From Oscillospiraceae bacterium (lineage in GTDB: Bacteria; Bacillota_A; Clostridia; Oscillospirales; Oscillospiraceae), in the NCBI GenBank assembly GCA_902786615.1, contig CADADE010000027.1, forward strand, positions 69,122 to 133,121: a DNA stretch of 64,000 nucleotides. The letters run 5' to 3'. Positions 1 through 64,000 of this stretch are shown here, piece by piece. The first letter of the stretch is position 1. Each line of letters opens with the position of its first letter. The notes beneath the pieces were generated by a model. The model did not search any database. It was not told the origin of the DNA and saw only the letters and a list, made by a program, of their open reading frames with translations. The position numbers and the translations under genes are program-made.

Positions 1-957
1 GTGACGGATGACGACCTGTGGCAGCTGAGGGAGCACAAGGCCTTCCAGCAGCAGTACGAGGCCTTCATGGAGAAGACCGACAATCCCATCCCCTGGCACG
101 TGCTGGACGGCAGCAAGCGCACCCACGCCGCGCGCGACGCGCTGAAGCTCCTGCTGGGGCTGGTCGACAAGGCCCTCGGCAGGGAGCGCTATGTGGGCAA
201 GCCCTTCGAGGAAAAATTCCCCCTGCTCGACATGCCGAAGCTTAAGGATGTGGACCTCTCCCCCGCCCTCACGGACGAGGAATACGACAAGGAGCTCAAA
301 AAGCTGCAAAAGCGCCTTGCCGAGCTGCACAACGTCATCTACCTCAAGAAGATCCCGGTCATCCTCTGCTATGAGGGCTGGGACGCTGCGGGCAAGGGCG
401 GCAATATCCGCCGCATCGCGCGCCCGCTGGATCCGCGCGGCTTTGACGTGATGCCCATCGCCTCCCCGGAGCCGCATGAGAAGAACCGTCAGTATCTCTG
501 GCGCTTCTGGACGCGTCTGCCGCGCAGCGGTCACGTCTGCATCTTCGACCGCACCTGGTACGGCCGCGTCATGGTGGAGCGGCTGGAGGGCTTCTGTGAG
601 GAGGACGACTGGAAGCGCGCCTACAACGAGATCAATGAGTTTGAGCGCATGCTCACCGACTGGGGCGCTGTGGTTCTCAAGTTCTGGATACACGTTGACC
701 AGGACACCCAGCTCCAGCGCTTCAACGACCGTCAGAATACCCCGGAGAAGGCCTGGAAGCTGACCGAGGAGGACTGGCGCAACCGTGAGAAGTGGCCTCA
801 GTATGAGGAGGCCATCGACGAGATGCTGCAGAAGACCAGCACGAAAAACGCCCCCTGGTTCATCATCGAATCCAACGACAAGAAATATGCCCGCATCAAG
901 GCCCTGCGCATTGTGGTCAAGGCGCTGGAAAAGGCCTGCAGAGAGCGGCTTGTCTGA
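1..957 (+). CDS. pap: Polyphosphate:AMP phosphotransferase (PPK2 class), C-terminal part
   Basis: Cytoplasmic kinase that transfers phosphate from inorganic polyphosphate to a nucleotide (AMP to ADP in the two-domain Pap family). The 318 visible residues hold one full PPK2 domain: Walker A EGWDAAGKGG at residues 125-134, the catalytic-region motif FDRTWYGR at 182-189, and the family signature WKLTEEDWRNREKW further on. The first 60 residues read like the tail of a preceding PPK2 domain (WQLREHKAF followed by WHVLDGSKR), so the protein is probably the tandem-domain type of about 500 residues. The gene then starts before the window, and the GTG at base 1 is not the true start. The next gene follows after 43 bases on the same strand. 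A single-domain PPK2 is the alternative, but the N-terminal remnant argues against it. Confidence 0.88.
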   Translation: MTDDDLWQLREHKAFQQQYEAFMEKTDNPIPWHVLDGSKRTHAARDALKLLLGLVDKALGRERYVGKPFEEKFPLLDMPKLKDVDLSPALTDEEYDKELKKLQKRLAELHNVIYLKKIPVILCYEGWDAAGKGGNIRRIARPLDPRGFDVMPIASPEPHEKNRQYLWRFWTRLPRSGHVCIFDRTWYGRVMVERLEGFCEEDDWKRAYNEINEFERMLTDWGAVVLKFWIHVDQDTQLQRFNDRQNTPEKAWKLTEEDWRNREKWPQYEEAIDEMLQKTSTKNAPWFIIESNDKKYARIKALRIVVKALEKACRERLV

Positions 958-1000
958 GACGCGGCAATGCATTTAAGAACAACATTTGGGAGGAAAAGCC

Positions 1001-1963
1001 ATGGCTGAACGCTACAACATCTGCCTCGACGTGGGCGGCACCAAGGTGCTCGGCGCCATCTTCAATGAAAAGGACGAGATCATCTATCGCCTGAAAAAGC
1101 GCTCCAAGAGCGAGGGCGAGGGCTCGGCCGACGTGGAAAAGGTCATCATCAGCGTGGTGGAGGATATGATCAAGACTTCCGGCATCGACCGGAAAAAGAT
1201 CAACGCCATCGCCTCCTGCGCGCCCGGGGTCATCGACCAGGACAGGGGCATCGTGCTTTTCACGCCGAACCTTCCCTGGCGCAACTATGACATCGCCGGG
1301 GCCATCAAAAAGAAATTCGGCGTCCCCTTCTTTGTGGGCAACGACGTAAACCTCGGCGTGCTGGGCGAATACAAGTTCGGCGCGGCGCAGGGCTACAACA
1401 ACATCGTCGGCTTCTTCCCCGGCACCGGCATGGGCGGCGGGCTGATTCTGAACGGCAAGCTCTTCACCGGCACCCAGTACATGGCGGCGGAGTACGGCCA
1501 CATGACTCTCGACCCGGACGGCCCCCTCTGCGGCTGCGGGCAGAGCGGCTGTCTGGAGGTTTTCTCCAGCAAGCGCGGCATGTCCGATTATATCCGGCAG
1601 CAGGTTAACCGCGGGCGGCCCTGCCTTCTGGCGGAGGACGTGCAGGACGGCGGCATCTTCCGCAGCAAGAGGCTCAAAAAGGCCCTCGCGCAGAAGGACG
1701 CCGTTGCGATGGAGGCCGTTGACCGCGCATGCCATTATCTGGCCGTCGCCACCGGCAACATGATCAACACCATCGCGCCGGATCTGGTGCTCTACGGCGG
1801 CGGCGTCATGGAGGCCATGGGCGATCTGTTCCTGAAAAAGATCCTGGCGGAGGTGGACCGCTACACCATGACCGCGATCCGCCCGCTGGTGGACTTGAAG
1901 GTCGCCTCCCTCGGGGACGACTCCATCCTCTACGGCGACCTCGCGCTGATCAAGGGGCTTTGA
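1001..1963 (+). CDS. ROK-family sugar kinase (glucokinase-like)
   Basis: A 320-residue ATP-dependent sugar kinase of the ROK family, cytoplasmic, probably phosphorylating glucose or a related hexose. It shows the phosphate loop DVGGTK at residues 10-15, the sugar-binding GND at 113-115, GTGMGGG at 141-147, EYGH at 164-167 and the zinc motif CGCGQSGC at 177-184. The start is the ATG at 1001 because GGGAGG lies nine bases before it; an upstream in-frame ATG has no ribosome site. Sharing a strand with the polyphosphate kinase suggests an energy and phosphate theme, but substrate specificity (glucose, mannose, N-acetyl sugar) cannot be read from the sequence. Confidence 0.88.
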   Translation: MAERYNICLDVGGTKVLGAIFNEKDEIIYRLKKRSKSEGEGSADVEKVIISVVEDMIKTSGIDRKKINAIASCAPGVIDQDRGIVLFTPNLPWRNYDIAGAIKKKFGVPFFVGNDVNLGVLGEYKFGAAQGYNNIVGFFPGTGMGGGLILNGKLFTGTQYMAAEYGHMTLDPDGPLCGCGQSGCLEVFSSKRGMSDYIRQQVNRGRPCLLAEDVQDGGIFRSKRLKKALAQKDAVAMEAVDRACHYLAVATGNMINTIAPDLVLYGGGVMEAMGDLFLKKILAEVDRYTMTAIRPLVDLKVASLGDDSILYGDLALIKGL

Positions 1964-1983
1964 TACACGCATAGAAAAACGCT

Positions 1984-2011
1984 CAGGGGGCATCCGAAAG
2001 GATGTCCCCTG
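1984..2011. terminator. Bidirectional intrinsic terminator
   Basis: A 12-bp stem (one G-U) with a GAAA tetraloop sits between the convergent sugar kinase and larC genes. The flanking AACGC/GCGTT can extend the stem. Confidence 0.7.
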
Positions 2012-2027
2012 TTTGCGTTAGATCGGC

Positions 2028-3212
2028 TTATGGAAGCTTCTCTTTCACTTCCCGGAGGCTCAGGCCGTTCTCCCGCGCGATTTTTGCCAGATCCTCGTAC
2101 TCGGGCTTCTCGCGGGAAACATTCCAGCCCTCGGCGCGCTTGACCGTCACCGCGCCCCACGGGGTCTCCGCCTTGCGGAAGGAGCGCTCCAGCGTATGGC
2201 GCGGGCATAAATGCTCCCGCACGCCGAGAGTCGTGGTGTGGTGAAACAGGCATTTCAGAAGCGCATCCCTCTCCGCCGCGCGGCACAGGACGGAGAGCAT
2301 CACACCCGGGCGGGATTTTTTCATGCCGATCGCCGTCGTCCACACGTCCAGCGCCCCGGCCTCAAAGAGCCGCTCCATGGCAAAGCCCAGCTCCTCGCCC
2401 GTCATGTCGTCAAGATTGCATTGCAGCTCCAGAAGATACTCCGGCTCGTCCGGCGCTTCGCCCAGCAGAACGCGCACGGCGTTGAGGCGGTCGAAATTTT
2501 TCGTCCCCGTGCCGTAGCCGCATTTCTCCACCCGGAGGATGGGGGCGTTGTCAAAGCGGTCGGCAAAGTGCGTCAGCAGCGCCGCGCCCGTCGGGGTGCA
2601 GAGTTCGGTCTTGATCTCACCCTCATACCACGGGATGCCGCGCAGGAGAATTTCCGTCGCGGGGGCGGGCACCGGCAGAATGCCGTGGGCGCATTTGACC
2701 GTGCCGCCGCCGACGTTGATGGGGGATGCGATCACCTGCTCGGGCCTGAGCTTCTCCATCAGCAGGCACACGCCCACCACATCCGCCACCGCGTCTATGG
2801 TGCCGACTTCGTGGAAATGGATATGCTCCATGTCCTGCCCGTGCACCTCGGCCTCGGCTCCGGCAATGGAATCAAAGACATAACGGGCATTGTCCCTTAC
2901 GTCTTCCGACAGCGGCATGGCGTCGATGAGCGCCCGTATCTCCTGAATGCCGTTGTGATGGTGGTGATGCCCCCCATCGTGATGATGGTGCTCGTGCCCC
3001 TCTTCCTCGCCGTTGACGGTGACATGGACGTGCAGGCCCCGCACGCCGCACTTTGTTTCCTGCTCGGCGGTGACGACAGCTTTCCCGTCGAGGGCGGCGT
3101 TGATCTCTTCCAGGAACTCCGCCTGCCCCTGCTCATCCAGCAGGTCCAGCAGGGCGCCGGTCAGCATGTCGCCCGCGACGCCCATGCCGCAGTCTATATA
3201 CAGTGTTCTCAT
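2028..3212 (-). CDS. larC: Nickel-pincer cofactor cyclometallase LarC
   Basis: Last enzyme of nickel-pincer nucleotide synthesis: a CTP-dependent cyclometallase that inserts nickel into the dithio-pyridinium mononucleotide made by LarB and LarE. It is 394 residues, with the conserved N-terminal DCGMGVAGDM at 7-16, the HFHEVG segment near 133, and the C-terminal half ending in EYEDL and a short tail. Residues 73-86 are a histidine-rich stretch, presumably nickel-binding. In Lactobacillus plantarum larC is split and joined by programmed frameshifting; here one uninterrupted frame encodes both parts. It overlaps larE by four bases (ATGA), so the two are translationally coupled. The substrate enzyme LarA is not in the window. 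Confidence 0.93.
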   Translation of the reverse strand: MRTLYIDCGMGVAGDMLTGALLDLLDEQGQAEFLEEINAALDGKAVVTAEQETKCGVRGLHVHVTVNGEEEGHEHHHHDGGHHHHHNGIQEIRALIDAMPLSEDVRDNARYVFDSIAGAEAEVHGQDMEHIHFHEVGTIDAVADVVGVCLLMEKLRPEQVIASPINVGGGTVKCAHGILPVPAPATEILLRGIPWYEGEIKTELCTPTGAALLTHFADRFDNAPILRVEKCGYGTGTKNFDRLNAVRVLLGEAPDEPEYLLELQCNLDDMTGEELGFAMERLFEAGALDVWTTAIGMKKSRPGVMLSVLCRAAERDALLKCLFHHTTTLGVREHLCPRHTLERSFRKAETPWGAVTVKRAEGWNVSREKPEYEDLAKIARENGLSLREVKEKLP

Positions 3213-3964
3213 AAGCTCTTCTCCCTTGGAACCGGATCAAGCGTGATCTCGGAAAAATACGGCGACAGCGCCGCTCTGATTTCGTCCAGGCGCAGCGCCG
3301 CCTCGCCGTGCTGCTCCGCGATGAACTGGAGCTTTGCCGCGCCGTTTTTCGTGCGGACGCGAAAATCCGCAAAGCCCATGCGAAAAAGCGCGTCCTCGCT
3401 CTTTTCAACGTTCATGAGCTTTGCCGCAGTGATCGTCTCGCCGGTCGGGACGCGGGTGGCAAGGCAGGCATAGGCGGGCTTGTTCCAGGTAAAAAGCCCC
3501 GCCTCTTCGGAGAGCTGCCGCAGATTCTGCTTGGTGACGCCGCACAGACGCAGGGGCGAGAGCACCCCCTCCTCCCCCAGCGCCTGGTAGCCGGGGCGGT
3601 CGGCAATATCGTCGCTGGCATTGGTGCCGTCGATGACGAGCTCATAGCCGTCGCGCTTCGCCGCGGCTTTGACGCCTGCCATGATGATCTTTTTGCAGTA
3701 ATAGCAGCGATTGGCGGGATTTTCAGCGACCCTCGGATCGCAGAGCGGATCGGCGGGGATCACCGTGACCGGAGCGCCCAGCTCTTCTGCAAGGCGCAGC
3801 GCGTCCCGGTATTCAAATTCCGGCTGGAAGGGGGACTTCACATAGTAAACGCCCAGCTTCTCGGCCCATTGCAGTCCCGCCCACAGGAGATAAGACGAGT
3901 CCGCGCCGCCGGAAAAGGCCAGCGCCGCCCGCGGGTGCCGCGCGAAAAATTCTTTCAGTGTCAT
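3209..3964 (-). CDS. larE: ATP-dependent sulfur transferase LarE
   Basis: Adenylates the carboxyl groups of the LarB product and donates sulfur to them, giving the thiocarboxylates that bind nickel. The PP-loop SGGADSS lies at residues 18-24. Cysteines that matter are C87 and C90 (CYYC) and C167 in ACLATR, the last at the position of the sacrificial cysteine of the Lactobacillus enzyme. Some LarE proteins use three cysteines to carry a [4Fe-4S] cluster and are catalytic instead of sacrificial; whether C87, C90 and C167 can do so cannot be settled here. It follows larB after one base and overlaps larC by four, forming a compact larB-larE-larC operon. Confidence 0.92.
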   Translation of the reverse strand: MTLKEFFARHPRAALAFSGGADSSYLLWAGLQWAEKLGVYYVKSPFQPEFEYRDALRLAEELGAPVTVIPADPLCDPRVAENPANRCYYCKKIIMAGVKAAAKRDGYELVIDGTNASDDIADRPGYQALGEEGVLSPLRLCGVTKQNLRQLSEEAGLFTWNKPAYACLATRVPTGETITAAKLMNVEKSEDALFRMGFADFRVRTKNGAAKLQFIAEQHGEAALRLDEIRAALSPYFSEITLDPVPREKSL

Positions 3965-3965
3965 G

Positions 3966-4718
3966 TCAGTCGAGATGGTTGATCATGCTGGCCATGTAGC
4001 CCGCGCCGAAGCCGTTGTCGATGTTCACGACCGAGACGCCGCTTGCGCAGGAATTCAGCATGCTGAGTAACGCCGCGATCCCGCCGAGGCTCGCCCCGTA
4101 GCCGACGCTTGTGGGCACGGCGATGACCGGGCAGTCGGCAAGCCCGCCGATCACGGAGGGCAGCGCCCCCTCCATGCCCGCGACCGCAACGATCACGCGG
4201 GCGGACATGATGAGATCCATATGGCTTAAAAGCCGGTGGATGCCGGACACGCCCACATCGTAAAGGCGCAGCACGTCGTTTCCCAGCACCTCGGCCGTGA
4301 CGGCGGCCTCCTCCGCCACGGGGATATCGCTGGTGCCGCCCGTGGCGACGACCACGCGCCCCTTGCCGCTGGGCTTCGGCAGCTCCCCGATCACGCCGGT
4401 TTTGGAGAGGGGGTCATATTTGAGCGGCAGCTCCGCCGCCACGAAATCCGCCGCCTCCTGACTGAGCCTTGTGATCAGCACGGTCTGCTGGCCGTTTTCG
4501 CGCATGGCCTTTGCGATGCCAAGGATATGCTCCTTCGTCTTGCCCGCGCCGTAAATCACCTCCGGCACACCCTGACGGATGCCGCGGTGAAAATCCACCT
4601 TCGCGTACTCGCCGATCTCCTGAAAGGGCTGCATTTTGAGCCTGAGCGCCGCATCCTCGGGGCTGAGCGCGCCGTCCGCCACCTGCTGCAGCAGCGCCGT
4701 CATTTCCGTTTTGTCCAT
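3966..4718 (-). CDS. larB: Pyridinium biscarboxylate synthase LarB
   Basis: First enzyme of the nickel-pincer pathway: carboxylates and hydrolyses nicotinic acid adenine dinucleotide to pyridinium-3,5-biscarboxylate mononucleotide. The 250-residue protein has the PurE-like C-terminal domain of the family, with VVATGGTSDIPVAEEA at about residues 122-137, DVGVSGIHRL, VAVAGMEGALPSV and TSVGYGASLGG. The start is ATG at 4718 with GGGAGG eight bases upstream. A promoter TTGCAT-17-TAAAAT lies just beyond. It leads the three-gene lar operon. Confidence 0.92.
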   Translation of the reverse strand: MDKTEMTALLQQVADGALSPEDAALRLKMQPFQEIGEYAKVDFHRGIRQGVPEVIYGAGKTKEHILGIAKAMRENGQQTVLITRLSQEAADFVAAELPLKYDPLSKTGVIGELPKPSGKGRVVVATGGTSDIPVAEEAAVTAEVLGNDVLRLYDVGVSGIHRLLSHMDLIMSARVIVAVAGMEGALPSVIGGLADCPVIAVPTSVGYGASLGGIAALLSMLNSCASGVSVVNIDNGFGAGYMASMINHLD

Positions 4719-4749
4719 AGGGGCCTCCCGTGAAAATCAGAATGGCTGT

Positions 4750-4778
4750 ATTTTAATCCATTTTTTCCTTCGATGCAA
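4750..4778 (-). promoter_or_regulatory. Promoter of larBEC
   Basis: Read on the minus strand: TTGCAT (4778-4773), 17-base spacer, TAAAAT (4755-4750), 31 bases before the larB start. It faces away from the EamA promoter. Confidence 0.6.
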
Positions 4779-4789
4779 GCGGTTTCCTC

Positions 4790-4819
4790 TTGCCTGTTCG
4801 TTTCGCTTCCTGCTATAAT
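4790..4819 (+). promoter_or_regulatory. Promoter of the EamA transporter gene
   Basis: TTGCCT at 4790-4795, 18-base spacer, extended minus-10 TGCTATAAT ending at 4819. Divergent from the lar promoter. Confidence 0.65.
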
Positions 4820-4854
4820 GCGGAAAAAGTCAAAGCAGAAAGAAGATGCTCCCC

Positions 4855-5721
4855 ATGAAAAAGCTCTCCCCGCGTGCGCAGCTCATTTTGTCCATGCTGA
4901 TTTTCGGCACCATCGGCCTCTTCCGCCGTGCCATTCCCTACCCCTCGAGCGTGGTGGCGCTGGTGCGCTCGGTGATCGGGGCGCTGTTTCTGCTGCTGGT
5001 GCGCGCAGTCAAGCGCGAACCAATCGACCGCGCGGCGGTGAAGCGGAACTTCCCGAAGCTGCTGCTCCTCGGCGCGATGCTGGGCTTTAACTGGATCTTC
5101 CTCTTTGAGGCGTACAACCACACCTCCGTCGCCGCGGCCACGATGTGCTACTACATGGCCCCGGTGTTCATCATTCTGCTCTCCGTCCCGGTATTCGGCG
5201 AAAAGCTCACACCCCGCAAGGGCGTCTGCGCCGCCGTTGCGGTGTTCGGCATGGTGCTGGTCTCGGACGTGCTGACGACGGGGCTGCATGGGGCGAAGGG
5301 ACTGCTCTTTGGCCTGATTGCGGCGGTACTCTACGCGCTCATCGTGATCGTGAACCGCACGCTCCGGGACATCTCCGCCGAGGACCGGACCATCATGCAG
5401 TTTGCGGCTTCGTCCCTTGTGATGCTGCCCTATGTGCTGCTGACGGAAAAGCTCTCCGCCCTCGAGCCGACGCCGAAGGTGCTGCTGCTCCTTGTGATCG
5501 TGGGCGTGGTGCACACGGGGATCGCCTATGTGCTGTACTTCGGCAGCATAGCGCACGTCCCGGCTCAGACCGCCGCGCTCTTGAGCTACATTGACCCCAT
5601 CGTGGCGGTGCTGCTGTCGCTGACCGTGCTGCGCGAGCCCATGAGCCCCGCCGCTCTCTTCGGCGCGGTTCTGGTGATCGGGGCCATGATCGCAAGCGAG
5701 CTCACTCCCAAAAGAGATTGA
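4855..5721 (+). CDS. EamA / drug-metabolite transporter family permease
   Basis: Inner-membrane transporter of the 10-helix DMT superfamily, made of two EamA repeats (roughly residues 5-135 and 145-285), each with five hydrophobic helices; about 288 residues. Substrate unknown: relatives export amino acids, nucleosides or metabolites, and its position divergent from lar genes does not decide it. The chosen start is ATG 4855, nine bases after AGAAAG; the in-frame ATG at 4846 sits too close to that site. It ends before a strong bidirectional terminator shared with the convergent aldolase gene. Confidence 0.82.
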   Translation: MKKLSPRAQLILSMLIFGTIGLFRRAIPYPSSVVALVRSVIGALFLLLVRAVKREPIDRAAVKRNFPKLLLLGAMLGFNWIFLFEAYNHTSVAAATMCYYMAPVFIILLSVPVFGEKLTPRKGVCAAVAVFGMVLVSDVLTTGLHGAKGLLFGLIAAVLYALIVIVNRTLRDISAEDRTIMQFAASSLVMLPYVLLTEKLSALEPTPKVLLLLVIVGVVHTGIAYVLYFGSIAHVPAQTAALLSYIDPIVAVLLSLTVLREPMSPAALFGAVLVIGAMIASELTPKRD

Positions 5722-5733
5722 CCCGGAGAAAGA

Positions 5734-5761
5734 AGAGGCGGGGCCGCGCGGCCCCGTCTCT
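5734..5761. terminator. Bidirectional intrinsic terminator
   Basis: A 12-bp stem (one G-U) with a GCGC loop, followed by TTT on the plus strand, between convergent genes. Confidence 0.75.
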
Positions 5762-5772
5762 TTGGATTTGTC

Positions 5773-6700
5773 TTACTTGTTGACCAGGTGGATGGCAAAG
5801 CCGCCGTACTCGCCCTTGAGGTAGACGAACTTCGGCGCGCCCTTGTCGTTGTAGGTGATGGAATCCTCATTGAACTCCACGCCCTGCAGACCCAGATGGT
5901 AGATGCAGCGCTCGACGCTGTTGGTGCGGAAGCCGATGTGGCCGTTCGTGCCGGGGCCCTTGTGGGACATGAACTCGATGCTGTTGTCGGCGGCGAACCA
6001 GGACTTGCCGGTGTCGCGCGGGGACAGGCCCAGCATGCAGCTGACAAGCTTGGCAAGGCGCTCGGCCTCTTCTCGGCTTTCGGTGTTGACGCCGATGTGG
6101 GCAAGCTCGATGCCCAGCATGACCTTGACCGCCTCCTTGCAGATGGCGGTGATCTCGTCCCAGCACTCGCCCTCGATCAGGTCCTTCTTGACCATCCAGG
6201 TGCCGCCGCAGGCGACGATCTGGTTGAAGGAGAGGTAGTCCATCATGTTCTTGGTGTTGACGCCGCCGGTGGGCATCCTTCTTGATGCCGCCGTTGTCCT
6301 CTGCCGGGAAGAACTTGACCACCTCGAGGCCCAGGGCCATGGCCTGCTCCATCTCGCCGCCGGTGGCGGTGCCGGGGAGCATGAGCGCGCCCTTGTCAAG
6401 GCCGTACTTCACGGTGTCGGGGTTAAAGCCGGGGGTGACGATGAACTGGGAGCCTGCGGCCAGGGCGCGGTCAAGGCGCTCACGGCTGGTGACGGTGCCG
6501 GCGCCCACGACCATCTCGGGAACCTCGGCCGCGATGGCGCGGATGGCCTCCTCGGCGGCGGCGGTGCGGAAGGTGACCTCGGCCGCGGGCAGACCGCCGG
6601 CGACCAGAGCCTTGGCCAGAGGCACGGCCTTCTTGACGTCGTCAATGGCGATGACCGGCACGATGCCGATCTTGGACAGGGTATGGAGCACTTCGTTCAT
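5773..6700 (-). pseudogene. KDPG/KHG aldolase with C-terminal extension, broken by an internal deletion
   Basis: 2-Keto-3-deoxy-6-phosphogluconate / 4-hydroxy-2-oxoglutarate aldolase, a class I aldolase of the Entner-Doudoroff and hexuronate pathways. The first frame gives AEVTFRT, GAGTVTS, VTPGFNP and the Schiff-base lysine in VVKFFPAE, then GGIKK. The second frame resumes with MPTGGVNTKNMMDYL, VACGGTW and about 125 further residues forming the extension (GTNGHIGFRTNSVERCIYHL, a VOC-like fold). Frame changes at 6277. Between GGIKK and MPTGG the family has a helix of about a dozen residues that is absent here, so a short out-of-frame deletion is inferred rather than a programmed shift. Without repair, the product would end in about 130 missense residues and lose the phosphate site. 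Sequence or assembly error is the alternative. Confidence 0.8.
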
Positions 6701-6746
6701 GGGGCATTCCTCCTGTTATCGTATGATTTTTTATGGTTCTTATTTG

Positions 6747-6775
6747 ATTATACCCGCTCCTGCGGGAACATGCAA
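6747..6775 (-). promoter_or_regulatory. Promoter of the aldolase gene with palindromic spacer
   Basis: Minus strand TTGCAT (6775-6770), 17-base spacer, TATAAT (6752-6747). The spacer holds the inverted repeat CCCGC-TCCT-GCGGG, a plausible repressor site overlapping the promoter. Confidence 0.65.
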
Positions 6776-6792
6776 TGCCGGAAACGGAGAAA

Positions 6793-6820
6793 TACCCGGC
6801 TGGAACGGGCCTGCCGGGTA
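6793..6820 (-). terminator. Terminator after murC
   Basis: An 8-bp stem (TACCCGGC/GCCGGGTA) with a 12-base loop directly downstream of the murC stop; a short U-rich tail follows on the minus strand. Confidence 0.55.
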
Positions 6821-6830
6821 TCCTTTATCG

Positions 6831-8207
6831 TTATTTCTTTTCTTCGACCAGCCTCTCGCCGATCTTGTAGACGTCGCCCGCGCCGACGGTCAGCACGATG
6901 TCGCCGGGATGGGCGATGGCGCGCAGGGCGTCCTCGATGACGTCAAAGGTCTGGCAGAAGATGGCCCCGTCGACCTCCTTCGCGAGATCCGCCGAGGAGA
7001 TGCCGATGGTGTTCTTTTCCCGCGCGGCGAAGATCTCCGCAAGGAAGAGCACGTCGGGCCGCCTGAGCTGCTCCACAAAATCCGGGAAGAGGGCGGCGGT
7101 GCGGGAATAGGTATGGGGCTGGAAGACCAGCACGGTGCGCTTGTAATTGAGCTGCTCCACCGCGTCGAGCAGGACCTTCAGCTCGCCGGGATGGTGGGCA
7201 TAGTCGTCATACACGTCCGCGCCGTTATACTTGCCTTTGAACTCAAAGCGGCGGCCCGCGCCGTTGAAGCCCGCAAGGCCGTACTTGACGGCGTTGGGGC
7301 GCACGCCGAGGCTGATGCAGGCGGCGGTGGCGGCGAGGGCGTTTTTCACATTGTGCAGGCCCGGCACATGCAGGGTCACGTCGGTGAAGAGGCGGCCCTT
7401 GTACAGCACCTCAAAATGGGAATTTGCGCCCAAAAACTCAATGTTTCTGGCTGTAACGTCGGCGTCCCCGCTCAGGCCGAAGGTGATGACGCGGCCCCTG
7501 ATGTCCCGGATCACCTCCATGGTGTTGGGATCGTCAAGGTTTGCCACCACATAGCCGTCCTCCGGCACACGCAGGGCAAACTCATGGAAGGAATGCTTCA
7601 CATCGTCCAGATCCTTGAAGAAATCCAGATGGTCGGCCTCCACGTTCAGAATGACGGCGACGGTGGGATGGAAGGAGAGGAAGGAGTTATAATACTCGCA
7701 GGCCTCCATGATGATGGTGTTGCCGTGGCCTACGCGATGGCCCGCCTTGAGAAGGGGCAGGGTGCCGCCGATCATGACGGTGGGGTCCTTGTCGGCCGCC
7801 ATCATGATATGGGTGCACATGGAGGTGGTGGTCGTCTTGCCGTGGGTGCCGCAGATGCAGAGGGCATTTGCATAGTCCTTGGAGATCGCGCCCCAGGCCT
7901 GGGTGCGTTCAAAGACCGGGATGCCCTTTTCATGGGCGGCGCGGATCTCGGGGTTATCGTCATGGACGGCGGCGGTGCGCACGACGAACTCCACATCGTC
8001 CGTGATATTGCCTGCGCTGTGCCCGATCAGGACCGGAATGCCCTTCATGCGAAGGCCCTGAATATTGGCGCCCTCGTTCATATCGGAGCCGCTGATGCTG
8101 AGGCCCATGCCCTGCAGCACCTCGGCCAGCGACGACATGGACACGCCGCCGATGCCGATCAGATGTCCCCTTCTGCCGGGGGACAGAAAGTTTTCAAATT
8201 CAGCCAT
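6831..8207 (-). CDS. murC: UDP-N-acetylmuramate--L-alanine ligase
   Basis: Cytoplasmic Mur ligase that adds L-alanine to UDP-MurNAc, the first peptide step of peptidoglycan synthesis, using ATP. 458 residues, normal for the family. Visible: an N-terminal Rossmann segment HLIGIGGVSMSSLA near residues 15-28, the ATP loop CGTHGKTTTTSM at about 118-129, the conserved VNVEADHLDFF-type motif (LNVEADHLDFF), and C-terminal YDDYAHHPGE. The ATG at 8207 follows GGAGATG. It stands alone, divergent from the uracil-DNA glycosylase operon, under a strong TTGCAA-17-TATAAT promoter. Confidence 0.95.
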   Translation of the reverse strand: MAEFENFLSPGRRGHLIGIGGVSMSSLAEVLQGMGLSISGSDMNEGANIQGLRMKGIPVLIGHSAGNITDDVEFVVRTAAVHDDNPEIRAAHEKGIPVFERTQAWGAISKDYANALCICGTHGKTTTTSMCTHIMMAADKDPTVMIGGTLPLLKAGHRVGHGNTIIMEACEYYNSFLSFHPTVAVILNVEADHLDFFKDLDDVKHSFHEFALRVPEDGYVVANLDDPNTMEVIRDIRGRVITFGLSGDADVTARNIEFLGANSHFEVLYKGRLFTDVTLHVPGLHNVKNALAATAACISLGVRPNAVKYGLAGFNGAGRRFEFKGKYNGADVYDDYAHHPGELKVLLDAVEQLNYKRTVLVFQPHTYSRTAALFPDFVEQLRRPDVLFLAEIFAAREKNTIGISSADLAKEVDGAIFCQTFDVIEDALRAIAHPGDIVLTVGAGDVYKIGERLVEEKK

Positions 8208-8287
8208 ATTGCATCTCCACAGATTGTTTGATTCCCGCGCGAAAAGCAGTTGCGGGCGGAAGAAAAAGGTGCTAATATTTGCCTTGT

Positions 8288-8316
8288 ATTATAATACGCC
8301 GCCGGGCGACTTGCAA
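8288..8316 (-). promoter_or_regulatory. Promoter of murC
   Basis: Minus strand TTGCAA (8316-8311), 17-base spacer, perfect TATAAT (8293-8288), about 80 bases upstream of murC. Confidence 0.7.
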
Positions 8317-8350
8317 GCGCTTCTTTCCCGGCGCGAAAGGCGGAACAGGC

Positions 8351-8920
8351 ATGGACTCCTGGCAGGCCCTGAAAAGTGAATGTGCCGCGTGCCGCGGCTG
8401 CTCCCTGTGCAGGACACGGCACAACCTGGTTTTCGGCGTGGGGAACGAGCAGGCGGAGCTCATGCTCATCGGCGAAGGCCCCGGCGAGCAGGAGGATCTC
8501 AAGGGCGAGCCCTTTGTCGGCCCGGCGGGAAAGCTTCTGGACGACATGCTGAAAATGATCGATCTCGACCGTGGACGCGTCTACATCGCCAATATTGTCA
8601 AGTGCCGCCCGCCCGGAAACCGCGACCCGCAGAACATTGAGCAGGACGCCTGCCGCGCCTGGCTCGACCGGCAGATCAAGCTGGTGAACCCGAAAATCAT
8701 CGTGTGCCTGGGCCGCATCGCGGCCAAGGCGCTCATCGACCCCGACTTTCGGATCACGCGGGAACACGGCGTCTGGTACGATATCGACGGCCGCCGCCTC
8801 ATGGCGACCTACCACCCGTCGGCCCTGCTGCGCGATGTGAGCAAGCGGCCCGAGGCATTTATGGATCTTCGCAGCTTAAGAAAGGAAATCAGGGCTGTCT
8901 GCGACAGCGTATATGTATGA
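8351..8920 (+). CDS. Family 4 uracil-DNA glycosylase (Fe-S)
   Basis: Removes uracil from DNA in base-excision repair. 189 residues, the usual size for the family-4 enzymes found in bacteria and archaea. Motif 1 is GEGPGEQED at 41-49, motif 2 is HPSALL at 155-160, and the four [4Fe-4S] ligands are C14, C17, C85 and C101, all conserved. The start at 8351 gives the family N-terminus; weak GGCGGA lies upstream. It overlaps the next gene by four bases (ATGA), so glycosylase, DUF2156 protein and GNAT form one operon. Confidence 0.93.
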   Translation: MDSWQALKSECAACRGCSLCRTRHNLVFGVGNEQAELMLIGEGPGEQEDLKGEPFVGPAGKLLDDMLKMIDLDRGRVYIANIVKCRPPGNRDPQNIEQDACRAWLDRQIKLVNPKIIVCLGRIAAKALIDPDFRITREHGVWYDIDGRRLMATYHPSALLRDVSKRPEAFMDLRSLRKEIRAVCDSVYV

Positions 8921-9834
8921 TCAAGTTTCACGCAATCTCTCTGCTGGACAAGGAATGGATCGACCGGCACCTGCGGTGCGAGGACTCCCCCAGCGCGGAC
9001 TTCAACTTCGGCAACATGTTTATCTGGGACGAGCATTACCGTCAGCTCGTGTGCGATCTGGGCGAGCGGACGCTCACCAAGGTGCGCCTGCACGGTCTGC
9101 CCGCCTTTGTCTACCCCGTCGGCTGCGGGCCGCTGCGCCCCGCGATCGAAGCGCTGCGGGAATACGCCGCGGCAAAGCAGTACGACTTTCTCCTGCGCGG
9201 CATCACCGATAAGCAGAAGGAACTGCTGGAGCGGGAGTTTCCCGAATGCTTCCTCTTCTGCGAGGAGACCAAGTACGCCGACTATATCTATGAGGCGCAG
9301 AAGCTCGCCACCTATTCCGGCAAGGCCCTGCACGGCAAGAAGAACCACTGCAACCGCTTTGAGGCAGAGCATGACTGGTGCTTCGTGCCGATCACGACGA
9401 AGAACATCCCCGCCTGCAGACAGATGCTCGACGCCTGGACGCAGGAGAATGCCGAGCGCCTGGATGAGAGCATCGTCTATGAGCACAACGCCATCGAGCG
9501 CGCCTTCCTGCACTATGAGGAGCTGGGGCTTGAGGGCGGCGTTCTGTACGCCGACGGGAAGCTTATGGGCTTTACCTTCGGGGAGATGACCAGCTCCGAC
9601 ACCTTCAACGTGCATGTGGAAAAGGCCGCGGCGGACGTAAACGGCGCGTACCCCATGGTATGCAGGGAGCTGAGCAGAATGCTCCTGGAGAAGCACCCCG
9701 GCCTTGTGTGGCTCAACCGTGAGGACGACATGGGACTGGAGTCCCTGCGCAAATCCAAGGAATCCTATAAGCCCGCCTTCCTCCTGCGAAAATACGCGGC
9801 AAAATGGATAGGGAGAGAAGAAGATGACGAGTGA
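8917..9834 (+). CDS. DUF2156 domain protein (GNAT-fold, LPG-synthase C-domain-like)
   Basis: A 305-residue protein recognised as the DUF2156 family, related to the C-terminal aminoacyl-transferase domain of phosphatidylglycerol lysyltransferase: SADFNFGNMFIWDE near residues 28-41, KLATYSGKALHGKKNH in the middle, and NREDDMGLESLRKSKESY towards the end are the family hallmarks. No membrane segments are visible, unlike full-length MprF. Its acceptor is unknown; tRNA-dependent aminoacylation is a family-based guess. It starts inside the glycosylase stop codon and overlaps the following acetyltransferase by 11 bases. Confidence 0.82.
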   Translation: MIKFHAISLLDKEWIDRHLRCEDSPSADFNFGNMFIWDEHYRQLVCDLGERTLTKVRLHGLPAFVYPVGCGPLRPAIEALREYAAAKQYDFLLRGITDKQKELLEREFPECFLFCEETKYADYIYEAQKLATYSGKALHGKKNHCNRFEAEHDWCFVPITTKNIPACRQMLDAWTQENAERLDESIVYEHNAIERAFLHYEELGLEGGVLYADGKLMGFTFGEMTSSDTFNVHVEKAAADVNGAYPMVCRELSRMLLEKHPGLVWLNREDDMGLESLRKSKESYKPAFLLRKYAAKWIGREEDDE

Positions 9835-10642
9835 TTTTACGATCCGTGAATACCGCGCCGGGGATGTGCCGGCGCTGTCCTTCCTGTGGCAGGACGTGTT
9901 CGGCGACCCGCTCAGCTTCACGGCGGAATTTTACGGGCTGCTGCCAAATATGGGCTCCGCCGTGGTGGCGGAGAAGGACGGGAAGCTTGTCGGCGCGGCC
10001 CACGTCATCGACGGGCTGGAGCTCGTGGGCAGGCGGAAAAAGGCCATCACGGCGGGCTATATCTACGCGGTGATGGTGGCGGCGGAATACCGCAGCCTCG
10101 GCATCGGCAAGGCCCTCACGACCGAGATCGCGTCCCTTGCAAAGAAGCGGGGCGCGGGGCTTTTGTGCATCCTGCCGGCGGACGCGCCGCTTTACGGCTG
10201 GTACCACAGGCTGCTCGGCTTTGAGTGCGTGCTGCACCGGAAGGAGCTTGAAGTGGGCTGCGCGGCGAGAGCGCAGGTGACGGAGCTGGACGCCGCCCAA
10301 TACATGCAGCGGCGCGAGCAGCTTTTGCAGGGGAAAAACTATCTGCGGCCGACGATATCCACCATGGAGTTTCAGCGGCGCTTCTGCAAATTCTTCGGCG
10401 GCGGTCTCTACGCGGTCGGAGAGGGGATCTGCACGGCGGAGCTGGACGGGGACAGGTGCCTCGTCAAGGAGATCCTCTCCCCCGAGCCCGAAGACTGCGT
10501 CACGATCGCGGCCTCCGTGGGCCAGCTGCTGGGTGCGAAGACGAGCGTCTACTATCTCCCCGCACGGGAAGGGAACTCCTACATCGCCGCACCGCCGGGA
10601 AGCATCCCGGCCGACTGCGTGTGGAATCTGAGCTTTGACTGA
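9824..10642 (+). CDS. GNAT family N-acetyltransferase
   Basis: A 272-residue acetyltransferase with one GNAT domain at about residues 1-135: the acetyl-CoA site is the strand AVMVAAEYRSLGIGKALT, with the R/Q-x-x-G-x-G/A pattern (YRSLGIGKAL). The C-terminal half resembles the sterol-carrier-like domain seen in the larger Eis-type GNATs but is too divergent to name. Ribosome site GGGAGAGAAG precedes the ATG at 9824. It is third in the glycosylase operon. Substrate unknown. Confidence 0.8.
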   Translation: MTSDFTIREYRAGDVPALSFLWQDVFGDPLSFTAEFYGLLPNMGSAVVAEKDGKLVGAAHVIDGLELVGRRKKAITAGYIYAVMVAAEYRSLGIGKALTTEIASLAKKRGAGLLCILPADAPLYGWYHRLLGFECVLHRKELEVGCAARAQVTELDAAQYMQRREQLLQGKNYLRPTISTMEFQRRFCKFFGGGLYAVGEGICTAELDGDRCLVKEILSPEPEDCVTIAASVGQLLGAKTSVYYLPAREGNSYIAAPPGSIPADCVWNLSFD

Positions 10643-10754
10643 GCATTTTACAAAGACGAAACAATTTTTGCATTATCCCTGAAACATCTTCCTGGTATTC
10701 TATACTCGCAAGCAGGAAAGAACTTCATAAGGAACACAAGTTCTTCTTAAATCA

Positions 10755-10785
10755 AGCAGAGTGGTCAGGCACTCTGCTTTGGTTT
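10755..10785 (+). terminator. Terminator of the glycosylase-DUF2156-GNAT operon
   Basis: A 9-bp stem AGCAGAGTG/CACTCTGCT with a 6-base loop followed by TTGGTTTATTT. The preceding stretch 10643-10754 carries a second inverted repeat (AAGAACTT/AAGTTCTT) and no gene. Confidence 0.65.
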
Positions 10786-10802
10786 ATTTAAACATATAAT
10801 AG

Positions 10803-10849
10803 CCGCGGCAAAACGGATATCAAAAAGCATCCGTTTTGCCGCGGTTTTT
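10803..10849. terminator. Strong bidirectional terminator
   Basis: A perfect 16-bp stem (10803-10818 with 10829-10844), 10-base loop, and TTTTTATTT on the plus strand. It overlaps the stop region of the convergent traX-like gene. Confidence 0.8.
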
Positions 10850-11723
10850 ATTTCGCAAAGGTGAAATAAACAGTCAGGGCGCCGAGGATCGCCAGATGTA
10901 CCGGATAGATCGCGTAGAACAGGAGCTTGAGCGGCGGGCCCTGCCGTCCCTTGTAGAGAACGATCGGCACGACGGAGAGAGCCGCGCAGGCAAAGTGGGC
11001 AAGCGGATGCCCCGCGACGATGTATTCCACCACACACCAGAGGATGATCACCCCGGCCTGGGAGAAGCGGCTGCCGCGCGCGATCCAGATCGCCACGATC
11101 AGCGCCACGCCGAGCGTGCGGTAGTCCATGTTGTCCTTGATGAGAAAGAACGCGCCGAACAGAGCCAGGGCCCGCATCAGAAGCTTCACGACATCCCGCC
11201 GCGGATTCCACGCTTCATCCAGCAGCGAAATCACCGAAAGGCCGAGGGCGAGGGTGTAAAAGACATTCAACTCGTCCGACAGGATGCGCACGCCCGCGTA
11301 CTCCACCCGCAGCACCGCCATGCCGAGGGCCAGCACCGGCCAGATCACCGTCCCGTCCAGGCGCACCGTGGACAGCCACGCCACCGCCGCCACGGCGATA
11401 AAGATCAGGCACACGAACCAGCGCTCGCTGAGCTTCGCGACGAGCTCGCTCCCCTGCGGGTAATGATTGACGTCCGAAGCCAGGACATAGGGGATCTGCG
11501 AGATGACGGCAAAGGCGACAAGGCGCGTAAGATAGCGCCCGATGCTGCGGCTTCTCTCAAAGCCGTTGACGATCAGAAAGGCAAAGACCGGAAACGCGAA
11601 GCGCCCGACGGCGCGCATCGCCATATAGAGCTTTACGTCAATAAAACGGGGAAAGAGGAAAATGGCGCTGTGGTCAACCAGCATGGAGAGCACAGCCAGC
11701 AGCTTCATGGTAAAAACAGTCAT
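10848..11723 (-). CDS. TraX family membrane protein
   Basis: A 291-residue polytopic membrane protein of the TraX family, with about eight hydrophobic segments. In F plasmids TraX acetylates pilin; chromosomal Firmicute members are uncharacterised. Hallmarks are the N-terminal KLLAVLSMLVDHSAIF, VGRFAFPVFAFLIVNGF, and the C-terminal LFYAIYPVHLAIL. The ATG follows AAGGAG. It lies 15 bases downstream of the flavodoxin-type gene on the same strand, so they are probably co-transcribed. No pilus genes are nearby, so an acyltransferase acting on a surface glycan or lipid is an equally good guess. Confidence 0.8.
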   Translation of the reverse strand: MTVFTMKLLAVLSMLVDHSAIFLFPRFIDVKLYMAMRAVGRFAFPVFAFLIVNGFERSRSIGRYLTRLVAFAVISQIPYVLASDVNHYPQGSELVAKLSERWFVCLIFIAVAAVAWLSTVRLDGTVIWPVLALGMAVLRVEYAGVRILSDELNVFYTLALGLSVISLLDEAWNPRRDVVKLLMRALALFGAFFLIKDNMDYRTLGVALIVAIWIARGSRFSQAGVIILWCVVEYIVAGHPLAHFACAALSVVPIVLYKGRQGPPLKLLFYAIYPVHLAILGALTVYFTFAK

Positions 11724-11738
11724 ACGGGGCTCCTTCGC

Positions 11739-13067
11739 TTACAGCTTGTCCAGAATCTTTTTATATGGGGCGAGCATGCCCTCGTTCATCTTGTCGCCGA
11801 TCAGGCGGCGCACGCGGCGGCGCCGAAGCAGCGCGCCGAGCAGGCTCAGGCCCAGCATGCGCGGCCAGCGGCGCTGCGGGAAATCATAAAGCCCGTGCGC
11901 CTTGTACCAGCGGTGGTCCTCCCGCATCATGCCGCGCATGAGCCAGACGAGGTCGCGGAAGATCTTCATGCCGCCCACGCCGTAAAAGCTGCGCGGCGGG
12001 TTGTATCCGTTCTCGAGCGCCCAGACGAGCCGGGCGGACAGGGCGCGAAGCTCCTCGGCGTCCGAAGCGAAGCCCGCAAGGAAGCTGCGGCCGACGGCGG
12101 CGCGCCCCTCCAGCACCGCGCGGAGATTTTCCTCGCGGCGCATGTCGCCGTTTACGAGATAGGCAAAGGGCTTGCCCTCGGCCAAACTGCGGTGCCCGTT
12201 AAAAAACTGCCGGTCGTCGTACAGCTTAAAGCGCGAGCCCATGCTGTGCCCGTGCAGCGTGAAGGCGTAGACAATGGCGTCGGCAGACAGGATCTTCTCG
12301 CGCAGGAGAACGTCAAAGCCGTCGCGGTAGACGCATTTGCCGTCGAGCGCACAGTTGAGGCAGCCGAGACAGCCGCCCTTGAAGGGGAAATCCGCAAGGT
12401 TCACAAAGCGCGTGCGGAAGGGATAGACCGCGCTGAAATCCCGGATCAGGGCGCGCAGGCTCTCGTCCCCCTCCCGGAGATCGGCGACGATGACGGTGTC
12501 AAAGCCGTCGCGCTTTTCGCAGTCGGGCAGGCAGCTCTCATATAGCGCGGGCGCGGCTTCTGCGGGGGGCAGCGTCGGCTTTTCATACACGCCGTTTTGC
12601 GCGCAGAAGACGGCGTATTCCAGAAACTGCTCCGCCTCGCGCCGTCCCCGCTCGCACAGCAGATCCTCCATATCCGCGGACAGGCCGTGGATCACCCGCA
12701 TGCCGAGATCGCGGAAGTTCTCCTCCAGGAAGCGATGGGCCGTCACGTCGAAGAAATGCTTGGAGGTGGAAAGCTGCGTCACATACTTGTCCTTCACGGG
12801 CAGCGCGTTTTCCGCCATGAGCTCCACGAAGCGGTGGAGCTGGTACGGGACGAGGAAGCTGTACACCGGGTAGGCGAAGATCACGAGCTCCGCGCGCTCA
12901 AAGGCCGCGGCGGCAGGGCGCATGTCCCGCTCAAAGCTCTCAATGCCCGCGCCAACGTTCAGATATTCAAAGCTGTGCCGGTGAAAGCGCTTTTCCAGAT
13001 ACAGACAGCTCTGCAGTGTCACGCTGAAGCGCCCGCGCGGCGAGCCGTTGACAATCAGAATCTTCAT
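11739..13067 (-). CDS. Tandem flavodoxin-fold protein with Isf-type Fe-S motif
   Basis: A 442-residue cytoplasmic protein built from two NADPH-dependent-FMN-reductase-like domains. Domain one (residues 1-170) opens with MKILIVNGSPRGRFS, the FMN phosphate loop. Domain two (from about 190) has lost that loop but carries CLGCLNCALDGKC, the compact C-x2-C-x2-C-x5-C pattern that binds a [4Fe-4S] cluster in archaeal iron-sulfur flavoprotein. The last 100 residues are basic (LRRRRVRRL). Single-domain relatives act in electron transfer or reductive detoxification; this fused form could pass electrons between the domains, which is inference. A traX-like gene follows after 15 bases. Confidence 0.72.
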   Translation of the reverse strand: MKILIVNGSPRGRFSVTLQSCLYLEKRFHRHSFEYLNVGAGIESFERDMRPAAAAFERAELVIFAYPVYSFLVPYQLHRFVELMAENALPVKDKYVTQLSTSKHFFDVTAHRFLEENFRDLGMRVIHGLSADMEDLLCERGRREAEQFLEYAVFCAQNGVYEKPTLPPAEAAPALYESCLPDCEKRDGFDTVIVADLREGDESLRALIRDFSAVYPFRTRFVNLADFPFKGGCLGCLNCALDGKCVYRDGFDVLLREKILSADAIVYAFTLHGHSMGSRFKLYDDRQFFNGHRSLAEGKPFAYLVNGDMRREENLRAVLEGRAAVGRSFLAGFASDAEELRALSARLVWALENGYNPPRSFYGVGGMKIFRDLVWLMRGMMREDHRWYKAHGLYDFPQRRWPRMLGLSLLGALLRRRRVRRLIGDKMNEGMLAPYKKILDKL

Positions 13068-13214
13068 CCCGTTCTCCCCCTGTGATCTGTTTTCGATTTT
13101 ACTCTATCAGACGGTAAAAATCCACAAATAGTTTCTGCGTTTTTTATAGAAAAAAACAGAGATAATAAAGATGCCGTCAAGCCGTGCGCCGCCGCTCTGC
13201 TCAGTGCTTCCCGG

Positions 13215-13349
13215 AAAAAAAGATGCGGACCGCAAATGCGATCCGCAGGACAGGGTTTGGGATAAAGATATGAGCCGCGGCCTCTCCGCTTGAAAGGCCA
13301 ATTGGATAAGCTGTGCCTGTATAGTAGCACGCGCGCCAAAACTTGTAAA
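13215..13349 (-). ncRNA. Candidate small RNA transcription unit (about 100 nt)
   Basis: Within a gap of 642 bases (13068-13709) the minus strand has a complete promoter, TTTACA (13349-13344), 17 bases, TACTAT (13326-13321) with a TG-C extended minus-10. About 70 bases after the predicted start (near 13314) comes a terminator: stem GCGGA-x-CGCA/TGCG-x-TCCGC (13246-13225), followed by seven U (13221-13215 read in reverse). Between them is an 8-bp hairpin GGCCTTTC/GAGAGGCC. No start codon with a ribosome site lies inside. No known RNA family was recognised; SRP, 6S and tmRNA do not fit. The rest of the gap holds only repeat A. Confidence 0.42.
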
Positions 13350-13428
13350 GAGCGAGAAAGGGCGCAAACGCACTGCTTTTGTCGAACGCTCAAAAAAGTT
13401 TTTGCGTATCGGGTTTAGTCCGCTTCTA

Positions 13429-13591
13429 AGCTCCCTTTGCGAAAGGGAGCTGTCACAGCCGATCTCCCGCGAGGCTGTGACTGAGGGATCGGCCGAGCTG
13501 AATGAAGCTTAAACAGAGCCTTGCTTAGATTCTGTTTCGATTGTTTCGATCCCTCCGGCCTTCGGCCACCTCCCTTTTTCCAAAGGGAGGT
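13429..13591 (+). repeat. Composite palindromic intergenic repeat, copy A
   Basis: Two palindromic halves: AGCTCCCTTT/AAAGGGAGCT plus the arms CACAGCC/GGCTGTG (13429-13490), and CCCTCCGGCCTTCGGCCACC with CTCCCTTT/AAAGGGAG (13547-13591). The same two halves recur in the same order at 55031-55168. Confidence 0.7.
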
Positions 13592-13709
13592 CAGATTTGG
13601 GGCTTGCTGCGTTAAGCCGATAGCCATAAAAAATTTTTGCGCGGCGCATAGACCACCGCCGCGGGGACATACTAAGCGGGAACCCCAATAAGAGAGGAGC
13701 GAATCGCAA

Positions 13710-13922
13710 ATGCTAATGGACCGCATCGCGCTGGCGCTGACCATCATCGGCGGCGTCAACTGGGGCAGCATCGGCCTGTTTCGTTTTGACCTTGTGGCCT
13801 GGCTCTTCGGCGGGCAGACGGCAACCGTCAGCAGAGTCGTTTACACGCTGGTGGGCCTGTCGGCCCTGTGGTGCGTAAGCCTGCTGTTTCGCAGCGACGC
13901 CATTGTGGACGACGAGATGTAA
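13710..13922 (+). CDS. DUF378 small membrane protein
   Basis: A 70-residue protein of the DUF378 family, with two transmembrane helices: ALALTIIGGVNWGSIGLF (residues 7-24) and VVYTLVGLSALWCVSLLF (about 43-60), and the family signature GGVNWGSIGLF. Function unknown across the family. AGAGAGGAG lies 11 bases before the ATG at 13710; an alternative start is the ATG six bases later. It is flanked on both sides by palindromic repeats and has no obvious operon partner. Confidence 0.85.
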   Translation: MLMDRIALALTIIGGVNWGSIGLFRFDLVAWLFGGQTATVSRVVYTLVGLSALWCVSLLFRSDAIVDDEM

Positions 13923-13994
13923 AACGCAGTCTGGCGTATGGAGAGCGGAGCGCGGCGCTCCCCTCTCCCCGGCCCGACAGGGTACATAGTTTTT

Positions 13995-14040
13995 GCCTCC
14001 CTCTTTGAGGGCGGGGGACCGCGAAGCGGTGGAGGGAGTC
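13995..14040 (-). repeat. Palindromic intergenic repeat, copy B (half element)
   Basis: CCTCCCTC followed by GAGGG, then GACCGCGAAGCGGT and GGAGGGAGT. It is an inverted version of the second half of copies A and D. Confidence 0.55.
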
Positions 14041-14043
14041 ACG

Positions 14044-14325
14044 TTACAGAAAGCGATACGCTAAAGCAGCCAGCGCGCCAAGCTGCAAAAGCGCGAGCGT
14101 CCAGAAGCCGAAAATAAAATTCCGGTGCCGCGTCTTGTGGCGAAAGGCGTACATGCCGAGAAGGCCGCCCGCCGCGCCGCCGAGCAGGGCCAGCAGAAAA
14201 AGCCGCTTTTCCGGTACACGCCGGTGGTCGCTTTTGGCATAGAGCTTGTCGGCCCCCATGGTGAGCAGGAGCACAAGGCTCATCGCGCAGCAGAAAAGCG
14301 CCGCGCCGTAAATCAGTGTTTTCAT
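14044..14325 (-). CDS. DUF1294 small membrane protein
   Basis: A 93-residue protein of the DUF1294 family with three hydrophobic segments and the signature GGAAGGLLGMYAFRHKTRH at about residues 49-67. Function unknown. Its ATG shares a base with the stop codon of the upstream phosphoesterase (TGATG), so it is translationally coupled as the last gene of a three-gene minus-strand operon (phosphatase-acetyltransferase fusion, phosphoesterase, DUF1294). Confidence 0.85.
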   Translation of the reverse strand: MKTLIYGAALFCCAMSLVLLLTMGADKLYAKSDHRRVPEKRLFLLALLGGAAGGLLGMYAFRHKTRHRNFIFGFWTLALLQLGALAALAYRFL

Positions 14326-15431
14326 CAGACCTCCGAGAGCGCCCCGAAGTACCAGCCGGAGACGCCGTTGTGCTTGACAAAATATCCGCGGGAGCAGGTC
14401 TCCACCACGCCGACCCGGTCCCCCGCCCGGAGGGGCAGGACATAATCGGTGCAGTCGTTGCAGTCGGTAAACTCGCCGTCGGTAAAGAGGTATTTGGTGA
14501 GGATGTCCAGCTCGTAGCCCGTGCGCACATGGCGGCAGCGGGAAAACTCATCTCCCCGCTCCAGTACCTGCACCCGGCTGTCGCCCCAGCGGATATAGGC
14601 CGAGCGCTCCGACGCCGCCTGATCGTTTAGAACCGTGCGCACCGGGAAGGGATCATAGGCCGCAAAGCCCAGCTCGTCCTTTGTGATATCCGGGATGATG
14701 AGGCAGTTTAACTGCCCGTCGTCCTTCAGGACGCAGGCCCCGTCGATACAGGCGATATGGCGCTCCCGGTCGATAATGGGATTTGCGCAGACGATATCGT
14801 CACAGTAGAGCATCACGGGGTAATGGCCCACCACGACCCATTTGTCAAAGCGGCAGCCCTTTCTGTACCACGCGTCGCAGCGTATCAGCTCCCCGACCGT
14901 GTGCTTGTCCAGGGGCTTGTCCGGGTACACCGCCGCGTGGGCAAAGACATAGCGCCCCGCCTCCATGGCCTGGGGCAGCGCGTCCAGAAAGGCAAACTCC
15001 GCCGGGAAAGCCTCCGCGAGGCGGCGGAGAAACCCGGCGGCGTCCGGGATACCCAGCGGGTCCAGTCCCAGCGCCCGCGCCATGTCCCACAAAAGGCCGC
15101 GCTGACGGCGGCGCATATAGCGGAGCACCGCTTCTTCGTCCCGGCTGTTCCCGTAATAGACAGTGCCCCAGCCGTCACAGTTGCCCATGAGGGCGACGGT
15201 ATTGCCCTTTTCGCACAGGGCCATGACCTCGCGCAGGGTTTGTAGGCTCTCGGCCCCCTTTTCCAGAAAATCGCCGTTCAGGATCAAAAAATCATCGTCG
15301 CAGAAGCCCACCTTTTGAAGCAGGCCGTGAAAGTACGGGAGATTGGCATGGATATCGGAGATCACCAGCACGCGCCGCCCCGGCGCGATCTCCGGGCGCA
15401 GGACGCGGGCAGGCGCGTCATAGCCCCGCAT
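14325..15431 (-). CDS. Metallophosphoesterase with C-terminal SH3-like region
   Basis: A 368-residue protein. The N-terminal 230 residues are a calcineurin-like phosphoesterase with the metal-binding set in order: SDIHAN (D26, H28), NGDFLEKG (D54), GNCD (N84, D86), a FAHAAV histidine and VVGHYP. The last 100 residues contain YVLPLRAGDRVGVVETCSRG and VSGWYFG, resembling a bacterial SH3 domain used for binding wall or protein ligands. There is no signal peptide, so it should be cytoplasmic. Relatives hydrolyse phosphodiesters, diadenosine tetraphosphate or phosphoproteins; the substrate is not deducible. It overlaps the upstream fusion gene by 14 bases. Confidence 0.75.
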   Translation of the reverse strand: MRGYDAPARVLRPEIAPGRRVLVISDIHANLPYFHGLLQKVGFCDDDFLILNGDFLEKGAESLQTLREVMALCEKGNTVALMGNCDGWGTVYYGNSRDEEAVLRYMRRRQRGLLWDMARALGLDPLGIPDAAGFLRRLAEAFPAEFAFLDALPQAMEAGRYVFAHAAVYPDKPLDKHTVGELIRCDAWYRKGCRFDKWVVVGHYPVMLYCDDIVCANPIIDRERHIACIDGACVLKDDGQLNCLIIPDITKDELGFAAYDPFPVRTVLNDQAASERSAYIRWGDSRVQVLERGDEFSRCRHVRTGYELDILTKYLFTDGEFTDCNDCTDYVLPLRAGDRVGVVETCSRGYFVKHNGVSGWYFGALSEV

Positions 15432-16551
15432 AATCGGGCCTCCCCAGCTTTTTCTCCATCAGGATAAGCTCCGCCTCGGCCCCGGGCGCGCGCGACAGCT
15501 CCGTAAAGCCGTTGGCCCGGTAAAAGGCCAGGGCGGCCTTGTTGTCCTCCGCCACATGCAGGCGCACGGAGCGGCGGCCCAGCCTGCGGTATTTGTTCAC
15601 GGCCCGGCCCAGAAGCTGCACGCCGAGACCCTGCCCGCGGTATTCCGGGCAGAGGTACAAAAGGCTCACCCAGCCATAGCCCGCATGCTCGCCCCGCGCC
15701 GTGTCCAGGTCGACAAGGCCGGCATAGGTATCCTCATCGTAGAAAAAGCACACCGCCCCGTCATCCCGCCGGTAATGCTCCCGCGCGGCGCTGAAATAGG
15801 GTTCCGGTTCAAAGCCGCGCAGATCCCCGTGGGCCGCCCTCCAGGCGTCGGCATAGCTGCGCTCGTAGGTCTCGCGGTGCCTGGCCGGATCGACGCAGAC
15901 CTGCCGCAGGGCAGGCTCGACCGCGAGGCTCGTCTGCAGCTTCTCCGGCAGGTGGGAGACGTCGTCGATCATGTCCACGGTAAAGCGCCCGTCCTCATAG
16001 CGCAGGTGCGCAACGCCCGTGTTGCGGAAGATCGGCACCGTCTCCCGGTCGTTGAGCGGCACGCCCAAAAGCTTTGTCAGCATGCAGCGGATGGCGACGC
16101 CGTGTGAGGTAACGACCACCGTGCGGCCCGGGTTTTTCTCCGCGATCTCATAGAGAGCCGCCAGCGCCCGTTCCTGCACTTCCCAGAAGGTCTCGGCCCC
16201 GGGGAGATAAAAATGCGCGGAATCGTGCATGAAGGTCTCCAGCAGCTCCGGCTGCTCCCGGCGGATATTGGCGAAGGGCTTGGCCTCCCAGGGGCCGACG
16301 TTGATCTCCCGCAGACGCCTGTCGCACTGGATGGGCAGATCATGAAAGCGCGTGATGGCCGAGGCCGTAAAGCGCGCCCGGTAGAGATCGCTGGAATAGA
16401 CCGCGTCCACCGGGATGTCCCGGAAGCGCAGACTCAAGGCGTCCCGCTGCTTTTCGCCCGCGGGGGTGACGCCCCCGTCCCAGTGGCCCTGCATGCAGCG
16501 GTAGAGATTCCCCTCCGCCTGGACGTGTCGAATTACATAAATTTCTGTCAT
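15418..16551 (-). CDS. Histidine phosphatase - GNAT acetyltransferase fusion
   Basis: A 377-residue two-domain protein. Residues 1-200 are a phosphoglycerate-mutase-like histidine phosphatase: the phospho-accepting histidine lies in IRHVQAEGN (H9), with AVYSSDLYRA, LREINVGPWEA and the second histidine in VTSHGVAIR. Residues 235-377 are a GNAT domain with YLCPEYRGQGLGVQLLGRA, the acetyl-CoA loop. The start is ATG 16551, eight bases after AGGAG; a GTG at 16560 is an alternative. The fusion, coupled to a phosphoesterase, suggests two activities on related metabolites, but no substrate can be named. Confidence 0.8.
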   Translation of the reverse strand: MTEIYVIRHVQAEGNLYRCMQGHWDGGVTPAGEKQRDALSLRFRDIPVDAVYSSDLYRARFTASAITRFHDLPIQCDRRLREINVGPWEAKPFANIRREQPELLETFMHDSAHFYLPGAETFWEVQERALAALYEIAEKNPGRTVVVTSHGVAIRCMLTKLLGVPLNDRETVPIFRNTGVAHLRYEDGRFTVDMIDDVSHLPEKLQTSLAVEPALRQVCVDPARHRETYERSYADAWRAAHGDLRGFEPEPYFSAAREHYRRDDGAVCFFYDEDTYAGLVDLDTARGEHAGYGWVSLLYLCPEYRGQGLGVQLLGRAVNKYRRLGRRSVRLHVAEDNKAALAFYRANGFTELSRAPGAEAELILMEKKLGRPDYAGL

Positions 16552-16569
16552 AAGCTTCACTCCTGACGC

Positions 16570-16598
16570 TTGACCGCCGCCCCGAGATACGGTATAAT
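16570..16598 (+). promoter_or_regulatory. Promoter of the PurN-like gene
   Basis: TTGACC at 16570-16575, exactly 17 bases, TATAAT at 16593-16598. The predicted transcript start near 16605 leaves a leader of about 105 bases before the ribosome site. Confidence 0.75.
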
Positions 16599-16709
16599 AG
16601 TCGACATAACATGGAGCGTGTCGGCCGCGCTGTTTTTATTATACCGCGTTTTGTCCCGCAGGACAAGTGCCGCCGCGTCCGTGTTGAAAACAGGGGTGAG
16701 AGGTTCGAC

Positions 16710-17324
16710 ATGGTCAGAGCGGCGGCATTGGTATCCGGGGACGGGGCAAGACTCCAGGCGATCCTGGATTCCATGTACTTTAAGGAAATACCGAATTTTG
16801 AGCTGGTTGCGGTCATCTCCACGGCCAGGGAGGTCAACGCCATGAAGCGCGCCCTCAACGCGGGGGTACCTGCCTATGTGGTGGACCCGGAGCTCTTCCC
16901 CAACAGCACCAGCCATTCGATGGCGGTTGCCAACAAGCTGCGGGATATGGACATTGAGCTCGTGATCCTGGCGGGCTATGACCTTCCGCTGGGGGTCATC
17001 CCCTACCAGTTCAAAAACCGCATCATCGGCACCTTCCCGGCGCTCTATCCCGCCTTTGAGGATGCGGAGGGGGACATTCAGCGCGCCGTGCTGGAACGGG
17101 GGCTCAAGCTCACCGGGGCAACGTCCTACTTTGCCGACGGGGACGGGCGCGTGGGCAGCATCATCCTCCAGCGCGCAGTGGAGGTCCGCGCGGACGACAC
17201 GCCCGAGACTCTATCCAGGCGCGTGCTTGAGGAGGCCGAGTGGCGCATCCTCAGCCAGTCGGTGATCCTCTACTGCTCCGGAAAGCTGAAAATTCACGGC
17301 AACCGGGTGCTGATCGAAAAATAA
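16710..17324 (+). CDS. PurN-like formyltransferase homologue lacking catalytic residues
   Basis: A 204-residue protein with the length and fold pattern of glycinamide-ribonucleotide formyltransferase: ALVSGDGARLQAILD at the nucleotide site, VISTAREVNAMKRALNAGVP, LVILAGYD, and the C-terminal GKLKIHGNRVL matching the PurN tail. The catalytic triad of E. coli PurN (N106, H108, D144) is gone: the INIHPSL strand reads IIGTFPAL (N to G, H to F), and the D144 segment reads GDGRVGSIILQ. It should not make formyl-GAR by the usual mechanism. ATG 16710 is chosen for GGTGAGAGG upstream; the in-frame ATG at 16611 sits near the transcript start with no ribosome site. Possibly a regulatory or repurposed folate or purine-binding protein. 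Confidence 0.75.
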   Translation: MVRAAALVSGDGARLQAILDSMYFKEIPNFELVAVISTAREVNAMKRALNAGVPAYVVDPELFPNSTSHSMAVANKLRDMDIELVILAGYDLPLGVIPYQFKNRIIGTFPALYPAFEDAEGDIQRAVLERGLKLTGATSYFADGDGRVGSIILQRAVEVRADDTPETLSRRVLEEAEWRILSQSVILYCSGKLKIHGNRVLIEK

Positions 17325-17332
17325 ACGCAAGG

Positions 17333-17360
17333 GGCGAGTCCGTAAGGATTCGCCTTTTTT
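17333..17360 (+). terminator. Intrinsic terminator
   Basis: A 9-bp stem GGCGAGTCC/GGATTCGCC (one G-U) with a GTAA loop and six T. It ends the PurN-like transcript. Confidence 0.88.
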
Positions 17361-17373
17361 GCATTTCTTTGTG

Positions 17374-17402
17374 TTGTAAAGGCGCAGCTTTTGTGGTATT
17401 CT
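17374..17402 (+). promoter_or_regulatory. Promoter of the polysaccharide operon
   Basis: TTGTAA at 17374-17379, 17 bases, TATTCT at 17397-17402; the first gene starts 35 bases later. Confidence 0.62.
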
Positions 17403-17436
17403 GTATTGGATTGCTTTTGAATAAGGAGAGACAGTC

Positions 17437-18327
17437 ATGATCCTTGCGGTTACAGGCATCACCGGCCACACCGGCGGCTATTTTTTGCAGGAGCTGATCC
17501 GGAATCACTTTGACGGTACCCTGCGCCCCCTGGTGCGCGAGAGCTCCGACACCCGCGCGCTGGACGCATCCGGCCTGCGTGTGGAGAAGGTCGTGGGCGA
17601 CATCAAGAACCCGGACGATCTCTTCCGCCTGGTAAACGGCGCGGACAGGGTCCTGCACATCGCGGGCATCCGCGATACCCTCCCGCTGATAGAGGCCATC
17701 GACAGAGCCGGGGTGAAGGGGCACATCGTCCTCGTGCATACGACGGGCATCTACTCGCGCTTTCGCATGGCAAGCGGCGAATATAAGGAAATCGAGCAGG
17801 CGCTGCAGAAGTACCTTGACAAAGGGCTGAACGTCACGATCCTGCGCCCCACCATGATCTTCGGCGACATGTGCGACCGCAATATCCACAAGTTTATCCG
17901 CATGGTGGACAAGCTCCCCGTCATGCCGCAGGTGCGGGGCGGGAAGGCCAGGATCCAGCCCGTCAACGCCCGCGACCTGGGCCGCGCCTATTACCAGTGC
18001 GTCATGGCGGAAAAGCTGCCGGAGCCCGACTATGTGGTGTCCGGCAGCCGCCAGCTTACGCTGCGGGAGCTTTGCAGCCTGATCGGAATATACCTCGGTA
18101 AGAAGACGCGCTTTGTAAACGTGCCCACGATGGCCGTGGCGGGCGGCATGTGGTGCGTAAAGGAGCTTACGGGCGGCAGGGTCGACTATGTGGAAAAGGC
18201 GCTGCGTCTGAGCGAAGACCGCGTTTTTAGCCATGAGAAGGCCACGCGCGACTTCGGCTTCGAGCCGGAGCCCTTCGATGTGGGTCTCAAACGCGAGGTG
18301 GAGGAATACCTGCATGTCAGAAAATAA
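17437..18327 (+). CDS. NAD(P)-dependent epimerase/dehydratase-like protein
   Basis: A 296-residue atypical extended short-chain dehydrogenase. The dinucleotide loop is TGITGHTGG at residues 6-14; HTTGIYSRFR and ILRPTMIFGD follow the epimerase pattern, although the YxxxK catalytic pair is imperfect (EYKEIEQ). In this context it probably modifies a nucleotide or lipid-linked sugar. AAGGAGAG stands eight bases before the ATG. It is the first gene of a nine-gene operon running to 27134 with overlaps or gaps under 25 bases. Confidence 0.78.
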   Translation: MILAVTGITGHTGGYFLQELIRNHFDGTLRPLVRESSDTRALDASGLRVEKVVGDIKNPDDLFRLVNGADRVLHIAGIRDTLPLIEAIDRAGVKGHIVLVHTTGIYSRFRMASGEYKEIEQALQKYLDKGLNVTILRPTMIFGDMCDRNIHKFIRMVDKLPVMPQVRGGKARIQPVNARDLGRAYYQCVMAEKLPEPDYVVSGSRQLTLRELCSLIGIYLGKKTRFVNVPTMAVAGGMWCVKELTGGRVDYVEKALRLSEDRVFSHEKATRDFGFEPEPFDVGLKREVEEYLHVRK

Positions 18328-19414
18328 AACCGTACTCTTTCTCTCCAATCACTTCATCACGCTCTACTCCTTCCGTCGGGAGCTCATCGAGCGTCTGGTA
18401 AAAATGGGGCACCGGGTGGTGCTGTCTATGCCGGCGGACGATCAGAACGTGTTTTTTCGCGACATGGGCTGTGAGATCATCGAGACGCCCATGTCCCGCC
18501 GGGGCCTGAACCCGGCGGAGGATCTGGCTCTTCTGCGCCGCTACCGGCGCATTATGCTGGAAGTGCAGCCCGACATTATTTTCAGCTATACCTCCAAGCC
18601 CGATATTTACGGCTCCATGGCGTCGACGGCGCTGGGCTTCCGGCAGGTGTGCAACATCACGGGGCGCGGCAACTCCCTGGCCTACGACAACGCCCTCGCC
18701 GCGGTGGTGCGCAGTCTCTACCGCGCCTCCATCCGCAATTGCTACAAGGTCTTTTTCCAGAACGCCGATGACCGGGACTACTTCCTCCGCTACCATATTG
18801 TGAAGGACAACTGGGCGCTGATCCCCGGCTCCGGGGTCAATCTCCAACAGCACGTTCTGAGTCCCATGCCCGACGACGGGGAGATCCGTTTTCTCTATAT
18901 CGGGCGCATCATGTCCGTCAAGGGCGTCGACCAGCTTCTCGACTGCGCGGTCGCCGTCCGGCGCAGGCACCCGAACACCCGCTTCCTGCTTGCGGGCTTT
19001 GTGGAACAGGAGCAGTACAAGGCCAAGCTCAAGGAATATGAAGCGAAGGGCTTTATCGAACATCTCGGCTTTCAGAAGGATATCGACGCCGTGATCCGCC
19101 GCTGCCACTGCACGATCCTCCCCTCCCACGGGGGCGAGGGGGTGCCGAACGCGGTGCTGGAATCCGCCGCCGTGGGCAGGGCCTGCATCGTCTCCGACGT
19201 CCCCGGCTCGCGCGACGCGGTGGAGGACGGCGTGACGGGCTATCTCTTCGAGCCGCGCAGCAGCGCCGACCTCATCGACAAGGTGGAGCGCTTCCTCGCC
19301 CTGTCGAAGGAGCAGCGCGAGCAGATGGGCCTTGCCGGGCACGACAAGGCCGCGCGGGAGTTCGACCGCGAAATCGTCATCAGGGCCTATCTTAAAGAAG
19401 TCGAAGACGCATAA
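18314..19414 (+). CDS. GT4-family glycosyltransferase (PglA-like)
   Basis: A 366-residue GT-B glycosyltransferase. The N-terminal half has FFRDMGCEIIETPMSRRGLNP-type acceptor-domain sequence and FSYTSKPDIYG, which resemble the lipid-linked GalNAc and bacillosamine transferases such as PglA. The C-terminal half has the donor motif SHGGEGVPNAVLESAAVG with the E-x7-E pattern (GEGVPNAVLE). It adds a sugar to an undecaprenyl-linked intermediate on the cytoplasmic face. Overlaps the preceding gene by 14 bases. Sugar specificity is not readable. Confidence 0.83.
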   Translation: MSENKTVLFLSNHFITLYSFRRELIERLVKMGHRVVLSMPADDQNVFFRDMGCEIIETPMSRRGLNPAEDLALLRRYRRIMLEVQPDIIFSYTSKPDIYGSMASTALGFRQVCNITGRGNSLAYDNALAAVVRSLYRASIRNCYKVFFQNADDRDYFLRYHIVKDNWALIPGSGVNLQQHVLSPMPDDGEIRFLYIGRIMSVKGVDQLLDCAVAVRRRHPNTRFLLAGFVEQEQYKAKLKEYEAKGFIEHLGFQKDIDAVIRRCHCTILPSHGGEGVPNAVLESAAVGRACIVSDVPGSRDAVEDGVTGYLFEPRSSADLIDKVERFLALSKEQREQMGLAGHDKAAREFDREIVIRAYLKEVEDA

Positions 19415-19432
19415 GACAAGGAGCGTATATCC

Positions 19433-19996
19433 ATGTCCATACGCAGAATGTTCAACAATGCCGTGAGCATTGTGTTTACCTTTATCAAGTTCAGCATCAT
19501 GAAGCTCTTTCTCGGCTCAGGCTTTCACTTTAAGCCCATCTGCCGCTTTTCGCCCAATGTGGTCACGGAGTTTGAGCACGGAAGCCACGTCTCTATCGGA
19601 AACCGCACCCGCATCCACTCCGGCTGCAAGCTCAAGGTGCGCAAGGGCGCGACGCTGAAGCTTTCTGACGACGTAGTGTTTACCTATAACTGCATGATCA
19701 ACTGCCGCGACAGCGTCACCATCGGGGAGGGGACCTCCATGGGCCCCAACGCCTGCATCTACGACCATGACCACGACTTTCGCGCGGGGCTGGACGAGCT
19801 GCGCTTCAAGACCGCCCCGGTGGTCATCGGCAAAAACTGCTGGATCGCGGCGGGCACCGTCATCCTCATGGGCACCACCATCGGCGACAACTGCATGATC
19901 GGCGCGGGCTGCATCCTCAAGGGGGACATCCCGGCAAATTCCGTCGTCACCCAGAAGCGCGAGACCGTGATCCGCCCCTGGGAGGTGCGCTCATGA
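19433..19996 (+). CDS. Hexapeptide-repeat (left-handed beta-helix) acyltransferase
   Basis: A 187-residue acyltransferase of the maltose/galactoside acetyltransferase-like class. Hexad repeats [V/I]-G-x-x-x-x run through VSIGNRTRIHSGCKLKVRKG and VVIGKNCWIAAGTVILMGTT; the catalytic histidine is probably in YDHDHDF, and IGAGCILKGDIPANSVV is the closing coil. It likely acetylates a sugar of the repeat unit. Ribosome site AAGGAG. The stop overlaps the next start by four bases (ATGA). Confidence 0.85.
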   Translation: MSIRRMFNNAVSIVFTFIKFSIMKLFLGSGFHFKPICRFSPNVVTEFEHGSHVSIGNRTRIHSGCKLKVRKGATLKLSDDVVFTYNCMINCRDSVTIGEGTSMGPNACIYDHDHDFRAGLDELRFKTAPVVIGKNCWIAAGTVILMGTTIGDNCMIGAGCILKGDIPANSVVTQKRETVIRPWEVRS

Positions 19997-21096
19997 TCCG
20001 CGTGCTGCACATGATCGCAAGTCTGGACGTGGGCGGCTCGCAGACCGTGATGATGAACATTTACCGCAACATCGACCGGGAGAAGATCCAGTTCGACTTC
20101 GTGATCGACCACCCGAAGGAGGACTATTTTGCCGAGGAGATCCGCTCTCTCGGCGGGCGGGTGTACACCATGCCCGCCTTCCGCGGCACCAACGCCGGGG
20201 AGATCAGGCGCGACTGGAACAACTTTTTCTACACCCACCCGGAATATACCATCCTCCACTCCCACACGCGAAGCTATGCCGCGCTCTATCTCCCGGTGGC
20301 GAAGGCCCACGGGGTCAAGACCATCATCCACAGCCACTCCACCTCCACCGGCGGCGGCGTGAAGGGCGCGGTCAAGGCCGTGATGCAGCTTCCGCTGCGC
20401 CATCAGGCGGACGTGCTGATGGCCTGCTCCCTGGACGCGGGGGAATGGCTCTACGGCAAGAGGGCCTGTCAGAGCGAACGCTTCATTCTCCTGCCGAACG
20501 GCATCGACACGCGCCGCTTCGCCCTCGCCCCGGGAACGCGCGAGCGCTATCGCCGGGAGCTGGGGCTGGAGGGCCGCTATGTGATCGGCAATGTGGGCCG
20601 TTTTTATGATGTGAAAAACCACACGTTCCTGCTGGACGTGTTTCAGAAGATCCATGAGCGCGAGCCGGAGGCCATGCTGCTTCTGGTGGGCGTCGGCCCC
20701 CTGCAGCAGCAGATGGCGCAGAAGGCCGTTGAGCTCGGCGTGGCGGAGCAGGTCATCATGACCGGCAACCGTGACGACGTGCCGGAGCTTCTCGGCGCGA
20801 TGGACGTGTTCGCCTTTCCCTCTCTGTGGGAGGGGCTGCCCATGACGGTGGTGGAGGCGCAGGCCGCAGGGCTTCCCTGCGTGCTGTCCGACACCATCAC
20901 CAAGGAGGTGGACGTATCGCCGCTGGTGGAATATCTGCCCCTCGGCGACGCGGAGCAATGGGCGGACGCGCTGCTCACGCGAAGGCAGCGCCAGGACGTG
21001 TCGAAAAACATCGCCCGCGCGGGCTTTGACATCCGCTCCTCCGTCAAGCGCCTTACAGAACTTTACACCGCGCTTGACCGCGCGGCGCGCACATGA
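19993..21096 (+). CDS. GT4-family glycosyltransferase (EpsF-like)
   Basis: A 367-residue GT-B transferase close in pattern to EpsF-type exopolysaccharide enzymes: MIASLDVGGSQTVMMNIYRN at the N-terminus, IQFDFVIDHPKEDYFAEEI, LHSHTRSYAALYLPVAK, and the donor site FPSLWEGLPMTVVEAQAAGLP. Cytoplasmic or membrane-associated, adding a sugar to the lipid-linked repeat unit. GAGGTG precedes the ATG, which overlaps the upstream stop. Confidence 0.85.
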   Translation: MIRVLHMIASLDVGGSQTVMMNIYRNIDREKIQFDFVIDHPKEDYFAEEIRSLGGRVYTMPAFRGTNAGEIRRDWNNFFYTHPEYTILHSHTRSYAALYLPVAKAHGVKTIIHSHSTSTGGGVKGAVKAVMQLPLRHQADVLMACSLDAGEWLYGKRACQSERFILLPNGIDTRRFALAPGTRERYRRELGLEGRYVIGNVGRFYDVKNHTFLLDVFQKIHEREPEAMLLLVGVGPLQQQMAQKAVELGVAEQVIMTGNRDDVPELLGAMDVFAFPSLWEGLPMTVVEAQAAGLPCVLSDTITKEVDVSPLVEYLPLGDAEQWADALLTRRQRQDVSKNIARAGFDIRSSVKRLTELYTALDRAART

Positions 21097-21113
21097 GCGC
21101 AAAGGAGGCTGCC

Positions 21114-22211
21114 ATGGGCAAGAAAAAAACCGTCATGCTTTACATCAACTGCCTGCACAGCCCCGGCGGGGCCGAGCGGGTGTTCAGCCAGCTTGCCGAG
21201 CGCTTTGCCGACTGCGGCTGGCGTTCCATCCTCGTGACCTCCTACAGGGAACCGGGGCGGGTGGAGTATCCCCTCTCCGAGCGGGTGGAGCGCTATAATA
21301 TGGAGGCCGAGCGCCTTTTTGAAAGCCGCCTGAAGCGAAACGCCCACCGCATCGCCCACCTGAGAAGGCTCATCCGCAAATGCAGGCCCGACCTTCTCAT
21401 CACCTGCATGCAGGAGCCGAACTTTCGCGGCATGGTGGCCTCGATGGGCCTGCCGGTGCGGCGCATGGTTTCGGTCTGCAACGCGGCGGAAAAGGAATAC
21501 CCCGGCCTCATGGGGAAGCTTGTGGGGCGCGTGCTGATGCCGATGGCGGAGGGCTGCGTCTTCCAGACGGAGGAGGAAAAGCGCTGGTTCCCCGCGCGGC
21601 TGCAGAAGAAGGGGCGCATCATTATGAACCAGGTGAACGAGTCCTTTTTCAACGTGACGCGCACCGGCCCCCGGCGCGGCATTGTCACCGTGGGGAAGCT
21701 GCGCGCGCAGAAAAACCAGGCCCTGCTGATCCGCGCCTTTTCCCGCATTGCCGGGCAGACGGAGGAAAACCTGCTGCTCTACGGCGCGGGCGAGCTGCAC
21801 GATGAACTCAAAGCGCTGGTCGATTCCCTTGGCCTGCAGGCGCGCGTTAAGTTCATGGGTCTGAGCACGGACGTTGCCGGTGATATCAAGGACGCGAAGC
21901 TCTTCGTCATGTCCTCGGACTATGAGGGGCTGCCGAACGCTCTGCTCGAGGCGATGGCCCTGGGGCTGCCCTGCATTTCGACCGACTGCGAGGGCGGCGG
22001 CCCCGCCATGGTGATCGAAAACGGCGTGAACGGCCTGTTGGTGCCCATGCGGGACGAACAGGCGCTGGCGGACGCCATGCTGCGGCTTCTGAACGCGCCC
22101 GGTGAGGCGGAAAAGCTCGGCGCCGCCGCGCGGGAGACCGCCCGCCGCTTCCGGCCGGACGCGGTCTTTGCCGAGTGGATGCGCTATGCGGAGGATATCC
22201 TGAATGGCTGA
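21114..22211 (+). CDS. GT4-family glycosyltransferase
   Basis: A 365-residue GT-B transferase with INCLHSPGGAERVFSQLAER at the N-terminus (the GGAERV acceptor-domain signature), VGKLRAQKNQALLIRAFSRI starting the donor domain, and SSDYEGLPNALLEAMALGLP as the donor nucleotide site. The ATG at 21114 has AAAGGAGG upstream, and an earlier ATG at 21093 has none. It overlaps the following GT2 gene by eight bases. Part of the same polysaccharide pathway; sugar unknown. Confidence 0.85.
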   Translation: MGKKKTVMLYINCLHSPGGAERVFSQLAERFADCGWRSILVTSYREPGRVEYPLSERVERYNMEAERLFESRLKRNAHRIAHLRRLIRKCRPDLLITCMQEPNFRGMVASMGLPVRRMVSVCNAAEKEYPGLMGKLVGRVLMPMAEGCVFQTEEEKRWFPARLQKKGRIIMNQVNESFFNVTRTGPRRGIVTVGKLRAQKNQALLIRAFSRIAGQTEENLLLYGAGELHDELKALVDSLGLQARVKFMGLSTDVAGDIKDAKLFVMSSDYEGLPNALLEAMALGLPCISTDCEGGGPAMVIENGVNGLLVPMRDEQALADAMLRLLNAPGEAEKLGAAARETARRFRPDAVFAEWMRYAEDILNG

Positions 22212-23226
22212 GCCTGTCTTTTTCAGCGTCCTGATCCCGGTTTACAATGTGGAGACCTACCTGCGCGCGTGTCTGGACTCCGCCCTCTCCCAGGGCTGGG
22301 AGAAGCTGGAGCTCATCCTGGTGGACGACGGCTCCACGGACCGAAGCGGCGCGATCTGCGACGAATACGCGAAAAACGATCCGCGCATCCAGGTGGTCCA
22401 CAAGCCCAACGGCGGGCTCATGTCCGCGCGCCGCGCCGCCGTTGCGCGGGCGCGGGGGGACTATTTTCTGTTCGCCGACTCCGACGACAGGCTTTTGCCC
22501 GGCGTATTTGAAACGCTCTCGGAGGCGATCGGCAGCAGCGGCGCGGACTGCCTGGTCTACGGCGTCACCCGCGAATGGCCGGGCGGCCCCCTCCATGTGA
22601 AGTGTCCGGACGCGCTCTGCAATCGGGTAATCACCGACAAGCGTGCGATTTTGAATCTCATGCTCAACGACAATACCTATAATTCCCTCTGCCGCAAATG
22701 CGTAAAGCGCAGCTGCTTCGACGGCCGGGATTTCAGCCCCTGGTTTCACATCAGCATGGGCGAGGATCTGCTTCAGAGCACCGAGATCCTGGAAAACGCC
22801 AAAAGCTTTTTCTTCCTGCCGCAGGAGTTTTACTACTACCGCTATAACGGCGGGAGCATCTCGCGCACGTTCCCCTATGACGGCTACCGGGCGAGCTTTG
22901 AGAAGGAGCGCTTCCTGCTCGACTGGCTGAGACGGCTGGGGATATTCGGCGAGGCGGACTATGACCGCTGGCGCAATCATCTGCTCGACGAGCTGGTGAT
23001 CGAGCTCAAGCATATCTGCCGCGAATGCTCAAGCAGAGACAACGCCGTCTCCGCGATGGAGAGCATATTGGCCTCCGATTTCTACCGCGAATTTCTCTCC
23101 CCCGGTTACCGGGGCGGCGGGGGCGGGCTTCGGCGGATGCCGAACCGCCTGGTGATCGCCCTGCTGCAGGAGCGCCGCTTCGACACGCTGCGCTTTTTCT
23201 GCGCAAAGGTCTACCGGGCCAGATAG
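22204..23226 (+). CDS. GT2-family glycosyltransferase
   Basis: A 340-residue GT-A enzyme. FSVLIPVYNVETYLRACLDS at the N-terminus, LILVDDGSTDRSGAICDEYA and the metal-binding DSDD in LFADSDDRLLPG mark a classical GT2 family member; the C-terminal 120 residues are divergent. It transfers an activated sugar to the growing repeat unit using a divalent metal. Translation is coupled to the preceding gene by overlap. Confidence 0.87.
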   Translation: MAEPVFFSVLIPVYNVETYLRACLDSALSQGWEKLELILVDDGSTDRSGAICDEYAKNDPRIQVVHKPNGGLMSARRAAVARARGDYFLFADSDDRLLPGVFETLSEAIGSSGADCLVYGVTREWPGGPLHVKCPDALCNRVITDKRAILNLMLNDNTYNSLCRKCVKRSCFDGRDFSPWFHISMGEDLLQSTEILENAKSFFFLPQEFYYYRYNGGSISRTFPYDGYRASFEKERFLLDWLRRLGIFGEADYDRWRNHLLDELVIELKHICRECSSRDNAVSAMESILASDFYREFLSPGYRGGGGGLRRMPNRLVIALLQERRFDTLRFFCAKVYRAR

Positions 23227-23235
23227 AGGTACCCC

Positions 23236-24678
23236 ATGGAAAAAGGAAAGATTATCCGCTCCCTGTTCTACAAGTTCACAGAGCGCTTTGCCGTCAAGCT
23301 GATCGGGCTTGTCATCGGCATTCTTCTGGCCCGCCTGCTCACGCCGGAGATCCTCGGTCAGGTCGCCATTCTGGAGATCTTTGTAAACCTCTCCTTCGTG
23401 CTCATTGACGACGGCGTCAACAGCGCGCTGGTGCAGTCGAAAACCGCCGATGAGCGGGACTATGTCACCGTGTTTTTCATTACGGCAGGCATCGTGGCCT
23501 TTGCGATCGGCCTGCTGCAGCTTTTCGCCCCGGCGATCGCGGCGTATTACAAGAGTCCGGCGCTTGTCCGGCCCCTGCGTTTTTACGCCTTCTCGCTGGT
23601 GTTCAGCTCCTTCAACTCCATCCAGGTGGCAAGGATACAGCGGGAAATGCGCTTTCGGGAAATGATGTACTGCAATCTCGCCGCGACGGTGCTGGCGGGG
23701 GCGCTGGGCGTGGCGCTGGCCTATTCCGGCGCGGGGCTCTGGGCGCTGGTGGCCTATCATTTCGGGCAGATCGTGGTGGCGTGCCTCGCGACCTTCCTGG
23801 TGCTGCGCTGGATCCCGCACGGGCGCTTCTCCGCGGAGAGCGCAAGGCGCCTCGGCGGCTTCGGCCTCAAGATGCTGCTGGCCTCCCTGATCACCAATCT
23901 CTACAACAGTCTGCGCCCGCTCATCATCGGGCGGCGCTACTCCACCGAGGATCTCGGCTATTACGACCGGGGGCAGAAATTTTCCACCACCGTCTCCATG
24001 AACCTTGACGCCGCGATCCGCTCGGTGATGTTCCCGGTGCTGTCGCGCTCGCAGGACGAGAGCGCGCAGTTTCTTGCGATCCTGCGGCGGATGAAAAAAA
24101 CCGGCTGCTTTCTGGTTTTCCCGGTGATGTTCGGCATGGCTGCCACAGCCGAGCCCCTCATCCGCCTGCTGCTCAAGGAGCAGTGGCTGCCCGCCGCGCC
24201 CTATCTCGCGCTTTTGAGCTGCGCGGAAGCGCAGGTGCCGCTGACAAGCTCCAACCTGGTGGCGCTCAAATCCCTCGGGCGGAGCGATCTATACTCCAGA
24301 CAGGAGCTTCTGCGCCGCGCGCTGATGCTGGTCGTCCTGCTCATCAGCGTCTTTGCCTTCGACACGGCGCTGGCCATCGCGGTGAGCTTCCTGATCTCCG
24401 CGTGGATCGACGTCTGGGTCACGTCCCTGCCGCTGAAAAAGCTCCTGGGCTACAGCTTTACAGATCAGCTCCGGGACGTCTGGAAATCCGGCCTTGCCGC
24501 CGTCGTCATGGCCGGGGCCGTATGGGCGCTCGGGCTTCTTCCGCTCTCACTCGCGCCGCTGCTGATTATGCAGATCATGCTCGGTGGGGCGCTCTACCTT
24601 GGCCTGAGCCTGCTAATGAAAAATGAAAGTCTCGCTTACATACTCTCCCTGGTCAAGCGGCGCAGAGCCGCGCCCTGA
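23236..24678 (+). CDS. Polysaccharide flippase (Wzx/PST family)
   Basis: A 480-residue integral membrane protein of the polysaccharide-transport family (MOP superfamily), with about 12 to 14 helices. The N-terminus has LIGLVIGILLARLLTPEILG, and GRRYSTEDLGYYDRGQKF is the characteristic cytoplasmic loop of this clade. It flips the undecaprenyl-linked repeat unit across the membrane. No Wzy polymerase is encoded beside it. Confidence 0.88.
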   Translation: MEKGKIIRSLFYKFTERFAVKLIGLVIGILLARLLTPEILGQVAILEIFVNLSFVLIDDGVNSALVQSKTADERDYVTVFFITAGIVAFAIGLLQLFAPAIAAYYKSPALVRPLRFYAFSLVFSSFNSIQVARIQREMRFREMMYCNLAATVLAGALGVALAYSGAGLWALVAYHFGQIVVACLATFLVLRWIPHGRFSAESARRLGGFGLKMLLASLITNLYNSLRPLIIGRRYSTEDLGYYDRGQKFSTTVSMNLDAAIRSVMFPVLSRSQDESAQFLAILRRMKKTGCFLVFPVMFGMAATAEPLIRLLLKEQWLPAAPYLALLSCAEAQVPLTSSNLVALKSLGRSDLYSRQELLRRALMLVVLLISVFAFDTALAIAVSFLISAWIDVWVTSLPLKKLLGYSFTDQLRDVWKSGLAAVVMAGAVWALGLLPLSLAPLLIMQIMLGGALYLGLSLLMKNESLAYILSLVKRRRAAP

Positions 24679-24699
24679 CGGGGAGGCAAAGGAAGTTTT

Positions 24700-25704
24700 A
24701 TGACAAACAAAACAATCGCCTGGTTTATCAAAGCGCTGCTCGCGGGGGCGCTGGCCTTCGCGCTGCTGTGCACGGCGTGCTTCTTTTACTTCAACGTACC
24801 CGTCCACTTCACGAACCCCGATGGCGCGACGGAGTACAAATACGAATCCGCCCCCTATTTCCGGGGCACGGAGGGCTATGGTCACGGCCGCGTCAACAAC
24901 GACGGCTTCAACAATCTGCGGGATTATACGCCCGGAGAAAAGATCGACGTGCTGCTGATGGGCTCGTCCCACACGGAGGGCTTCTGCGTGCCGCAGAAGG
25001 ACAGCGCCGGGGCCGTGCTGCAAAGCCTCTTCGGCGGAGAAAAAAGCGTCTACAACATCGGCATGGCGGGCCACACCTTCCTCTACTGCGCAAAGCGGCT
25101 GGACAAAGCGCTGGAGGTGTACAGGCCCGAAGACTATGTGGTGATCGAGCTTGCCACGCTCAGCTACGACCCCGCCGCGATGGACGCGGCGGCGGACGGC
25201 ACGCTGGCGGATATCCCCTCCCACACGGGCGGATTGCTCACGGCGCTGCAAAAGCTGCCGTTTCTGCGCCTCATGTACACCAAGTATTTCAAGGGCGCGA
25301 ACGAGGCTGTGGCGGCTGCCGCCGGGACGGCGGAGCCCGTATCCGACGACGCCTTTGAGGTCTCGCTCTCCCGCCTGCTTCAAAAGATCGGGGATGTGAG
25401 CCGGGCGCACGGCGTGAAAACCATCCTCGCCTACACCCCCACCGTGACGCCGGATCAGACGGGGCGCGGCGTCACCGACGCCCGCCCCGGCGAGCGTGAG
25501 GCCTTTGCCCGCCTCTCCGCGGAAAACGGGCTTTTGTTCCTGGATCTCACGGAGCGCAACATCGCCGCCATGGAGAAGGACGGGAAGCTTCTCTTCGGCT
25601 TTGCCAACACCGCCCCCGGCGCCGGGCATATCAACAGCGCGGGCCTGCGCATCTATGCCGAGGGCGTCTATGAGCTCATTGGGAAGGAGGAGGCTGCGCC
25701 ATGA
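24700..25704 (+). CDS. Membrane-anchored SGNH-hydrolase-like protein (O-acylation partner)
   Basis: A 334-residue protein with one N-terminal hydrophobic anchor (residues 9-32) and an extracytoplasmic SGNH-type domain. Block I reads LLMGSSHTEGF, with the nucleophile serine in GSSHTEG; the catalytic histidine is probably in GAGHINSAG near the C-terminus. Such proteins (AlgX/AlgJ and DltD types) finish the acyl transfer started by an MBOAT. It overlaps the MBOAT gene by four bases, which strengthens that pairing. Substrate presumably the polysaccharide built by the upstream genes. Confidence 0.78.
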   Translation: MTNKTIAWFIKALLAGALAFALLCTACFFYFNVPVHFTNPDGATEYKYESAPYFRGTEGYGHGRVNNDGFNNLRDYTPGEKIDVLLMGSSHTEGFCVPQKDSAGAVLQSLFGGEKSVYNIGMAGHTFLYCAKRLDKALEVYRPEDYVVIELATLSYDPAAMDAAADGTLADIPSHTGGLLTALQKLPFLRLMYTKYFKGANEAVAAAAGTAEPVSDDAFEVSLSRLLQKIGDVSRAHGVKTILAYTPTVTPDQTGRGVTDARPGEREAFARLSAENGLLFLDLTERNIAAMEKDGKLLFGFANTAPGAGHINSAGLRIYAEGVYELIGKEEAAP

Positions 25705-27134
25705 CATTCAACAGCCTGACCTTCGCTGTTTTCTTCACGCTGGTGTGCGCCTTTATGGCGCTGACCAATCTGCCCGTCTTCCGCGCGATGCCGCGGGACA
25801 AGCGCTTTCGCATCCGGCATATTATTTTGCTTCTGGCAAGCTATGTGTTCTACGGCTGGTGGAACTGGCGCTGCTGCTTTCTGATGCTGGGGCTGACGCT
25901 CGTGGCCCATGTCTGCGCGCTGCAGATGAAAAAGCCGGGGCGCAAAGCCTCGCTCACGCTCGGCGTGGTGATCCCGCTGCTGATCCTCGGCGTTTTCAAG
26001 TACTATAACTTCTTTGTGGATTCCTTCTGCGCGGTCTTCGGCATTGCGCGGGCGGGCACGCTGCGCATCATCCTGCCGGTGGGCATCAGCTTTTACACCT
26101 TCCAGTCCCTGAGCTACAGCATCGACGTCTACCGCGGCAAGATCGAGGCGGAGCGCGATTTCATCCACACCGCCCTGTACATTGCTTTCTTCCCGCAGCT
26201 TGTGGCGGGGCCGATCGTCAAGGCCGGGGACTTTCTCCCTCAGCTCCGGCAGGATCGCAACATCTCGCTTCAGAACCTGGAGCCCGGCGTACAGATCATG
26301 CTCTTCGGGCTTTTCAAGAAGATCGTCATCGCCGACAACATCTCCCCCTTCATCGACGCCGTGCACCGGGCCCCGGCCGCGTACAGCGCGGCGACGCTGA
26401 TGCTCGCCACATACGCCTACTTTGTCCAGCTCTACTGCGACTTTTCCGGCTACTCGGACATCGCGGTCGGCTGCGCGCGCTGTCTCGGCTACGATCTGAC
26501 GCGAAACTTCAATGTCCCTTTCCTCGCCCCCAACGTCAATGAGTTCTGGAAGCGCTGGCACATCAGCCTTTCCAGCTGGCTGACGGAATACCTCTACTTC
26601 CCGCTCGGCGGCAGCCGCAAGGGGGAGGCGAGGACCTATCTCAATATTCTGATCAACATGACCGTCTGCGGCCTCTGGCACGGCGCGGCCTGGACCTTCG
26701 TGCTCTGGGGCTTTCTGAGCGGCGTGGCCCAGTGCGTCTACCGCTTTACGGCGCCGATCCGCAAAAAGCTTCCGAAATCCCCGCTGCTCACCGCGCTGAG
26801 CATTTTTCTGACCTTCACCTTTATCTGCTTTACCGCGGTCATCTTCCGCGCAAGCGATATCGGCACCGCCTGGAAAATCATCGGCTACATCTTCACCGGC
26901 CATCAGGGCATCCATTATGTGAGCTTCTGGGGTCTCTTCGGCCTCGCGGTGGTATGGGGCGCGCACATCGTCGCTCTCATCCGCTCGAAGCGGCTCGGCC
27001 TGCCGCCGACGGGCTTCTACCCCAGCGTGAAGCTCAGCAGCTTCCCCGGTCTGCTGCTGTTCTTTCTTCTCGCGGGGCTCACTCTCGCCCTCGGCTACAC
27101 CGGGGAAAGCCCCTTTATTTATTTTCAGTTCTGA
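25701..27134 (+). CDS. MBOAT-family O-acyltransferase (AlgI/DltB-like)
   Basis: A 477-residue polytopic membrane acyltransferase. Family markers: LLASYVFYGWWNWR near the N-terminus, LPVGISFYTFQSLSYSIDVY, FWKRWHISLSSWL with its histidine, and CGLWHGAAWTFVLWG carrying the second, essential histidine. It passes acyl groups (usually acetyl) from the cytoplasm to an extracytoplasmic acceptor together with the SGNH protein. It is the last gene of the operon. GGAGGAGG precedes the overlapping ATG. Confidence 0.9.
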   Translation: MTFNSLTFAVFFTLVCAFMALTNLPVFRAMPRDKRFRIRHIILLLASYVFYGWWNWRCCFLMLGLTLVAHVCALQMKKPGRKASLTLGVVIPLLILGVFKYYNFFVDSFCAVFGIARAGTLRIILPVGISFYTFQSLSYSIDVYRGKIEAERDFIHTALYIAFFPQLVAGPIVKAGDFLPQLRQDRNISLQNLEPGVQIMLFGLFKKIVIADNISPFIDAVHRAPAAYSAATLMLATYAYFVQLYCDFSGYSDIAVGCARCLGYDLTRNFNVPFLAPNVNEFWKRWHISLSSWLTEYLYFPLGGSRKGEARTYLNILINMTVCGLWHGAAWTFVLWGFLSGVAQCVYRFTAPIRKKLPKSPLLTALSIFLTFTFICFTAVIFRASDIGTAWKIIGYIFTGHQGIHYVSFWGLFGLAVVWGAHIVALIRSKRLGLPPTGFYPSVKLSSFPGLLLFFLLAGLTLALGYTGESPFIYFQF

Positions 27135-27181
27135 GAAAGGGCTGAATATGCCATCGTCGCAGGCCGCGAGTTTGCGCCCCC

Positions 27182-27220
27182 CATTCTTTCTTTTTGGCTC
27201 TTGCCCAAAAAGAAAGAATG
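27182..27220. repeat. Long perfect inverted repeat downstream of the polysaccharide operon
   Basis: A 16-bp perfect stem (27182-27197 with 27205-27220), 7-base loop, within the gap 27135-27430. It may serve as terminator or be a dispersed repeat. The rest of the gap has a second small hairpin (GTGCAGCA.. at 27377-27398) and no gene. Confidence 0.6.
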
Positions 27221-27430
27221 CGCCGCGCCCGGTGTAAGAAAGAAAAAGGCCGCTGAGACGCGATGTACCGTTTCCGTTAATCGGGTCGCAGGGACGATAC
27301 GCTGTCGCACAGCCGTCCGCGCTTGTCGCTGCGCGCTTCCTTGTCGAAGATTTCCTGCGAGCAATTAAAGCAAGAGGTGCAGCATAGTTTTGCTGCACCC
27401 CCATTATACGTTATTGATTTTACAAGCGCG

Positions 27431-28549
27431 TTATTTTTGCGCAGTCTTTTTCTGATACTCTCCCCGGTTGTACAGATCCACCATCTGCAGGATGCGTCCG
27501 GCGGGCTTGATGAGATCATGGATGGGTTGGCTCCTGTTGAGCGTGTCGATCAGCGCCGCAATGTAGCGATCCATTTTGACCGGGAAGTAATAGGATCGCG
27601 CGAGAAGCTCCGGCTTCTGATAGACGAGATTGGTCGTGAAAACGCGGTCAAAGTCCCCGGCGGCGAAGGCCCGGTCAAACGCTTCCAACCCGGAGGTAAA
27701 GAGGCCGAAGGTGGCAAAGAGGAAGACGCGCTTCGCGCCCATCTGCTTGAGCTGCCGCGCGGTGTCCAGGATGCTGCCGCCGGAGGCGATCATATCGTCC
27801 ACAATGATGACGTCCTTACCCTCCACAGAGCTCCCGCAGAAGTCGTGGGCGATCACGGGGTTCGTCCCGTCCACAACGCGCGAATAATCCCGCCGCTTGT
27901 AGAACATTCCGATGTTCACGCCGAACAGCGAGGCCAGGAACACCGCCCGCCCCGTTGCGCCCTCATCCGGGGCAATGAACATCAGGTGTTCGCTGTCCAG
28001 GATCAGATCCTCGTACTCAGTCAGCAGAGCCTGCGTGAGCTGCAGCGCCGGAGAGATGTTCTCCATCGCCTTCAGCGGAACCACATTCTGCATTCTGGGA
28101 TCATGGACGTCGAAGGAGAGCAGATTGTGCACGCCCATGTTCTCAAGCTCACGCAGCATGAGCGCGCAGTCCAGGGATTCCCTGGTGTTTTTCCTGTGCT
28201 GTCTGCCCTCATACAGAAAGGGCATGATCACGTTGATCCTTCCGGCCGTACCGGCGCACGCCGCGATCACCCGCTTCAGATCCTGATAGTGATCGTCCGG
28301 CGACATGTGGTTTGTCTCGCCGAACATCTGATAGCACAGCGACATATTGCACACGTCCACCAGAATATAGACGTCCCGATCGCGCACGGACTCGTGAACC
28401 ACGCATTTGGCCTCCCCGCTGCTGAAGCGCGGACACTCCACCGGAATCAGGAATTCCTCGCCGTTTCGCCACTCGGACAGGATGCGGTTGACCCTCTGGC
28501 CGATTTTCTCGGCGGAGGGCAGCGCGATCAGTGCGATTTTTCCCTGCAT
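27431..28549 (-). CDS. prs: Ribose-phosphate pyrophosphokinase
   Basis: Makes PRPP from ribose 5-phosphate and ATP for nucleotide, histidine and NAD synthesis. 372 residues, longer than the 310-320 of the classical enzyme. The PRPP-binding loop is VIIVDDMIASGGS, the flexible ATP loop contains KRRDYSR, and FDVHDPRMQNVV is the pyrophosphate-region equivalent. Start at ATG 28549 with GGGAGG eight bases before it; the open frame extends 23 codons further without a ribosome site. This long form is seen in gut Clostridia. It may lie in one transcript with the two CBS-domain genes upstream. Confidence 0.88.
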   Translation of the reverse strand: MQGKIALIALPSAEKIGQRVNRILSEWRNGEEFLIPVECPRFSSGEAKCVVHESVRDRDVYILVDVCNMSLCYQMFGETNHMSPDDHYQDLKRVIAACAGTAGRINVIMPFLYEGRQHRKNTRESLDCALMLRELENMGVHNLLSFDVHDPRMQNVVPLKAMENISPALQLTQALLTEYEDLILDSEHLMFIAPDEGATGRAVFLASLFGVNIGMFYKRRDYSRVVDGTNPVIAHDFCGSSVEGKDVIIVDDMIASGGSILDTARQLKQMGAKRVFLFATFGLFTSGLEAFDRAFAAGDFDRVFTTNLVYQKPELLARSYYFPVKMDRYIAALIDTLNRSQPIHDLIKPAGRILQMVDLYNRGEYQKKTAQK

Positions 28550-28614
28550 GATATTTCCTCCCACTGTGTTCGGGTTCCTGTGCCGGCGCGAAATACCGGT
28601 CAAAGGCATTGTGA

Positions 28615-29892
28615 TCACGATTGTTCTTTTTCTTCCTGCTTCTCCGTGCGCTTGACAAGGACCTTGTCGACCCTTCGGCCGTCGGACATTTCCAGCACGC
28701 TTACATGCAGGTTTTCCCAGTCGAAGCTGTCGCCCACCCTGGGGAAGCCGCCGAAGCGCTCGATGGTCCAGCCGCCGACGGTGCTACTCTCAGCCTCGAT
28801 GCTGTCCTCCGGCAGACCCAGCAGCTCCTCCATCTCATAGAGCATCATGGTGCCGTCCAGCTCATATTCGTCGTCGGTGCGCTTTACGACGTCGGGCTCC
28901 ACCTCGTCGTTATCGTCCCAGATGTCGCCCACGATCTGCTCCAGCACATCCTCCATGGACAGCACGCCCAGCGTCCCGCCGTATTCGTCGGTCACGATGG
29001 CAAGGTGCTGTCTCGCGCGGCGAAGCTGGTTCAGGACCGCGGGAAGCTTCATCGTCTTGTAGATGTAGCAGGGCGGCATCAGAAGGCCGCGGATATCGGT
29101 CTGGCCCTCTTCGGTCAGGGCCTTGAGAAAGCGGTTGAGATAGAGAATGCCGATGATATGGTCGATGCTGCCCTCGTACACGGGCAGGCGGGAGAAGGGG
29201 GCTTTGTCGATCTGCTCGAGGATCTTTTCGCGCTCGTCCTCAATGTCGATGGCGACGACGTCCACGCGGGCGGTCATGACGTCCAGCGCGGAGATCTCGG
29301 AAAAGTCGATGGCGGAGCGCACCAGCTCCGACTGATCCTCGTCCAGGACCTTTTCGTCCTCGGCGGTCTCGATAATGGAGTGCAGCTCCTCGACCGCCTC
29401 CTCGCCGCTCTCGTCCTTTTCTTCCTTGAGCCAGAAGGTCAGCAGCCAGTTGAGCTTGACCACCAGCCAGATCAGCGGCGTGAGCAGGACGGTCAGGAAA
29501 TGTACGGGGCGCGCGACACGCAGGGAAAAGCGATTCGCGCTCTTTTTCGCGCAGATTTTCGGGATGGTCTCCCCGAAGATGATGATGGTGACGGTCAGAA
29601 CGGCCGTGCCGACCCAGGTGTATTTGTCGCTCCCGCTCAGCAGGATCACCAGCACCGACACCAGGGACGAGGCCCCGATGTTCACAAGGTTGTTGCCGAT
29701 CAAAATGGCGCTCAGGGCGTTGTCGAAATGATCCAGGATCTTCACGACGATCGCTGCGCGCCGGGAACCCGCGTCACGCAGGTTTTCCATGCGCAGTCTG
29801 TTGCAGGAGGAGAGGGCCATCTCCGACCCGGAGAAGAAGGCCGACAGGCACACCATCACGATAACGCCGACCAGAATCAGCTCCGCGCTCAT
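28615..29892 (-). CDS. CNNM/CorC-type CBS-domain membrane protein, paralogue 2
   Basis: A 425-residue protein of the hemolysin-C/CorB family: N-terminal DUF21 membrane domain with four helices and the signature FFSGSEMALSS, two CBS domains at about 200-330 (VMTARVDVVAIDI, LPVYEGSIDHIIGIL, VTDEYGGTLGVLSMEDVLEQIVG), and a C-terminal CorC-HlyC domain. Family members export or sense magnesium or cobalt; hemolysis is a historical label. It starts within the stop codon of its paralogue (four-base overlap). Confidence 0.87.
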   Translation of the reverse strand: MSAELILVGVIVMVCLSAFFSGSEMALSSCNRLRMENLRDAGSRRAAIVVKILDHFDNALSAILIGNNLVNIGASSLVSVLVILLSGSDKYTWVGTAVLTVTIIIFGETIPKICAKKSANRFSLRVARPVHFLTVLLTPLIWLVVKLNWLLTFWLKEEKDESGEEAVEELHSIIETAEDEKVLDEDQSELVRSAIDFSEISALDVMTARVDVVAIDIEDEREKILEQIDKAPFSRLPVYEGSIDHIIGILYLNRFLKALTEEGQTDIRGLLMPPCYIYKTMKLPAVLNQLRRARQHLAIVTDEYGGTLGVLSMEDVLEQIVGDIWDDNDEVEPDVVKRTDDEYELDGTMMLYEMEELLGLPEDSIEAESSTVGGWTIERFGGFPRVGDSFDWENLHVSVLEMSDGRRVDKVLVKRTEKQEEKEQS

Positions 29893-31169
29893 GCCGACTC
29901 ACCTCCCTCTTCCTCGGGCAGGAGCGTCACACGCAGCTTGAGGATGCGGTTGTGCTCCATGCCGATCACGGTGACGTGCACGCGGTGATAGCGGAAATGA
30001 TCGCCGGGCTGGGGGATGGCTGTGAACTGCTCATAGGCCCACTCGCCCATGAGGGTGTTGATAAGCTCCTCGTTTTCCTCGGGGTCCTCGTACTCCAGGC
30101 GCTCGAACACGTCGCTGACGGATTCGTCCGCGTCCACCTCGAAAACGCCCTTGCTGACCTCGACGATGGGCTCCTCGACGATGTCCTCCTCGTCCCAGAT
30201 CTCGCCCACCAGCTCCTCGAGGATATCCTCCACGGTCACGATGCCGAGCGTGCCGCCGAAATTATCCGTCACGACGGCCATGTTGTGCTTCTGCTTGGCC
30301 ATGACGGGCAGCAGCTCGTCGATCTTGGTGCTCTGATGGACGAAAAGCACCTCGTCAAGCAGGGGACGGGGATTCAGGCTTTTCCCCTCGCGGAGATAGG
30401 CCTTGATGTATTTGCGGATCTGCAGCACGCCGATGATGTTGTCGATGCTGCCCTCATACACGGGCAGGCGGCTGTGGGTGCAGGCCTTGATGCAGTCCAG
30501 GATCTTCTCATGGCTGCTCTGGATATCCAGCGCCACCAGGTCCACGCGGGGCGTGAGGACGTTTTCGACCGTCACCTCCCCGAACTGAAGCGCGGAGGAG
30601 ATCAGATCCCCCTGCTCCTCATTGAGGCTGCCCTCCTCGGTCATGTCCTCAATAATATCGTAAAGCTCGTCCTCGGTGACGGATTTCTCCGCGTCGCCGG
30701 GGGTTTGGCGTGCCGCCCACTGACCGATGGCGGTCAAAACCTTTGAGGCGGGGCGGAAGAGCTTCATGAAAAAGACCAGCAGGCCCGCCGTGGCAAGAGC
30801 CAGCTTGTCGCTGAATTTTTTGGCAATGCTCTTGGGCAGCATTTCTCCGAAGAAAAACACCACGCCCGTGGTGATCAGCGTGCTGACCGACACTGCGCTC
30901 AGTCCCCAGCGGCGCGTGACCGCAAGCGTGACCAGGGCGGCAACGGACAGGTGCGTGATATTGGTGCCGATCAGGATGGCGCTGATGGCGAGATCGAAGT
31001 TATCCAGCACATACAGGGCTTCCTTCGCCCGCATGTCCCCCCGGTCCTCCGCAACGCGCATCCGTGTGCGTGTGGTTGAGGCAAAGGCTGTCTCGGCCAC
31101 GGCGAAAAACACCGCGCACAAGAGCAGCAGCAACGCGAAAATGAGTGGCAATCGACTGCCGTCGTCCAT
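29889..31169 (-). CDS. CNNM/CorC-type CBS-domain membrane protein, paralogue 1
   Basis: A 426-residue paralogue of the next gene, with the same order: DUF21 membrane domain (FAVAETAFASTTRTRM), CBS pair (VLTPRVDLVALDI, LPVYEGSIDNIIGVLQ, VTDNFGGTLGIVTVEDIL) and CorC-HlyC domain. The two are translationally coupled, so a heteromeric transporter is possible. AAAGGAG lies upstream of the ATG at 31169, and a clear promoter is found 40 bases further. Confidence 0.87.
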   Translation of the reverse strand: MDDGSRLPLIFALLLLLCAVFFAVAETAFASTTRTRMRVAEDRGDMRAKEALYVLDNFDLAISAILIGTNITHLSVAALVTLAVTRRWGLSAVSVSTLITTGVVFFFGEMLPKSIAKKFSDKLALATAGLLVFFMKLFRPASKVLTAIGQWAARQTPGDAEKSVTEDELYDIIEDMTEEGSLNEEQGDLISSALQFGEVTVENVLTPRVDLVALDIQSSHEKILDCIKACTHSRLPVYEGSIDNIIGVLQIRKYIKAYLREGKSLNPRPLLDEVLFVHQSTKIDELLPVMAKQKHNMAVVTDNFGGTLGIVTVEDILEELVGEIWDEEDIVEEPIVEVSKGVFEVDADESVSDVFERLEYEDPEENEELINTLMGEWAYEQFTAIPQPGDHFRYHRVHVTVIGMEHNRILKLRVTLLPEEEGGESA

Positions 31170-31208
31170 AAAGGATCAACATCTCCTTTGGTTTCAAAAT
31201 TAATCTAT

Positions 31209-31237
31209 AGTATATCACGGCGTAGAGTGTTCGTCAA
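31209..31237 (-). promoter_or_regulatory. Promoter of the CBS-domain gene pair
   Basis: Minus strand TTGACG (31237-31232), 17 bases, TATACT (31214-31209), 40 bases before the start codon. Confidence 0.72.
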
Positions 31238-31296
31238 TTCCCGGGAGGCGTGATTTTGTGAACCTTTTGCGTCTTTTCATTCTCCTGCGTCTGTGC

Positions 31297-31302
31297 TACA
31301 AT
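31297..31302 (+). promoter_or_regulatory. Extended minus-10 of the rRNA methyltransferase gene
   Basis: TGCTACAAT, with TACAAT at 31297-31302; no good minus-35 at 17 bases, consistent with an extended minus-10 promoter. Ribosome site ACGGAGG follows. Confidence 0.45.
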
Positions 31303-31332
31303 ACAGAAAAACAGTTTTACGGAGGCACAGCC

Positions 31333-32556
31333 ATGAAGCAGACGCGGGATTATCCGTTCTTTACCGTCACGAAAAAGGGGACGCGCTGGGTCGAGGGAGG
31401 CCACCCTTGGATCTACGCGGAGGAGATTCTTTTCAAAAGCGCGGAGCCGGAAAACGGCGCGCTCGCCGACGCGGTGAGCGAGAGCGGCAAATACCTCGGC
31501 ACCGGGCTTTACAGCCGGGACAGCAAGATCGGCCTGCGCCTTGTCTCCCGCAACGCAAACGATCGCTTTGACGCGGCCTTCTGGCGGCGGCGCATCCAAT
31601 ACGCCTGGGATTACCGCAAGACCGTGCTGGACGAGGCGGATCTTAGCTGCTGCCGCGTGATCTTCGGCGAAGCGGACGGCTTCCCCGGCCTCACGGTGGA
31701 CCGCTTCTCCGATCTTCTGGTCACGCAGACGCTCTCCGTCGGTATGGAGCGGCTCAAGGACACGCTCTTTCCCCTGCTGGTGCAGGTCCTGCGGGAGGAC
31801 GGGCAGGAGATCCGCGGGATCTTCGAGCGCAACGACGCAGCCATCCGCGCCCTCGAGGGTCTGGAGCAGGGCAAGGGCTGGTATCCCCTGCCGGGGGAGA
31901 CGCCGCCGGAGAGCGCCGTGACCGAGATCTGCGAGAATGGCATTTTTTACGCCGTCGATGTCGAAAACGGGCAGAAGACCGGCTTCTTCCTGGATCAGAA
32001 ATACAATCGCCGGGCCGTCATGCGTCTGGCCAGAGGCCGCCGGGTGCTCGACTGCTTCACCCACACCGGCTCCTTCGCCCTGAACGCCGCCCTCGGCGGG
32101 GCAGAGCATGTGACGGCGGTAGACGTGTCCGAGAGCGCCATCGCCATGGCGGAGGCAAACGCCCGCCGAAACGGTTTGGAGGGGCGGATGGACTTTCTCG
32201 CAGCCGATGTATTCGACCTGCTGCCGACACTCAAAAAGGGCGATTACGACTTTATCATCCTCGATCCCCCGGCCTTCACCAAATCGCGCAAAACCGCCGG
32301 GCGGGCGGAGAAGGGCTACAAGGAGATCAATCTCCGCGCGCTGCGCGCCCTGCCGCGGGGCGGCTACTTTGCCACCGCCTCGTGCAGCCACTTCATGCCC
32401 GCCGCGCAGTTTGAGCGGATGCTGCGCGCGGCGGCGCAGGACGCGGGCGTGGAGCTGCGTCAGATCGAGGCCCGCCAGCAGGCCCCGGATCACCCGATCC
32501 TCTGGAACGTGCCGGAGACGGACTATCTGAAATTTTACCTGTTTCAGGTGGTGTAA
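31333..32556 (+). CDS. Class I SAM-dependent rRNA methyltransferase (RlmI-like)
   Basis: A 407-residue cytosine-C5 methyltransferase of the RlmI/YccW group, which modifies 23S rRNA. N-terminal PUA domain with GHPWIYAEEI; central EADGFPGLTVDRF; the GQKTGFFLDQKYNR segment; SAM loop VLDCFTHTGSFALNAAL; and catalytic-site FIILDPPAFTKS with the ATASCSHFM cysteine. The start at ATG 31333 follows GGAGG. Exact target nucleotide (C1962 in E. coli) is from the family, not from this sequence. Confidence 0.88.
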   Translation: MKQTRDYPFFTVTKKGTRWVEGGHPWIYAEEILFKSAEPENGALADAVSESGKYLGTGLYSRDSKIGLRLVSRNANDRFDAAFWRRRIQYAWDYRKTVLDEADLSCCRVIFGEADGFPGLTVDRFSDLLVTQTLSVGMERLKDTLFPLLVQVLREDGQEIRGIFERNDAAIRALEGLEQGKGWYPLPGETPPESAVTEICENGIFYAVDVENGQKTGFFLDQKYNRRAVMRLARGRRVLDCFTHTGSFALNAALGGAEHVTAVDVSESAIAMAEANARRNGLEGRMDFLAADVFDLLPTLKKGDYDFIILDPPAFTKSRKTAGRAEKGYKEINLRALRALPRGGYFATASCSHFMPAAQFERMLRAAAQDAGVELRQIEARQQAPDHPILWNVPETDYLKFYLFQVV

Positions 32557-32573
32557 TCCATATATTGTCAAGC

Positions 32574-32645
32574 GGCGGAACTGCCTGCAATCGCTGATTT
32601 TTTGGAAAATCAGGAGAGATTGTCAGACAGTTCCGCCTTTATTTT
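32574..32645 (+). terminator. Three-tier terminator hairpin
   Basis: Outer stem GGCGGAACTG/CAGTTCCGCC (32574-32583 with 32628-32637) followed by TTTATTTTTT; the loop holds nested stems CAATC/GATTG and CTGATTTT/AAAATCAG. Confidence 0.8.
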
Positions 32646-32698
32646 TTCCCTGCGCGCACATAATGATTCGTGTGAAAAAAGCGCGGGAGGAATCCTTT

Positions 32699-33691
32699 AT
32701 GAAAAAACTTGTTCTTTCAGGGCTCCTGGCCCTGCTGTTGACGACGGTCGGAGCCCCGGGCGCTTTCGCGCAGGAGCTGCTGGTGGGCGGGCAGGCCGTG
32801 GGCATTCAGATCAGCACCGACGGCGTGATCGTGGCGGGCTTCTGCCCGGTGGAGACGGAATACGGCGCGGTCAATCCCGCCGAGGCCGCCGGGGTCAGGC
32901 CCGGCGATCTGATTTGCGGGGCGGACGGGCAGGCGGTTTCGGACGCGGCAGGGCTGATCGGGGCGCTGGACAGCGCCGGGGAGGAGATCGAGCTGCAAAT
33001 CAGGCGCGGGACGCAGGAGCTGCAATTGCCGGTGGCGCCAGTGCCCGGTGAGGACGGACGGCCCATGCTCGGCATCCTTCTGCGCGACGGGCTGAGCGGC
33101 ATCGGCACGCTCACCTTCTGCGACCCGGACAGCGGCGTCTTCGGCGCGCTGGGCCACAGCATCAGCGACAGCGAGACCGGGCTCTCCATTCCCCTGCGGG
33201 ACGGGAACATTACCGAAGCGCAGATCGTATCCGTGCAGCCCGGCGCGGCGGGCGCGCCCGGAGAGCTCAACGGCGTGTCCGATCTGTCGCGGGTGCTCGG
33301 CGTGGTGGACCGCAACACCGCCGTGGGCATCTTCGGTCAGGCGGGCGTCGCCCTCGGCACCCGCCCGGCCCGGATCGGCGTCATCACGGCGGGGCCCGCC
33401 TCCATCCTCTCCACCGTGGAGGGGAAGGACGCGCGGGAGTACGCCGTGGAGATCAACCGCGTCTACCGCGATTCCGACGGCACGCACGCCATGTTCAGCG
33501 TCACGGACCCGGCGCTGCTGGGGCGCACCGGCGGCATTGTCCAGGGCATGAGCGGCAGCCCCATCCTGCAAAACGGCTGCCTCGTCGGCGCGGTGACGCA
33601 TGTCTTTGTCAACGACGCGACGCGCGGCTACGCCGTGAGCATCCAGGACATGCTGCAGGCGGCAGGGCTTGCAGCGGACAAGGCGGCGTGA
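32699..33691 (+). CDS. spoIVB: SpoIVB peptidase (PDZ plus S55 domain)
   Basis: Serine peptidase made in the forespore and secreted across its inner membrane, where it triggers pro-sigma-K processing in the mother cell. 330 residues: signal or anchor peptide 1-24, PDZ domain about 28-110, S55 peptidase domain after 120 with GALGHSI (H153), SVTDPALL (D270) and GMSGSP (S285), matching the SpoIVB triad. ATG 32699 follows GGGAGG; an earlier in-frame ATG at 32663 has none. In many Clostridia and Bacillus spoIVB lies beside spo0A; here spo0A is 26 kb away. Confidence 0.9.
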   Translation: MKKLVLSGLLALLLTTVGAPGAFAQELLVGGQAVGIQISTDGVIVAGFCPVETEYGAVNPAEAAGVRPGDLICGADGQAVSDAAGLIGALDSAGEEIELQIRRGTQELQLPVAPVPGEDGRPMLGILLRDGLSGIGTLTFCDPDSGVFGALGHSISDSETGLSIPLRDGNITEAQIVSVQPGAAGAPGELNGVSDLSRVLGVVDRNTAVGIFGQAGVALGTRPARIGVITAGPASILSTVEGKDAREYAVEINRVYRDSDGTHAMFSVTDPALLGRTGGIVQGMSGSPILQNGCLVGAVTHVFVNDATRGYAVSIQDMLQAAGLAADKAA

Positions 33692-33697
33692 GAAACG

Positions 33698-33728
33698 ACA
33701 GGGCAGGCTTTCGCCTGCCCTGTTTTTG
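33698..33728 (+). terminator. Terminator of spoIVB
   Basis: An 11-bp perfect stem ACAGGGCAGGC/GCCTGCCCTGT with a 4-base loop and T run. Confidence 0.88.
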
Positions 33729-33748
33729 CAAAATTTACATACAACGTA

Positions 33749-33777
33749 TTGCTTTCTCCATACAATCAGCATATAAT
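33749..33777 (+). promoter_or_regulatory. Promoter of the first toxin-antitoxin pair
   Basis: TTGCTT at 33749-33754, 17 bases, TATAAT at 33772-33777. ATACAACGTAT (33740-33750) overlapping the minus-35 is a possible autorepressor site. Confidence 0.65.
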
Positions 33778-33806
33778 GTACCTGATAGCAGAAAGGAGAT
33801 GATCCC

Positions 33807-34082
33807 ATGGCCGGTTCCACCAATGTCAGCATCCGTATGGACGCCGATCTCAAGGCGCAGGCTGACGCGCTGTTCGGAGAGCTGGGAATGAACATGTCAA
33901 CCGCGTTTAACGTTTTTGTCCGTCAGGCCGTGCGGGAGGGCCGCATTCCCTTTGAGATTTCCCTGAATCAGCCCAGCAGTGAGACAGTCGCCGCCATGCT
34001 GGAGGCGGAGAGGATCGCAAAGGACCCGTCCGTAAAAGCTTACACCGATATGGACGCGCTGCTTGCCGAGCTGCGGAAATGA
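33807..34082 (+). CDS. RelB/DinJ-family antitoxin
   Basis: A 91-residue ribbon-helix-helix antitoxin. The N-terminus STNVSIRMDADLKAQADALF is the DNA-binding strand and helix of RelB/DinJ proteins, followed by LGMNMSTAFNVFVRQAVRE and IPFEI; the C-terminal third wraps the toxin. It represses its own promoter in the family. AAAGGAG eight bases before ATG. It overlaps the toxin gene by four bases. The pair is visibly less GC-rich than its neighbours, consistent with transfer. Confidence 0.87.
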   Translation: MAGSTNVSIRMDADLKAQADALFGELGMNMSTAFNVFVRQAVREGRIPFEISLNQPSSETVAAMLEAERIAKDPSVKAYTDMDALLAELRK

Positions 34083-34363
34083 CGAAATATGCCGTAAAAT
34101 TCACAACGCAGTTTAAGAAAGACTACAAGCTTGCCGTCAAGCGCGGCCTGAAAACAGCGTTGCTGGACGCCGTTATTTCCGACCTTGCAAACGGCGTTCC
34201 CCTGCCGGAAAAGAACAGTGACCATGCACTGGGCGGCAACTGGGTCGGTCACCGGGAATGCCATATTCTCCCGGATTGGCTGCTGATCTATCGGTTTGAC
34301 GGGGATGTCCTTGTTCTAACGCTGACCCGCACCGGAACGCACAGCGATCTGTTTGGGAAATAA
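34079..34363 (+). CDS. YafQ-family mRNA interferase toxin
   Basis: A 94-residue RelE-superfamily toxin of the YafQ branch, which cuts mRNA on the ribosome. The YafQ pattern is intact: FTTQFKKDYKLAVKRG at the N-terminus, DHALGGNWVGHRECHILPDW with the conserved histidines and aspartate, LLIYRF, and the C-terminal catalytic histidine in TGTHSDLF. It forms a DinJ-YafQ type pair with the preceding antitoxin. Confidence 0.87.
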   Translation: MTKYAVKFTTQFKKDYKLAVKRGLKTALLDAVISDLANGVPLPEKNSDHALGGNWVGHRECHILPDWLLIYRFDGDVLVLTLTRTGTHSDLFGK

Positions 34364-34371
34364 TCACCAAA

Positions 34372-34399
34372 GCACGGCTCCCCGGGCGGGGAACCGTGC
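34372..34399. terminator. Bidirectional terminator between yafQ-like and glnN genes
   Basis: A 12-bp stem with one mismatch, GGGC loop, followed by TCGTTTCATTT; convergent genes on either side. Confidence 0.65.
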
Positions 34400-34404
34400 T
34401 CGTT

Positions 34405-36443
34405 TCATTTCACGCTGAAAAGGATTTCGCCGTAGGAGGGGTAGGGCCAGTACTTTGCGCCGCAGCGCATCTCCATTTCGTCCACCACGGCGCGCAGGCT
34501 CTGCATGGCAGGGAAAACCCGGTCACGGTAGTAGCGGGCGACGGCGAGGCTCTCATGCCGGTTTTTGAGCCCCTCCATCGCGGTCTCGAGCGCGCGGCCG
34601 TGGATGGCGGCGGAGGCGGAGAGGCTGCTCAGCTCGCTGACGATGCGGGTCTCGTAGCTCACATCCATCGCGGGGGAGAGGGCCTTCTTCTCGTTGGCGG
34701 ACTTTGCCAGCGCCGCCGTGCAGGCGGAGACCGCGGGCAGGATATCCTTCCAGAGCATGTCCATCATGGTCAGTGCCTCGATGTGCAGCACCTTGGAATA
34801 GCCGTCCAGCTTCATCTCGCAGCGGGCGCGAAGCTCGGCTTCGCTGTAGATGCGGTGGCGCAGGAAGAGCGCCACGTTCTTCTCGTCCAGATAGTGGGGC
34901 GTGCAGTCCGGGGTGGAGGGATAATTGCTGAGGCCGCGCCGCTCCGCCTCGCGCGTCCACTCCTCGCCGTAGCCGTTGCCGTTGAAGATAATGCGGCGGT
35001 GGGTGCGGATGACCGTGCGGATGAGATCGTGCAGGACCGCGTCAAAGTCCTCGGCCTTTTCAAGCTTGTCGGCGTACTGGCGCAGGGACTCGGCCACGGC
35101 GGTGTTGAGCACCACGTTCGGCCCGGAGATGGACTGGGACGCGCCCAGCATGCGGAACTCGAACTTGTTGCCGGTGAAGGCGAAGGGGCTGGTGCGGTTG
35201 CGGTCGGTGGTGTCCTTGGGGAACTTGGGCAGCACATGCACGCCCACCTTGAAAAGCTCTTTCTCGCGGGAGCCGTAGGGCGCGCCCTTTTCGATGGCGT
35301 CCAGGATCGCGTTCAGCTCGTCCCCGAGGAAGATGGAAACGATGGCCGGGGGCGCTTCCGCCGCGCCGAGGCGGTGGTCGTTGCCGGCGGAGGCGACGCA
35401 GATGCGCATGAGATCCTGGTAATCGTCCACGGCCTGGATCACCGCGCACAGAAACAGCAGGAACTGCGCGTTCTCGGCGGGGGTCTCGCCCGGCTCAAAG
35501 ACGTTGACGCCGGTGTCGGTGGTGATGGACCAGTTGTTGTGCTTGCCAGAGCCATTCACGCCCGCGAAGGGCTTTTCATGCAGCAGACACACCATGCCGT
35601 GCTTGCGCGCGATGCGCTGCATCAGCTCCATGGTGAGCTGGTTATGGTCGGCGGCGATGTTGGTGGTGGTGAAGATGGGGGCCAGCTCGTGCTGGGCGGG
35701 GGCGGCCTCGTTGTGCTCGGTCTTGGCCATGACGCCGAGCTTCCGAAGTAATGGTCGTCCAGCTCCTGGCCCTTGGGCGGGCGCGCGCCGAAGAGGGTGC
35801 GGCCCGTGTAAATAAGGTCCTTGCGCCGCTCGTAGACGCTCTGGTCGATGAGGAAATACTCCTGCTCGGGGCCGACGGTGGTCTTGACGTAATGCACGTC
35901 CTCATTGCCGAAGAGTTTCAGCACGCGAAGCCCCTCGCGCTGGATGGCCTCCATGGAGCGCAGCAGGGGCGTTTTCTTATCCAGCGCCTCGCCGCCGTAG
36001 GAGCAGAAGGCCGTCGGGATGCAGAGCACGCCGTCCTTGATGAAGGCGTAGGAGGTCGGGTCCCAGGTGGTGTAGCCCCGGGCTTCGAAGGTGGCGCGCA
36101 GGCCGCCGGAGGGGAAGGAGCTGGCGTCCGGCTCGCCCTGAATGAGCTCCTTGCCGGAAAATTCCATGATGACCTTGCCGCCGCCTACGGGGGCGATGAA
36201 GCTGTCGTGCTTCTCGGCGGTGATGCCGGTCATGGGCTGGAACCAGTGGGTGAAGTGGGTCGCGCCCTTTTCGATGGCCCAGTCCTTCATGGCGTTGGCC
36301 ACCACGGCGGCAGCGGCACTGTCGAGGCGCTTGCCCTCGTTCATGGAGCGCTGAACCTGTCGGAACACGTCCTTGGGCAGTCGCTCCCGCATAACGGAGT
36401 CGTTAAAGACCATGCTGCCGAAAATTTCCGTGACTGTGTTCAT
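34405..36443 (-). pseudogene. glnN: Type III glutamine synthetase broken by a short deletion
   Basis: Glutamine synthetase III makes glutamine from glutamate, ammonia and ATP. Frame one (36443 down to about 35735) gives the N-terminal part to [12 protein letters not shown]; frame two continues with [47 protein letters not shown]-type FEFRMLGASQS and the complete C-terminus. In intact GSIII about 17-20 residues separate DDHYFG from KLGV; they are missing and the frame shifts. The junction AAGC can be read as the end of GGAAGC (Gly-Ser) or as the start of a Lys-Leu codon pair, the mark of a deletion between short direct repeats. Unless the read is wrong, no functional enzyme is made. Confidence 0.85.
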
Positions 36444-36477
36444 AAAAATTCTGCACCCCTTGCATATAAATTGGAAA

Positions 36478-36506
36478 ACCGGCAGAAGCGTCGCGCTTCT
36501 GCCGGT
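36478..36506 (-). terminator. Terminator-like hairpin in the glnN leader
   Basis: A perfect 12-bp stem ACCGGCAGAAGC/GCTTCTGCCGGT, 5-base loop, followed on the minus strand by TTTTCC. It lies between the glnN promoter and its start codon, so it could be an attenuator, or could stop the peptide transcript arriving from 36.6 kb. Confidence 0.6.
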
Positions 36507-36518
36507 CGCCGATGGTAA

Positions 36519-36547
36519 ATTATAAGATGGGATCGCGGATTTGTCAA
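36519..36547 (-). promoter_or_regulatory. Promoter of glnN
   Basis: Minus strand TTGACA (36547-36542), 17 bases, TATAAT (36524-36519): a perfect consensus promoter. Confidence 0.8.
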
Positions 36548-36588
36548 TGCATTTTGTGGGCGTGGGTCAGCGCCTGCTGTGCTTGTAT

Positions 36589-36723
36589 TTACCAGCCGCC
36601 GGTCGCGCCGCCGCTGCGGTCTTCATCTTTCCGGTCTTCAATTGTCGTTCCCTCACCGGGAGAAACGATGGAAATGCGGCCGCCTGCAACAAATTTGAGT
36701 TCTTTTTCATTGAGTATTTTCAT
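36589..36723 (-). CDS. Small double-glycine leader peptide (bacteriocin/RiPP-precursor-like)
   Basis: A 44-residue peptide not long enough for usual gene callers. Sequence in two parts: leader MKILNEKELKFVAGG (residues 1-15) and core of 29 residues that begins RISIVSPGEGTT, is rich in Asp/Arg in the middle and ends SGGATGGW. The leader has the pattern of GG-type leaders cut by C39-peptidase ABC exporters (polar helix with hydrophobics, then V-A-G-G). AAAGGAG stands nine bases before the ATG, an ideal ribosome site, and the reading frame is uninterrupted to TAA. No cognate transporter or modifying enzyme lies in the window. It sits upstream of glnN on the same strand in the toxin-antitoxin hotspot. 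Alternatives: a signalling peptide, or a leftover of a larger cluster. Confidence 0.62.
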   Translation of the reverse strand: MKILNEKELKFVAGGRISIVSPGEGTTIEDRKDEDRSGGATGGW

Positions 36724-36907
36724 TTTCGTAATCTCCTTTATTTACATCATTCAGTGTTTCTTTTTTGTTCTGTCCCTCAAGGACAGCCTGAGCATAACAC
36801 AGCGACTGTCACAGAAGGCGCACACGCCGCCATGATAAAAGGTCTAACCTACAAATCTGAGCCGCGCGGGTGCTGCGCGGCTCCGATTGGGTTCATTGTT
36901 CGATTGT

Positions 36908-36963
36908 GCGCCGCGCGGCTTACAGGCTCTCGCGGTCTGCAAAGCCGCGGTTTTTTGAAATAG
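36908..36963 (-). repeat. Partial copy of the AAA-CYTH gene 3' end (left direct repeat)
   Basis: 56 bases align with 37740-37794 at 47 matches, 8 mismatches and one gap. The block covers the last 13 or so codons plus 12 bases past the stop. The two copies bracket the second toxin-antitoxin module. The rest of 36724-36907 holds one GC-rich hairpin (36859-36883) and no gene. Confidence 0.75.
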
Positions 36964-36964
36964 A

Positions 36965-36993
36965 TTGCTTTTAGCAAGCAAATGTGCTATACT
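36965..36993 (+). promoter_or_regulatory. Promoter and operator of the second toxin-antitoxin pair
   Basis: TTGCTT (36965-36970), 17 bases, TATACT (36988-36993) with TGC extension. The palindrome TTGCTT-TTAGC-AAGCAA covers the minus-35 and is a likely antitoxin operator. Confidence 0.68.
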
Positions 36994-37025
36994 ATAGTCA
37001 GGAATCTGAAATCGAGGTGTGTCTT

Positions 37026-37343
37026 ATGGCAAGAGCAGCAACAAGGACGGCAAATGTTTTCACGCGCGTCGATCCCGAAACGAAAGAACAGGCGGAAGCG
37101 ATCCTGAATCAGTTGGGCATTCCTATGTCCCATGCGATCGGCATGTTCTTAAAGCAGATCGTAATGCAGCGCGGGATTCCCTTTGAGATGAAGCTTCCCG
37201 CCACAGTCCCCGCAGCGCTCGGCAGCATGACCAAAGAGCAGTTCGATATGGAGCTGCAAAAGGGCATGGACGATATTGCCGCCGGTCGCGTTATTGCCGC
37301 GGATGCGGTTGAAGCCGAGATGAAGCGCATTTACGGCGTATGA
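37026..37343 (+). CDS. RelB/DinJ-family antitoxin
   Basis: A 105-residue antitoxin. TANVFTRVDPETKEQAEAIL is the ribbon-helix-helix N-terminus, followed by LGIPMSHAIGMFLKQIV and GIPFEM as in other RelB/DinJ proteins; the C-terminal part is unrelated in sequence to the antitoxin at 33.8 kb, so partner specificity differs. GAGGTG precedes ATG 37026. Overlaps its toxin by four bases. Confidence 0.85.
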   Translation: MARAATRTANVFTRVDPETKEQAEAILNQLGIPMSHAIGMFLKQIVMQRGIPFEMKLPATVPAALGSMTKEQFDMELQKGMDDIAAGRVIAADAVEAEMKRIYGV

Positions 37344-37669
37344 GCATGAAAATCGTCTACACTCACACAGCCCGGCAAGACCTGCGGGAGATTTATGAAT
37401 ATATCTCCTTCACGCTCCTTGTCCCGGAAACGGCGCGTTCCCTCACGGGCAAAATCACGGCGGATATACGCTCCCTGGAAACGTTTCCTGAGCGCAATCC
37501 TTTGTACAAGGATGAACCGTGGCGCAGTCAGGGTGTACGCTTTTTACCGGTCAAGAACTATCTTGTCTTTTATACAGTGAACAACGAAACGGAAACCGTT
37601 TCCATTGCACGCATCCTGTACGGCGGACGCGACATCAGCAAGCAGCTTGAAGCGGACATTGAATTGTAA
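37340..37669 (+). CDS. ParE/RelE-family toxin
   Basis: A 109-residue toxin of the ParE/RelE superfamily: KIVYTHTARQDLREIYEYI is the plasmid-stabilisation N-terminus, LETFPERNPLY the helix-strand turn, and RFLPVKNYLVFYTVNNETETVSIARILYGGRD the C-terminal beta sheet ending in the R-I-L-Y-G-x-R-D box. ParE members poison gyrase and RelE members cleave mRNA; this box favours ParE but does not prove it. Encoded just after its antitoxin with a four-base overlap. Confidence 0.85.
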   Translation: MSMKIVYTHTARQDLREIYEYISFTLLVPETARSLTGKITADIRSLETFPERNPLYKDEPWRSQGVRFLPVKNYLVFYTVNNETETVSIARILYGGRDISKQLEADIEL

Positions 37670-37704
37670 CAGCAGCTCCCTGTCGATTTGGCAGGGAGCT
37701 GCTG
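37670..37704 (+). terminator. Terminator of the second toxin-antitoxin pair
   Basis: A perfect 13-bp stem CAGCAGCTCCCTG/CAGGGAGCTGCTG with a 9-base loop directly after the toxin stop. Confidence 0.75.
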
Positions 37705-37739
37705 TATTAAGAATTATCGTCCCGCGTCAATGCAAGCCA

Positions 37740-37794
37740 GCGCCGCGGCGCTTACAGGCTCTGACGATCCGCAAAGGCGCGGTTTTTGTAATAG
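37740..37794 (-). repeat. Right direct repeat (true 3' end of the AAA-CYTH gene)
   Basis: Homologous to 36908-36963; contains the stop codon of the AAA-CYTH gene and the short palindrome GCGCCGCGGCGC after it. Confidence 0.75.
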
Positions 37795-38852
37795 GGGTCG
37801 CCGGTCACCTCGCGGATGACCTCGATCTCCGGCGGCAGCGCCACGGGGTCGGCGCCGTAGGCGAAGAGGATGGCCTTGTCCTCGGCGAAGGGGTAGATGT
37901 CAAGCTCCATGCGGTGGCCGCCGTACTCGAAGCGGTACTTGAGCTTGCGCACGCTCCGAAGGCTGAGGTCTGCCTCCATGAGATAGGTGACGTAGTCCTT
38001 CTCGGAGATGGGCCGCTCCGTCACCCAGCGGGTGCCGTCCTCCCCCACGCGCTTGGTCGTGTAGAAGAAGAGCTGGTCGCCGAGACTCGACTGCTGGCGG
38101 ATGCGCCGCTCGACCTCCGGGTCGGAGGAGAGCAGATAGGTCTGCATCATCTCGATGGGCAGGACGCTGTACTTGCGGCTCAGCTCCGCGCAGTCCGGCA
38201 TGCGGACAAGATACTTCTTCTTGCCGGGCTCCGGCGCGCTCTGTCCCAGGATGCGGTAAATCTGCGCGACGGCGCGGTTGATTTTATCCTCAAAATCCAC
38301 AGAGTTGTCGATCACATAATGATTCGGATGCGGCGACCAGGCGCGCAGCGTCCTGTCGTCGGCAATGCGGGCCTCCTCGATGCCCTCATAGCGGGCGGCG
38401 TTGCCGTAGTTATAGGCGTATTCCGCCCCCTTGGCGCAGGTCACGAGATGCAGCACCGCGTCATAATGGCCGAGGATCTCCGCCTCCGTGCAGCCGAAGT
38501 GCGCGAGGGTCAGGGCAAACTGCTCGTCCGAGACATAGGCCTTGTCGTCCAGCACGGCGCGGTCATAGAGGATGAGCACCTTTTCCTCCGGCACCGTCTG
38601 CGCCGCCTTGATAGCGAGGCGCTCCTTGTGAAGCTGGTCGCCCACCACGAAATACTGGAAATTCTCCATGGACATGCAGTTCGGGAAGGGCCCGACGCCG
38701 AAGCCGGAAATCAGCTCCGTCGCGGTTTCGGGGATGGTGATGACCTTCCAGCCATCCTCGCTCTTAAACTCCTTGAGGACGCGGCTGATGAGCGTCGTCT
38801 TGCCCGCTGCGGGGCCGCCGGTCAGGACGATTTTGGTGATCTGCTTGGCCAT
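37752..38852 (-). CDS. AAA ATPase - CYTH domain fusion
   Basis: A 366-residue protein. Residues 1-205 are a P-loop NTPase of the AAA_28/NadR-like kind with Walker A LTGGPAAGKTT (10-20), ETATELISGFG and a DRAVLDDKAY segment. Residues 210-345 look like a CYTH (triphosphate tunnel) domain: KKKYLVRMPD, YTTKRVGEDGTRWVTERPIS, KLKYRFEYGGHRMELDIYPF with alternating charged strand residues. CYTH domains bind or cleave polyanions such as triphosphate; the combination suggests a kinase or phosphatase of a phosphorylated metabolite. AAGGAGGG precedes ATG 38852. Role unknown. Confidence 0.76.
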   Translation of the reverse strand: MAKQITKIVLTGGPAAGKTTLISRVLKEFKSEDGWKVITIPETATELISGFGVGPFPNCMSMENFQYFVVGDQLHKERLAIKAAQTVPEEKVLILYDRAVLDDKAYVSDEQFALTLAHFGCTEAEILGHYDAVLHLVTCAKGAEYAYNYGNAARYEGIEEARIADDRTLRAWSPHPNHYVIDNSVDFEDKINRAVAQIYRILGQSAPEPGKKKYLVRMPDCAELSRKYSVLPIEMMQTYLLSSDPEVERRIRQQSSLGDQLFFYTTKRVGEDGTRWVTERPISEKDYVTYLMEADLSLRSVRKLKYRFEYGGHRMELDIYPFAEDKAILFAYGADPVALPPEIEVIREVTGDPYYKNRAFADRQSL

Positions 38853-38913
38853 GGGACTTGCCCTCCTTGCACATTTCGCTGGTCTTGGTTTTCGTCGTTT
38901 TTTTCTATGTGAT

Positions 38914-38942
38914 ATTGTAACATCTTCCCTTTCTTTTTTCAA
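38914..38942 (-). promoter_or_regulatory. Promoter of the AAA-CYTH gene
   Basis: Minus strand TTGAAA (38942-38937), 17 bases, TACAAT (38919-38914). From here to 39118 I see no gene. Confidence 0.65.
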
Positions 38943-39118
38943 TGCAAAAGCGCGGACTTTCGTCTCAGCCGCACAGAGCGCGCTTCCTTCTTTTTCAAGC
39001 GCGGCGCGGCGACATATTTCGCGGGTCTGTGAAGAAACTATAATGCATACAGTACCGTCAAAGTGGGGAATTTATGCCGAAAATCCAACAAAAAACACAT
39101 GTCGGGACAGGTCATGTC

Positions 39119-39147
39119 TTGACGAAACGGGAAAATAGATGTATTAT
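39119..39147 (+). promoter_or_regulatory. Promoter of the zinc-ribbon membrane protein gene
   Basis: TTGACG (39119-39124), 17 bases, TATTAT (39142-39147). Confidence 0.65.
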
Positions 39148-39209
39148 GTCAATTAGTATTTCAGGCTTTTTCAGCCTCTCGTAATTGAAACAGAACGGAG
39201 GAACCCGTT

Positions 39210-39863
39210 ATGCCCATGATCCCTGAAGTAAAATGTCGGCGCTGCGGCGAGACATTTTCTTCCTTGCGCAGCCGCTGCCCGAACTGCGGCACCCGCCGGG
39301 TAACCCAGAGCAGCCGCACGCCGAGTCCGACCCCCGGAACGGTACAGGGTACAGCCGCCTATGAGCGCGCGGAAACCAATACCAAGTGGCAGATCATCTT
39401 CGGCCTGATCCTGGTCGCCGCCGTCGTCCTGGCCGTGATCGTGATGGTCACGACGAGCCTGGAGGGCGCGGACGTGAAGCAGCAGACCACCGTCATCACG
39501 CCGCCTGTTGTGACCCAGTATATTCCGCCCATTGAAGAGCCGCCCACGCCGCCTCCCACGCCCACGCCCACGGTTGAGGGTCTGCGCGTCATGTTCTTCA
39601 CCACCGAGATCCAGAGCGACTTCACCATCTGGGTGGACGACCCCATCGACCTGACCGTCCAGGTCATGCCGCTGACGCTCCAGGGCCTGCAGGTAAGCTG
39701 GCGCTCCAGCAACCCCGAGATCCTGACCGTCGAGAGTACGGACGAGTATGCCGTGCATGTGGAATGCCACGACAACGGAAGCCTCCCCAGCTCCGCCAAG
39801 CTCACCCTCACCTGCGCAGGGTTTGAGAAGGAACTCACGGTCTATTGCCGCCCGGCCAAGTAA
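39210..39863 (+). CDS. Zinc-ribbon, single-pass membrane protein with Ig-like extracellular domain
   Basis: A 217-residue protein I cannot assign to a named family. Visible parts in order: an N-terminal zinc ribbon with CRRCG (C9, C12) and CPNCG (C23, C26); a Ser/Pro/Thr linker; one transmembrane helix IIFGLILVAAVVLAVIVMV at about 63-81; a Pro/Thr-rich stalk (PPTPPPTPTP); and an 85-residue beta-rich domain with the Big_2-like pattern VSWRSSNPEILTVES. A cytoplasmic zinc ribbon with an outside Ig-like domain suggests a sensor or scaffold. Strong ACGGAGGA ribosome site. Confidence 0.7.
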   Translation: MPMIPEVKCRRCGETFSSLRSRCPNCGTRRVTQSSRTPSPTPGTVQGTAAYERAETNTKWQIIFGLILVAAVVLAVIVMVTTSLEGADVKQQTTVITPPVVTQYIPPIEEPPTPPPTPTPTVEGLRVMFFTTEIQSDFTIWVDDPIDLTVQVMPLTLQGLQVSWRSSNPEILTVESTDEYAVHVECHDNGSLPSSAKLTLTCAGFEKELTVYCRPAK

Positions 39864-39880
39864 ATGCGCATTCAATCAAA

Positions 39881-39911
39881 CTGCCCCACCCTCCGGTGGG
39901 GCAGTTTTCTT
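39881..39911 (+). terminator. Intrinsic terminator
   Basis: A 10-bp perfect stem CTGCCCCACC/GGTGGGGCAG, loop CTCC, then TTTTCTTT. Confidence 0.88.
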
Positions 39912-39918
39912 TAGGCTT

Positions 39919-39980
39919 GCCTCCCCCAGCCGCTTGCGGCGTTTGGGGGAGGGGAACCGCTTCAGCGGTGGAAGGGGTTC
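39919..39980 (-). repeat. Palindromic intergenic repeat, copy C (half element)
   Basis: GCCTCCCCC with GGGGGAGG, then GAACCGC-TTCA-GCGGT and GGAAGGGGTT. Same plan as copy B at 13995-14040. Confidence 0.5.
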
Positions 39981-40001
39981 GCAGGTCGGATAGCCTCTTA
40001 T

Positions 40002-40034
40002 TTGTCAACCATTATTGAATTCTGTGGTTGACAA
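40002..40034 (+). promoter_or_regulatory. BirA operator overlapping the bioY promoter
   Basis: TTGTCAACC (40002-40010), 15-base spacer, GGTTGACAA (40026-40034): a perfect 9-15-9 inverted repeat with the geometry of Firmicute BirA sites. The minus-35 TTGACA (40028-40033) is inside the right arm; minus-10 TTAAGA/TAAGAT follows at 40051-40057. Confidence 0.85.
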
Positions 40035-40090
40035 TGCAGCCTCGCCTGTGTTAAGATCGGCGCAGGACAAAAGAAAGAGGGCGTTTTCCC

Positions 40091-40648
40091 ATGAACAGCA
40101 AATTCACCACCCGCGACCTTGCCACCATCGCCATGGGCGTGGCGTTTATCGCCGTGTGTTCCTGGATCTCGATTCCGACGGCGATCCCCTTTACCATGCA
40201 GACCTTCGCCGTGTGCCTGGTGACGGCGCTCTTCGGCCTGCGGCGCGGCATGTGGACGGTCCTGTGCTACATCCTGCTCGGCGCGGTGGGCGCGCCGGTC
40301 TTCTCCGGCTTCAAGGGCGGCGTCGGCGCCCTGCTCGGCACCACGGGCGGGTATATCATCGGCTTTCTCTTCACGGCGCTCATCGTCGGCCTTGCCACGG
40401 AGAAGCTCGGGCGCTCGCTCCCGGTGCTGATCGGCTCCATGGCCGTCGGCATCCTTGTGTGCTATGCCTTCGGCACGGCCTGGTTCATGTACGTCTATGC
40501 GCGCAAGACCGGCCCCATCGGGCTCGGCACAGCCCTCGGCTGGTGCGTGATCCCCTACCTGCTGCCGGACGCGGTCAAGATCATCCTCGCAAGCGCGCTT
40601 GTGGGGCGGCTCTACCCGCTGGTGAACCGGGAGGTGCGCGCGGCATGA
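40091..40648 (+). CDS. bioY: Biotin transporter S-component BioY
   Basis: Substrate-binding membrane subunit of an ECF-type biotin transporter. 185 residues with six predicted helices; the family signature LGAVGAPVFSGFKGGVGALL at about residues 60-79 and TTGGYIIGFL after it are clear. It works with the shared ECF energy module (EcfA1A2T), which is not in the window. RBS GAGGG. Overlaps birA by four bases, and a perfect BirA operator covers the promoter, so biotin sufficiency should silence both genes. Confidence 0.93.
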   Translation: MNSKFTTRDLATIAMGVAFIAVCSWISIPTAIPFTMQTFAVCLVTALFGLRRGMWTVLCYILLGAVGAPVFSGFKGGVGALLGTTGGYIIGFLFTALIVGLATEKLGRSLPVLIGSMAVGILVCYAFGTAWFMYVYARKTGPIGLGTALGWCVIPYLLPDAVKIILASALVGRLYPLVNREVRAA

Positions 40649-41613
40649 CCCGTGACGAGGTACTGGACTTTCTCTGGAAGAACGCGGACGACTACGTCTC
40701 AGGCGAGGAGCTTGCGCGGAGGCTCTCCCTCAGCCGCACGGCGGTGTGGAAGGCCATCGGCCAGCTCCGGGACGAGGGGTATGAGATCGAGTCCCAGCCC
40801 AAGCGCGGCTACCGTCTGCGCTCGGTGAGCGATGTGCTCAGCGCGGACGGCGTCCGCCGCCATCTGCGGCATGGGGAGCTGCAATTGCAGGTGTACAAGA
40901 CCATCAGCTCCACCAACACGGTGCTCAAGGGTCTCGCCGCCGAGGGTGCGGGCGAGGGGCTTGCCCTGATCGCGGAGGAACAGACCACAGGCCGCGGGCG
41001 CATGGGGCGCAGCTTCTACTCTCCCCCGGAAAGCGGTCTGTATCTCAGCCTTCTGCTGCGTCCGGAGATGCAGGCCGTGGACGCCGTGCGCCTGACCGCC
41101 TGCGCGGCGGTGGCCGTGGCGGAGGCGATCGAGGCGCTATCGGGGCGCGAGGCGCAGATCAAATGGGTCAACGATATCTTTGTCGGCGGGCGCAAGGTCT
41201 GCGGTATCCTCACCGAGGCCAGCGTCGACTGCGAGAGCGGCATGATGCACTATGTCATCATCGGCATCGGCGTCAACACCCATGTCCCCGACGGGAACTT
41301 CCCGGAGGAGCTGCGCGGCATTGCCGGGGCGGCCTTCGGCTCAGAGCCCGTGCCGGAGCTGCGCTGCCGCCTCGCGGCGGAGATCCTGGACAGGCTGTCG
41401 GACTACGCGGCGGACCCCGCGGCCCCCGCGGTTTTCGAGGGCTACCGCAGGCGCTCGCTGGTACTGGGCAAGGAGATCAACATTCTCTCCCCCGGACGCG
41501 ACCCGCAGCCCGCCGTCGCGGTGGATCTGGGCGAGGATTATTCCCTGCTGGTCCGTCTGCCGGACGGCAGCACGCGCCGCCTCAATTCCGGCGAGGTGAG
41601 CGTGAAAGTATAA
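40645..41613 (+). CDS. birA: Biotin protein ligase / biotin repressor BirA
   Basis: Bifunctional protein: attaches biotin to carboxylase carrier domains and represses biotin genes when holding biotinyl-AMP. 322 residues: N-terminal winged helix (residues 1-60, SGEELARRLSLSRTAVWKAI), ligase domain with EEQTTGRGRMGRSFYSP (the biotinyl-AMP loop), KWVNDIFVGGRKVCGIL, and IGIGVNTHVP, and a C-terminal SH3-like domain. The presence of the DNA-binding domain agrees with the operator upstream of bioY, giving autoregulation of the operon. Confidence 0.93.
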   Translation: MTRDEVLDFLWKNADDYVSGEELARRLSLSRTAVWKAIGQLRDEGYEIESQPKRGYRLRSVSDVLSADGVRRHLRHGELQLQVYKTISSTNTVLKGLAAEGAGEGLALIAEEQTTGRGRMGRSFYSPPESGLYLSLLLRPEMQAVDAVRLTACAAVAVAEAIEALSGREAQIKWVNDIFVGGRKVCGILTEASVDCESGMMHYVIIGIGVNTHVPDGNFPEELRGIAGAAFGSEPVPELRCRLAAEILDRLSDYAADPAAPAVFEGYRRRSLVLGKEINILSPGRDPQPAVAVDLGEDYSLLVRLPDGSTRRLNSGEVSVKV

Positions 41614-41620
41614 GGGCAGC

Positions 41621-41654
41621 AAAAAATGACTGTGGAGACCCACAGTCATTTTTT
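41621..41654. terminator. Bidirectional terminator
   Basis: A perfect 15-bp stem with AGAC loop, bounded by A6 and T6, between convergent birA and phosphoribosyltransferase genes. Confidence 0.92.
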
Positions 41655-41665
41655 CGTATATCGCC

Positions 41666-42220
41666 TTATTCGATGGGCTTGCCGTCCGCGGTGAACAGGG
41701 GCAGCGGGGCCAGGACGATGATATCGTCGCGCTTGGCGGCGGCGCCTTCGGCCAGGACAGCCATACGGCCGGCCACAATGCCGCCGGCCTTGGTGACCAG
41801 CTCCTCCACGGCATGCAGGGACTCGCCGGTGGAGATCACATCGTCCACGATGAGCATGCGCTTGCCTTTGATAAAGGCGGCGTCCTCGGCGTCGAGCACC
41901 AGATGCTGCACGCCCTTGGTGGTGATGGATCTGACCGTGACCTCAAAGGTGCCCTGCATATAGGCCTTGGCGCCCTTGCGGGCGACAAAGTAGCGCTCCG
42001 CCGCGCTCTGCCGCGCCATCTCATAGCCGAGGGGGATGGCCTTGGCCTCGGGCGCGATGATGTAGTCATATTCCGGCGCGCGCTTCAAAAGCTCCGCCGC
42101 GCAATGGACAGTCAGCTCAACATCGCCGAACATGACGAAAGCGCCGATGCACAAATTCTCGTTGAGCTTGCACAGGGGCAGTTCGCGCTTCAAGCCGGCA
42201 ATGTCCATTTCGTAAGTCAT
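41666..42220 (-). CDS. Adenine phosphoribosyltransferase-like enzyme
   Basis: A 184-residue type I phosphoribosyltransferase: PRPP loop MLIVDDVISTGES at about residues 122-134, PEAKAIPLGYEMAR for the base-side pocket, and a long N-terminal hood. Converts a purine base (adenine in its best-matching subgroup; xanthine possible) plus PRPP to the nucleotide for salvage. AGGAGG lies eight bases before the ATG. Monocistronic, with its terminator shared with birA. Confidence 0.82.
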   Translation of the reverse strand: MTYEMDIAGLKRELPLCKLNENLCIGAFVMFGDVELTVHCAAELLKRAPEYDYIIAPEAKAIPLGYEMARQSAAERYFVARKGAKAYMQGTFEVTVRSITTKGVQHLVLDAEDAAFIKGKRMLIVDDVISTGESLHAVEELVTKAGGIVAGRMAVLAEGAAAKRDDIIVLAPLPLFTADGKPIE

Positions 42221-42302
42221 TTTGTATTCCTCCTGAGAAGTAATTTTGACAACAGGGATATTTTACCGTATCTGATAAAAAAATCAAGAGGCAAAACAAA
42301 GA

Positions 42303-42324
42303 TCCGTGCGGCGAACCGCACGGA
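42303..42324 (-). terminator. Terminator of the HtrA gene
   Basis: A 9-bp stem TCCGTGCGG/CCGCACGGA with a 4-base loop; on the minus strand it is followed by TCTTTGTTTTG. Confidence 0.75.
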
Positions 42325-42387
42325 CCTTCGTTTGGGAGAAAAGAGAGGATTTATAGGAGAAAGAAAAGTAGCAATATCACACGCCGA

Positions 42388-43767
42388 TCAGCCGGGCCGA
42401 TCCTCGTCAAAGGTGACGGGAACGGTGTAGCTGGAATCGGCGCGGTAGAAGTCAAGCTCTACCGTCTCGCCGGCGGCGTATTGTTTTACGGCGGAACGCA
42501 GATCGTCATAACGGCGGATCTGGTAGCTGCCGACGCGGGTGATGATATCCCCTGACATAATGCCGGCCGCTTCCGCGCAGCCGCCCGGCTCCACACTGTC
42601 CACATACGCCCCCACGGGCCAGCCGTAATACTGGGCGTACATCTCGTTATACTTGGTGTTGGCCGACACGCCGAGGTGGGCCTTGCCGGTCACATAGCCG
42701 GTGGTCAGCAGATCCTTGGCGATGTTCGCGGCGTCGTTGATGGGGATAGCAAAGCCGATGCCCTCCACGCCGGAGCTCTTGTACTTGGCGGTGACGATGC
42801 CCACGACCTCGCCCCGGGCGTTATACACGGGGCCGCCGGAATTGCCGGAGTTGACGGCGGCGTCGATCTGGAACATGGAGATGGAGTCGCCGTTGGACTC
42901 GGTGACGATGCGGCGATCCTTGGCGCTCACATGCCCGGTGGTCATGGAAAACTCCAGCTCGCCGAGGGGGTTGCCGACCGCGTAGATCGTATCGCCCACG
43001 CGCATGCTCTCGCTGTTGCCGAGGGTGACGGGGCTCAGCCCGTCCGCATCGACCTTGAGGATAGCCACGTCATTATCGGACTCCACGCCGACGATCTGCG
43101 CCTTGTAGCGCGTCCCGTCATGCAGGATCACATTCACATTGATGCCCGCCCGGTAGGCGTCCTCAATGACGTGGTAGTTGGTCATGATGTACCCGTCCGC
43201 CGTGATGATGAAGCCGGAGCCGCTGACGGCGCTGGAGGTACGCATGCCGAAGTAGTTGGTGTAGGTGACCTCCGTCGTGATGCCGACGACCTGCTCACAG
43301 GCCATATCGTAGAGATCGCCCGCGCTCAAAACGCCGCCGTAAGCGGTCTCCGTGGCGTTCACGCTCCCGGCGCTGCCGCCGGTGCTCTGCATGAGGACGA
43401 TCTGATTGGAGCCGGATTTGAGCTTTTCGACGTTCGCTTCAAGGCTGCCGACCCGGCGGTCCATGACGGAGCCCACCAGGTACGCCCCGCCGACGCTGCC
43501 GAGCATGGTGCACAGGAGGCAGCAGGCGATCAGGGCCCCGAGGCCCACACCCTTGCCGGCTTTCGCGCCCCGCTCTGTCCGGGGCGTTCTCTCGGGAGGT
43601 GTATAATAGCGCGGAGGCGTTGTGCTCTCGCCCTCGCGGACATAATGCGCGTCGGAGTAGACACGCTGGGAATAGCCGTTTCTGAAATGATATTCGCCGT
43701 TGACCCTGTCGGTCTCATCGCCCTGCGGGTTTTCGTTCACCGGCTTGTTTTCTTCCGGATCGAACAT
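42388..43767 (-). CDS. HtrA/DegP-like membrane serine protease
   Basis: A 459-residue envelope quality-control protease. A polar cytoplasmic N-terminus of 70 residues, one transmembrane helix at about 74-101, a short coiled coil, then the trypsin-like domain with TNYHV (H199), SDNDVAIL (D233) and GNSGGPV (S310), and one PDZ domain at about 365-450 (GCAEAAGIMSGDIITRVG). The catalytic domain lies outside the membrane. A promoter ATGACA-17-TATATT is visible upstream on the minus strand. Commonly induced by envelope stress in Firmicutes. Confidence 0.9.
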   Translation of the reverse strand: MFDPEENKPVNENPQGDETDRVNGEYHFRNGYSQRVYSDAHYVREGESTTPPRYYTPPERTPRTERGAKAGKGVGLGALIACCLLCTMLGSVGGAYLVGSVMDRRVGSLEANVEKLKSGSNQIVLMQSTGGSAGSVNATETAYGGVLSAGDLYDMACEQVVGITTEVTYTNYFGMRTSSAVSGSGFIITADGYIMTNYHVIEDAYRAGINVNVILHDGTRYKAQIVGVESDNDVAILKVDADGLSPVTLGNSESMRVGDTIYAVGNPLGELEFSMTTGHVSAKDRRIVTESNGDSISMFQIDAAVNSGNSGGPVYNARGEVVGIVTAKYKSSGVEGIGFAIPINDAANIAKDLLTTGYVTGKAHLGVSANTKYNEMYAQYYGWPVGAYVDSVEPGGCAEAAGIMSGDIITRVGSYQIRRYDDLRSAVKQYAAGETVELDFYRADSSYTVPVTFDEDRPG

Positions 43768-43882
43768 TGTTTTACCTTCTTGCTCATGAATTCTGTTGAA
43801 GCTGTCCCGCTTTTGTTTACGCTGTTAATATAGGCGAAATTTATGACCGTGTCATGAACAAAGCGACAAGAATTTATAAACG

Positions 43883-45715
43883 TTAGCCGACCGGAATCGG
43901 CTGCGGCTGCGCGGGAACCTGAGGCGTTTTCTCCGGTGCAAGTCCCAGATTGTCCCGGAGCCAGCGGAGCGTGTTCTCCGACGTGTACAGCACCTCCTCG
44001 TCGAGATAGTCCATATGCAGCTCGCTCCCGCTCCGCACGCGGCGGACGAGCACGACGGTCAGATTCGTAAACGCCTCGTCCGGCGCAGGATTATCGCGGA
44101 TGCGCCAGCGGGAGAGATTCCCGGCCTTCGCGTCGGGGATGATGCCCTCCTGCCAGAGACTTACGGCCTGCGCGGGTGTGAGCACTACGTTGTTGCTGAT
44201 ATAGCGCTTCTCGTCCAGCTTCGTGTTGACCTGCACCCAGGCGTCGTGGATATCGTCGGGCTTGATTTCCTGATCCGCCCAGACCCGCTTGAGGCGCATT
44301 TCCGGGAGGTTGTTGACATTCTCCCAGACCCGGATGTCGGAATCGGGAGCGGCGAGGCTTGCGTCGTCCGTCGGGAGCTTGTAGTAGCGCCGGAGGGTGC
44401 TGCCGTCCCGGAGCCGGTAGAACATGGGAACGCCGTACCACGGGCCGGATTCAGCGGCTTCGTTGCGCTCCCTGTGGGCGATGATCCCGCGGTGGAAGTC
44501 CAGCCAGGCGTCAATGCTCTCCCGCTCGCGGAGACCTGCGTCCGCGAGATTGGGCATGTCGATGGAAACGATATCCTCCGCCGCGGGGATGCGCGTCTCG
44601 TAGCCCACCACATCCAGCTTTGTGAGAACGGCAAAGACCAGCAGGCAGGCGCAGAGGACGCCGATCTCCCGCCAGCCGTGGTCGAAGACCCGCAGCGTCT
44701 TTTTAATCAGCATCTCGGCAATGAACCAGCCGAGAGCCGCGAAGACGCACATTGAGGCCGCGAGCACTGCGAATTTCTCCGTCCCGTAAAGGCCGCGCAG
44801 AAATTCCTCCACCAGTACCATCGAGCCCAGCATCCCGCAGCCGAGGGCCATGCACACGCGAAAGACGGGGCGCAGCACGGGGACAGCCACCACCTCCCCG
44901 GCGGTCTCCATGTGCCGCCGCCGCAGAACCGACGCCCCCAGCAGGGCGAACACGATCCCTGCCGCGCAGAGACCCACAAGGTAGCCGAGACCGATCGGCG
45001 CGTAGTCGGCGGCGATTCCCCTCTCGGCCTCCATGTGCGTAAGGACGGCGGACTCCGCGTGATCGGTCAGCCACAGCAGCGGCGAGGCCCACTCCAGCAG
45101 GAGCGAGTCAAAGGTATAGCCGTACAGGAGGGCGGTGAACACCCCGCGCACGGCGGCCTCAAACACGGCGACGGCGCAGTTTAGAACCACATAGACCGCG
45201 GGCAGGACAAGGACATTTCCCGTCAGCGTCCCGCAGAAGCAGGCAAAGCCGTAAAAGCCCGCGTTTGCCAGCAGGGTCATCTCCAGCCACCAGAGAAAAT
45301 ACCGCGCCCCCGCGCCGTACTGCCCATAGAAAAGCCAGAGCAGGGCAAAAACCAGCACGTCGGTAAGGAGCATCGGCACAAGACCAGTCAGCACGGCGGT
45401 GAAGTACACGGTCTCCCGCCGGAGGGGCAGGGAATTGATCAGCCCGCAGTCGCGCGGGAAGTAGAGATAGCTCAGCATGCCCATCGCCATGAGCGCCCCC
45501 ATCAGGGCGGAGAGCCACACCGCGCCGCGCCCGGAGCTCAGGAGATCACTGCGCAGATCGGTGATCACCCGCGCCGGCTCCTGATGAGCGTTCACGTTCA
45601 GCCCAACGGGCCCCGCGAGCAGCAGCAGCGCAAGCCACAGCGCAAACAGCGGCCAGAAGCGGCGCAGCAGGTGCCGCGAAAAGCGGATATCAAAGAAGGA
45701 TGTTTTTGATCGCAT
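43883..45715 (-). CDS. ABC transporter permease (large, with extracytoplasmic domain)
   Basis: A 610-residue membrane protein with about ten hydrophobic segments in the first 380 residues (LFALWLALLLLAGPVGL, VLVFALLWLFY and others) and a hydrophilic C-terminal domain of about 220 residues. It overlaps the ATPase gene by 26 bases, with which it must form an ABC exporter. The family resembles Firmicute GntR-linked ABC-2 type permeases of unknown cargo, often linked to bacitracin or lantibiotic-type stress. GGGAGGGG precedes ATG. Confidence 0.78.
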   Translation of the reverse strand: MRSKTSFFDIRFSRHLLRRFWPLFALWLALLLLAGPVGLNVNAHQEPARVITDLRSDLLSSGRGAVWLSALMGALMAMGMLSYLYFPRDCGLINSLPLRRETVYFTAVLTGLVPMLLTDVLVFALLWLFYGQYGAGARYFLWWLEMTLLANAGFYGFACFCGTLTGNVLVLPAVYVVLNCAVAVFEAAVRGVFTALLYGYTFDSLLLEWASPLLWLTDHAESAVLTHMEAERGIAADYAPIGLGYLVGLCAAGIVFALLGASVLRRRHMETAGEVVAVPVLRPVFRVCMALGCGMLGSMVLVEEFLRGLYGTEKFAVLAASMCVFAALGWFIAEMLIKKTLRVFDHGWREIGVLCACLLVFAVLTKLDVVGYETRIPAAEDIVSIDMPNLADAGLRERESIDAWLDFHRGIIAHRERNEAAESGPWYGVPMFYRLRDGSTLRRYYKLPTDDASLAAPDSDIRVWENVNNLPEMRLKRVWADQEIKPDDIHDAWVQVNTKLDEKRYISNNVVLTPAQAVSLWQEGIIPDAKAGNLSRWRIRDNPAPDEAFTNLTVVLVRRVRSGSELHMDYLDEEVLYTSENTLRWLRDNLGLAPEKTPQVPAQPQPIPVG

Positions 45716-46583
45716 GATCTTCCCCTCCCAGCTCGTAAATGAAAATTTCCTCGAGACTCAGCGGCAGCGTGTCCATGAAGAAGGGGCCGCAGGCGGCGAG
45801 CTTCGTCGTGAGCTCTTCGGCGCTGCCGCGCAGGATGAGCTGACGCAGCCGCCCGGTGCGCGTCTCGTGCAGGATCGTGAGATCGCCCGGCAGCTCCTGC
45901 CCGTCCGGTAGGGCAAGCTGGATCTTCACCATGTTCTCCTGCAGCTCGGCGAGGGGGCGTTCCAGAAGCATCCTGCCCCTGTCCATGATGCCCACATGGT
46001 CGCACACGTCCTCCAGCTCCCGCAGGTTGTGGGACGAGACCAGCACCGTCGTGCCGCGCTCCGCCACATCCTGCAATAAAAGGCTCCATACCTGGCGGCG
46101 CATGACGGGGTCGAGGCCGTCCACCGGCTCGTCCAGCACGATCACCTCCGGGCAGCAGCTCAGGGCGATCCAGAAGGCCGCCTGCTTCTGCATGCCCTTG
46201 GAGAGGCGGCGCATGGCCCGCTTTTCGTCCAGCGGGAAGGCCTCCCGCAGCTTCTCAAAGCGCTCGTCCGAAAACGTGGGGATCATGGCGCGGTAAAGAT
46301 TTTTCATGTCCCGTATCGTCGCCGCGCCGAAGTAGAAAATATCGTCCGGGATGTAGGCCAGCTTTTCCTTGACTGCCGGGTTTTCATACACCGGCTGTCC
46401 GCCGATGAGCACTGTGCCGCTGTCAGCGCGGTAGATGCCCGTGAGATGGCGGATCACGGTGGATTTGCCCGCGCCGTTGGGGCCGACCAGGCCGTAGACC
46501 GCGCCCTTCGGCACGTGGATATTCAGCCCGCAAAGGGCCTCAAAGCCGTCAAAGCTCTTTTTGAGCTCTTTCACCTCAATCAT
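45690..46583 (-). CDS. ABC transporter ATP-binding protein
   Basis: A 297-residue ATPase with Walker A GPNGAGKST at about 34-42, signature RLSKGMQKQAAF (LSKGM in place of LSGGQ, as in YtrB-type ATPases), Walker B VIVLDEPVDGLDP and the H-loop in VSSHNLREL. Powers the exporter formed with the following permease. It overlaps the GntR gene by eight bases; all three are one operon. Confidence 0.92.
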   Translation of the reverse strand: MIEVKELKKSFDGFEALCGLNIHVPKGAVYGLVGPNGAGKSTVIRHLTGIYRADSGTVLIGGQPVYENPAVKEKLAYIPDDIFYFGAATIRDMKNLYRAMIPTFSDERFEKLREAFPLDEKRAMRRLSKGMQKQAAFWIALSCCPEVIVLDEPVDGLDPVMRRQVWSLLLQDVAERGTTVLVSSHNLRELEDVCDHVGIMDRGRMLLERPLAELQENMVKIQLALPDGQELPGDLTILHETRTGRLRQLILRGSAEELTTKLAACGPFFMDTLPLSLEEIFIYELGGEDHAIKNILL

Positions 46584-46938
46584 GGCGTTCCTCCTTGATG
46601 ATCTGCGCGATCTCCTCGCGCGTCAGTCCCAGAGCCGCAAGCTCGTCCGCCAGGGCGCGGAGCTTCTCTGTGAGCTCCGCGCGCCGCGCGGCCCTGGCTC
46701 CGCCGCCCTGCGCGACAAAGCTGCCCTTGCCGGGGACGGAAAAGATATACCCCTCCTGCTCCAGCTCCCGATAGGCCCGCTGGATGGTGTTGGGGTTGAT
46801 GCTGAGGCTCATGGCCTGCTCCCGCACGGAGGGGAGCTTCTCCCCCGCCGGCAGCGCCCCCGACAGGATAAGCTGCCGCAGGGATTCCTTCACCTTTTCA
46901 TAGATCGGCCGGGAATCATTGTAGTTAATCTGAATCAA
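46576..46938 (-). CDS. GntR-family repressor, YtrA subfamily
   Basis: A 120-residue regulator: winged helix DNA-binding domain RPIYEKVKESLRQLILSGAL, LPSVREQAMSLSINPNTIQRAY with the YtrA-type short C-terminus (EREI-like TREEIAQIIKEE). Controls the ABC exporter downstream and itself. The TTG at 46938 is chosen because AAAGGGG lies seven bases before it; the upstream TTG at 46962 lacks a site. A palindrome covering the transcript start is its probable operator. Confidence 0.87.
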   Translation of the reverse strand: MIQINYNDSRPIYEKVKESLRQLILSGALPAGEKLPSVREQAMSLSINPNTIQRAYRELEQEGYIFSVPGKGSFVAQGGGARAARRAELTEKLRALADELAALGLTREEIAQIIKEERHD

Positions 46939-46960
46939 GCGATCGCCCCTTTGCTGTGTC

Positions 46961-47018
46961 AACTGTATTAATCCGTTTAGTACAGTTATGGTATAACACA
47001 GGCCAGCGGAATTGTCAA
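46961..47018 (-). promoter_or_regulatory. Promoter and GntR operator of the ABC operon
   Basis: Minus strand TTGACA (47018-47013), 17 bases, TATACC (46995-46990). Immediately downstream, 46961-46987 is a 27-base palindrome with AACTGTA/TACAGTT arms, spaced as in YtrA-type operators. Confidence 0.72.
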
Positions 47019-47028
47019 GGGGGAAGAT

Positions 47029-47064
47029 AGCAGAAGAGCCGCCTGGCCGGGCGGCTCTTCTGCT
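47029..47064 (-). terminator. Terminator of the lipoprotein gene
   Basis: A perfect 15-bp stem (47029-47043 with 47050-47064), 6-base loop. Confidence 0.7.
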
Positions 47065-47072
47065 GTTCGGTT

Positions 47073-47633
47073 TTACCGCAGGCCGCAGCCGTAGCTGACC
47101 ATCTCGACGGCGCGGAAGGCGCGCTCGTTCCAGGGGTAGAGGCTGGATTCGACCCCGGCGTCGGACATGAGAGCCTCGGCGTTCTCCCCGCGGAGGTTAT
47201 AGGTCTGGTCATAGACCGAGAGGATGCTCTCGAGGAAGAGCTTCAGGCGCTCGCTGTCCTGCTCGTCCATCCAGGTGCCGACGGCGGAGTAGATTTCGTC
47301 GTCGGTGAGCTTCGTCTCCGCGCCCCAGTCCAGCAGCCATGCCGCGACACGCGCCGCGCGCAGGGAGCAGCCCGCAGCACCGGGCTGAACCGAGAGCGTG
47401 GCCTCCAGAATCTGCGAGAGCGCCTCGTCGTGTACCGGCGGAAGCTCGGGCATGAGGGGAGGCGGCTCCGGGGTGGCGGTCGGCGTCGGTTCGGGCGTAG
47501 GTTCCGGCGTCGGGGCCGGCGTATCGGTGGGGACTGCTGTCGGCGCGGGGCTTGGGGCGGCGCTCTTTTTTCCGCAGGCCGCAAGGGCAAAAACCATGCA
47601 CAGCGCCAGGATCAGGGCAATTGTCTTTTTCAT
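47073..47633 (-). CDS. Hypothetical lipoprotein with Pro-Thr linker
   Basis: A 186-residue exported lipoprotein: signal peptide with lipobox LAAC (C20), a Pro/Thr/Glu linker at residues 27-62 (PTPEPTPEPTP), and a 120-residue helical domain with no family I recognise. It should be anchored on the outer face of the membrane. It lies just upstream of the GntR-ABC operon's promoter, with its own terminator between, so a functional link is not shown. Confidence 0.75.
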   Translation of the reverse strand: MKKTIALILALCMVFALAACGKKSAAPSPAPTAVPTDTPAPTPEPTPEPTPTATPEPPPLMPELPPVHDEALSQILEATLSVQPGAAGCSLRAARVAAWLLDWGAETKLTDDEIYSAVGTWMDEQDSERLKLFLESILSVYDQTYNLRGENAEALMSDAGVESSLYPWNERAFRAVEMVSYGCGLR

Positions 47634-47778
47634 GTCGTTCTCCTTTTCTTATCTTTTTGTTTCAGGCTACCACGATTGGGATTTCAAATCAAGGAAGGAA
47701 ATGTTAAGGAATAGTGTACAAAAGCGCTTCACCGGATCTGTGCAAATTCTGCATTCCATCCGAAAGAATATTTTCCTC

Positions 47779-47807
47779 TTGCTTTTTCTCTTTGATCCCG
47801 CTATAAT
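47779..47807 (+). promoter_or_regulatory. Promoter of pyrR-uraA
   Basis: TTGCTT (47779-47784), 17 bases, TATAAT (47802-47807). Confidence 0.75.
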
Positions 47808-47813
47808 CCCGAC

Positions 47814-47925
47814 GAACAAAGGTTTTTAAGCGCGGTACAGAGAGACCGGCAAGATCGGCATAGCGGGGACTGCATGGGCGCAGTCTGCTTTGGGATGTCT
47901 TGTCGGCTTCGACAGGACTTTTTTC
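47814..47925 (+). promoter_or_regulatory. PyrR-dependent attenuator in the pyrR leader
   Basis: The leader carries CAGAGAGACCGGCAAG at 47838-47853, matching the conserved PyrR-binding loop (AGAGAG..GCAAG), then a GACTGC/GCAGTC hairpin and finally a terminator: stem GTCTTGTCG/CGACAGGAC (47897-47905 with 47910-47918) and T6. UMP-bound PyrR should stabilise the binding loop and so favour termination. Confidence 0.75.
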
Positions 47926-47946
47926 ATGCCAAAGGAGGCGTCCGGC

Positions 47947-48483
47947 ATGCGGCAGAAGGCCCAGCTCATGGACGAGGCGGCGCTTTCCAGAGCGCTCATG
48001 CGCATCTCCCACGAAATTGTGGAAAAGAACAAGGGCGCGGAGAACATCGTCCTGGTCGGCATCCGCCGCCGGGGCGGCCCCATCGCCGAACGTATCCGCG
48101 ATAATATCAGACGTATCGAAGACCGGGAAGTTCCCGTCGGCACGATCGACATTCGCTTTTACCGGGATGATCTGAGCCATGAAAGCGAGCTGCCCGCCGT
48201 GCGCCGCACTTCCCTGCCCTTTGACGTGACGGGGAAGGACGTGGTCCTCGCGGACGATGTGATCTTCACCGGGCGCACGGTGCGCGCCGCGATCGAAGCG
48301 GTCTTTTCCTGCGGCAGGCCGCGCAGCATCCAGCTTGCGGTGCTGGTCGACCGGGGGCACAGGGAGCTGCCCATCCGGCCGGACTATGTGGGCAAGAACG
48401 TGCCCAGCTCCCGCACGGAGCTCATTGAAGTCCGCCTTCCCGAATTTGACGGCGAGACGGGTGTATGGCTGATGGAGCTTTGA
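47947..48483 (+). CDS. pyrR: Bifunctional pyr operon regulator / uracil phosphoribosyltransferase
   Basis: RNA-binding attenuation protein that senses UMP/UTP against PRPP, with residual uracil phosphoribosyltransferase activity. 178 residues with the PRPP loop [17 protein letters not shown] at about 98-114, [12 protein letters not shown] near the N-terminus, and [20 protein letters not shown], the PyrR signature. The ATG at 47947 follows AAAGGAGG; an in-frame ATG at 47926 lies in the terminator tail. Upstream of uraA on the same transcript. Confidence 0.93.
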
Positions 48484-48554
48484 AAAACGTTTGCATTCCG
48501 GGAAACCGGCTGCGATAGATTCAATTAAAAATCTTACAGAGAGAGGGTTATTGA

Positions 48555-49892
48555 ATGAACAACAAGAAAACCATCGACGGGCCCGTGTACGACGCACGCG
48601 CGCTCGGCACGCCCAGGATGCTGGTGCTCGGCCTGCAGCACATGTTCGCCATGTTCGGCGCGACCGTGCTGGTCCCGGCCCTGACCGGTCTGGACGTCGC
48701 CACGACGCTGCTGTTTGCCGGTCTCGGCACGCTGCTGTTTCACCTGATCACCAAGAAGAAGGTCCCCGCTTTCCTGGGCTCCTCCTTTGCCTTCATCCCC
48801 GGCTATGCCGCCATCGCCCCGAACGGCGAGGCTGACCTGCTGGTCTACGCCTGCTGCGGTGTGGCCTGCGTCGGCATCATGTACGCGATTCTGTCCGCGC
48901 TCTTCAAGACCTACGGCATCAAGAAGGTCATGCGCTTCTTCCCGCCCATCGTCACCGGCCCCATCATCATCGCCATCGGCCTGAACCTCTCCTCCTCCGC
49001 CATCTCCAACTGCTCCACCAACTGGCTGATCGCCGTCGTGGCCATCGTGGTTGTCATCAGCGCGAACATGTACGGCAAGGGCATGGTCAAGATCGTCCCC
49101 ATCCTGCTGGGTGTGGTCGTCTCCTACGTCTTCGCCGTGATCGTCGATCCCGCCGCCCGTGCGAATGTGGCCTCCGCCGTCGCCTCCGCCAAGTGGTTCG
49201 GCCTGCCCATCTACTGGAACCGCACCGTCTTCGGGCTTCTCGGCTCCGGGAAAGTTGACGGCGCGCTGCTGACCTCCGCCCTGCTGACCATCGTCCCCCT
49301 GAGCCTTGCCACCATGGTTGAGCATATCGGCGACATCTGCGCCATCTCCTCCACCTGCGAGCAGAACTACCTGGTTGACCCCGGCCTGCACCGCACCCTC
49401 CTGGGCGACGGTCTGGCAACCTCCCTGGCGGCCCTCTTCGGCGCGCCCGCCAACACCACCTACGGCGAGAACACCGGCGTGCTCGCGCTCTCCAAGGTCT
49501 ATGATCCCCGCGTGATCCGCCTTGCGGCCGTGTTCGCGATCGTCTTCTCCTTCTGCCCGAAGTTTGCCGCCCTCGTCTCCGCCATGCCCGGCGCCACCAT
49601 CGGCGGCGTGAGCCTGATCCTCTACGGTATGATCTCCGCTGTCGGCGTGCGCAACGTCGTGGAAAACAAGGTCGACTTCACCAACACCCGCAACGTCATC
49701 ATCGCCGCCCTGATCCTCGTGCTGGCCATCGGTATCAACTACGCGGGCAGCATCCAGATCGGCATTGTGTCCCTCTCCGGCCTCGCGGTGGCCTCCATCG
49801 TGGGCATCCTGCTCAACGCCATCCTGCCCGGCAAGGACTATGAGTTCGGCGTCGACGCCCAGGGCGACACCGCCGTCAACTTCAAGGTCTGA
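48555..49892 (+). CDS. uraA: Uracil permease (NCS2 family)
   Basis: Membrane uracil:proton symporter of the NAT/NCS2 family, 445 residues with 14 hydrophobic segments. LGLQHMFAMFGATVLVP near the N-terminus, the substrate-site EHIGDICAIS (helix 8 glutamate) and the helix 10 signature GAPANTTYGENTGVLALSK are all present. It imports uracil under PyrR attenuation control. Separated from pyrR by 71 bases without a second attenuator. Confidence 0.93.
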   Translation: MNNKKTIDGPVYDARALGTPRMLVLGLQHMFAMFGATVLVPALTGLDVATTLLFAGLGTLLFHLITKKKVPAFLGSSFAFIPGYAAIAPNGEADLLVYACCGVACVGIMYAILSALFKTYGIKKVMRFFPPIVTGPIIIAIGLNLSSSAISNCSTNWLIAVVAIVVVISANMYGKGMVKIVPILLGVVVSYVFAVIVDPAARANVASAVASAKWFGLPIYWNRTVFGLLGSGKVDGALLTSALLTIVPLSLATMVEHIGDICAISSTCEQNYLVDPGLHRTLLGDGLATSLAALFGAPANTTYGENTGVLALSKVYDPRVIRLAAVFAIVFSFCPKFAALVSAMPGATIGGVSLILYGMISAVGVRNVVENKVDFTNTRNVIIAALILVLAIGINYAGSIQIGIVSLSGLAVASIVGILLNAILPGKDYEFGVDAQGDTAVNFKV

Positions 49893-49915
49893 TACAAACG
49901 ATATTACGATTCCAG

Positions 49916-49950
49916 GCGGGAGGGGCGTTTTCCCCTCCCGCTTTCTTTCC
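49916..49950 (+). terminator. Terminator of pyrR-uraA
   Basis: A perfect 10-bp stem GCGGGAGGGG/CCCCTCCCGC, 6-base loop, then TTTCTTTCC. Confidence 0.88.
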
Positions 49951-49960
49951 TATACAAGAC

Positions 49961-49989
49961 GCCTCCGGCCGCATGACCGGAGGCGTTTG
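49961..49989 (-). terminator. Terminator of metG
   Basis: A 10-bp stem ACGCCTCCGG/CCGGAGGCGT just past the metG stop, near-symmetric so possibly active on both strands. Confidence 0.65.
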
Positions 49990-50008
49990 TGTTTTATGAT
50001 CTTCTTTC

Positions 50009-51964
50009 TCAGCAGAGCTGCGCGCCGGCGGGGACGGAGTCGTCCAGCATCAGAAGATGCAGCTCCTCCTTGCCGTCCACCTCGCGCACGGCGGAGAGCA
50101 GCATTCCGTTGGAAAGCTGGCCCATCATCTTGCGCGGGGGCAGGTTCAGGATGGCGACCACGGTCTTGCCGACGAGGTCCTCCGGCTCGTAGAACTTATG
50201 GATGCCGGAGAGAATCTGGCGGGGCGTGCCGCTGCCGTCGTCAAGCTGGAACTTGAGAAGCTTTTCGCTCTTTTTCACGGCCTCGCAGGCGAGCACCTTG
50301 CAGACGCGCATGTCGCACTTGGCAAACTCGTCGATGCTGACGTCGGGCAAGACGGGATTGACCTTGACCTGGGGGCCGTGGGCGGCCTTCTGGGCCTGCT
50401 CCAGCTCCTCGAGCATCTTGGCAGCGTCGATGCGGGGGAAGAGGGTCTCGCCCTTGTGAACCTCCACCTCAGAGGGCAGGGCGCCGTAGCTGAGCGCGGA
50501 GTCCCAGGTGCGGCAGCTTCCGTCCGCGCCGATCTGGGCGAAGGCCTTGTCGCAGCTCTCGGGAATGAAGGGCGTGAGCATGATGAGGGAGACGCGCAGC
50601 GCCTCGAGCAGGTTATACATGACGGAGGCGAGACGGGGCTTTTTCGCCTCGTCCCTGGCCAGCGCCCAGGGCATGGTCTCGTCGATATACTTGTTGGCGC
50701 GCTGGATGAGGCGGAAAACCTCCTCCAGGGCCAGGTGGGGCTGGAAGGCGTCCATCTGGGCGGCGTACTTTTCGGGGGCCGCCTTGATAAGGGCGACAAG
50801 CTCGTCATCAAGGGCGTCAGACTCGCGCGCTGCGGGGAGCCTGCCGCCGAAGTACTTCTCCACCATAGCGGTGGTGCGGGAGACGAGGTTGCCGAGGTCG
50901 TTTGCAAGATCGGTGTTGATCGTGGAGATCAGCAGCTCATTGGAGAAGTTGCCGTCGGAGCCGAAGGGGAAGGTGCGCAGCAGGAAGAAGCGCAGCGCGT
51001 CCACGCCGAACTTTTCCGCCAGCACATAGGGATCGACCACATTGCCCTTGGACTTGGACATCTTGCCGCCGTCGATGACGAGCCAGCCGTGGCCGTAGAC
51101 CTTCTTGGGCAGGGGCTCGCCCAGGCTCATGAGCATGGCGGGCCAGATGATGGAGTGGAAGCGGACGATCTCCTTGCCGACGATGTGGCAGTCTGCCGGC
51201 CAATACTTCTCATAGTCGTGGTAGCGGTCGTTCTGGTAGCCGAGGGCGGTGATGTAGTTGGAGAGGGCGTCCACCCAGACATAGACCACATGGCCCGGGT
51301 CGAAGTCCACCGGCACGCCCCAGGTGAAGCTGGTGCGGGAGACGCAGAGATCCTCCAGACCGGGCTTGATGAAGTTGTTGATCATCTCATTGACGCGGGA
51401 GGCGGGCTCCAGAAAGGTGCCGGACTCCAGCAGCTCCTGCACGGGCTTTGCGTACTTGGAGAGGCGGAAGAAGTAGGCCTCCTCCTCCGCGTCGTGCACG
51501 GGACGGCCGCAGTCGGGGCACATGCCGTTGACAAGCTGGCTCTCGGTCCAGAAGCTCTCGCAGGGGGTGCAGTACTTGCCCTTGTAGGCGCCCTTGTAAA
51601 TGTCGCCCTTGTCGTACATTTTCTTGAAGATGCGCTGGATGGACTGGACATGGTAGTCGTCGGTGGTGCGGATGAAGCGATCGTTGGAGATGTTCATCAG
51701 CTTCCACAGATCGAGGATGCCGCCGGGGCCCTCGACGATGCGGTCGACAAACTCCTTTGGCGTGATGCCGGCCTCTTTGGCCTTGGTTTCGATCTTCTGG
51801 CCGTGCTCGTCGGTGCCGGTCAGAAACATCACGTCATAGCCGCGCAGCCGCTTGTAGCGGGCAAAGGCGTCGGTCGCAACCGTGCAGTAGGTGTGGCCGA
51901 TGTGCAGCTTGTCCGAGGGGTAGTAGATGGGCGTGGTGATGTAGAAGGTCTTCTTGTTTTCCAT
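50009..51964 (-). CDS. metG: Methionine--tRNA ligase
   Basis: Charges tRNA-Met. 651 residues: HIGH box in DKLHIGHTY near residue 20, a zinc knuckle CTPC...CPDC at about 127-146, KMSKS in GGKMSKSKGNVVDP near 300, anticodon-binding helical domain, and the C-terminal EMAP/Arc1p-type tRNA-binding domain (FAKCDMRVCKVL, SGIHKFYEPEDLVGK) from about 545. The ATG at 51964 follows AGGAGAG; the upstream extension is non-coding. No T-box leader is visible in the 108 bases before it. Confidence 0.95.
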   Translation of the reverse strand: MENKKTFYITTPIYYPSDKLHIGHTYCTVATDAFARYKRLRGYDVMFLTGTDEHGQKIETKAKEAGITPKEFVDRIVEGPGGILDLWKLMNISNDRFIRTTDDYHVQSIQRIFKKMYDKGDIYKGAYKGKYCTPCESFWTESQLVNGMCPDCGRPVHDAEEEAYFFRLSKYAKPVQELLESGTFLEPASRVNEMINNFIKPGLEDLCVSRTSFTWGVPVDFDPGHVVYVWVDALSNYITALGYQNDRYHDYEKYWPADCHIVGKEIVRFHSIIWPAMLMSLGEPLPKKVYGHGWLVIDGGKMSKSKGNVVDPYVLAEKFGVDALRFFLLRTFPFGSDGNFSNELLISTINTDLANDLGNLVSRTTAMVEKYFGGRLPAARESDALDDELVALIKAAPEKYAAQMDAFQPHLALEEVFRLIQRANKYIDETMPWALARDEAKKPRLASVMYNLLEALRVSLIMLTPFIPESCDKAFAQIGADGSCRTWDSALSYGALPSEVEVHKGETLFPRIDAAKMLEELEQAQKAAHGPQVKVNPVLPDVSIDEFAKCDMRVCKVLACEAVKKSEKLLKFQLDDGSGTPRQILSGIHKFYEPEDLVGKTVVAILNLPPRKMMGQLSNGMLLSAVREVDGKEELHLLMLDDSVPAGAQLC

Positions 51965-52072
51965 TCTCTTCTCTCCTGTAACTAATACGCGGCATAGTTG
52001 CCCGTATGATTGATAACGTTCCGTCATGCCGGGCCGGTGCGCTCAGTCACCGGCCCGAATGGCAGACGGGGA

Positions 52073-53734
52073 TCACATATAGGGGTCATTCGCGGCCGGA
52101 GCCGGGGTGCTGAACGCGTCGCTCAGGCGCTTTTCGACTCCGTCCGGCCATTCGATATCCTCGTCATGGAAGTAATAGACGCTGGTGCTGACATAGGCGG
52201 TGTCCAGATAGTTGCCGTCCAGATCGTAGAGATCCCGGTACATCTTGACGTTCCAGCCGATCTGCACGTCGGGGTACTCGGTATCGTAGATCGCCTCATC
52301 TGTATGGTGAAGCTTGACGTGCATGCCGTCGAAGTCCGTGCCCCAGATCTCGATGACAAGAGAGCTCTCGTCCTCGTTGAGGTAGGCGGCGATCTTGATG
52401 GGCAGCTCCCGGACGTTGCGGAACTTGAAGTCGGGCTGGCCCCAGCTCACCGTGGCGTCCATGCCGTAGTCCAGATACCCGACCTTGAAGTAGTGGTTGG
52501 TGCGGGAGAGGATCTTGAGGCGGGAATAGAGCGCCGCGCTGTAGAGCGTGGAGGACACCTGGCAGATGCCGCCGCCGAGCTCGGGCACGACCTGCCCGTC
52601 GGAATAGGCGTCGGCATACTGGAAGCCGGCCTCCTGCGTGCGCTTGCCCACCGCGTCGTTATAGGAGAAGCTCTCTCCCGGCAGAAGGACAAGCCCGTCC
52701 AGCTTGGAGGCGGCGAGGCGGATGTTGTTGATGCGCTCGGCGGTCGAGCCGTAGTAATAGGTCATCTGCGCGCCCAGCAGATCGCGGAACAGCAGCTCCT
52801 TGAGCTGTGCGGCGGTGTACTGGGGCTGGGTGATCTCCAGCGGGATGACGACCTCCTCCCCCACCTTTGCCGCCTGCCAGAGCTGGGCAGCCTGAGCCGG
52901 GTCAAAGCTCACGCCAACCACCTCGGGGATGACCTCAAAGGTCTCGGAATAATGGGCGCTCTCGGCCTCGGTGCAGATCGCCTGATAAATCTGCTCGAAA
53001 TTGGGAGAGGCGGGCTCTGCCTTGAGCTTTTCAAAGCCGAGGCTCTTCTCCCCGGCACGCAGCGCCTTTTCGATGGCGTCTTGGAGCGCGTCGGTATCAA
53101 GCTCCACCCCGGTCGCGCCCTTGAAGAGCACGAGCTTCGCGCTCTCCGTGTCGGCCGCGTAGGGCGTCTTGCTGCGCAGGGCGTTGTCCAGGTTCAGCAC
53201 GCCCTGGTCGATGCAGGAGCGGATATAGCTTTTATCCAGCGCCCGCTCGTCGGAGATCACGTCCACGGGGCTGATGTGATTGATCAGCCAGCGCCAGAGA
53301 TTGGAGAACACATTGCCGTCATGCCCGTAGGCCGCGGCGGCGGCGACAGCCTGTTCCCGGCTCACCGCCGCGCCGGAGCGCAGATAGTCCACCTCAAAGC
53401 CCGCACCCGCCGGGAGGCTGACTGTAAGGCGCTCGTTTTCATAGGCGTCCCATTTGGCGTCGCGCAGGGCGGCTTCGGTCTCCTCCGGCGTCATGTCGCC
53501 GACGAAGACGCCGTCCACATAGACCTGCGGGAGATTGCGCCCGTTCACGCTCAACGTATAACCCCATACGGCGGCGCCGCAAACGAGCAGCACCGCAAGG
53601 CAGAGCACCAGCACAAGCTTCATCAGCACGCGCTTGCCCCGGCTTCCCGGTTTCTTCTTCGGCGGCTCGGCGGATTTTTTCTCCTGGCCGCCGGATATTT
53701 TGTTTCCCATCAGCTTATCGTATTGATCCTGCAA
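52073..53734 (-). CDS. VanW-family membrane-anchored protein
   Basis: A 553-residue exported protein: cytoplasmic Lys/Pro-rich N-terminus, one transmembrane anchor at about 38-60, two PG-binding-4-like segments (VDGVFVGDMTPEETEAAL), and a C-terminal VanW domain with LPGESFSYNDAVGKRT, VPELGGGICQVSSTLY and GYLDYGMDATV. It acts at the cell wall; VanW proteins accompany vancomycin-resistance operons but the molecular role is unknown. Start is a TTG at 53734 after GAGGGATGAG, three bases past the hemW stop, so the two are coupled. Confidence 0.86.
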   Translation of the reverse strand: MQDQYDKLMGNKISGGQEKKSAEPPKKKPGSRGKRVLMKLVLVLCLAVLLVCGAAVWGYTLSVNGRNLPQVYVDGVFVGDMTPEETEAALRDAKWDAYENERLTVSLPAGAGFEVDYLRSGAAVSREQAVAAAAAYGHDGNVFSNLWRWLINHISPVDVISDERALDKSYIRSCIDQGVLNLDNALRSKTPYAADTESAKLVLFKGATGVELDTDALQDAIEKALRAGEKSLGFEKLKAEPASPNFEQIYQAICTEAESAHYSETFEVIPEVVGVSFDPAQAAQLWQAAKVGEEVVIPLEITQPQYTAAQLKELLFRDLLGAQMTYYYGSTAERINNIRLAASKLDGLVLLPGESFSYNDAVGKRTQEAGFQYADAYSDGQVVPELGGGICQVSSTLYSAALYSRLKILSRTNHYFKVGYLDYGMDATVSWGQPDFKFRNVRELPIKIAAYLNEDESSLVIEIWGTDFDGMHVKLHHTDEAIYDTEYPDVQIGWNVKMYRDLYDLDGNYLDTAYVSTSVYYFHDEDIEWPDGVEKRLSDAFSTPAPAANDPYM

Positions 53735-53737
53735 GGC

Positions 53738-55009
53738 TCATCCCTCAGTCTTTTTCTTTTGTTCATAGAGCTCGGCAAAGAGCTCCTCCTCGCCCTTGGG
53801 CAGATCCACCCGGCGGGCGGCGTACTCCGCCTCGCTGATCCAGGGCGAGCCCTCGATGCGGCCGCTGGCCTGGGTTTCCAGCAGAATGCCGATCAGCGTA
53901 TTGGAGATCAGGAAGCCCGGCACCGTGAAATGGTAGCGGTCCTCTGTCTGTTTAACCCAGCCCTTCTCCTTGAACGCCTCCATCACCTGTCCGATGGGAC
54001 GCCAGTCGCACTGGGTGCGCGTCACGTAATCATAGCGGGAGATGCCCCGGGAGGTGCGCATGGCGAGCATCACATACTCCACCGCCCGCTCCAGGGGGCT
54101 GACCTCCTCATACTCGTCCACGATGCTGACCTTGCGGTGGACGCCGGAGATGTATTCCCGCAGATCCTTGATAAAGCTGTAGCGGATATTGCCCACGCAG
54201 GAGTGGGCTCCGGGGCCGAAGCTGATATAGTCGTCCATGTTCCAGTATTTCAGGTTGTGGCGCGACTCAAAGCCCGGGGCCGCGAAGTTGGAGATCTCAT
54301 ACTGCCTGTAGCCGTAGCGCTCCAGCATCTCGGCGGCGTAGGAGTACATATCCGCCTGCTCGTCGTCATCCGGCAGGATGGGCGAGTCCTTGTATTCTTT
54401 GTACATCTTCGTCCCCGGCTCCAGCTTGAGGCCGTAGCAGGAGATGTGCTCCGGGTGCATCTCGACGATCTTGGCAAGCGTGTCGGCCCAGTCGCGCTTG
54501 GTCTGGCTGGGCAGGCCGTACATGAGATCCAGGCTCACGTTGTCAAAGCCCGCGCGCCGCGCGTCCCGAAAGGCCCGCTGCGCCTGCTGGAAGCTGTGGC
54601 GGCGGCCGATGAGCTTTAAGAGATTGTTGTCGCTCGCCTGCACACCGATTGAGATGCGGTTGACCCCCTCTTGCCGCAGGAGTTTGAGCGCCGTAAAGCT
54701 GAGTGAATCGGGGTTGCACTCCACGCTGATCTCGCCGTCAAGGCGCACGTTGCCGTTGAGCTTCAGCTCATCCAGGATCTGCACCAGGCGGTCGGCCCCG
54801 TAAAAGCTCGGCGTGCCGCCGCCGAAGTAGATGGAATCCACCTCGTAGCTCTTGATGGAGTGGGACGATTCCCGGATATGCTCCAAAAGCGCCTGCTGAT
54901 ACTCCGGCATCAGATGGTCGCAGCCCGCGAGGGAATAAAAGTCGCAGTAGCTGCACTTCGAGGCGCAGAAGGGGATATGAATATAGATACCTAATCTCGG
55001 TCGACTCAT
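53738..55009 (-). CDS. hemW: Heme chaperone HemW (radical SAM)
   Basis: Oxygen-independent coproporphyrinogen oxidase-like radical SAM protein; HemW delivers heme rather than oxidising coproporphyrinogen. 423 residues: CASKCSYC (C15, C19, C22) is the CX3CX2C cluster motif, followed by YFGGGTPS, ISIGVQASDNNLLKLIGRRH and a C-terminal HemN domain. The ATG at 55009 has AGGAG six bases upstream; the open frame before it runs into repeat D and is not coding. It leads a two-gene unit with the VanW gene. Confidence 0.9.
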   Translation of the reverse strand: MSRPRLGIYIHIPFCASKCSYCDFYSLAGCDHLMPEYQQALLEHIRESSHSIKSYEVDSIYFGGGTPSFYGADRLVQILDELKLNGNVRLDGEISVECNPDSLSFTALKLLRQEGVNRISIGVQASDNNLLKLIGRRHSFQQAQRAFRDARRAGFDNVSLDLMYGLPSQTKRDWADTLAKIVEMHPEHISCYGLKLEPGTKMYKEYKDSPILPDDDEQADMYSYAAEMLERYGYRQYEISNFAAPGFESRHNLKYWNMDDYISFGPGAHSCVGNIRYSFIKDLREYISGVHRKVSIVDEYEEVSPLERAVEYVMLAMRTSRGISRYDYVTRTQCDWRPIGQVMEAFKEKGWVKQTEDRYHFTVPGFLISNTLIGILLETQASGRIEGSPWISEAEYAARRVDLPKGEEELFAELYEQKKKTEG

Positions 55010-55030
55010 GGCTTGCTCCTGTCTTGGTCT

Positions 55031-55168
55031 GGCTCCCTCCCTGAGGGAGCTGTCACCTGTGCGCACACCTGTGACTGAGGGGGTCGTGCCGTCTTGTACA
55101 AACCCCTTCTACCGCGCAGAAATCGATCCCTCCGGCCTTCGGCCACCTCCCTTTTTTCAAAGGGAGGT
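55031..55168 (+). repeat. Composite palindromic intergenic repeat, copy D
   Basis: First half GCTCCCTC/GAGGGAGC then CACCTGTG/CACCTGTGACTGAGG (55031-55080), spacer, second half CCCTCCGGCCTTCGGCCACC with CTCCCTTTT/AAAGGGAG (55128-55168). Same halves and order as copy A. Confidence 0.7.
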
Positions 55169-55181
55169 AGCCATGGGAGAA

Positions 55182-57095
55182 TCAGAACAGTTCGCTTACT
55201 TCGTTTACGAAAGCGGCGGGGTCTTCGATCTCGGCCCCGGCCATCAGCTCGGCCAGGCGTGCGAGGATCAGGGCCAGGTTTTTGGCCTTGTCCCTGTCGC
55301 CGCTGTCCAGGGCGGATTTCAGCGCCGTGAAGGCCTTGTGCTCGGGGTTGAGCTCCAGGACGCGGGTGGCGCGGATATTGCGCATTTCGGGGCTCGGGCC
55401 GCGGCGGAAGTATTTCTCCATTTCCAGCGTCAGGCCGCCCTCGGTAGTCAGGCAGCAGGGCTGGGAGGCGAGCTTCCGGCTCAGGCGGACCTTGCTGACC
55501 GCCTCGCCCACAGACTCCTTGACGAAGTCCAGAAGCTCCTTGTTCTCGATGTTGCGCTCCTCGGCGGCCTTCTTCTCCTCCTCGGTGTCGAAGCCGAGAT
55601 CGTCGGTGACGACGTTGCAGAAGCTCTTGCCGTCCTGATCGTGCAGAGCCTCCAGCACCATCTCGTCGATGGGCGTGGTCAGGCACAGGATCTCATAGCC
55701 GCGGCGGCGCACTTCCTCGCACTGGGGCAGGCTCAGGGCGTGTTTGACGGAATCGGCGCTTGCGTAGTAGATGGCCTTCTGGCTCTCGGGCATGGCCTCG
55801 ACGTACTCCTTGAGGCTCATCTGGTGATCCTCGGAAGTATAGAAAATCAGCAGGTCGCGCAGGAAATCCTTATAGCGGCCGTATTCGTCGCACACCCCGC
55901 ACTTGATGTGCACGCCGTAGTTGCGGAAGAACTCCTCATACTTGGGGCGATCCTCGCGCATGAGCTTTTCGAGCTCTCCCTTGATGCGTTTTTCAATGTT
56001 CTGACCCATGATCTTGAGCTGGCGGTCATGCTGCAGCAGCTCTCTCGAGATGTTCAGGGACAGATCCGGGGAGTCCACCACGCCCTTGACGAACTCGAAA
56101 TAGTCGTGCACCAGCTTGTCGCACTCCTCCATAATCATGACGCCGTTGGAGTAGAGCGTGATGCCGCCCTTGGTCTCACCGTAGAACTGGCTGCCGTGCT
56201 CCTCGCCGGGGACAAAGAGCATGGCCTTGTAGCTGACCGTGCCCTCGGCGTTGATGCGCACCAGGGCGCAGGGGTCCTTGATGTCGTGGTGCTTTTCCTT
56301 ATACCAGGCGATGCAGTCCTCATCCGTGACCTCGCTCTTCGCGCGCTGCCAGATAGGGATCATGGAGTTGATGGTCTCCTCCTGCTTGACCGTGCGGTAG
56401 GCCGTCTTGGGCGTGCCGTCGTCGTTTTTCTCGCCGGTCTCGTAACTCTCGCTGCGCTCGACCTCCATGATGATGGGCCAGCGCACATAGTCGGAATATT
56501 TCTTGATGAGCGCGCGCAGCTTCCAGCTCTCGAGGAAGCTGCCATAGATTTCCTCCTCGCTGTCGGGCTTGACGTGCATGATGACCTCGGTGCCGACCGT
56601 GTCGCGGTCGATCTCGGTGACGGTGTAGCCGTCCGCGCCGCTCGACTCCCACTTGACGCCTTTCTCCTCGCCGTAGCGGCGGGTCAGGACGGTGACCTTG
56701 TCTGCCACCATGAAGGCGGAGTAGAAGCCCACGCCGAACTGACCGATGATGCTGAGATCCTCAGCCTTTGTGTTGTCCATCTCGGCCTTGAAGGCGCCGG
56801 AGCCGGACTTTGCGATGATGCCGAGGTTATTCTCGGCCTCCTGCATGCTCATGCCGATGCCGTTATCCTTGACCGTGATGGTGCGCGCGTCCTTGTCCGC
56901 GCTCACGTCGATGCGGAAGTCGGCGCGGTTGAGACCCACGTTCTCGTCGGTCAGCGACAGGTAGCAGAGCTTGTCGATGGCGTCGGAGGCGTTGGAGATG
57001 ATTTCCCGCAGGAAGATCTCCTTGTTTGTGTATATGGAGTTGATCATCAGATCAAGAAGGCGCTTGGATTCTGCTTTGAATTGTTTTTTAGCCAT
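55182..57095 (-). CDS. htpG: Molecular chaperone HtpG (Hsp90)
   Basis: ATP-driven cytosolic chaperone. 637 residues, full length: N-terminal ATPase domain with FLREIISNASDAIDKL (ATP-binding glutamate and asparagine), DNGIGMSMQEA, and GQFGVGFYSAFMVADKV; middle domain with EFVKGVVDSPDLSLNISREL; C-terminal dimerisation domain with weaker conservation. The ATG follows GGAGGAACC. A promoter TTGAAT-16-TATACT lies 44 bases upstream. No CIRCE element is visible. Confidence 0.95.
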   Translation of the reverse strand: MAKKQFKAESKRLLDLMINSIYTNKEIFLREIISNASDAIDKLCYLSLTDENVGLNRADFRIDVSADKDARTITVKDNGIGMSMQEAENNLGIIAKSGSGAFKAEMDNTKAEDLSIIGQFGVGFYSAFMVADKVTVLTRRYGEEKGVKWESSGADGYTVTEIDRDTVGTEVIMHVKPDSEEEIYGSFLESWKLRALIKKYSDYVRWPIIMEVERSESYETGEKNDDGTPKTAYRTVKQEETINSMIPIWQRAKSEVTDEDCIAWYKEKHHDIKDPCALVRINAEGTVSYKAMLFVPGEEHGSQFYGETKGGITLYSNGVMIMEECDKLVHDYFEFVKGVVDSPDLSLNISRELLQHDRQLKIMGQNIEKRIKGELEKLMREDRPKYEEFFRNYGVHIKCGVCDEYGRYKDFLRDLLIFYTSEDHQMSLKEYVEAMPESQKAIYYASADSVKHALSLPQCEEVRRRGYEILCLTTPIDEMVLEALHDQDGKSFCNVVTDDLGFDTEEEKKAAEERNIENKELLDFVKESVGEAVSKVRLSRKLASQPCCLTTEGGLTLEMEKYFRRGPSPEMRNIRATRVLELNPEHKAFTALKSALDSGDRDKAKNLALILARLAELMAGAEIEDPAAFVNEVSELF

Positions 57096-57138
57096 GATGT
57101 TTGGTTCCTCCGTACAGTAATTTGTTCCGTAAACATGT

Positions 57139-57166
57139 AGTATATCACTTTTAACGGGAAATTCAA
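57139..57166 (-). promoter_or_regulatory. Promoter of htpG
   Basis: Minus strand TTGAAT (57166-57161), 16 bases, TATACT (57144-57139). Confidence 0.6.
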
Positions 57167-57274
57167 CAGGCCGGAACCGGAAGCGCCGCGGAATTTACCG
57201 TTTGATAACATTCTTCTGCACACAAGAGGCCGTATTGGGAGGAGCCGGGCCCTGCACAGCACAAAATGTCGCAG

Positions 57275-57349
57275 GGGCCGATGCCCTCATCGGCCCGTCG
57301 TTTACGCCGCACCGTGCGGTTCGCGACGGGTCGATCTGGGGATCGACCC
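57275..57349. repeat. Three-hairpin intergenic repeat
   Basis: Within the gap 57096-57493: GGGCCGATG/CATCGGCCC (57275-57296), CCGCACCGTGCGG (57307-57319) and GGGTCGATC/GATCGACCC (57328-57349). Unlike family A-D. No gene seen in the gap. Confidence 0.6.
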
Positions 57350-57493
57350 CTACGGTTCTGCATTCATATGCGTTTTGTGACAGCCCGTGTTTTCCGTCCC
57401 GCTGTCTTTCCGAACGCCAGCCAAGCAACCGGTCGTTCAGGCGTTCCATACAGGCTTCTTCGGCGCAAGGTCAAGCGCATTGCGCCTGTCTGG

Positions 57494-58486
57494 TCAGTGC
57501 TTGCCCTGGTAGTTGGCAGGCGCTTTCTTCTTTGCCGCGCCCTCAGGCAGGGCATGGCGTCCGCCGGTGCGGGCAGGGGCCGCGGGTTTCAAGCTCTCCG
57601 CCTCGGCAGGAGCCGTATGGCGGGCGCGCGCCGGTGCGGCGGGCTTTTCGCTCACGGCGGGGGCCGCGACCTTCACGTCCTCGTCAGCCTCGGCGTTCAC
57701 CGCGACAGGGGCGGCGGGGGCGGCGGAGCGCTTTACGGGATAGGTCTTTACGTCCGCGTCGGCCGCGCTCTCGCGGGCCTTGGAGGCCGCAGCTTTTTTG
57801 GCGGCGCGTTTCGGGCCGGGAATCTTGAACGGCAGGATATCCCGGATGTCAAAGTCCAGGATCGCGCCGAAGAACGGCACCTTGTTGCGCTTGCGGTTGA
57901 GGAAGCGGAAAATCAGCTGGGTGATGAACCAGGCGATCACGCCGGACAGCACGCCGATGATCATGGCGGCCACCACGTCGCTGGGATAGTGCGCCATCAG
58001 GTAGGTGCGGGAGAACATCATCAGCAGAACGACGACCACCGAGGGGCCGATCCACTTTTTCCCGCGCATGAGGGTGATGGCTGTCATGCCCGCCGCGCAG
58101 GCCGTCACATGTCCCGATGGGAAGGAGAAGCCGTCCTCCGCCACGGAGCCGGCCGCCATCCACCAGAGCTCATACTCGATATTGCCGCTCAGGAAGGGGC
58201 GAATGCGGGCGATCATATCCTTGAGGATGATGTTGCTGATCAGCGCGCCGCAGCAGACCGCGCCAAAGATGCACACGCCCAGATCGCGTGTGCTGGCAAA
58301 CAGGATGAACACGAACGCCAGCAGGAAGAAGGGCCAGCCCTTCTCACCGAGGAAGGAGATCGCGCGCATGACCGGCGTCAGTATGCCGCCTGCGTGCTCG
58401 GCAAGCCAATGCTGAATGGATAAAAACAGATGATCAAATCCGGCGAGACTGGAGTCAAGCCAGAGTGCAGTTGCAGAGCCGTACAT
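57494..58486 (-). CDS. PAP2-family phosphatase with Ala/Pro/Lys tail
   Basis: A 330-residue membrane lipid-phosphate phosphatase. Six helices in the first 200 residues and the three catalytic motifs: KDMIARIRP (K89-P97), FPSGH (122-126) and SRTYLMAHYPSD (159-170, H166, D170). Likely dephosphorylates undecaprenyl pyrophosphate or another lipid phosphate at the outer face. The last 110 residues are a low-complexity Ala/Pro/Lys/Glu tail, probably cytoplasmic, unusual for this family. ATG 58486 after GAGGGATG; promoter TTGCAA-17-TATAGT upstream. Confidence 0.87.
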   Translation of the reverse strand: MYGSATALWLDSSLAGFDHLFLSIQHWLAEHAGGILTPVMRAISFLGEKGWPFFLLAFVFILFASTRDLGVCIFGAVCCGALISNIILKDMIARIRPFLSGNIEYELWWMAAGSVAEDGFSFPSGHVTACAAGMTAITLMRGKKWIGPSVVVVLLMMFSRTYLMAHYPSDVVAAMIIGVLSGVIAWFITQLIFRFLNRKRNKVPFFGAILDFDIRDILPFKIPGPKRAAKKAAASKARESAADADVKTYPVKRSAAPAAPVAVNAEADEDVKVAAPAVSEKPAAPARARHTAPAEAESLKPAAPARTGGRHALPEGAAKKKAPANYQGKH

Positions 58487-58519
58487 AGAGCATCCCTCTT
58501 TTCGTAACTTGTCGTAATC

Positions 58520-58548
58520 ACTATACACCAGTATGTTACAAATTGCAA
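58520..58548 (-). promoter_or_regulatory. Promoter of the PAP2 phosphatase gene
   Basis: Minus strand TTGCAA (58548-58543), 17 bases, TATAGT (58525-58520). Confidence 0.65.
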
Positions 58549-58575
58549 GAACTTTCCGAGAAAAATCCGGAAGCG

Positions 58576-58604
58576 TTGTCAAGCGCGCCGATTCGTGGTA
58601 TGAT
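58576..58604 (+). promoter_or_regulatory. Promoter of the barnase-like gene
   Basis: TTGTCA (58576-58581), 17 bases, TATGAT (58599-58604); start codon 35 bases later. Confidence 0.7.
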
Positions 58605-58639
58605 TTATATATTAAAGATATGTCAGGAGCTGATGAACT

Positions 58640-59206
58640 ATGAATCTGAAGAAGATTCTGCTGACGGCTGCGCTGGCGCTGGTGCTGGTTTGGCTATTCC
58701 TCCCCGACACAGACAGCACGCTACCCGCCGCGCCCGCCGACACGCTCACGCTCGTTACGCCCTCCCCGTCACATTCGCCGCTGCCGACTATGGCGCCCAC
58801 GCCTGTCGTCCAGGAAACGCCGAAGCCGCTCGGTACGGATTCCCGGAGCGACGAGGACAGCGCGCCGCTGGACGAATACGGGAGCTATACGACAAAGGAT
58901 GATCTGGCCCTGTATATTCATACCTACGGCCACCTGCCCGATAACTTCATCCGAAAGAAGGAGGCCGAGGCCCTGGGCTGGAGCGGCGGCCCGCTGGACC
59001 GGGTGCTGCCCGGCATGTGCATCGGCGGGGACTACTTCGGCAATTACGAGGGGCTGCTGCCCAAGGCCAAGGGCCGCCGCTGGACAGAGTGCGACGTGAA
59101 CACCCTCGGCAAAAAGTCCCGCGGGAGCGAGCGCATCATTTTCTCCAACGACGGGCTCATTTACTATACCGCCGACCACTACGAGAGCTTCGAGCAGCTT
59201 TACTGA
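58640..59206 (+). CDS. Secreted or membrane-anchored barnase-type ribonuclease
   Basis: A 188-residue guanyl-preferring ribonuclease. N-terminal signal or anchor (residues 5-21), Pro/Thr/Ser linker to about 75, then a full barnase domain: TYGHLPDNFI, KKEAEALGW, CIGGDYFGNYEGLLP, and the active site E150 (WTEC), R161, R165 (SERIIFS) and H180-Y181 (TADHYESF), matching barnase E73, R83, R87, H102 and Y103. Lys27 of barnase is His98. No barstar-like inhibitor gene follows; spo0A is next. It is expected to act outside the cytoplasm. Confidence 0.88.
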   Translation: MNLKKILLTAALALVLVWLFLPDTDSTLPAAPADTLTLVTPSPSHSPLPTMAPTPVVQETPKPLGTDSRSDEDSAPLDEYGSYTTKDDLALYIHTYGHLPDNFIRKKEAEALGWSGGPLDRVLPGMCIGGDYFGNYEGLLPKAKGRRWTECDVNTLGKKSRGSERIIFSNDGLIYYTADHYESFEQLY

Positions 59207-59217
59207 TCCCCCGGCGA

Positions 59218-59331
59218 TTCGACAGGTTTCGACAAAGACTTTGCAAAAAAGCTGTAATTTTCCTGAAAGTTTTGTTGAAAGATGGTTGAATGTGAATTAT
59301 TATGTCAACAAGTTATCCCGATTGTTCGACA
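59218..59331 (+). promoter_or_regulatory. spo0A promoter region with three 0A boxes
   Basis: TTCGACA, the exact complement of the 0A box TGTCGAA, occurs at 59218-59224, 59228-59234 and 59325-59331. Between them lies TTGAAA (59275-59280), 17 bases, TATTAT (59298-59303); a second weaker pair TTGTCG (59340) with TAAATT (59364) follows. Confidence 0.72.
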
Positions 59332-59446
59332 GTATTCTGTTGTCGCAAAACTTGCGCTTATGGTAAATTTATACCGACAAACGCGATGAACGAAGCCATT
59401 GAGAGAAACGCTTCAGCCTCTATCGCAACATGGGAGGATTACAATT

Positions 59447-60241
59447 ATGGAAACGAAGATACGCATACTCACCGTCGACCCGAATCGCGAGTTCTGTCGC
59501 CAGCTGACCGAGCTTGTCGCGGCGGAGGGAGATATGGAGGTGGTCGGCACGGCGTCCGACGGGCAGGAGGCGCTGGAGCGCGCGGCGGAGCTGAAGCCGG
59601 ATCTGATCCTGCTGGAGCTGGTGCTGCCGAAGCTGGACGGGCTTGAGGTGCTGCGCCGCCTACCGGACACGGGCGGGCGCTGCCGCGTGATTGTGCTGTC
59701 GGGCTTTGTCAACGGCAAGGTCATTGCCGAGTGCTCCGACTGCGGGGCGGACTACTTCATCCCCAAGCCCTGCGACATCCAGTCGCTTATCAGCCGCATC
59801 CGGCAGTTGAATTTTGATCTGCCGCGCACCCCGGGCGTCGGCGTGGACTTCCGCAAGAGCGCCGAGAGTGCGCGCACGGACGCGGATCTCGAGGCGATCG
59901 TCACCGACATCATTCATGAGATCGGCGTGCCTGCGCACATCAAGGGCTATCAGTACCTGCGTGAGGCCATCATCCTCACCATCAAGGACATGGACATGAT
60001 CAACGCCGTCACCAAGGTGCTCTACCCCGAGGTGGCCAAGCGCTTCGGCACCACGCCCTCCCGCGTCGAGCGCGCCATCCGCCACGCCATCGAGGTGGCC
60101 TGGGACCGCGGCGACGTGGAGACCCTGCAAAGGTTCTTCGGCTATACCGTGAGCGGCATCAAGGGAAAACCCACGAATTCGGAGTTTATTGCGATGATCG
60201 CGGACAATCTTTCCCTCAAACGCAAGCACGCCGTAAGGTGA
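59447..60241 (+). CDS. spo0A: Sporulation master regulator Spo0A, with Asp-to-Glu receiver site
   Basis: Response regulator that commits cells to sporulation. 264 residues: receiver domain 1-120 and DNA-binding domain 145-264 with [18 protein letters not shown], the Spo0A recognition helix signature. In the receiver the phospho-acceptor position reads [14 protein letters not shown]57 replaces the Asp of LDIIMP-type motifs, and the acidic pair DD is reduced to D11-P12. The switch serine S85 and lysine K107 (IPKPCD) remain. Phosphorylation by the usual relay is therefore doubtful; Glu may mimic the active state. GGGAGG precedes ATG 59447. Confidence 0.92.
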
Positions 60242-60246
60242 AAAAT

Positions 60247-60298
60247 GACACTCCCTGTTTATCCGGGGCAAAGCCGGTAAACGGGGAGTGTTTTAGTA
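60247..60298. terminator. Bidirectional terminator after spo0A
   Basis: Long stem ACACTCCC...GGGGAGTGT with an inner CCGG...CCGG part (60248-60291), followed by TTTT. Convergent HEPN gene on the other side. Confidence 0.8.
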
Positions 60299-60307
60299 TG
60301 CTTATTT

Positions 60308-60709
60308 CTATACCGATCTATTGTCAAGGTACTTTTTTATCTGCGCGACAAAATATTCCGCATGATTAACTTGCTCGGAAATGTCCGCCTTGGAGGCGAC
60401 AAAGAAGTCGTTGTAATCACTTTCTGTGCGAAGGTCGAACAGGTCCCGAATACATGCAGACATGCTGCTTTCAAAAATACCTGTTTTTATATACAGGCGG
60501 CGAAACTCGGAGATAATACCGCTGTGTTTTTGTGAATCATAGCCGTCAAGCGCCAGGACTGCCCGCATAGCGTGGAAAACGGCATAATAAGAACGGTTTG
60601 CCGCACTTCTATAGCTCTCCCGCTCAAGCAGGAGTTTGGCATCTGTCAGACATTCTTCGGCCTTTTCAAGCCGCAGCTTTGAAATGATCTGCTTGTTTTC
60701 AAGCGACAT
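60308..60709 (-). CDS. HEPN-domain protein (toxin half of HEPN-MNT pair)
   Basis: A 133-residue helical protein of the HEPN superfamily. The R-x6-H motif RSYYAVFH at residues 39-46 is the presumed ribonuclease site. Partnered with the MNT nucleotidyltransferase encoded just upstream, which in studied pairs AMPylates the HEPN tyrosine near the motif and blocks it; this one has YY at 41-42. The region is less GC-rich than its surroundings. Overlaps the MNT gene by 11 bases. Confidence 0.83.
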   Translation of the reverse strand: MSLENKQIISKLRLEKAEECLTDAKLLLERESYRSAANRSYYAVFHAMRAVLALDGYDSQKHSGIISEFRRLYIKTGIFESSMSACIRDLFDLRTESDYNDFFVASKADISEQVNHAEYFVAQIKKYLDNRSV

Positions 60710-61037
60710 ATCGAAGTCCCTCCGTCATTACATTTCGGTAAAACGGCAGATCCTCCGCAAACTGGACAAACAGCTTGACGGGCGCAAATGTTACGGAAAC
60801 GGTAACGTCATATTTGAGGCACAGATCGCTGACCAGACGTGAAACCGCACTCCTGTATGCAGAGATTTCCGGCCAGTCCAAATCTACCGTAAGAAGAATA
60901 TCAATGTCTGATTCCTTCGTATAATCTCCGCGCGCATAAGAGCCGTACAGATATGCGTCATGGATCGGCACAGGAAGAATCTCCGAAACGCCCTCATGCA
61001 CTTCGCCCAGCACCTTTATGGCCTCTTCTCTGCACAT
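60699..61037 (-). CDS. MNT nucleotidyltransferase (antitoxin half)
   Basis: A 112-residue minimal nucleotidyltransferase with the GSYARGDYTKESDID motif at 32-46: G32-S33 and D44/D46 for metal. Neutralises HEPN toxins by tyrosine adenylylation. ATG 61037 has GGAGG ten bases before it. Transcribed from TTGATT-17-TACAAT (61099-61071), which lies inside a possible upstream small ORF. Confidence 0.83.
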   Translation of the reverse strand: MCREEAIKVLGEVHEGVSEILPVPIHDAYLYGSYARGDYTKESDIDILLTVDLDWPEISAYRSAVSRLVSDLCLKYDVTVSVTFAPVKLFVQFAEDLPFYRNVMTEGLRYVA

Positions 61038-61141
61038 ATGCTCACCTCCACAGGATTCTTTTCTGCTTCTATTGTACACAAAAAATGTGCCTGAATCAAG
61101 CCAAAAAGAGCGTAATAGAAGCTGAAAGTTGCCTCTCCCAT
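61016..61141 (-). CDS. Possible small hydrophobic peptide upstream of MNT
   Basis: A 41-residue frame, beginning MGEATFSFYYALFGLIQAHF, with an ideal AAAGGAG nine bases before ATG 61141 and its own promoter TTGGTA-17-TATAAT (61192-61164). It overlaps the MNT start in a different frame. No family recognised; it could be a leader peptide or chance. Confidence 0.28.
   Translation of the reverse strand: MGEATFSFYYALFGLIQAHFLCTIEAEKNPVEVSICAEKRP
61071..61099 (-). promoter_or_regulatory. Promoter of the MNT-HEPN pair
   Basis: Minus strand TTGATT (61099-61094), 17 bases, TACAAT (61076-61071). Confidence 0.6.
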
Positions 61142-61369
61142 TGTTCGCATCTCCTTTGCCTGTATTATATGCAATCAGGTGTGTTTTACCAACTTATCAG
61201 AACCTGTCCGGTTTAAATTGCAGGCACGTTTTCCGGTAAGCGTCCCCTGAAAAAAACGCAAACAGGGATTGTCCTTTGTGATACTTCTGTGATAAAATGT
61301 GTGGTAGAATGCAAGTGTAAACAGGAAGAACATAAAGCAGACATACAACAGGACATGGAGGGTACCAAC

Positions 61370-61606
61370 CTGGAAAACAAATCTGTCAAGCTTGAAGATC
61401 TCACAATGTAAGACATCGCGGGCGGCGTGATCGTCGAGGACAACGACGGGAGCAAGCTCTGGCTCGTCCGCCAGGACGGCAGCGTGATCTCCCCCGTCCC
61501 CAACAAGGAGCAGGCCATCGACTTTGCGCATGCCTACAGCATCAGCACCCAGATCATGACCAAGGAGGAGTACGCAAAGCACTTCGGCCGGCCGCTCGTC
61601 TGGTAA
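61370..61606 (+). pseudogene. Double-glycine leader peptide gene with premature stop
   Basis: Read from 61370, the frame gives ENKSVKLEDLTM, a TAA at 61409-61411, then DIAGG and a core of about 60 residues (VIVEDNDGSKLWLVRQDGS, ... KHFGRPLVW) to a natural TAA at 61604. With Glu (GAA) in place of the stop, the leader would read LEDLTMEDIAGG, a typical GG leader. GGAGGG lies seven bases before a CTG at 61370, where an ATG would be expected, so two point changes may have silenced the gene. The nearest ATG (61355) has no ribosome site. Promoter TTGTCC-18-TAAAAT at 61269-61298. Next gene: CPBP protease. Confidence 0.55.
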
Positions 61607-61621
61607 GCTGCCAAGCGCGAA

Positions 61622-61658
61622 ACGAGACATCCCGTGCAAAGCGCGCGGGGTGTCTCGT
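61622..61658 (+). terminator. Hairpin after the broken peptide gene
   Basis: A 13-bp stem ACGAGACATCCCG/CGGGGTGTCTCGT (one G-U), loop 11; weak T tail. Confidence 0.5.
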
Positions 61659-61714
61659 CGTCTTGCCCCGCGCCCGGCCTTTTATCCCATCAAACAAAGG
61701 AGATGAACCTTTCC

Positions 61715-62569
61715 ATGGAAAACGAGAAAAAAACCAAGCAGAAATTCATCGACCGAAACCCCATTCTCTGCGCGCTGCTGTTCGCCGTGCTCGGGCTCAC
61801 GCTCATGCAGGCGGGGGCCTTTGCCATCAACGCGCCGATCCCGCTTGTGTTCCCGGCCTATCCCGCCGACTGCGGCCCGGTGGGCGTGGTACTGATGGGC
61901 GCGCTCACGCTGTACCTCTATAAGCGCCATTACCGGCCGGAGTACGCCGGGTGCATCGCGGGCGCGGATCACAGCCACGTCTGGGCGCTGGTCATCGCCT
62001 ACGGCGTTTTTCTGGTCTTCACCCTCGCCCACGGCTTTATGAGCGGGGCGAAGATGGCGGTGCCGACGCTGAGAAGCTTCAGCCTGGCCCTGTTCGCGGG
62101 CGTGACGGAGGAAGCGGCCTTCCGCGGGCTGATGGTGCCCACCCTGACGCGCAGACGCACCCGGCAGAGCCTGATGCAGGCCATATGGATCCCGGCGGTC
62201 GTTTTTGGCCTCGTCCACGGCTTCAACGGTCTTGCCGGGGCGAATGCGGGCGCGACCGTGCTGCAGGTCGTGAACGCCGTCGCCATCGGCGTCGTGTTCT
62301 GCCTGCTGTTTCTCCTGAGCGGCAATATCCTGATTCCCATGGCGCTGCACTTTGCGCATGACCTGATCGCCTTTACCTTTGTCGAGTCCGTCAACGCTGA
62401 CGGGATCATGACGGCGGGCGTGACGCTCTCCGACATGCTGGATTTCGGCGCGGTGCTGATTCTCTGCGGCTTCTCGCTCTGGTATTTCCTGTGGGGCGAC
62501 AGGCCGGACGCCGCCCTGCGCGTCTGGCAGAGAAAGTGGACGATTGCGGAGGAAACGACTGCGGCCTGA
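61715..62569 (+). CDS. CPBP-family intramembrane metalloprotease
   Basis: A 284-residue polytopic membrane protein of the CAAX-protease and bacteriocin-processing (CPBP) family. About seven helices; the catalytic set is EEAAFRG (E132, E133, R137), FGLVHGF (H168) and HFAHDL (H212, D216). Family members give bacteriocin immunity or process peptides in the membrane. It lies directly downstream of a broken double-glycine peptide gene. AAAGGAG sits before the ATG at 61715; the ATG at 61703 is too close to it. Confidence 0.87.
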   Translation: MENEKKTKQKFIDRNPILCALLFAVLGLTLMQAGAFAINAPIPLVFPAYPADCGPVGVVLMGALTLYLYKRHYRPEYAGCIAGADHSHVWALVIAYGVFLVFTLAHGFMSGAKMAVPTLRSFSLALFAGVTEEAAFRGLMVPTLTRRRTRQSLMQAIWIPAVVFGLVHGFNGLAGANAGATVLQVVNAVAIGVVFCLLFLLSGNILIPMALHFAHDLIAFTFVESVNADGIMTAGVTLSDMLDFGAVLILCGFSLWYFLWGDRPDAALRVWQRKWTIAEETTAA

Positions 62570-62588
62570 AAAAACCACAGATATGCAA

Positions 62589-62624
62589 ACCGCCCCCGGA
62601 AGCATCCGGGGGCGGTCGTTTTAT
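62589..62624. terminator. Bidirectional terminator
   Basis: A perfect 12-bp stem ACCGCCCCCGGA/TCCGGGGGCGGT, AGCA loop, then CGTTTTAT; between convergent CPBP and tsf genes. Confidence 0.88.
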
Positions 62625-62641
62625 CTGGTTTTCCGGGGCGA

Positions 62642-63574
62642 TTACTTGCCCATGTTCATCTGGGCTGCGACCTCAGCGGCGAAGTCCTCTTCCTTCTTCT
62701 CGATGCCCTCACCCTTGATGTAGTGGACGGCGTCGATGAACTTCACGCTGCCGCCGAGCTTCTTGGCGGCATCGGCGATATAACCCTCGACAGAGCCGTC
62801 GAACAGGTCGGAGCGGACAAAGACCTGCTGGAGCAGGCAGTTTTCCTTGAAGAAGGCGTTGATCTTGCCGGCTGCGGCCTTCTCCTTAATGGCCTGGGGC
62901 TTGGCAGCCATCTTGGGGTCGTTGTCCATCAGGGCAACCTGAACCTCGCGCTCGTGGTCGATGTCGGCCTGGGGAACAAGGCTCTTGTCCCAGTACTTGG
63001 GATTCATGGCAGCGATCTGCATGGCGACGTTCTTGCCGATCTCGGTGGCGTCAATGCCGCCCTCGACAGCCAGGTGCACCAGAACGGCGCGGGCGCCGCC
63101 GGCGTGGACGTAGGCCACGTTGGTGGGGTCGGCAAAGCGGGCGAAACGGCGGATCTGCAGGTTCTCGCCGATGGACATGACCTTCTCGGGCATGATCTCG
63201 GCAACGGTCAGCTCGCGGCCGGGGTACTTGCAGGCCATCAGAGCCTCGACGTCGGCGGGCTTGTCGTTGAGGACGACCTTGCAGATGTCCTTCACGAACT
63301 GCACAAACAGCTCGCTCTTGGCGCAGAAGTCGGTCTCGCAGTTGACCTCGACAATGGCGGCGGCGCCGCACTCGGGGCAAACCTGAGCATAAGCCATACC
63401 CTCGGCAGCCACGCGGCCGGCCTTCTTCGCGGCCTTGGCAAGGCCCTTCTCACGCAGCCAGTCGACTGCCTTGTCCATATCGCCATCGGTAGCCTGGAGC
63501 GCCTTCTTGCAGTCCATCATGCCGACGTTGGTCATTTCGCGGAGAGTTTTTACGTCCTGAGCGGTAAAAGCCAT
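62642..63574 (-). CDS. tsf: Translation elongation factor Ts
   Basis: Nucleotide exchange factor for EF-Tu. 310 residues: N-terminal UBA-like domain with VKTLREMTNVGMMDCKKAL, the conserved VNCETDFCAKSELFVQFV (TDFVA equivalent) at about 79-96, core repeats and a C-terminal GGSVKFIDAVHYIKGEG. AGGAGG precedes the ATG. Downstream of rpsB by 60 bases, the usual rpsB-tsf arrangement. Confidence 0.95.
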   Translation of the reverse strand: MAFTAQDVKTLREMTNVGMMDCKKALQATDGDMDKAVDWLREKGLAKAAKKAGRVAAEGMAYAQVCPECGAAAIVEVNCETDFCAKSELFVQFVKDICKVVLNDKPADVEALMACKYPGRELTVAEIMPEKVMSIGENLQIRRFARFADPTNVAYVHAGGARAVLVHLAVEGGIDATEIGKNVAMQIAAMNPKYWDKSLVPQADIDHEREVQVALMDNDPKMAAKPQAIKEKAAAGKINAFFKENCLLQQVFVRSDLFDGSVEGYIADAAKKLGGSVKFIDAVHYIKGEGIEKKEEDFAAEVAAQMNMGK

Positions 63575-63634
63575 TTTATAATTCCTCCTAATATAACTTG
63601 GAAAAGGGACGTGGAAACACGCCCCTTCAAATCC

Positions 63635-64000
63635 TTATTCCTCTGCGGTCTCTGCGGGGGCTTCTTCCTCAGCGCTGGCATCGGCGCCCTGGCGGCCTTC
63701 CTGAACGGCATTGGCCATGGTGGCGGAGATGAGGCGGATGGCGCGGATGGCGTCATCGTTTGCGGGGATGACGTAGTCGACCTCATCGGGGTCGCAGTTG
63801 GTATCGACGATGGCGACGATGGGGATGTGCAGCTTGCGGGCCTCGGCGATAGCGTTGTGCTCCTTGCGGGGGTCAACGACGAACAGAGCGCCGGGAAGCT
63901 TCTTCATTTCCTTGACGCCGCCGAGATACTTCTCGAGCTTCTCCATCTCGCCCAGGTGCTTCATGACTTCCTTCTTGGGCAGCATGTCGAAGGTGCCGTC
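63635..64000 (-). CDS. rpsB: 30S ribosomal protein S2, C-terminal part
   Basis: The last 121 residues of S2, cut by the window edge. Present: [30 protein letters not shown], the [16 protein letters not shown] signature and [20 protein letters not shown], followed by an acidic Ala/Glu tail. S2 joins the 30S subunit late in assembly. The reading frame is open to the end of the window. Confidence 0.95.

Follow-up and report, generated by a model that had tools for sequence, protein, structure and literature searches.

A conserved family of double-glycine-leader peptides in Oscillospiraceae and its predicted place in a regulated secretome

Does a reading frame of 44 codons, lying on the minus strand of a 64,000-nucleotide stretch of Oscillospiraceae DNA (hereafter the window), encode a genuine peptide and, if so, how would this peptide leave the cell and to what end? 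An earlier note on this DNA had claimed a gene with an AAAGGAG site, a GG leader and a 29-residue, Cys-free core ending GATGGW, all of which were read in the sequence, as follows.

36723-36589, minus strand: double-glycine peptide gene of 44 codons (leader 36723-36679, core 36678-36592, stop 36591-36589), from translation, homologues and alignments
36739-36733, minus strand: ribosome-binding site AAAGGAG, nine bases 5' of the ATG, read from the sequence
36786-36770, minus strand: short stem-loop CTGTCC-TTGAG-GGACAG in the 5' untranslated region, also present in loci L001-L003, L042 and L043, read from the sequence

Translation of 36723-36589 (-) yields MKILNEKELKFVAGGRISIVSPGEGTTIEDRKDEDRSGGATGGW followed by a stop, that is, a 15-residue leader with a terminal GG and a 29-residue core with a GATGGW end; Cys is absent. 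Numbered back from the cleavage side, the leader contains Leu-12, Glu-8, Leu-7, Val-4, Ala-3, Gly-2 and Gly-1. According to PMC6363468, the leader consensus of C39 proteases is Leu(-12)-X3-Glu(-8)-Leu(-7), with groove contacts at Val-4, Leu-7 and Leu-12. The leader, which reads as Leu(-12)-X3-Glu(-8)-Leu(-7)-GG, agrees with the recognition rule given there (hydrophobic residues at -4, -7 and -12, Glu at -8, GG at -2/-1), and this bears out the C39 type that had been claimed for it. The core is acidic and hydrophilic (charge about -2.2, GRAVY -0.98). Pfam gave no match to the peptide, and NCBIfam gave two, to bacteriocin models and both below cut-off (TIGR03949, 12.9 against 21.5 bits; TIGR01847, 13.1 against 15.7 bits). 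As for a known RNA 5' of the gene, the sole match was isrJ, on the other strand and sub-threshold (21 against 37 bits), and it was discarded.

Searched as a single sequence against 5.8 billion proteins, the peptide found 11 homologues, with E-values between 3e-18 and 2e-8 and no Pfam domain in any of them, and a profile built from 19 members found 128 at E<=0.1, one of them annotated 'hypothetical protein [Oscillospiraceae bacterium]'. Scanning genome contigs revealed three loci, in the Ruminococcaceae MAGs RUG14429, RUG13571 and RUG10684; in the closest, L001 (RUG14429), synteny with the window covers the AAA protein, the peptide and glutamine synthetase III, and DNA identity to it is 83-86%. 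Homologous leaders, which the earlier note had named as a check on the gene, are present in relatives. Codon-level constraint, another of its checks, is also visible, with dN/dS values of 0.59 for the window and L001 (weak, few sites), 0.32 for the window and L002, and 0.11 for L042 and L043; conservation of the predicted protein across more than 100 members is stronger evidence for a real gene than dN/dS. A chance reading frame is ruled out by the homologues, and a viral or plasmid gene was rejected because viral contigs gave no confirmed relative and plasmids none. We have good confidence that 36723-36589, a gene small enough to be passed over by gene finders, encodes a real peptide with a double-glycine leader, belonging to a family that is not yet listed.

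The family was analyzed on 121 sequences, namely the window peptide and the 120 listed of the 128 profile homologues. A C-terminal [AV]T..[WC] was present in 112 of the 121; the nine others, most of which by eye continue into unrelated sequence at the C-terminus, were excluded from the tail counts, and Thr-4 is present in 112/112 by this selection rule. Among the 112, Trp-1 is found in 111, Gly-6 in 111 and Gly-7 in 109; position -3 is G (84) or Y (27), and position -2 is G (78) or T (28). The tail GGATxxW is nearly fixed and is the best-conserved part of the family, the middle being acidic and variable in length and sequence, so that the conserved leader and variable core anticipated in the earlier note are not what the homologues display. 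Cores cut by script (109) have a mean charge of -2.7 and a mean GRAVY of -0.83, and 97 of them lack Cys.

The neighbors of the peptide gene in the window are glutamine synthetase III, RelB/ParE and an AAA protein, and two toxin-antitoxin modules are located there.

37017-37669, plus strand: RelB/ParE toxin-antitoxin module
33807-34363, plus strand: RelB/YafQ toxin-antitoxin module

The hotspot with two such modules described previously holds in that both are nearby, but the ParE module resides within a 784-bp stretch of the window (36908-37787) that is absent from L001, which nonetheless keeps the peptide in place. This module is therefore an insertion outside the peptide unit, and we rejected the idea that the peptide is part of a ParE toxin-antitoxin unit. 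The same 48 bp of L001 match both sides of the 36908-37787 stretch, as after an insertion with duplication. Glutamine synthetase III (34405-36443, -) is broken into the frames 36443-35622 and 35730-34405, where L001 has a single frame of 704 residues; the break is either a frameshift or a sequencing error. Its start is preceded by a perfect TTGACA-17-TATAAT promoter (36547-36519, -) and then by a strong hairpin (36505-36479) with TTTTCC; a terminator scan of the window did not list this hairpin, and the promoter-hairpin stretch 36547-36473 (-) is possibly an attenuator.

The peptide gene has its own promoter element (36824-36791, -), and the sequence upstream of the gene is conserved as far as distant family members. 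The pattern CTTCTGTGAN7TGTGYTAT has one exact match in the window and one with two mismatches, for a shuffle mean of 0.08; this 24-mer has two to nine matches in each of eight genomes, and its reversed form none or one. As a further repeat was visible upstream, the pattern was extended to the 30-mer TGTGAYANTTNTGTGAYANNNNNTGTGYTA, which, with up to three mismatches, has 82 matches in nine genomes, and none when reversed. Two elements of this type are found in the window.

36824-36791, minus strand: promoter element of the peptide gene, with a degenerate first repeat TGTGCGC, a second repeat TGTGACA and an extended -10 TGTGTTATGCT; exact 24-mer match at 36817-36794
61277-61306, plus strand: second promoter element of the same type, one mismatch to the 30-mer
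61355-61606, plus strand: double-glycine frame behind the second element, with an in-frame stop within the leader; in L136 and L160, the element is followed by uninterrupted homologues

The gene that follows this last frame is one that we take to encode a CPBP membrane protease. Over 79 sites, the TGTGAC(A/g) repeats have a spacing of 11 bp; from the end of the second, 10 bp lead to a TAtrAT-like -10, itself preceded by TGTGn; a -35 is not evident in these repeat-type promoters. The first repeat is degenerate at the peptide gene of the window (three mismatches to the 30-mer) and more so in L002 (four). PMC10936776 describes SARP promoters as carrying direct repeats spaced by 11 or 22 bp, with 8 bp between the 3' repeat and the -10; set beside that account, the element fits a SARP-type layout by its 11-bp period, with a repeat-to--10 distance of 10 bp (by the chosen heptamer) instead of 8 and a degenerate first repeat in the window.

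What the element precedes was examined with one fixed rule for a double-glycine leader, applied to frames with a ribosome-binding site at most 400 bp from a site. A first set comprised 82 sites (80 from genome matches after dropping repeats, and two in the window, the second of which scores as a fail owing to the in-frame stop in its leader), and a double-glycine ORF was found downstream of 57 of them. In a second set, from 24 loci of other genomes (origin listed for 17), 27 of 31 sites pass the rule, and L173 also looks like a double-glycine frame by eye. The same rule is passed by 291 of 5,000 randomly drawn positions and by 25 of 261 taken upstream of genes (6-10%), the latter pool itself containing some double-glycine genes. 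Several of the 25/82 sites without a double-glycine ORF precede Sec-signal proteins; further examples stand before a membrane protein resembling DUF975 and a protein with a zinc ribbon. The cargo includes LysM (L202:16300-16617) and CW_7 (L202:13375-13707) proteins confirmed by Pfam, as well as SH3-like and PepSY-like proteins assigned by reading of the sequence. In L206, one site heads a same-strand run composed of a LysM protein, STAS, adaptor, C39 ABC and second ABC. We have good confidence that the peptide carries a C39-type leader and belongs to this predicted co-regulated double-glycine secretome.

Three further observations concern the cargo. A glycine-zipper peptide resembling class IIb bacteriocins is found behind the same element in L192. 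In L054/L101 (G101:C2), the frame behind the element has a long leader, Nif11-like by reading, whose GG is followed by numerous TGPLG repeats. Finally, WTEGGATYYR occurs shortly after the leader in double-glycine LysM proteins (L041:2875-3117, L127, L132, L003:5293-5535) and resembles the EGGATYTW tail of some members of the peptide family, by kinship or by chance.

Some motif sites reside on the same contig as C39 genes, and 11 such regions were therefore examined. By reading, most contain STAS, HlyD-like, C39 ABC, second ABC and double-glycine LysM genes, and ten of the 11, chosen as they were for a motif near C39, contain an alignable response regulator of 268-270 residues (that of L204 extends past the end of the examined region), whose C-terminal half varies very little (across nine, mean column identity is 88%). 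Among 101 related genomes, the promoter pattern is present in 42 and its reversed form in none. The regulator (E<1e-140) is present in 36 of the 42 motif genomes versus 0 of the 59 motif-less ones (p=1.7e-21, with kinship ignored and draft genomes used); the six motif genomes without it have 1-13 sites. Weaker paralogues alone (E<=1e-40) occur in 12 genomes, 2/42 with the motif and 10/59 without, and do not track it. The peptide family itself is found in eight of the 101 genomes (seven at E<=1e-3, G085 at 0.029), and it is therefore not a universal inducer; all eight have the motif and seven have the regulator. In the genome of L001 (G001, region L220), the regulator stands amid three motif sites, and behind each of these comes a LysM-type gene with a double-glycine leader. 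Beyond this set, a family-level draw of 250 genomes revealed the pattern (at most two mismatches) in four and the regulator (E<=1e-80) in three, the fourth pattern-bearing genome, G284, having one site on a small contig with a weak peptide-family match; the system is therefore, apparently, mostly confined to one genus-level group. The transporter regions L038-L040 were rejected as being under the same promoter, since the motif is absent there even at five mismatches.

Four of the 120 regulator homologues among the matches listed bear the JGI name 'two-component SAPR family response regulator'. Pfam recognized a receiver in the three regulators tested, once below cut-off, and no DNA-binding domain in these three. 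A profile search of solved structures gave weak matches to EmbR (3e-4, 1.4e-3) and also PhoP, and the structure model is poor (pLDDT 56). PhoB- or WalR-like control, the first idea, was abandoned, as the SAPR regulator fits better by co-occurrence. We propose that this SAPR-type regulator (receiver plus SARP/OmpR-like winged helix) binds the two TGTGACA repeats 11 bp apart and, once bound, would bring RNA polymerase to a promoter in which a -35 is not evident; that it controls the peptide gene is held with moderate confidence. Directly 5' of the regulator gene lies a conserved protein of 167-172 residues (L202:8992-9495, L220:10603-11121, L222:6664-7173), for which Pfam gave no match with the L202 copy. 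In reading the regions, we noticed no gene for a histidine kinase next to the regulator. The exporter islands also encode a SpoIIE phosphatase/kinase-like protein (L201:3478-6063) and a STAS protein (L202:2116-2415), which suggests a partner-switching module tied to these islands.

A C39 gene is absent from the 64-kb window, where six exporter proteins used as tblastn queries gave ATPase-level similarity alone (45915-46529). C39 transporters are present in all three genomes carrying the closest peptide copies, as four genes with open frames of 722-743 residues. No outcome that the earlier note had listed as refuting turned up, the C39 evidence coming from these relatives. In one of these genomes, G002, the peptide starts 162 bp downstream of a C39 ABC/second ABC pair, which belongs to a longer block.

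G002/L002, upstream of the peptide: Nif11-leader peptide, B12-radical SAM RiPP C-methyltransferase, small HlyD-like protein, C39 ABC, second ABC

The Nif11-leader peptide scores 33.0 bits (cut-off 32.3) and the radical SAM RiPP C-methyltransferase 506 bits (cut-off 282); the latter is about 5 kb upstream of the peptide, next to its own Nif11-type precursor. The three transport genes fall under the curated NHLP cut-offs (826/853, 617/709 and 30/156). This G002 copy is the only one of 11 family genes, in eight draft genomes, to share a contig with a C39 gene. At the genome level, C39 is found in 39/42 motif genomes versus 27/59 motif-less ones (p=5e-7, kinship ignored), and in 36/36 genomes having the regulator at E<1e-140. 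The 44-residue precursor would then be recognized by its leader and cut after Gly15 by a C39-peptidase ABC transporter whose gene lies at another place in the genome, with release of the acidic 29-residue peptide. Altogether, we consider it probable, from these sequence comparisons, that the peptide is a C39-exported member of the regulated double-glycine secretome. It would be made together with double-glycine proteins carrying LysM, CW_7, SH3-like or PepSY-like domains, and such co-production with wall-type proteins leads us to place its action at the cell surface or outside it.

As to what it does there, the nearly invariant GGAT(GG/YT)W tail would be the working end of the peptide, most likely read by a receptor, which would make the peptide a signal; graded as this last step alone, a signalling role of the exported peptide is a tentative reading, conceivable rather than probable. 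With low confidence, we put a signal first, since the body is short and acidic and the tail fixed, a wall ligand close behind it and a bacteriocin lower. As a surface ligand, the exported peptide would be held at the wall or another surface polymer by its GGATxxW tail and would alter the envelope without being a signal. Wall-type domains in the cargo of the same promoter (LysM and CW_7 by Pfam, SH3-like and PepSY-like by reading) and the EGGATYY-like stretch after the leader of some double-glycine LysM proteins speak for this role, which is possible although rather doubtful: the peptide is an acidic 29-mer without a known binding domain, and the EGGATYY likeness is short and may be due to chance. 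A usual bacteriocin has a conserved leader and a variable core that is cationic or hydrophobic. The bacteriocin proposed in the earlier note, a core that would inhibit or kill relatives with immunity coming from elsewhere, is favored by the double-glycine leader, by a weak, leader-only likeness to the class IIb model and by the glycine-zipper peptide of L192. It has lost ground and appears unlikely, because the core is acidic and hydrophilic, immunity-type neighbors are absent in the window and in L001, and both the class IIb and the bacteriocin-signal models remain below cut-off; moreover, it is the tail that is fixed, instead of the core being variable.

Two other explanations bear on the product itself. 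Were the tail (for example, its Trp) modified by an enzyme before export, the peptide would be a RiPP precursor, and the near-invariant tail could serve as the enzyme site. The radical SAM RiPP C-methyltransferase of L002 is indeed in the same block as the exporter, but it adjoins a Nif11-type precursor of its own, and no such enzyme gene stands beside the family members of L001, L003 and L042-L048 (frames judged by reading), which makes modification improbable, though an enzyme encoded at another locus might act on the peptide. Least credible, and very improbable in our view, is a conserved peptide that stays in the cell, or a leader-like relic, in which the double glycine is incidental: most copies are without an adjoining exporter gene, but the leader consensus, the promoter common to other double-glycine proteins and the C39 genes in the genomes all argue for export.

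The proposed system has several known counterparts. The ComC/BlpC pheromone regulons of streptococci likewise combine a response regulator, direct-repeat promoters, double-glycine cargo and C39 export; their regulator is of the LytTR type, whereas here it is SARP/OmpR-like, the cargo includes wall-type proteins, no kinase was noticed and the pheromone role is putative. With NHLP/Nif11 export (TIGR03794/03796/03797/03798), the L002 block shares a C39 ABC, a second ABC and a small HlyD-like protein, its Nif11-leader peptide being just above cut-off and its three transport genes below theirs; the window peptide differs in its short leader, which is neither Nif11 nor nitrile-hydratase. The C39-exported double-glycine peptides of AMS/PCAT systems have the same Leu-12, Glu-8, Leu-7, Val-4 and GG in the leader, and C39 transporters occur in relatives of the window genome; unlike them, our peptide has no dedicated transporter beside its gene, the cargo is scattered over the genome, and a conserved tail replaces the variable core. 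Lastly, SARP regulators such as AfsR (PMC10936776) share direct repeats 11 bp apart just 5' of the -10, with a -35 that is not evident; here, in contrast, a receiver lies in front, the organisms are Oscillospiraceae, the targets are exported small proteins and the distance to the -10 is 10 bp, not 8.

Taken singly, double-glycine leaders, export by C39 transporters and promoters of the SARP type are already known. In the open-licence literature, we found no description of the peptide family or of a SAPR-controlled double-glycine regulon, and 'GGATGGW' was absent. The fullest reading that we put forward, which we hold to be possible but less likely than not, is confined to one genus-level group of Oscillospiraceae: its C39 exporter would be a regulated general secretion route and not a bacteriocin pump; one SAPR regulator would turn on up to about 27 promoters per genome, in front of wall proteins with double-glycine leaders and of small peptides; and peptides of the GGATxxW family would be an extracellular signal of this system, whose GG and YT tails define specificity groups. 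For gut and rumen bacteria, most of them uncultured, the analysis offers a concrete set of regulator, operator, cargo and exporter. In these bacteria, wall-type proteins too are fronted by double-glycine leaders, which are commonly taken as marks of bacteriocins or pheromones. If this reading is true, the regulator and its repeats allow an immediate test, the promoter pattern would be a simple finder of exported small proteins missed by gene callers, and the annotation of double-glycine leaders would have to change.
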